Shown here in pieces: positions 1 to 13,924 of a stretch of 13,924 nt of DNA. Under the pieces are notes generated by a model that was given only the letters and a program-made list of their open reading frames with translations, did no database searches and was not told where the DNA came from. A program made the position numbers and the translations under genes. The stretch's first letter is position 1. Each line of letters starts with the position of its first letter. Origin of the DNA: an uncultured Mucispirillum sp. (GTDB taxonomy: Bacteria > Chrysiogenota > Deferribacteres > Deferribacterales > Mucispirillaceae); NCBI GenBank assembly GCA_945929285.1, contig CAMEOC010000002.1, forward strand, positions 1-13,924, in the 5' to 3' direction.

Positions 1-448
1 CAGTTGATGACCATAAAGCTGTGCCGCTGCCATCAAGAAGTTTTTTAGTGTTAAATTCTGAAGTTTTAGAGATTCTGTTTATTTCATCTTTTAACTGGTC
101 TACTTCAAGTTGAAGCATTTCTCTATCGTTTGTTGTATATGTGCCATTACCAGCTTGAACTGCCAGCTCACGCATACGCTGAAGCATACTTGTTACAGAG
201 CCCATAGCACCTTCTGCAGTTTGAAGGTAAGAAATACCATCTTGTGCATTCATGCTGGCCCTTCTCATACCGCTGATTTGGCCACGTAATTTTTCAGATA
301 TTGCTAAACCAGAAGCATCATCTGCTGCTGTATTTATTCTTAAACCAGAAGATAATCTTTGTAAAGATTTTGTCTGCATATTACTTGCTATGCTTAAATA
401 TTTTTGTGCGCCTAAACTTGACACATTGTTGTAAATTGATAAAGCCAT
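1..448 (-). CDS. fliC: Flagellin, N-terminal 149 residues (cut by window edge)
   Basis: Main structural subunit of the flagellar filament, exported by the flagellar type III system. The translated fragment begins MALSIYNNVSSLGAQKYL and continues through the conserved D0/D1 helices: RLSSGLRINTAADDASGLAI at about residues 31-50, QDGISYLQTAEGAM at 69-82 and the D1 segment LQRMRELAVQ at 89-98. In enterobacterial flagellins the last segment is the TLR5-recognised patch, and its key residues look retained. The start is set by ATG at 448-446, six bases after a strong GGAGG (459-455). The 3' part, with the variable and C-terminal domains, lies outside the window. It is transcribed away from the cassette, behind a long leader and two sigma28-like promoters. 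Identity as flagellin is essentially certain; which paralogue it is cannot be told. Confidence 0.97.
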   Translation of the reverse strand, partial: MALSIYNNVSSLGAQKYLSIASNMQTKSLQRLSSGLRINTAADDASGLAISEKLRGQISGMRRASMNAQDGISYLQTAEGAMGSVTSMLQRMRELAVQAGNGTYTTNDREMLQLEVDQLKDEINRISKTSEFNTKKLLDGSGTALWSST

Positions 449-453
449 GACCT

Positions 454-494
454 ACCTCCGTGTAAGTGCTTTACTGCGGGGCTTCCCTGCCCAG
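454..494 (-). promoter_or_regulatory. Candidate CsrA-type two-site translational control region
   Basis: The Shine-Dalgarno of flagellin sits in TTACACGGAGGT (465-454), which matches the CsrA consensus RUACARGGAUGU at about 9 of 12 positions. About 25 nt upstream a short GGGC/GCCC stem (within 494-474) displays AGGGAA, including GGA, in its loop. A GGA in a hairpin loop plus a second GGA over the ribosome site is the arrangement known for CsrA control of Bacillus hag. The sequence pattern is seen; the regulation is inferred, and neither CsrA nor FliW is visible in this window. Confidence 0.4.
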
Positions 495-580
495 TTTTTT
501 TCGTCATTTAATTTTGTTAGTGTTTTTAATTTTAAAAAATTGTCCTTGCAAAGTTGGTCGGTTTGATTTCTTTATTAGCT

Positions 581-613
581 TTATATAGAAATCTTATAAA
601 TCGCTTTTCTCAT
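581..613 (-). CDS. Possible ten-residue leader peptide upstream of flagellin
   Basis: An ATG at 613-611 follows AGGAG with eight intervening bases and opens a frame reading MRKAIYKISI before TAA at 583-581. The ribosome site is better than chance would usually give, and the frame lies inside the flagellin leader just after a GCAA-capped hairpin. It could be an upstream ORF that couples translation to leader folding, or merely a fortuitous start. No similarity to a known leader peptide is recognised. Confidence 0.25.
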   Translation of the reverse strand: MRKAIYKISI

Positions 614-626
614 AATGTCTTCTCCT

Positions 627-642
627 AAAGGTTTGCACCTTT
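627..642 (-). other. GNRA-tetraloop hairpin in flagellin leader RNA
   Basis: On the minus strand AAAGGT pairs perfectly with ACCTTT around a GCAA loop, a stable GNRA tetraloop. It lies directly before the AGGAG of the small leader ORF and could affect its ribosome access. It lacks a following U-tract, so it is not a terminator. Confidence 0.4.
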
Positions 643-718
643 TGCCGACATACGATTTAAAGATTGATGAAGTGCTTTTCGTCATGCCGACCTGATTGTT
701 TCAGTATCTTCTTTTTAT

Positions 719-802
719 TCTTGTAAGGAGCTCTCAAAAACCTGCTAGTGCCATTGGTGATCAAAAGCGGCTTACTTTATATGAGAAAACTGCCTTACAA
801 GA
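719..802 (-). repeat. Long-range 10-bp inverted repeat in flagellin leader
   Basis: Bases 719-728 (TCTTGTAAGG) are the exact reverse complement of 793-802, with 64 nt between them. In the minus-strand transcript this would close a large stem-loop. Its outer edge lies within a few bases of the expected start from the proximal sigma28-like promoter, so proximal transcripts would begin at or inside the stem while distal transcripts would include all of it. Confidence 0.4.
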
Positions 803-805
803 TAT

Positions 806-833
806 TTATCGGAAATAGTTTCATAATACTTTA
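806..833 (-). promoter_or_regulatory. Candidate proximal sigma28 (FliA) promoter of flagellin
   Basis: Minus strand: TAAAGTAT (833-826), 12-base spacer, TCCGATAA (813-806). Compared with TAAAGTTT-N11-GCCGATAA it has one mismatch in the -10 box and a spacer one base longer. It is weaker than the distal copy but has the same orientation and target. Confidence 0.5.
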
Positions 834-888
834 GAAAAAATTTTATATTTTTTCATTTTTTATGAAGCCACCTGTTTTCTTATTTTTA

Positions 889-915
889 TTATCGGCTATA
901 TTTAAGATTACTTTA
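889..915 (-). promoter_or_regulatory. Distal sigma28 (FliA) promoter of flagellin
   Basis: Minus strand: TAAAGTAA (915-908), 11-base spacer, GCCGATAA (896-889). The -10 box is a perfect match, the spacer is exact and the -35 box misses only two of its distal positions. Sigma28 dedicated to late flagellar genes is established, and the promoter points at flagellin with only the leader in between. Confidence 0.8.
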
Positions 916-971
916 AAAAAAAATATTGATTTTTAAATATTAATATTATATCTCTTTATAGAGGTATATAT

Positions 972-2249
972 ATGTATAATATTATAAAAGACCTTTTCCC
1001 TATTACCCGCTCACTTTCTGGTAATGGAAACAGGCAGACATTAAACTATTTAAAAAAAAATTACCTTGATGAATTAAAAATACATGAATATTCCATTGCT
1101 GACAATAAAAGCACCTATGACTGGGAAACACCTTATGAATGGAATATTAGTGATGCTTATATTTTAGATGAAAATGGCTGCCGTATAATAGATTTTAAAA
1201 ATAATAACCTGCATATTTTAGGTTATTCTGAAAGTATAGATGTAACTATACCTTTTTCTGAGCTTGATAACCACTTATATTCTCTTGAAGATGATATAGA
1301 TGCCATTCCATATGTTACATCATATTATAAAAAACGCTGGGGCTTTTGCCTAACCCACAGGCAGCGGGAAAAATTAAGAAAAAACCCTGAAAAATTATAC
1401 CATGTGGTTATAAAATCTAACTTTAATGAAAATGGCTCTATTACTTACGGTGAGCTTATTATTAATGGATATAGTGATGAAGAAGTTTTAATATCAACAT
1501 ATATTTGCCACCCATCTATGGCTAATGATAATCTTTCAGGGGTTGCTGTGGCTACAGAAATTGCAAAATATATATATGCCTTACCTGAAAGAAAATATAC
1601 ATACCGCATTGTATTTATACCTGAAACAATTGGAGCATTAATCTATTTAAGAGAAAATATAACCCACCTGCAAAAATATGTAAAAGCTGGCTTTGTGCTT
1701 TCATGTATTGGGGATAATGGTGATTATTCCTGCGTGCATAGCCCATATAATAATACATATACTGATAAAATAGTTACCCATGTTTTAAAACATATTACAG
1801 ATAACCCAAAAGAATATTCATTTTTAGAAAGAGGAAGTGATGAAAGGCAATTTTGTGCCCCAAATGTAAACCTGCCAGTATGCACATTAAGCCGCACTAA
1901 GTTTGGTAAATTTAAGCAGTATCATACATCTAATGATAACCTTGATTTTGTTTCAGAAGAAGGTTTAAAAGGTGGCTTTGAATATGTAAAAACATGTATT
2001 GATATATTAGAAAATAATAATATATATAAAATAAAAACAGTTGGTGAGCCTCAGCTGGGAAAATATGGTTTATACCCTACCATAAGCCAAAAAGGTAGTG
2101 CCGATTATACCAGAAACTTAACAAATATAATAGCATACTTAAATGGTGAAAATACAATACTTGATATTGCAGAAATATTAAATGTGCCCTTTAGCAGTGT
2201 GCTTGAGATTATTAAGAAATTAAAAGAAAAAGAATTGGTTACACCATAA
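972..2249 (+). CDS. DUF4910 / M28-like aminopeptidase-fold protein with C-terminal winged helix
   Basis: A 425-residue protein of the COG4310 type: an M28-like aminopeptidase fold (DUF4910) interrupted by a small inserted domain (DUF2172-like, about residues 50-130), followed by a C-terminal winged-helix domain at about 365-425. Likely metal-site residues remain: H180 and D186 in CHPSMANDNLSG, E218 in PETIGAL, D290 and H318 in YHTSNDNLDF. The family is common in surface-polysaccharide and sugar-modification loci, but its reaction is not established, so peptidase, amidase or deacylase activity are all possible. The start is ATG 972, seven bases after GAGG (961-964). It is convergent with the cassette and overlaps the last gene of that run by 11 bases. 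Its own promoter is not clear in the AT-rich upstream DNA. Confidence 0.85.
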   Translation: MYNIIKDLFPITRSLSGNGNRQTLNYLKKNYLDELKIHEYSIADNKSTYDWETPYEWNISDAYILDENGCRIIDFKNNNLHILGYSESIDVTIPFSELDNHLYSLEDDIDAIPYVTSYYKKRWGFCLTHRQREKLRKNPEKLYHVVIKSNFNENGSITYGELIINGYSDEEVLISTYICHPSMANDNLSGVAVATEIAKYIYALPERKYTYRIVFIPETIGALIYLRENITHLQKYVKAGFVLSCIGDNGDYSCVHSPYNNTYTDKIVTHVLKHITDNPKEYSFLERGSDERQFCAPNVNLPVCTLSRTKFGKFKQYHTSNDNLDFVSEEGLKGGFEYVKTCIDILENNNIYKIKTVGEPQLGKYGLYPTISQKGSADYTRNLTNIIAYLNGENTILDIAEILNVPFSSVLEIIKKLKEKELVTP

Positions 2250-4026
2250 ACTTGTTCTTTAAATAATCATATGTAGCTTTTGGCACAAGTTTTTTTAATG
2301 AATCATAGTCTTTATTATCAATACATTTTCTAACAGTTGTTGCACTTACTGCCATGCCGTCTATTTCATACCGCTGAATTACTTTAAATTCAATATTATA
2401 TTGTGGTAATATTTCCTGCATGGTATTATTATATTGCCTTGTAATATTACAAAATGGCTCATTACCTGCAAAACGAACTGAAATATTTAATGCTGGTGCA
2501 ATTTTTTCTGCAAATATAGATATATCTAATGATGTATCAACTGCTACTTCTTTTTGAAAATCTTTTGTAAAATATTCTGGAAAAGTTATAGTTGATATAA
2601 TATATTTACCACTTTTTAATACTTTTATATTTTTATAATCTTTTAAATTATCTGTAATAATATTATATCTATCATCTAGTGAGAATATAGATTTATTTTC
2701 TTCCACTAAAAATATATATAAATAGTCCACTTCTTTTAAAGCCTGCTCTATTAAATACTTATGACCGTAAGTAAATGGGTTTACATTCATCACTATACTG
2801 CCACATTTTTTATTATCACTATTTTTAAACTTTTCAGTAGATAAGTATTTTAAATATTCTTCTAAACCTTTATTATGTTCTTGAGATAATTTTGAGGTAA
2901 TATTTTTTACAGCACTATTTTTTTTCTTACCTGTTTTATTTATTTCAATTTTACTTAAATAGTTATTATATAAATAATCTGCAATTAGTTTATAACCCCT
3001 GTGGTTTACATGGCTGGCATCAAAAAATATTGGTTTATTTTCATTTCTATTATCATAAACTTTCATCATATCACAATAAGTTATACCTATTTCATTAAGC
3101 TTTTTAGATATAAAATCAAATACTTTCTTTTTACTGCTTAATGGTAAATATGGGTATAAAGCAAATATAATTATAATATCATTATCTTCATAATTATAAA
3201 ATGATGGGCGGTTAAAACATCTATCTTCTCCACCTGCTCCAAGCATTCCATAATTTATTACTCTACTTTCTTTAAAATAATTTTGTATATGGCTTGCTAT
3301 TGTCCTGCTATCATCTGCACCTGTTCCAAAAGCGTAGCAATCCCCAAAAATATATATTTTATTATAATATTCTTCTGCTTGATTTGGTGTATACCTTTCA
3401 CTGTTAATAACATTTAGATAATCACTCTTATAATCAATATGAGTTGCTTCTCCACTTTCTTTTACAATGATTGCAGGTGTTTGAAAAAGCTGCTTTATGT
3501 ATTCATCACTAAATTCAGCTATATCATTATATAAGTATTTAAAAAAAGAAGGGTTATTATCAAAATTCTCTCTATTAAATTTTATAAGTGATACCATAGC
3601 TTCGTAAATATTTTTACTTTTATATTCCACATCTATTTTAGGAACTCGTACTATAAATTTTTTAGTGTTTTTATTTAAGTTTGATATTTTTCTTACATCA
3701 ATAAATAAGAAATATGTTAGCTCGACTATTTCCCTTACAGAATAAATATCTGCATTTTTTAGCATTTGTTTTTCTAGGTCATAATAATTTTGAAAATCTG
3801 CAATGATAATACAATTATAGTTTTGCAGCATATTTTTATCTAATATAATATCTACTTTACTAAATTTAGTTTCTATATCACTATAGAGCCTTTCTGCTAA
3901 ATCGTTTTTTCCAAAGATTGCAATATTTTTATAATTTAATTCTTTTAATATATATGCTGTTGATATATTTTTTTCTTTTAAAATCAACCATTTATTAAGT
4001 ATATTTGACACCACATCTGTTACCAT
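2239..4026 (-). CDS. Three-domain protein: Rossmann-like, SGNH-hydrolase-like and CitC-type nucleotidylyltransferase
   Basis: A 595-residue cytosolic-looking protein with no signal peptide. Residues about 33-100 resemble a Rossmann-type segment (IAIFGKNDLAERLY). Residues 223-357 resemble an SGNH/GDSL hydrolase with block I GDCYAFG (228-234) and block V DASH (336-339); the usual nucleophilic serine is cysteine 230. Residues about 408-595 match the catalytic half of citrate lyase ligase (CitC): NPFTYGHKYL at 416-425 with its TxGH nucleotide signature, and SATTVR at 561-566. CitC adenylates acetate and acylates a carrier-protein thiol, so a carrier-linked role here is attractive but unproven. 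It starts three bases after the acyltransferase gene, with AGGG inside that gene as ribosome site, and is the last gene of the operon. No other citrate lyase gene is nearby. The domain calls are fairly safe; the function is unknown. Confidence 0.75.
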   Translation of the reverse strand: MVTDVVSNILNKWLILKEKNISTAYILKELNYKNIAIFGKNDLAERLYSDIETKFSKVDIILDKNMLQNYNCIIIADFQNYYDLEKQMLKNADIYSVREIVELTYFLFIDVRKISNLNKNTKKFIVRVPKIDVEYKSKNIYEAMVSLIKFNRENFDNNPSFFKYLYNDIAEFSDEYIKQLFQTPAIIVKESGEATHIDYKSDYLNVINSERYTPNQAEEYYNKIYIFGDCYAFGTGADDSRTIASHIQNYFKESRVINYGMLGAGGEDRCFNRPSFYNYEDNDIIIIFALYPYLPLSSKKKVFDFISKKLNEIGITYCDMMKVYDNRNENKPIFFDASHVNHRGYKLIADYLYNNYLSKIEINKTGKKKNSAVKNITSKLSQEHNKGLEEYLKYLSTEKFKNSDNKKCGSIVMNVNPFTYGHKYLIEQALKEVDYLYIFLVEENKSIFSLDDRYNIITDNLKDYKNIKVLKSGKYIISTITFPEYFTKDFQKEVAVDTSLDISIFAEKIAPALNISVRFAGNEPFCNITRQYNNTMQEILPQYNIEFKVIQRYEIDGMAVSATTVRKCIDNKDYDSLKKLVPKATYDYLKNKFMV

Positions 4027-4029
4027 TTT

Positions 4030-4815
4030 CTAATCCCTGCCATCATAATAAACAAGTTTTCTGCTTTTATTATTTGCTATATCATTTTTTGCGTAGTTAC
4101 AATAGTCCTCTACATGTGTAAAATAGAATGGAATATTATTTATATATTCTACTTTTACTATACCTTTATCTATTAATTCCTGTCTAAATGGTTCTGTTTT
4201 TACTGTTGTATTTAATTCTAACTTTCTTACAAACATTGAATATTCTTTTATACTGCTTTGTCCAAATTCATCTATATATTCAGATTTAAACATTTTAATA
4301 TACCTATATGGTATAATATCTTTAAAAAAATGTTCTTCAATAAAATGGTGTGCAGTATATGTGTTTGTGCCTATACCAATTTGAGCTGCATTATTATAGT
4401 ATAAATAATGAAATACAGATTCATCACCAAAAGAATCTATATAATCATTTGCTACTAGCTTTTCTTTATCTTTTCCATATACTGCATACGAATAAATAGG
4501 ATGCTTTGTTCTTTGAAAGTCTTTATCTTTTAAAGCATAATCACCTAGTATTCCTGCTTGTGATTTAGAATTATTATAATCAAATGGTAAGCCCTTACAA
4601 AAATCCCAATTAAATGTAGGTATAATAATGGTATTATTCTTGTTAAAAATATTTTTTAGTTCATTAATAAATTCTACTAAATCAAAAGTTCTACCTGCTT
4701 TTTTTTCTATATATATAACAGGTGACATATTTGATATTATATATATAGCCTCACCTTCTTTTATGGGCAACTGCTTTAAATAATCTAAATATAAATAAAA
4801 TATTTTACTTGTCAT
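4030..4815 (-). CDS. AAC(3)-fold (Antibiotic_NAT family) N-acyltransferase
   Basis: A 261-residue protein of the aminoglycoside 3-N-acetyltransferase family. Family landmarks are present in order: IIIPTFNW at 63-70, SQAGILGDY at 85-93, RTKHPIYSYAV at 102-112, then GIGTNTYTAHHFIEE at 147-161, which carries the histidine/glutamate motif of the active site. In polysaccharide and antibiotic pathways, members acylate amino groups of nucleotide sugars or related amines, using acyl-CoA or acyl-ACP. Its place 41 bases after an ACP gene and near two AMP-forming ligases suggests the donor is the acyl-ACP made by this operon. A resistance role is unlikely from context. ATG 4815 follows an AGG about eight bases upstream. 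The acceptor is unknown. A relic of a second copy lies at 9202-9255. Confidence 0.85.
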   Translation of the reverse strand: MTSKIFYLYLDYLKQLPIKEGEAIYIISNMSPVIYIEKKAGRTFDLVEFINELKNIFNKNNTIIIPTFNWDFCKGLPFDYNNSKSQAGILGDYALKDKDFQRTKHPIYSYAVYGKDKEKLVANDYIDSFGDESVFHYLYYNNAAQIGIGTNTYTAHHFIEEHFFKDIIPYRYIKMFKSEYIDEFGQSSIKEYSMFVRKLELNTTVKTEPFRQELIDKGIVKVEYINNIPFYFTHVEDYCNYAKNDIANNKSRKLVYYDGRD

Positions 4816-4835
4816 TTAGTCTACCTAAAATAATA

Positions 4836-4866
4836 ATTGATTGATTAATTAATTAATTATTTATTT
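4836..4866. repeat. Imperfect tetranucleotide tract at the ACP stop codon
   Basis: About seven consecutive 4-base units drift from TTGA to TTAA to TTAT, covering the ACP stop codon and the gap before the acyltransferase gene. Gain or loss of a unit would change the ACP C-terminus or the intergenic spacing. The tract is short and impure, so active phase variation is not claimed. Confidence 0.5.
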
Positions 4867-5072
4867 CTTTCTATCATATCATTAATAGTTTTTAATGTTC
4901 TAAAATTTTCCATATCAATGTCTTCCATAGCAATATTAATATTATAATGCTCTTCAATTTCTGCTATTAAACCTGCTATATCAAAAGAATCAAGAGAATA
5001 CTCACTTACTATATCATTACTATTTTTAATATCTGCTCCTGGTCTTATTTTTTCAAAAATTTCTTCTATCAT
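4857..5072 (-). CDS. Acyl carrier protein
   Basis: A 71-residue acidic ACP-type protein. The phosphopantetheine site is DSFD at 28-31 with S29 as the modified serine, followed by an amphipathic helix (IAGLIAEIEEHYNINIAMEDI), as in ACP helix II. It is slightly short compared with the usual 75-80 residues. ATG 5072 follows GGGAG about nine bases upstream. It lies 21 bases downstream of AMP-forming ligase 1 and 41 bases upstream of the N-acyltransferase, which fits a carrier that accepts the acid activated by the ligase and hands it to the transferase. It is probably a dedicated carrier rather than the fatty-acid ACP, which normally sits with fab genes. No phosphopantetheinyl transferase is visible in the window. 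A decayed duplicate is at about 9305-9474. Confidence 0.88.
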   Translation of the reverse strand: MIEEIFEKIRPGADIKNSNDIVSEYSLDSFDIAGLIAEIEEHYNINIAMEDIDMENFRTLKTINDMIERNK

Positions 5073-5092
5073 TTTTATTCTCCCTTATATTT

Positions 5093-5195
5093 ATTATAGC
5101 ATTTCTTTTAGTTTTCTTCTTAATATTTTTCCATTAAATGTTTTAGGTATTTCATCTATAACACGAATTTCTTTTGGACATTTATATGGTTCTAA
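5093..5195. repeat. Near-identical 3' end shared by the two ligase genes (copy A)
   Basis: Bases 5093-5156 are identical to 9493-9556 (64 of 64), and through 5195 only about four positions differ from the mate at 9493-9595. Elsewhere the two ligases are only about half identical as proteins. The tract covers the last 33 or so codons, including the catalytic-lysine motif, and the stop. It points to gene conversion or a recombination endpoint. Confidence 0.85.
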
Positions 5196-6530
5196 GTTTG
5201 ACGATAAAAATTTATACAATTCATTTTCATTATATTTATTATTGATTATTATAAATAATACAGGTACTTGACCTGCTATTTTATCTAACTTACCAACACA
5301 TGCACATTCTTTTATTCCACTATATTTTAATGCAATATCTTCTACCTCTTCAGGTGCAACTTTATAGCCACCAACTGTAATTATATCATCATCTCTACCT
5401 ACAAGATAATAAAACCCTTCTTCATCTTTATATCCTATATCTTTTGATATATACATGTATGGATTAAATTTTATATTACTTTCCTCTTTCACATATCCTT
5501 TCATAATGGATTTTCCAACAACTGCAATATAACCTTTATTATCTATACCACATTCAATAATTTCATTGCCATTTTGATCTAAAATTAAAATTTTTGTATG
5601 TCTTGTCGGTTTACCTATACATCCAGTTTTTGTTCTATATTTAGCCATATCCAAGCATAATGTAGTTGCTGCTTCTGATGAGCCATATGTATTATAAAGA
5701 TGGGTGTTTGGTAATATTTGAATTAATTTTTCAACAATATTATCTTTTAAAGGAGAACTTGAAAACTCAATATAATTAAGCTGTGCTGCGTATTCACCAA
5801 GATAATCTATTCCATACTTTAAAATGATATTCATAGCAGAAGGATTGGTAACAATTGAAGTAATATTATATAATTTTAAATACGTAAAAAAATTTGAAAG
5901 AGGCATTAGTTTATATAAAATAATAGTATGGTAGCCTAATACTAAATTTGCATATAAACGCCTTAAAGCAAAAGAATGATGCAGTGGAGTTGTTATTAAT
6001 AAATTATTTTCTTTATCTATCTCTAAAATACCTATTATATTTTCTATAGTAGCAAAATGTGTTCTATGGGTATGGATAATACCTTCAGGGCTACCTGTGG
6101 TTCCAGTAGTATATAACACATCAGCTTCCATATTCTCTTCTGGAAATTCGTGTTCTTTCCTATTTGTATTCAAAAGTAATGTTTCAACTCCATGTAGTGA
6201 AATATCATATTCATTGTCTAAAAATGACTTTTTTGCATTAATTTCCTTTGTAATTTTTTCAATATCATCTAAAGTAGCATTTTCTCCCACAGGGCACACA
6301 GCTAAACCATACAGCAATAACCCTAACTGCATTATTACAAACCCAATATTTTGTTTATTCTGTATAATAACTCTATCACCCTTTATTAAACCATATCGTT
6401 CAATATAAGTTGCAAATAATTCTAAATTTTCCCATAACTGTTTATAGGTTAATGTGCCATCATTTGCTGTTATAGCTTTTTCATTTGGTCTATTTTTATA
6501 GTTATTATAAATAGATTCAAGGATAGTCAT
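5094..6530 (-). CDS. AMP-forming acyl ligase 1 (ANL superfamily)
   Basis: A 478-residue adenylate-forming enzyme that activates a carboxylic acid with ATP and transfers the acyl group to a pantetheine thiol, either CoA or, as context suggests, the adjacent ACP. Motifs in order: phosphate loop YTTGTTGSPEG 140-150, PLHHSFALRR 182-191, NTYGSSEA 280-287, D364 in YISKDIGY, hinge region GRDDDIITVGGYKVAPEE 378-395, and PKTFNGKILRRKL 462-474 with catalytic K468. At 478 residues it is compact for the family. Its ATG shares one base with the ATPase stop (TAATG), and GAGGAG provides the ribosome site, so it is translationally coupled to the transporter. The specific acid cannot be read from sequence. 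A paralogue lies at 9494-10939, with an almost identical 3' end. Confidence 0.9.
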   Translation of the reverse strand: MTILESIYNNYKNRPNEKAITANDGTLTYKQLWENLELFATYIERYGLIKGDRVIIQNKQNIGFVIMQLGLLLYGLAVCPVGENATLDDIEKITKEINAKKSFLDNEYDISLHGVETLLLNTNRKEHEFPEENMEADVLYTTGTTGSPEGIIHTHRTHFATIENIIGILEIDKENNLLITTPLHHSFALRRLYANLVLGYHTIILYKLMPLSNFFTYLKLYNITSIVTNPSAMNIILKYGIDYLGEYAAQLNYIEFSSSPLKDNIVEKLIQILPNTHLYNTYGSSEAATTLCLDMAKYRTKTGCIGKPTRHTKILILDQNGNEIIECGIDNKGYIAVVGKSIMKGYVKEESNIKFNPYMYISKDIGYKDEEGFYYLVGRDDDIITVGGYKVAPEEVEDIALKYSGIKECACVGKLDKIAGQVPVLFIIINNKYNENELYKFLSSNLEPYKCPKEIRVIDEIPKTFNGKILRRKLKEML

Positions 6531-7309
6531 TATAAATCTCCTCTTATCATTTTATTTAATAATGACCAACACTCATTAAACCCTTTATGCTCCGGAGATT
6601 TTGCAATACCCTTTTCCCCTTCTACATTGTTATCAAAATATTGTATATCTGTAGGTGATTTAATAATTAAAAACTTTGTTCCCATTGATATTGCTTCATG
6701 TATGTTATGTGTTACAAATAAAATAGTTACTTTATTATCTACTTTATTCCAAATAGTTAATAATTCCTTACGTAGAATATTACGAGTATCAGCATCTAAA
6801 CTTGCAAAAGGTTCATCCATTAATATAACTGATGGCTCTAAAGCTAATGACCGTGCAATAGCAACCCTTTGTTTCATACCTCCTGAAAGCTGATGAGGAT
6901 AATAATCTAAAAAATCTGATAAGCCTACTAGGTTAAGATAATATTTAACATGGTCCTTAAGCTGGCTTTCTTGTATTTCGGGATGATTAACTTTTATGGG
7001 GTAATATACATTTTGATAAACTGTTTTCCAAGGAAAAATCTGATTAAAATCTTGAAATACCATTGCTGCATGAATATCTGGATGCATTACTTTTGTATTA
7101 TTAATAAAAATCTCTCCTTGCTGAATACTTTCAAATCCTCCAATACTCCTTAATAAAGTACTTTTTCCACAACCTGATTTTCCTAATATAGAAACAAACT
7201 CACCTTTATTAATTTCAAGATTAAGATTACTAATTATTTGTAATTTATTTTCCCCAGTATCATATAGTTTTGATACATTATGCAATTTTATGCATACATT
7301 AGAGTTCAT
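6530..7309 (-). CDS. ABC transporter ATP-binding protein (TauB/SsuB-type)
   Basis: A 259-residue ABC ATPase with complete motifs: Walker A GKSGCGKST at 43-51, Q-loop Q86, signature LSGGMKQR at 141-148, Walker B VILMDEP at 161-167 and switch H201. Length and motif spacing fit the nitrate/sulfonate/taurine group, whose members energise uptake of small organic anions with a periplasmic binding protein and one permease. It acts at the cytosolic face of the inner membrane. The start overlaps the permease end by 11 bases, and the stop overlaps ligase 1 by one. This is the only intact ATPase of the cassette; its duplicate at 10939-11438 is a pseudogene, so both binding proteins would have to use this one. 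Confidence 0.93.
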   Translation of the reverse strand: MNSNVCIKLHNVSKLYDTGENKLQIISNLNLEINKGEFVSILGKSGCGKSTLLRSIGGFESIQQGEIFINNTKVMHPDIHAAMVFQDFNQIFPWKTVYQNVYYPIKVNHPEIQESQLKDHVKYYLNLVGLSDFLDYYPHQLSGGMKQRVAIARSLALEPSVILMDEPFASLDADTRNILRKELLTIWNKVDNKVTILFVTHNIHEAISMGTKFLIIKSPTDIQYFDNNVEGEKGIAKSPEHKGFNECWSLLNKMIRGDL

Positions 7310-8093
7310 TACTTATCATACCCCATTTTCTTATTGTTTTATTTTCAACTGTTTTAAAAAATAAATCTTCTATTAATATGCCAATAATCATTAAAACTAG
7401 TAAAGTAGCTAACATTCCTGGCATATCTAAGTAATTACGCTTTAAATATATATCCCAGCCTAGGCCACCTATTGCACCTGTTGTGCCAAAAACCATTTCA
7501 GCTGCAATTAAAGAACGCCATGCTCTTGCCCAGCCATTTTTTATACCCATTAATATGTTAGGAAAGGCTGCAGGCACATAAATATCCTTTATCATTTGCA
7601 ATTTTGAAAGCCCTATATTTTGCCCCACTTCTCTATATATTTTTGGAATAGAATCAAAACCTGCCATAACACTTAAAAGCGTTGGCCATACAATGGAGTG
7701 AACCATAATGAATATAATAGCAGCTTTACCAATGCCAAACCATAATATGGCAATAGGTAAAAGTGCAATACCTGGCAGTGGATCTAATACAGAAATTAAA
7801 GTTCGCATTAAGTCTTTAAAAATATGACTAATATTTGAAAAAACTACAAGCCCAGCAGTAATCAAAAAAGAAACAAGCAACCCAATTAATATAAGGTATA
7901 AAGTATAACCTGTTTTTATAAATAGACTTCCATCATATATTTCTAAATACAGTTTTTCCAAAACAGATAATGGTGATGGAAATAATATTGCAGAAAATAT
8001 ATGCAACTTATATATTAACTGCCATATGAGGAAAAAAAATGTTATATATAAAAATCTTCTAAAAACTATATTATCTAATAACTTTTTATACAT
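7299..8093 (-). CDS. ABC transporter permease (TauC/SsuC-type)
   Basis: A 264-residue inner-membrane protein with about six hydrophobic segments; the clear ones are near 12-28, 62-85, 105-135, 195-212 and 225-243. The EAA loop that docks to the ATPase lies at about 154-180 (EVGQNIGLSKLQMIKDIYVP). Arrangement and size match the BPD_transp_1 permeases of the taurine/sulfonate/nitrate group, which function as homodimers. It begins eight bases after binding protein 1 and overlaps the ATPase start by 11 bases. It is the only intact permease in the window; a C-terminal relic of a second copy is at 11431-11484. The substrate is unknown. Coupling to an acyl ligase suggests a carboxylate rather than a sulfonate (inference). 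Confidence 0.92.
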   Translation of the reverse strand: MYKKLLDNIVFRRFLYITFFFLIWQLIYKLHIFSAILFPSPLSVLEKLYLEIYDGSLFIKTGYTLYLILIGLLVSFLITAGLVVFSNISHIFKDLMRTLISVLDPLPGIALLPIAILWFGIGKAAIIFIMVHSIVWPTLLSVMAGFDSIPKIYREVGQNIGLSKLQMIKDIYVPAAFPNILMGIKNGWARAWRSLIAAEMVFGTTGAIGGLGWDIYLKRNYLDMPGMLATLLVLMIIGILIEDLFFKTVENKTIRKWGMISNEL

Positions 8094-8101
8094 TGTACAA
8101 A

Positions 8102-9127
8102 CTATTCCCCAAGCGCTTTTTCTACTAGAGATTTATCACCCATTCTTTTACCAATTATTCCAAGCATATTATCCCACACCATATTTTCTAAAACAGGTTT
8201 ATTTTTAATATATCCTTCTTGATACATGTAATTTGCTATGGTCATAAGCCCGTAAATATTGCTTGTATAATTTGTACCATCTCTAGATAAATATTGCTTT
8301 ACTTGTTCAACTGATAATTTTTCTACATTTGCAATAATTTGCAGTGCTCTGGCATCTCGCTTATTTATAAGAGCAATAGCTTCATTTAAGGCTGCTAATA
8401 CACCAGTATATATTGCTGGCTGTTCATATAATTTTTTTGATACAACACAAACTATACTCACATCACCAATAGTATCACCGCCAGATGCAAGTTTTTTAAA
8501 CCCTGCACTTTCTTCTAAAGCAGAATATGGCATAATAGCAGCATGGGCAGTTATAGAGCTATTTAATAAACTTGTATAAGAATCTGGATTTGACATTACT
8601 ACAACATTTTTATCAAAAGCATGAGCATCTCCTAAATACTTTTTTGCCATTAATGAAATTTGAATATGATTATTTGAACCAATACCTGGTACACCTATTT
8701 TATCTTTTGGTGTAAAATCATTAAAAGATTTTATTTTATCACTATTTACCATTAATTCAATTGGTATAATACTTAACCCCATTGCTATTTTAAAGTCAGC
8801 ACCCTTATCAATAGCTATAACTAATGGAGGAATACCCATCATACCAATATCTAATTGTCCCCCTATTAGTGCCTCACTAATAGCAGAACCTCCGCCTAGC
8901 GATAACCACTCTACCTCTATACCTGGCAAATATTTATCTATTAAATCTAACTGTTCTGCCACATAAATTGGAGCATAAGCTGTTGAAAACTGCTTAACAA
9001 TACGAATTTTAACACCTGCATAAGGCAGTTCTTCTTTAATAGTATTTTCAGATGCTTTTATGGAAAAAATTATATAACCAAGTAACACTAAAATGACACA
9101 AAAAAGTAAAATCATTAGTTTTTTCAT
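8102..9127 (-). CDS. Periplasmic solute-binding protein 1 (NMT1/TauA/SsuA-type)
   Basis: A 341-residue binding protein of the NMT1/THI5-like group. The N-terminus has lysines followed by a hydrophobic stretch at about 5-22. There is no convincing lipobox, so it is either cleaved after SIKA or kept as a membrane anchor. The typical ligand-lobe segment GGGSAISEALIGGQLDIG lies at about 78-95, followed by GIPPLVIAIDKGADFKIA. I chose ATG 9127 over the longer frame (to 9157) because GAGGT at 9139-9135 lies seven bases before it and MKKLMILL is a proper signal start. It presumably delivers the acid to the permease eight bases downstream. Binding protein 2 (11505-12539) is roughly half identical along its length. 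Confidence 0.88.
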   Translation of the reverse strand: MKKLMILLFCVILVLLGYIIFSIKASENTIKEELPYAGVKIRIVKQFSTAYAPIYVAEQLDLIDKYLPGIEVEWLSLGGGSAISEALIGGQLDIGMMGIPPLVIAIDKGADFKIAMGLSIIPIELMVNSDKIKSFNDFTPKDKIGVPGIGSNNHIQISLMAKKYLGDAHAFDKNVVVMSNPDSYTSLLNSSITAHAAIMPYSALEESAGFKKLASGGDTIGDVSIVCVVSKKLYEQPAIYTGVLAALNEAIALINKRDARALQIIANVEKLSVEQVKQYLSRDGTNYTSNIYGLMTIANYMYQEGYIKNKPVLENMVWDNMLGIIGKRMGDKSLVEKALGE

Positions 9128-9162
9128 ATAATATACCTCATTGATTTTTAATATCACCGTTA

Positions 9163-9191
9163 ATACTACAATATAAATATTAAAAATTCAA
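9163..9191 (-). promoter_or_regulatory. Candidate sigma70-type promoter before binding protein 1
   Basis: Minus strand: TTGAAT (9191-9186), 17-base spacer, TAGTAT (9168-9163). Both boxes match consensus at four of six positions. It would let the intact cassette be transcribed independently of the upstream decayed copy. In DNA this AT-rich the match is only suggestive. Confidence 0.35.
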
Positions 9192-9201
9192 GAGTTAACT
9201 A

Positions 9202-9255
9202 CTGCTCCTTTTCTTTACCATAAAACATTTTTAAATAATAAAATTATTACTACAT
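9202..9255 (-). pseudogene. Relic of the N-acyltransferase gene start (second copy)
   Basis: Minus-strand ATG at 9255-9253 is followed at once by stop codons, then reads FYYLKMFYGKEKEQ. This aligns with the intact acyltransferase start MTSKIFYLYLDYLKQLPIKEGEA (14 residues aligned after a small deletion). The preceding AGGCAGGTAATG also resembles the AGGTAGACTAAATG before the intact gene. The relic sits where the gene is expected, after the ACP relic, and is lost before binding protein 1 begins. Short and degenerate, so only moderately supported. Confidence 0.5.
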
Positions 9256-9304
9256 TACCTGCCTATTTTATCTTTATTAAAATTAAGCATAATAATATAA
9301 ATTC

Positions 9305-9474
9305 AAATATTTCATGAATAAATTTAAAGGAAATTGTATAATACTACTATACTGTTTTTCATTTACTATTATTATCTATACTAAAAGAGACAAAAAGATA
9401 ATCTTCTATTAATATTAATATTATTACTATTTTTTTATATACCTGATATTATTTTTCAAAAATTTTTCTATTAT
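9305..9474 (-). pseudogene. Decayed acyl carrier protein gene (second copy)
   Basis: Downstream of ligase 2 the DNA aligns base for base with the intact ACP gene, but the ATG is ATA (9474-9472), GGGAG is gone and there are frameshifts and stops. Matching islands include AATTTTTGAAAAA near the start, AAAAATAGTAAT, then TCTTTT-TATAG over the phosphopantetheine-serine region and AATAG-A-GAA-A-CA-TATA over helix II. The gap after the ligase stop (19 bases) nearly equals the 21 bases in the intact copy. It explains most of the otherwise empty 366 bases between ligase 2 and binding protein 1. The 3' limit is approximate. Confidence 0.8.
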
Positions 9475-9492
9475 TTCTAATCTAGAATATTC

Positions 9493-9595
9493 ATTATAGC
9501 ATTTCTTTTAGTTTTCTTCTTAATATTTTTCCATTAAATGTTTTAGGTATTTCATCAATAATACGAATTTCCTTTGGACATTTATATGGTTCTAA
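9493..9595. repeat. Near-identical 3' end shared by the two ligase genes (copy B)
   Basis: Mate of 5093-5195. The first 64 bases are identical and about four of the remaining bases differ. It covers the C-terminal catalytic-lysine motif and stop of ligase 2, and similarity drops sharply beyond it in both directions. Confidence 0.85.
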
Positions 9596-10939
9596 TTTAT
9601 CTTTTATAAATTTGTATAATTCTTTACTATCATATTCACTGTTGATAGTAATAAAAAGCACAGGAACCTGACCTGCCAGTTCATTATCTTTACCTATACA
9701 GGCACAATCTGTTATTCCTTTACATTTTTTTATAACATCTTCTATCTCATCAGGTGCAACTTTTAAGCCCCCAATTGGTATAATATCTGACTGCCTTCCC
9801 AATAAATAATAAAAATTCTTACTATCTTTATACACAATATCCTGTGTTATATAATATCCTTTAGAAAGTACTTTATGACTGTTTATTTTATTATTTAAGT
9901 AACCTTTCATTATTATAGGACCTTTCACTGCTAAAAAGCCTGCATTATCCTTACCAAAACCGTCTATAATATTATAATTATCATCTAATATATAAATATC
10001 AGAATTAATATTTGCATATCCTATACAACCTGTCTGTTCAAGATATTGTGTATTATTATAACCTGTTAGACAACCTGCTTCTGTTGAGCCATATATATTA
10101 TACATTTTTGTATTTGGCAGCATGAAAATTGCTTCTTTTAGTATATCTATCTTTAATGGAGAGCTGGAAAATTCTATATAATCCAATTGATTTTTATACT
10201 CTGCTAAAAGATTTTTACTACCTTTTAATATAATTGCTAAAGCTGAAGGATTCATTGCAATAGATGTTACACGATATTTTTTTAACATATTAAAAAAATT
10301 CTCTAAAGGAATAATATTTTCTATAATAACAATTGAACTTCCATGGACAATATTCGCATAAAAACGCCTTAAAGCAAAAGAATGGTTTAATGGAGCAGCT
10401 ATTAAGGCAACATTTTTCTCAGGCATATTTATAGTGCTAAATATATTTTCAACAGTAGCATAGTGGCTTCTATTTGTATGAATAATACCTTCCGGTGTTC
10501 CAGTAGTACCTGTTGTATATAAAATATCTGATATATCATCTAATGAAGGAAATTCATAGTGCTGAATATTTATTCCATTTAAAAGCTCTAAAACTCCAGC
10601 TAAAGTATATGAAGATAATGTATCTCTTGAAAAAACTTTTTTTGCATTTGTTGCTTTAACAATTTCTAAAAGATTATCGCTTATTATATTTTTATCAACA
10701 GGGACAACTACACCACCAGATAATAATGTACCAAAAATAACAATAGAAAATGCAATATTTTGAACACCTTGGATAATAACAGCATCCCCATTACATATTC
10801 CTTCTTTTTTTAAGTATGAAGCAAATCTATTGGCATATTCCCATAATTCCTTATAAGTAATATCTCCATCAGTTGCTGCAATAGCCAGCCTGTCAGGATA
10901 TTTACAACTATTTTCATACAATGCTTGAATAATTGTCAT
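9494..10939 (-). CDS. AMP-forming acyl ligase 2 (ANL superfamily)
   Basis: A 481-residue paralogue of ligase 1 with all catalytic motifs kept: YTTGTTGTPEG at 141-151, a PLNHSFALRR segment, NIYGSTEA, a YITQDIVY aspartate, GRQSDIIPIGGLKVAP in the hinge region, and PKTFNGKILRRKL with the catalytic lysine near the C-terminus. It should adenylate an acid and load it on CoA or ACP. It differs from ligase 1 at several positions around the acid pocket and hinge (for example GGL against GGY), so a different acid is possible. Its ATG still shares one base with the stop of the upstream ATPase pseudogene (TAATG), as in the intact copy. The ACP behind it is a relic, so it would have to use the ACP at 4857-5072. 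An open frame amid dead neighbours suggests selection. Confidence 0.88.
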   Translation of the reverse strand: MTIIQALYENSCKYPDRLAIAATDGDITYKELWEYANRFASYLKKEGICNGDAVIIQGVQNIAFSIVIFGTLLSGGVVVPVDKNIISDNLLEIVKATNAKKVFSRDTLSSYTLAGVLELLNGINIQHYEFPSLDDISDILYTTGTTGTPEGIIHTNRSHYATVENIFSTINMPEKNVALIAAPLNHSFALRRFYANIVHGSSIVIIENIIPLENFFNMLKKYRVTSIAMNPSALAIILKGSKNLLAEYKNQLDYIEFSSSPLKIDILKEAIFMLPNTKMYNIYGSTEAGCLTGYNNTQYLEQTGCIGYANINSDIYILDDNYNIIDGFGKDNAGFLAVKGPIIMKGYLNNKINSHKVLSKGYYITQDIVYKDSKNFYYLLGRQSDIIPIGGLKVAPDEIEDVIKKCKGITDCACIGKDNELAGQVPVLFITINSEYDSKELYKFIKDKLEPYKCPKEIRIIDEIPKTFNGKILRRKLKEML

Positions 10940-11438
10940 TATTGCTCATTCCTAATCATATTATTGAGCTTTGACCAGCACTCATCAAAACCTTTAACTT
11001 CTTGGTTCTTCATTTTACCAGCCTCTCCTTCAACCATATTATCAAATACTTGATATACTTTTTCATATCTAATATAACAAATTTACTTGCAATAGAAATA
11101 GCTTCTAAAATACCATGTGTAACAAATAAAATTGTAAGTTTACCATATGCCTTATACCATATATCAAGCACCTCTTTATGTAGAGATGTTCTAGTATCTG
11201 CATCTAAACTTACAATTTAAAAAACCATAACACTATGATTATATTTATTGCTATATACCTGCTCAAAACTTCCTATACTCTTTAAAAAATTCTTTTTTTC
11301 ATACCTATAAATAGCGAACATAATTAAAAAGTTACATAGTACATATAAACATTTTGGATAATATATCCAATTTCAAATCATTAGTTTAGATTGATTTAAA
11401 AAGATTTTAACCGAAATCGCGGTATTTGTATTATTCAT
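10939..11438 (-). pseudogene. Decayed ABC ATPase (second copy), core deleted and frameshifted
   Basis: This is the second copy of the ATPase at 6530-7309. Minus-strand ATG 11438 begins MNNTN, then KIFLNQSKL aligns with IKLHNVSKL before a stop. Degraded Walker A follows (KKNFLKSIGSFE against KSTLLRSIGGFE), then HSVMVF and a stop against HAAMVFQ. About 80 codons (Q-loop, signature, Walker B) are missing. Similarity resumes near 11210 with SLDADTRTSLHKEVLDIW and TILFVTHGILEAIS. One A appears lost from the A-run at 11059-11063, and the other frame continues as VYQVFDNMVEGEAGK through KGFDECWSKLNNMIRNEQ to a TAA overlapping ligase 2. It cannot be functional as an ATPase. Confidence 0.92.
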
Positions 11439-11484
11439 TACATATATGCCAATAACAATAAACATTATTATGCATTATAATCAA
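11431..11484 (-). pseudogene. C-terminal relic of ABC permease (second copy)
   Basis: Just before the ATPase pseudogene, one minus-strand frame reads MHNNVYCYWHICNE and stop (TAA 11433-11431). It aligns with the intact permease end VENKTIRKWGMISNEL. As in the intact copy, the end overlaps the ATPase start, here by eight bases. Only about 17 codons remain, and binding protein 2 stops 20 bases away, so nearly the whole permease was deleted. Short match, but in exactly the expected place and frame relation. Confidence 0.6.
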
Positions 11485-11504
11485 TCATAAATTCTCAATA
11501 TGTA

Positions 11505-12539
11505 TTACTTTCCTAATATTTCTTCCACAGGGGATATGCCACCTGTTCTTTTACCTATTAATGCTCTTGCATTTTCCCATACAAGTTTTTCTAATTCTGG
11601 TTTGTTTTTTATATACCCCACTTCATGCATATAGTTGGCGATACCCATTAAACCGTATATATTTGCAGTATAGTTAGTACCTGGCCAGTCTAAAAATGCT
11701 TTTGCATCTTCTATTGATATTTTCTCAACTTCTGCAATAATCTCTAAAACTTTAGGGTCCTGCTTATTAAGTAAATCCATTGCCTCATATAAAGCACCTA
11801 TAAGCCCTGCATAAACTGCTGGATTACTATGAAATTTAGATGTAGTAACACAAACAATACTAGCATCTCCATAAGCTTCTTTACCTGTTAAGATACTACG
11901 GAAACCTTGCCTTGCCTCTAACTCTAAAAATGGCATAGTCGTAAAATGACCTACAATTTCTGTGCCACTAACTAAGCTTGAATAAGCATCTGGATTTGCC
12001 ATTGCCACCATATTTGCATCAAAATCACGAGCTTTATTAAGTTTTTCTTTAGCAGCTATGGAAAGTAATATATGTTGAGTTGAACCTATTCCAGGTATTG
12101 CTATCTTATCCTGTGGTTTAAAATCTGCAATTGATTGAAGTCTTTCTTCTTTTACCATTAAATCAAATGGTGGAACACAAACTCCTGAAGCAATTTTTAA
12201 ATCTGCCCCTTTATCAATTGCTATTACAGCAGGTGGCATTCCCATAAAACCCACATCAAGATGACCGCTTATTAATGCTTCAGTAATTGCAGCACCACCA
12301 CCAAAAGAACTCCATTCTATTTTTGCACCAGGTAAATATTTTTCTAATAAATTCATTTTTTCAACAATATAACCCGCTGCATACTGCATACCATATTGCT
12401 TTGCAAGACGCACAGTTACACCTGAAAAAGGTTTATCATTAACAGCTGTTTCTAAATTTGCCGAATTTTTTCCAAACATAATTGTGCCTAATAAAATAAC
12501 ACAAACCAAACCAAGAACAATAATAATTACATTTTTCAT
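11505..12539 (-). CDS. Periplasmic solute-binding protein 2 (NMT1/TauA/SsuA-type)
   Basis: A 344-residue paralogue of binding protein 1, open throughout. The N-terminus MKNVIIIVLGLVCVILLGTI is a hydrophobic signal or anchor without a convincing lipobox. The ligand-lobe segment GGGAAITEALISGHLDVG lies at about 80-97, followed by GMPPAVIAIDKGADLKIA. C-terminal parts such as GTNTYANIYG-like and NYMHEVGYIKNKPELE also match the paralogue. Identity is roughly one half by eye, so ligand preference may differ. It starts at ATG 12539, with AGGGGA about seven bases upstream. Its own permease and ATPase are dead; being intact, it probably feeds the transporter at 6530-8093. It is first in the minus-strand run, behind an extended -10 promoter. 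Confidence 0.9.
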   Translation of the reverse strand: MKNVIIIVLGLVCVILLGTIMFGKNSANLETAVNDKPFSGVTVRLAKQYGMQYAAGYIVEKMNLLEKYLPGAKIEWSSFGGGAAITEALISGHLDVGFMGMPPAVIAIDKGADLKIASGVCVPPFDLMVKEERLQSIADFKPQDKIAIPGIGSTQHILLSIAAKEKLNKARDFDANMVAMANPDAYSSLVSGTEIVGHFTTMPFLELEARQGFRSILTGKEAYGDASIVCVTTSKFHSNPAVYAGLIGALYEAMDLLNKQDPKVLEIIAEVEKISIEDAKAFLDWPGTNYTANIYGLMGIANYMHEVGYIKNKPELEKLVWENARALIGKRTGGISPVEEILGK

Positions 12540-12592
12540 ATCTTCCCCTTCACAAATGCCACACTCATATAATTTAATGTTAATACTTGTAT

Positions 12593-12622
12593 ATTATACC
12601 AATTTTTTTAAAATATAAACAA
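12593..12622 (-). promoter_or_regulatory. Extended -10 promoter of the cassette
   Basis: Minus strand: TTGTTT (12622-12617), 18-base spacer, TATAAT (12598-12593) preceded by TG one base upstream (12601-12600). A perfect -10 with the extended TG makes this the best vegetative-type promoter for the run starting with binding protein 2. The leader to ATG 12539 is about 45-50 nt. Confidence 0.6.
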
Positions 12623-12656
12623 CAAAATTTAATAACCTTTTCCTTTTCTTTTCCCC

Positions 12657-12685
12657 TAGAATATTTTTTTCAAATGGTATATAAT
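12657..12685 (+). promoter_or_regulatory. Candidate glmU promoter
   Basis: Plus strand: TAGAAT (12657-12662), 17-base spacer, TATAAT (12680-12685). The -10 is perfect and the -35 weak (three of six). It is back to back with the cassette promoter, about 60 bases away, so the two could influence one another. Confidence 0.45.
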
Positions 12686-12722
12686 ATCTTTTAGTATATT
12701 TTATATTTATATGAGGTGATGT

Positions 12723-13924
12723 ATGTTATCTGTAATTATTTTAGCAGCAGGCAAAGGCACAAGAATGAAATCTGAAACTCCAAAAGTGCTTTTTCATGCT
12801 GCTGGTAAGCCTATGATAGATTATACCATTGAATTAAGTAAAACCTTAAACCCAAATAAAATTATAGTTGTTACAGGCAATATGTCTGAAACTGTGCAGG
12901 AATATTTAAAAGAATCTTCTGTGGAGTTTGCTCTGCAAAAAGAACAGCATGGCACAGCAGATGCTGTTATGGCTGCCATTGATTATATAGATGATAATGG
13001 CAAAGTACTTATTTTATGCGGCGATATGCCTTTAATAAAAGAAGAAACCATAAAAAGTTTTATAGATAGCGTTACTGAAGATGTGGCATTTATTAGTGTT
13101 AAAATGAAACAGCCTAAAGGCTATGGTAGAATTGTGCGTTCATCTGATAATAAAGTTATTAAAATTGTGGAAGAAAAAGATGCCAATGAATATGAAAAGC
13201 GTATAAATGAAGTAAATACTGGTGTTTATTTATGTGATGGGAAAGAGCTTAAAAAACGCCTTGCCTTAATTGATAATAATAATGCTCAAAACGAATACTA
13301 TTTAACAGATATTATCCGCGGTGGTGCAGAAGCTTTTATTGCAGATGATGAAAAAGAGTTTATGGGCGTAAATGATAGAATACAGCTTTGCACTGCTTCT
13401 AAAATATTATACAGGCAGCGGGCAGAAAAATATATGGCAGACGGGGTGACAATTATTGACCCAGATTCCTGCTATATAGACTGTGGTGTAACCATAGGTA
13501 AAGACAGCCTTATATACCCAAATGTATTTTTAGAAAAAGGCACAAAGGTTAGTAAAAATGTTATAATCCGTTCTGGCTGCCGTTTATATAAAGCAATTAT
13601 TGAAGAAAATGTGGAAATAAAAGATAATACATTAATAGAAGATTCTTATATAGGCAGTGGCTCATCTGTTGGCCCAATGGCTCATCTTCGCCCAGGCTCA
13701 CACCTTGAAAAAGATAATAAAGTAGGCAACTTTGTGGAGCTTAAGAAAGCTAAAATGGGTGAAGGCTCAAAAGCAAGCCACCTTACATATTTAGGTGATG
13801 CCACTTTAGGAAAAAATGTAAATATTGGCTGCGGCACAATTACATGTAATTATGACGGCTATAATAAATACCAGACTATAATAGATGATAATGTATTTAT
13901 TGGCAGTGATACTCAGATGGTTGC
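12723..13924 (+). CDS. glmU: Bifunctional UDP-GlcNAc pyrophosphorylase / glucosamine-1-P N-acetyltransferase (cut at window edge)
   Basis: GlmU makes UDP-N-acetylglucosamine in the cytosol in two steps: acetylation of glucosamine-1-phosphate by the C-terminal domain and uridylyl transfer by the N-terminal domain. The fragment has 400 full codons. Uridylyltransferase motifs: LAAGKGTRMKS at 7-17, then QKEQHGTADAV and LCGDMPL. The left-handed beta-helix part includes RPGSHLEKDNKVGNFVEL and KASHLTYLGDATLG, with the conserved lysines and histidine, and IGCGTITCNYDG. The last 50 or so residues are beyond the window. The start is ATG 12723, six bases after GAGG (12713-12716). It is a core gene divergent from the cassette and marks the right border. 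Its product feeds peptidoglycan, lipopolysaccharide and amino-sugar pathways. Confidence 0.97.
   Translation, partial: MLSVIILAAGKGTRMKSETPKVLFHAAGKPMIDYTIELSKTLNPNKIIVVTGNMSETVQEYLKESSVEFALQKEQHGTADAVMAAIDYIDDNGKVLILCGDMPLIKEETIKSFIDSVTEDVAFISVKMKQPKGYGRIVRSSDNKVIKIVEEKDANEYEKRINEVNTGVYLCDGKELKKRLALIDNNNAQNEYYLTDIIRGGAEAFIADDEKEFMGVNDRIQLCTASKILYRQRAEKYMADGVTIIDPDSCYIDCGVTIGKDSLIYPNVFLEKGTKVSKNVIIRSGCRLYKAIIEENVEIKDNTLIEDSYIGSGSSVGPMAHLRPGSHLEKDNKVGNFVELKKAKMGEGSKASHLTYLGDATLGKNVNIGCGTITCNYDGYNKYQTIIDDNVFIGSDTQMV

Follow-up and report, generated by a model that had tools for sequence, protein, structure and literature searches.

A TauABC-like importer within a candidate flagellin-glycan N-acylation island of Mucispirillum

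The window analysed here, 13,924 nucleotides of contig CAMEOC010000002.1 from an uncultured Mucispirillum sp., is the flagellin-glmU interval of this Deferribacterales genome (Table 1). The minus-strand operon reads TauA1, TauC, TauB, ligase, ACP, NAT, CitC protein, with successive gaps of 8, -11, -1, 21, 41 and 3 bases. A tightly spaced single operon had been described from the sequence alone, and the open frames with their gaps of -11 to 41 bases bear this out; Pfam matches above cut-off do the same for the ligase, ACP, NAT, ABC ATPase, permease, binding-protein, DUF4910 and flagellin assignments. The span given for it, 4030-9127, holds the other operon genes and leaves the CitC protein (2239-4026) outside. 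Upstream of the operon lies a second, partly decayed copy, absent from that earlier description, consisting of TauA2, a TauB remnant and ligase 2. The glycan-modification genes are contiguous with the flagellin gene, the DUF4910 gene coming next and the operon from 2239 onward.

Table 1. Features of the flagellin-glmU interval.
Feature	Position	Strand	Evidence
Flagellin, N-terminal portion, truncated at the contig end	2..448	-	PF00669 148.9 bits
DUF4910/DUF2172/HTH_47 protein (Cj1295-like), proposed N-acyl remover from sugar	972..2249	+	PF16254 302.9 bits (cut-off 26.6)
CitC-domain protein, 595 aa; C-terminal citrate lyase ligase-type nucleotidyltransferase domain, N-terminal type uncertain	2239..4026	-	PF08218 222 bits
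NAT, AAC(3)-fold N-acyltransferase	4030..4815	-	PF02522 69.5 bits (cut-off 25)
ACP, 71 aa, DS attachment motif	4857..5072	-	PF00550 30.2 bits
Ligase 1, AMP-forming (ANL) acid ligase	5094..6530	-	PF00501 162.3 bits, PF13193 63.5 bits
ABC importer ATPase, TauB/SsuB-like	6530..7309	-	PF00005 113.6 bits
ABC importer permease, TauC/SsuC-like	7299..8093	-	PF00528 74.2 bits
TauA1, substrate-binding protein 1, TauA/SsuA superfamily, NMT1-type	8102..9127	-	PF13379 33.4 bits
ANL ligase 2, 53% identity to ligase 1	9494..10939	-	
Degenerate TauB remnant spanning residues 170-258 in two frames	10945..11210	-	tblastn 2.6e-22
TauA2, substrate-binding protein 2, 50% identity to protein 1; close relative in genome G008	11505..12539	-	
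glmU, cut by contig end; island edge	12723..13922	+	sequence

The label TauABC holds for the importer at the level of the superfamily but not for a specific taurine or sulfonate importer (TauABC/SsuABC), since every taurine, sulfonate and Sao model compared was below its NCBIfam cut-off (TIGR01728, 74.8 against 163.5; TIGR01729, 24.5 against 304.25; TauC model, 87.6 against 342; SaoA, 204.8 against 360). SsuABC and TauABC importers share superfamily and gene set with the importer of the window, and SsuA (2x26) is the closest solved relative of binding protein 1; the window importer differs in missing their curated models by wide margins and in its linkage to glycan acylation genes. Of three solved relatives found, matched at no more than 59 bits, two bind sulfonate or taurine and the third is labelled a nitrate transport protein. 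A structure model of TauA (pLDDT 43) was set aside as a guide to the substrate.

The Asp of the FDxS core motif is a mark of alpha-amino-acid adenylating (NRPS/DltA-like) ligases. Ser occupies this position in ligases 1 and 2 and in the ligase of a family member, G011, which sets them apart from that group; in the alignment, Asp is absent from all three importer-linked ligases and present in 10 of 15 others. Absence of the Asp therefore suggests a substrate other than an amino acid. The imported acid is probably not an alpha-amino acid, and possibly carries a second negative group.

The DS motif is found in 17/17 aligned ACPs. The NAT has the properties of an AAC(3)-type N-acyltransferase; it keeps the H..E motif, the His being conserved in 20 of the 21 aligned NATs, that of the window included. 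Its low-confidence model (pLDDT 59), used for fold only, matches FrbF, YokD and AAC(3) structures (best Foldseek E 2.6e-9). The context argues against aminoglycoside drugs as NAT targets, and a NAT search of viral contigs gave no match. The DUF4910 protein aligns with structure 3k9t (phmmer 1.7e-93) over the metal-site stretches HPSM-ND...YHTS and is of the Cj1295 type, retaining the H, D and H zinc ligands named in the structure paper, which also describes two canonical M28 catalytic residues as replaced (PMC4000134).

The downstream protein had been called SGNH/CitC. The CitC domain stands (Table 1), although TIGR00124 (citrate lyase ligase CitC) reaches 212.5 bits against a cut-off of 262.1 and covers model positions 119-329 only. 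The SGNH part fared less well: no SGNH family matched above cut-off (Lipase_GDSL, E 0.19), and the nucleophile position holds Cys in the window (GDC) and in G032 (GRC) and Ser in a Vibrio relative (GSS). A divergent SGNH domain is thus weakly suggested.

NAT matches were obtained in seven of the nine other genomes of the genus, with none in G002 and G006. The loci retrieved from these seven relatives contain flagellin in five, glmU at the equivalent place in four and a NAT-DUF4910 fusion in six. The interval in relatives is filled with such fusions, ACPs and ligases, and its content is variable, different genes lying between flagellin and glmU in G001, G003 and G005. ACPs accompany KASIII or FkbH genes in the NAT loci of relatives, and in G011 a NAT-DUF4910 fusion, a ligase, KASIII and a reductase are located ~6 kb from a Maf-type gene. 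The genome of the window (57% complete) encodes PseC (454.6 bits) and PseI (473.1 bits), both above cut-off and followed by a Maf-type gene, on a contig (C20) other than that of the window. All 15 family genomes have NeuB and Maf-type matches, as required for nonulosonic acid and its transfer by Maf; second NeuB-like matches of ~30-46 bits were left out of the NeuB count. The best annotated NAT match found is in a pse operon of Tritonibacter (pseB-pseC-x-DUF4910-NAT-FlmD-ATP-grasp-x-pseI). The flagellar-glycan target proposed in the sequence-only reading is therefore well supported by the adjoining flagellin, the loci of relatives, the Tritonibacter operon and the pse and Maf-type genes of the genome itself. 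On these grounds, the flagellin-glmU interval among them, the window most likely represents an island for N-acylation of the flagellin glycan, of the kind to which Cj1295 of Campylobacter belongs.

Cj1299, Cj1307 and Cj1308 are presumably the ACP and ligase genes of the C. jejuni locus. Within that locus, Cj1295 is required for pseudaminic acid to carry di-O-methylglyceroyl at N5, and the C5 acetamido group is hypothesized to be cleaved and then substituted (Hitchen 2010, PMC3068675). As in the window, a DUF4910-type protein occurs with a NAT (Cj1296/7, Table 1 of that paper), and a custom acyl group is placed on the amine of pseudaminic acid, as proposed here; unlike the window, the acyl group is di-O-methylglyceroyl and no importer appears in the passages available. 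In Aeromonas group II and in Enterobacteriaceae, flagellin islands share with the window an ACP and an AMP-dependent synthetase or CoA ligase, and also have a ketoacyl-ACP reductase and, in Aeromonas, pse genes; they differ in their LuxC/LuxE genes, and the AAC(3)/DUF4910 pair is absent from the passages available (PMC7874193, PMC4875605). The word "transporter" is absent from the main texts of both papers. The CA_C2195/DUF4910 neighbourhood likewise combines DUF4910, an aminosugar N-acetyltransferase and an ACP, together with Maf and NeuB-type genes, and amino sugar transacylation or deacylation was suggested; this neighbourhood has an ATP-grasp ligase in place of the ANL ligase, and its printed Table 2 contains no importer (Das 2014, PMC4000134). 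The earlier statement that no named system with this gene set was known thus has to be narrowed, as two combinations were already in print: DUF4910 together with NAT, ACP and Maf, and, in flagellin islands, an ACP alongside an AMP-dependent synthetase. What stands is the importer, which these passages leave unmentioned. A literature search of open-licence PMC texts (titles, abstract openings) yielded no description of an importer in such islands. The enzymes are of a known kind, and a dedicated importer feeding them looks new.

We consider it somewhat more probable than not that the island is fed by its importer. In this model, the ABC importer would bring in a small acid, which the ANL ligase would adenylate and load onto the ACP. 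On a pseudaminic-acid-type sugar, the DUF4910 enzyme would strip off the N-acetyl (or formyl) group already present. The NAT would then place the ACP-borne acyl group on the amine thus exposed, and Maf would attach the sugar to flagellin. The weakest part of the proposal concerns the CitC-domain protein, which may charge or recharge the thiol of the ACP. The model is based on the operon, the protein families, the common interval, the co-occurrence of the genes and the presence of pse and Maf-type genes; we infer the chemistry of every step and the nature of the acid. Acyl groups on flagellin and surface glycans are usually assumed to originate from internal metabolism. If an importer serves the acylation operon, a molecule from outside the cell would end up on the flagellum of a gut bacterium, whose surface identity and chemistry would depend on diet, host, community or neighbours. 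Such an importer would also offer a handle on the role of DUF4910/Cj1295 proteins and on the origin of uncommon caps, of which the taurine of clostridial flagellin is one.

Importer genes adjoin ACP, NAT or ligase genes, in differing order, in three genomes of the family: the window, G008 (KASIII-ACP-TauA-TauC-TauB) and G011 (NAT, TauB fragment, ligase, the fragment being all of the importer there). The co-occurrence expected by the earlier reading is thus seen within one family, but no genome besides that of the window yielded the exact combination TauABC-ligase-ACP-NAT; it could not be demonstrated in other taxa because the single profile scan of genome contigs with the ligase alignment returned only the G011 record and a distant Sulfitobacter ligase. 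ANL-NAT fusions on two rhizobial plasmids also speak for the model; an IDSL stretch is visible between the two parts, its match is not significant, and an ACP domain is not claimed there. On plasmids, neighbourhoods were read for 1/1 ACP, 3/13 NAT (the best match, Sinorhizobium RAC02, lying outside these), 1/82 CitC-protein and 1/104 TauA matches. In Bacillota, the importer clade (51 TauA matches; 40 loci read first and three later) is linked to operons of amino-sugar and carboxylate-amine-ligase genes, of the type aminotransferase-GT2-ATP-grasp-TauACB. TauA adjoins 15 of 19 strong matches to one ATP-grasp ligase, or 10 of 14 once the loci that seeded the profile are removed (six picked beside TauA, five of them among the counted genomes). 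As the clade adjoins this ligase in glycan operons, the linkage supports building-block import for amino-sugar acylation as a predicted function. A recent transfer of TauABC from Bacillota is unsupported, since the TauA tree (rooted at its midpoint, with G024 and L152 on long branches) separates the window, G008 and G024 from 21 Bacillota rows.

The importer may instead serve ordinary nutrient uptake (a sulfonate or vitamin precursor) and merely sit within the island, the acid of the ligase being made in the cell. A glycan operon is missing from 28 of the 40 first-read Bacillota loci (from 26 when two that a contig end interrupts are not counted), and two of the 28 plainly adjoin hrcA-grpE-dnaK-dnaJ. 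Two Bacillota glycan operons have no TauABC alongside, and most islands of relatives lack such an importer; within the genus, just 2 of 10 genomes carry the clade. Against this, the TauC, TauB and ligase genes overlap, the linkage persists in the three family genomes despite reshuffled order, and TauA recurs beside the ATP-grasp ligase in another phylum. Nutrient uptake is rather unlikely in our estimate. Tentatively, at least two phyla may rely on one TauABC-like importer clade to feed the acylation of surface glycans, capping their sugars with a scavenged molecule; a sulfonate or another anionic acid present in the gut would be plausible. The Deferribacterales importer would then act with ANL ligase, ACP and AAC(3)-NAT on flagellin sugars, and the Bacillota importer with aminotransferase, GT2, ATP-grasp, PMT-type transferase and rhodanese. 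The Bacillota operon is a compact, directly testable set.

Among the TauA loci, rhodanese genes accompany 9 of the 12 that are of glycan type and 0 of the 28 others, in stretches of unequal length (~5 to 15 kb). Together with the two sulfonate- or taurine-binding structures among the solved relatives, this would fit import of a second building block, taurine or another sulfonate, that is attached either to the sugar or to the chain carried by the ACP and is not the ligase substrate. A precedent is the taurinyl-Ala-Gly cap that acylates an amino sugar of C. difficile type B flagellin. Its locus shares ATP-grasp and FdtB-type aminotransferase genes with the Bacillota TauABC operons; its chemistry is not that of ANL, ACP and NAT, and the available passages name no importer and demonstrate no taurine import for this glycan (PMC5207245, PMC5207246). 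As the similarity of the binding protein is weak and the window has no obvious enzyme for condensing the amine of taurine, we regard a second building block as improbable.

Another surface polysaccharide or LPS sugar, in place of flagellin, is a doubtful target of acylation. A homologue of the CitC protein (33% identity, residues 101-593) lies in an O-antigen-type-looking locus of G032, DUF4910 genes also accompany surface-polysaccharide export genes (PMC4000134), and one published legend leaves Cj1296-Cj1310 out of flagellar glycosylation. The flagellin beside the operon and in most loci of relatives, the NeuB and Maf-type matches throughout the family and the Maf-type gene near the G011 fusion argue for flagellin.

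AAC(3) enzymes use acetyl-CoA as acyl source. The ligase could accordingly form an acyl-CoA for the NAT, with the ACP charged by the CitC-domain protein or in a separate route, and the best curated model of the ligase (a long-chain acyl-CoA ligase subfamily, below cut-off) and the match of the low-confidence NAT model to CoA-bound AAC(3) structures point this way; the position of the ACP between ligase and NAT and the ACPs with KASIII or FkbH genes in relatives make it a poor prospect.

The operon on the minus strand of the window runs TauA1 (binding protein), TauC (permease), TauB (ATPase), ligase 1 (an AMP-forming ANL acid ligase), acyl carrier protein (ACP), AAC(3)-fold N-acyltransferase (NAT) and a 595-aa CitC-domain protein, with gaps of 8, -11, -1, 21, 41 and 3 in that order. 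It is convergent with a DUF4910 gene, beyond which a flagellin gene is broken off at the contig end; the window spans all 13,924 bases of contig C2, from a genome that is 57% complete and split into 280 contigs. Upstream of the operon lies a partly decayed duplicate consisting of TauA2, a TauB remnant and ligase 2, and glmU forms the opposite edge of the island. The CitC-domain protein has relatives in Vibrio and in G032, where the locus, with gmd/fcl-like, glycosyltransferase and flippase-like genes by reading, reads as O-antigen-type. The two structure models made were both poor.

Published flagellin islands already contain genes for an ACP, an AMP-dependent synthetase or ligase, and a reductase (PMC7874193, PMC4875605); the word 'transporter' is absent from both main texts. 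The dedicated importer looks like the new element here: term searches covering titles and abstract openings of open-licence PMC texts found no description of one in such islands.

The TauA clade is rare in the 384-genome set, being found in the own genome and G008, with a weaker match in G024 that follows serC-like and serA-like genes (by sequence reading) at a contig end. The sequence-only reading had joined importer and acylation genes in one pathway. Their co-occurrence was recovered in G008, in the order KASIII-ACP-TauA-TauC-TauB up to the contig end, with DUF4910, NAT and a second ACP on the same stretch; the G008 TauA is closest to TauA2 (83% DNA identity) and its ACP shows 68% in alignment with that of the window. 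In G011, a genome of the same family, the C-terminal half of TauB lies between NAT and a ligase 45% identical to ligase 1, and neither TauA nor TauC was seen in the fetched locus. We group the importer with the acylation genes; gene order varies and the linkage persists in the window, G008 and G011.

Coordinates of features discussed in the text
Feature	Position	Remark
TauB remnant of upstream copy	window 10945-11210	two frames, decayed
TauB remnant, G011	L051:10436-10900	C-terminal half only
NAT-DUF4910 fusions, ~700 aa	L088:9861-11951; L092:8338-10434	in flagellin or pse/maf loci
Rhizobial ligase-AAC(3) fusions	L148:3865-6603; L149:3970-6603	next to PhzF gene
CitC-domain relative, G032	L019:9008-10717	
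CitC-domain relative, Vibrio	L151:2-1348	
Distant TauA-like gene, G024	L109:4478-7562	
Paenibacillus cellulosilyticus cluster	L084:5495-11283	
NAT on contig C84	L004:306-1136	
Formyltransferase-like gene, contig C20	L146:6540-7106	

A TauA profile of five rows, one from a glycan-type locus (a Bacillota TauA locus with ATP-grasp and GT2 genes), was searched against 398 genomes of Bacillota, the phylum of G101, and gave 51 matches in 48 genomes. At 12 of the first 40 loci read, ATP-grasp and GT2 genes lay on the TauA strand, immediately upstream of TauA or one to two small frames apart; a DegT sugar aminotransferase gene was inside the stretch in 11 of them, and at one, L182, no TauB was seen. 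Rhodanese genes were present at 9 of these 12 versus none of the other 28. None of these ATP-grasp, GT2 or DegT genes was seen at those 28 (of which L175 and L176 are cut at contig ends), and the TauABC genes of L191 and L197 adjoin hrcA-grpE-dnaK-dnaJ as read from sequence; the TauA clade is therefore not invariably a glycan importer. By length pattern L194 and L198 likewise lie beside hrcA-grpE-dnaK-dnaJ, and many other Bacillota TauABC loci carry an MFS gene and a membrane-like protein of ~150 aa. With L218-L220, which also hold the set, the count is 15 of 43 loci read, covering 43 of the 51 matches.

The reciprocal ATP-grasp profile, seeded by six loci picked beside TauA, gave 23 matches in 22 genomes, 19 of them strong (E <= 3e-127). 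TauA lay within ~1.3 kb in 15 of the 19, five of which were seeds; leaving the seeds aside, adjacency was seen in 10 of 14. In G394 and G512 the two genes are each at ends of different contigs, and in G462 and G656 TauABC was not beside the operon. The four weaker matches had no TauA match as neighbour. The order DegT aminotransferase-GT2-ATP-grasp-TauACB, which we take to be an Arn-like surface modification set, was found at L174, L177-L182, L184-L186, L188, L189, L218-L220 and L152; Acetoanaerobium noterae is a named example, its aminotransferase scoring 468.9 against a cut-off of 375 (dTDP-4-amino-4,6-dideoxygalactose transaminase). Mostly this operon also has PMT-type transferase and rhodanese genes, the rhodanese products often opening with a signal-like stretch, and L216 and L217 (G462, G656) present it without adjoining TauABC. 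Because the TauA tree separates the window group from the Bacillota rows, the Bacillota linkage is read as having recurred, with no recent transfer evident, and these loci give independent support to the link between importer and glycan. In Bacillota the custom acyl cassette has a counterpart in Paenibacillus cellulosilyticus, an ACP-SDR-NAT-ligase-GNAT-ACP-KASIII cluster.

The NAT profile matched 24 of 384 genomes at E <= 1e-15, among them seven of the nine other genomes of the genus, with no match in G002 or G006. Loci were read for all seven, as two stretches each in four genomes. Flagellin was within the NAT locus in five (G001, G003, G005, G007, G008), glmU in four (G001, G003, G004, G005) and both in three. 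A NAT-DUF4910 fusion of ~700 residues was detected by phmmer in six of the seven and confirmed by Pfam for L088 and for a similar G011 protein (L092). The window interval is thus a variable flagellin island. Around NAT and DUF4910, including second loci of the C84 type, lie ACPs, ligases, KASIII, ketoreductases, methyltransferases and a formyltransferase-GNAT protein; judged from these families, the island type would therefore deliver a custom acyl group by way of an ACP. FkbH, ACP, NAT and DUF4910 are grouped in G019, and contig C84 of the own genome carries a second DUF4910-NAT-ACP set. The conserved NAT His is kept in 20 of 21 aligned NATs; the exception, the C84 NAT, reads TVYIE there, yet adjoins DUF4910 and ACP. 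Two rhizobial plasmids encode single proteins in which an ANL ligase is joined to an AAC(3)-type domain by an ACP-like linker that yields no significant match; these fusions support ligase-to-NAT coupling in general.

NeuB and Maf-type (PF01973) matches were obtained in all 15 family genomes. On contig C20 of the own genome these genes lie downstream of PseC, which scored 454.6 bits against a cut-off of 423.5, and of genes for a cytidylyltransferase and a formyltransferase-like protein; PseI scored 473.1 bits (cut-off 340.25) and a truncated PseB 189.8 against 407.75. Lying within the pse operon, with the cytidylyltransferase on one side and PseI on the other, the formyltransferase-like gene may yield N-formyl in place of N-acetyl pseudaminic acid. 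On one G011 contig the NAT-DUF4910 fusion, ligase, KASIII and reductase are ~6 kb from a Maf-type gene. The best annotated plasmid NAT match, second among all plasmid matches to one that has no annotation, came from Tritonibacter mobilis, aligning over 57% of the query at 32.5%, in the context pseB-pseC-x-DUF4910-NAT-FlmD-ATP-grasp-oxidoreductase-pseI. Cj1295 of C. jejuni is presumably a DUF4910 protein. This aminopeptidase-like protein is needed for 2,3-di-O-methylglyceroyl at N5 of pseudaminic acid, and its authors hypothesized that the acetamido group is cleaved and then substituted (PMC3068675). Das et al. name Campylobacter among DUF4910 carriers, report neighbouring NAT, ACP, Maf and NeuB-type genes, and find two M28 peptidase catalytic residues replaced (PMC4000134). 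The fusion of DUF4910 to NAT is consistent with the sugar being edited in two steps, in which DUF4910 would remove the old acyl group and NAT would add the new one.

In NRPS/DltA-type enzymes an Asp holds the alpha-amino group of the substrate. At that position, within PL[HN]HS[FY]ALRR, Ser is found in ligases 1 and 2 and in the ligase of G011. These three, all importer-linked, group together with support of 98/99; of 15 further ligases in the comparison, 10 have Asp, 3 Ser and 2 Met. Given this Ser, an alpha-amino acid is an improbable substrate, and the Arg pair of the motif may point to a second anionic group. The nearest solved relative of the binding proteins is SsuA 2x26 (36.9 to 59 bits), followed by a chain annotated as nitrate transport protein and by a taurine-binding protein; every curated Tau/Ssu model shown was missed by the window importer proteins. 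In C. difficile type B the flagellin glycan carries taurinyl-Ala-Gly on Fuc3N, and an ATP-grasp gene is required for the terminal moiety (PMC5207245, PMC5207246). With the likeness to SsuA and the taurine-binding protein, this taurinyl glycan makes a sulfonate-type building block thinkable as the imported molecule.
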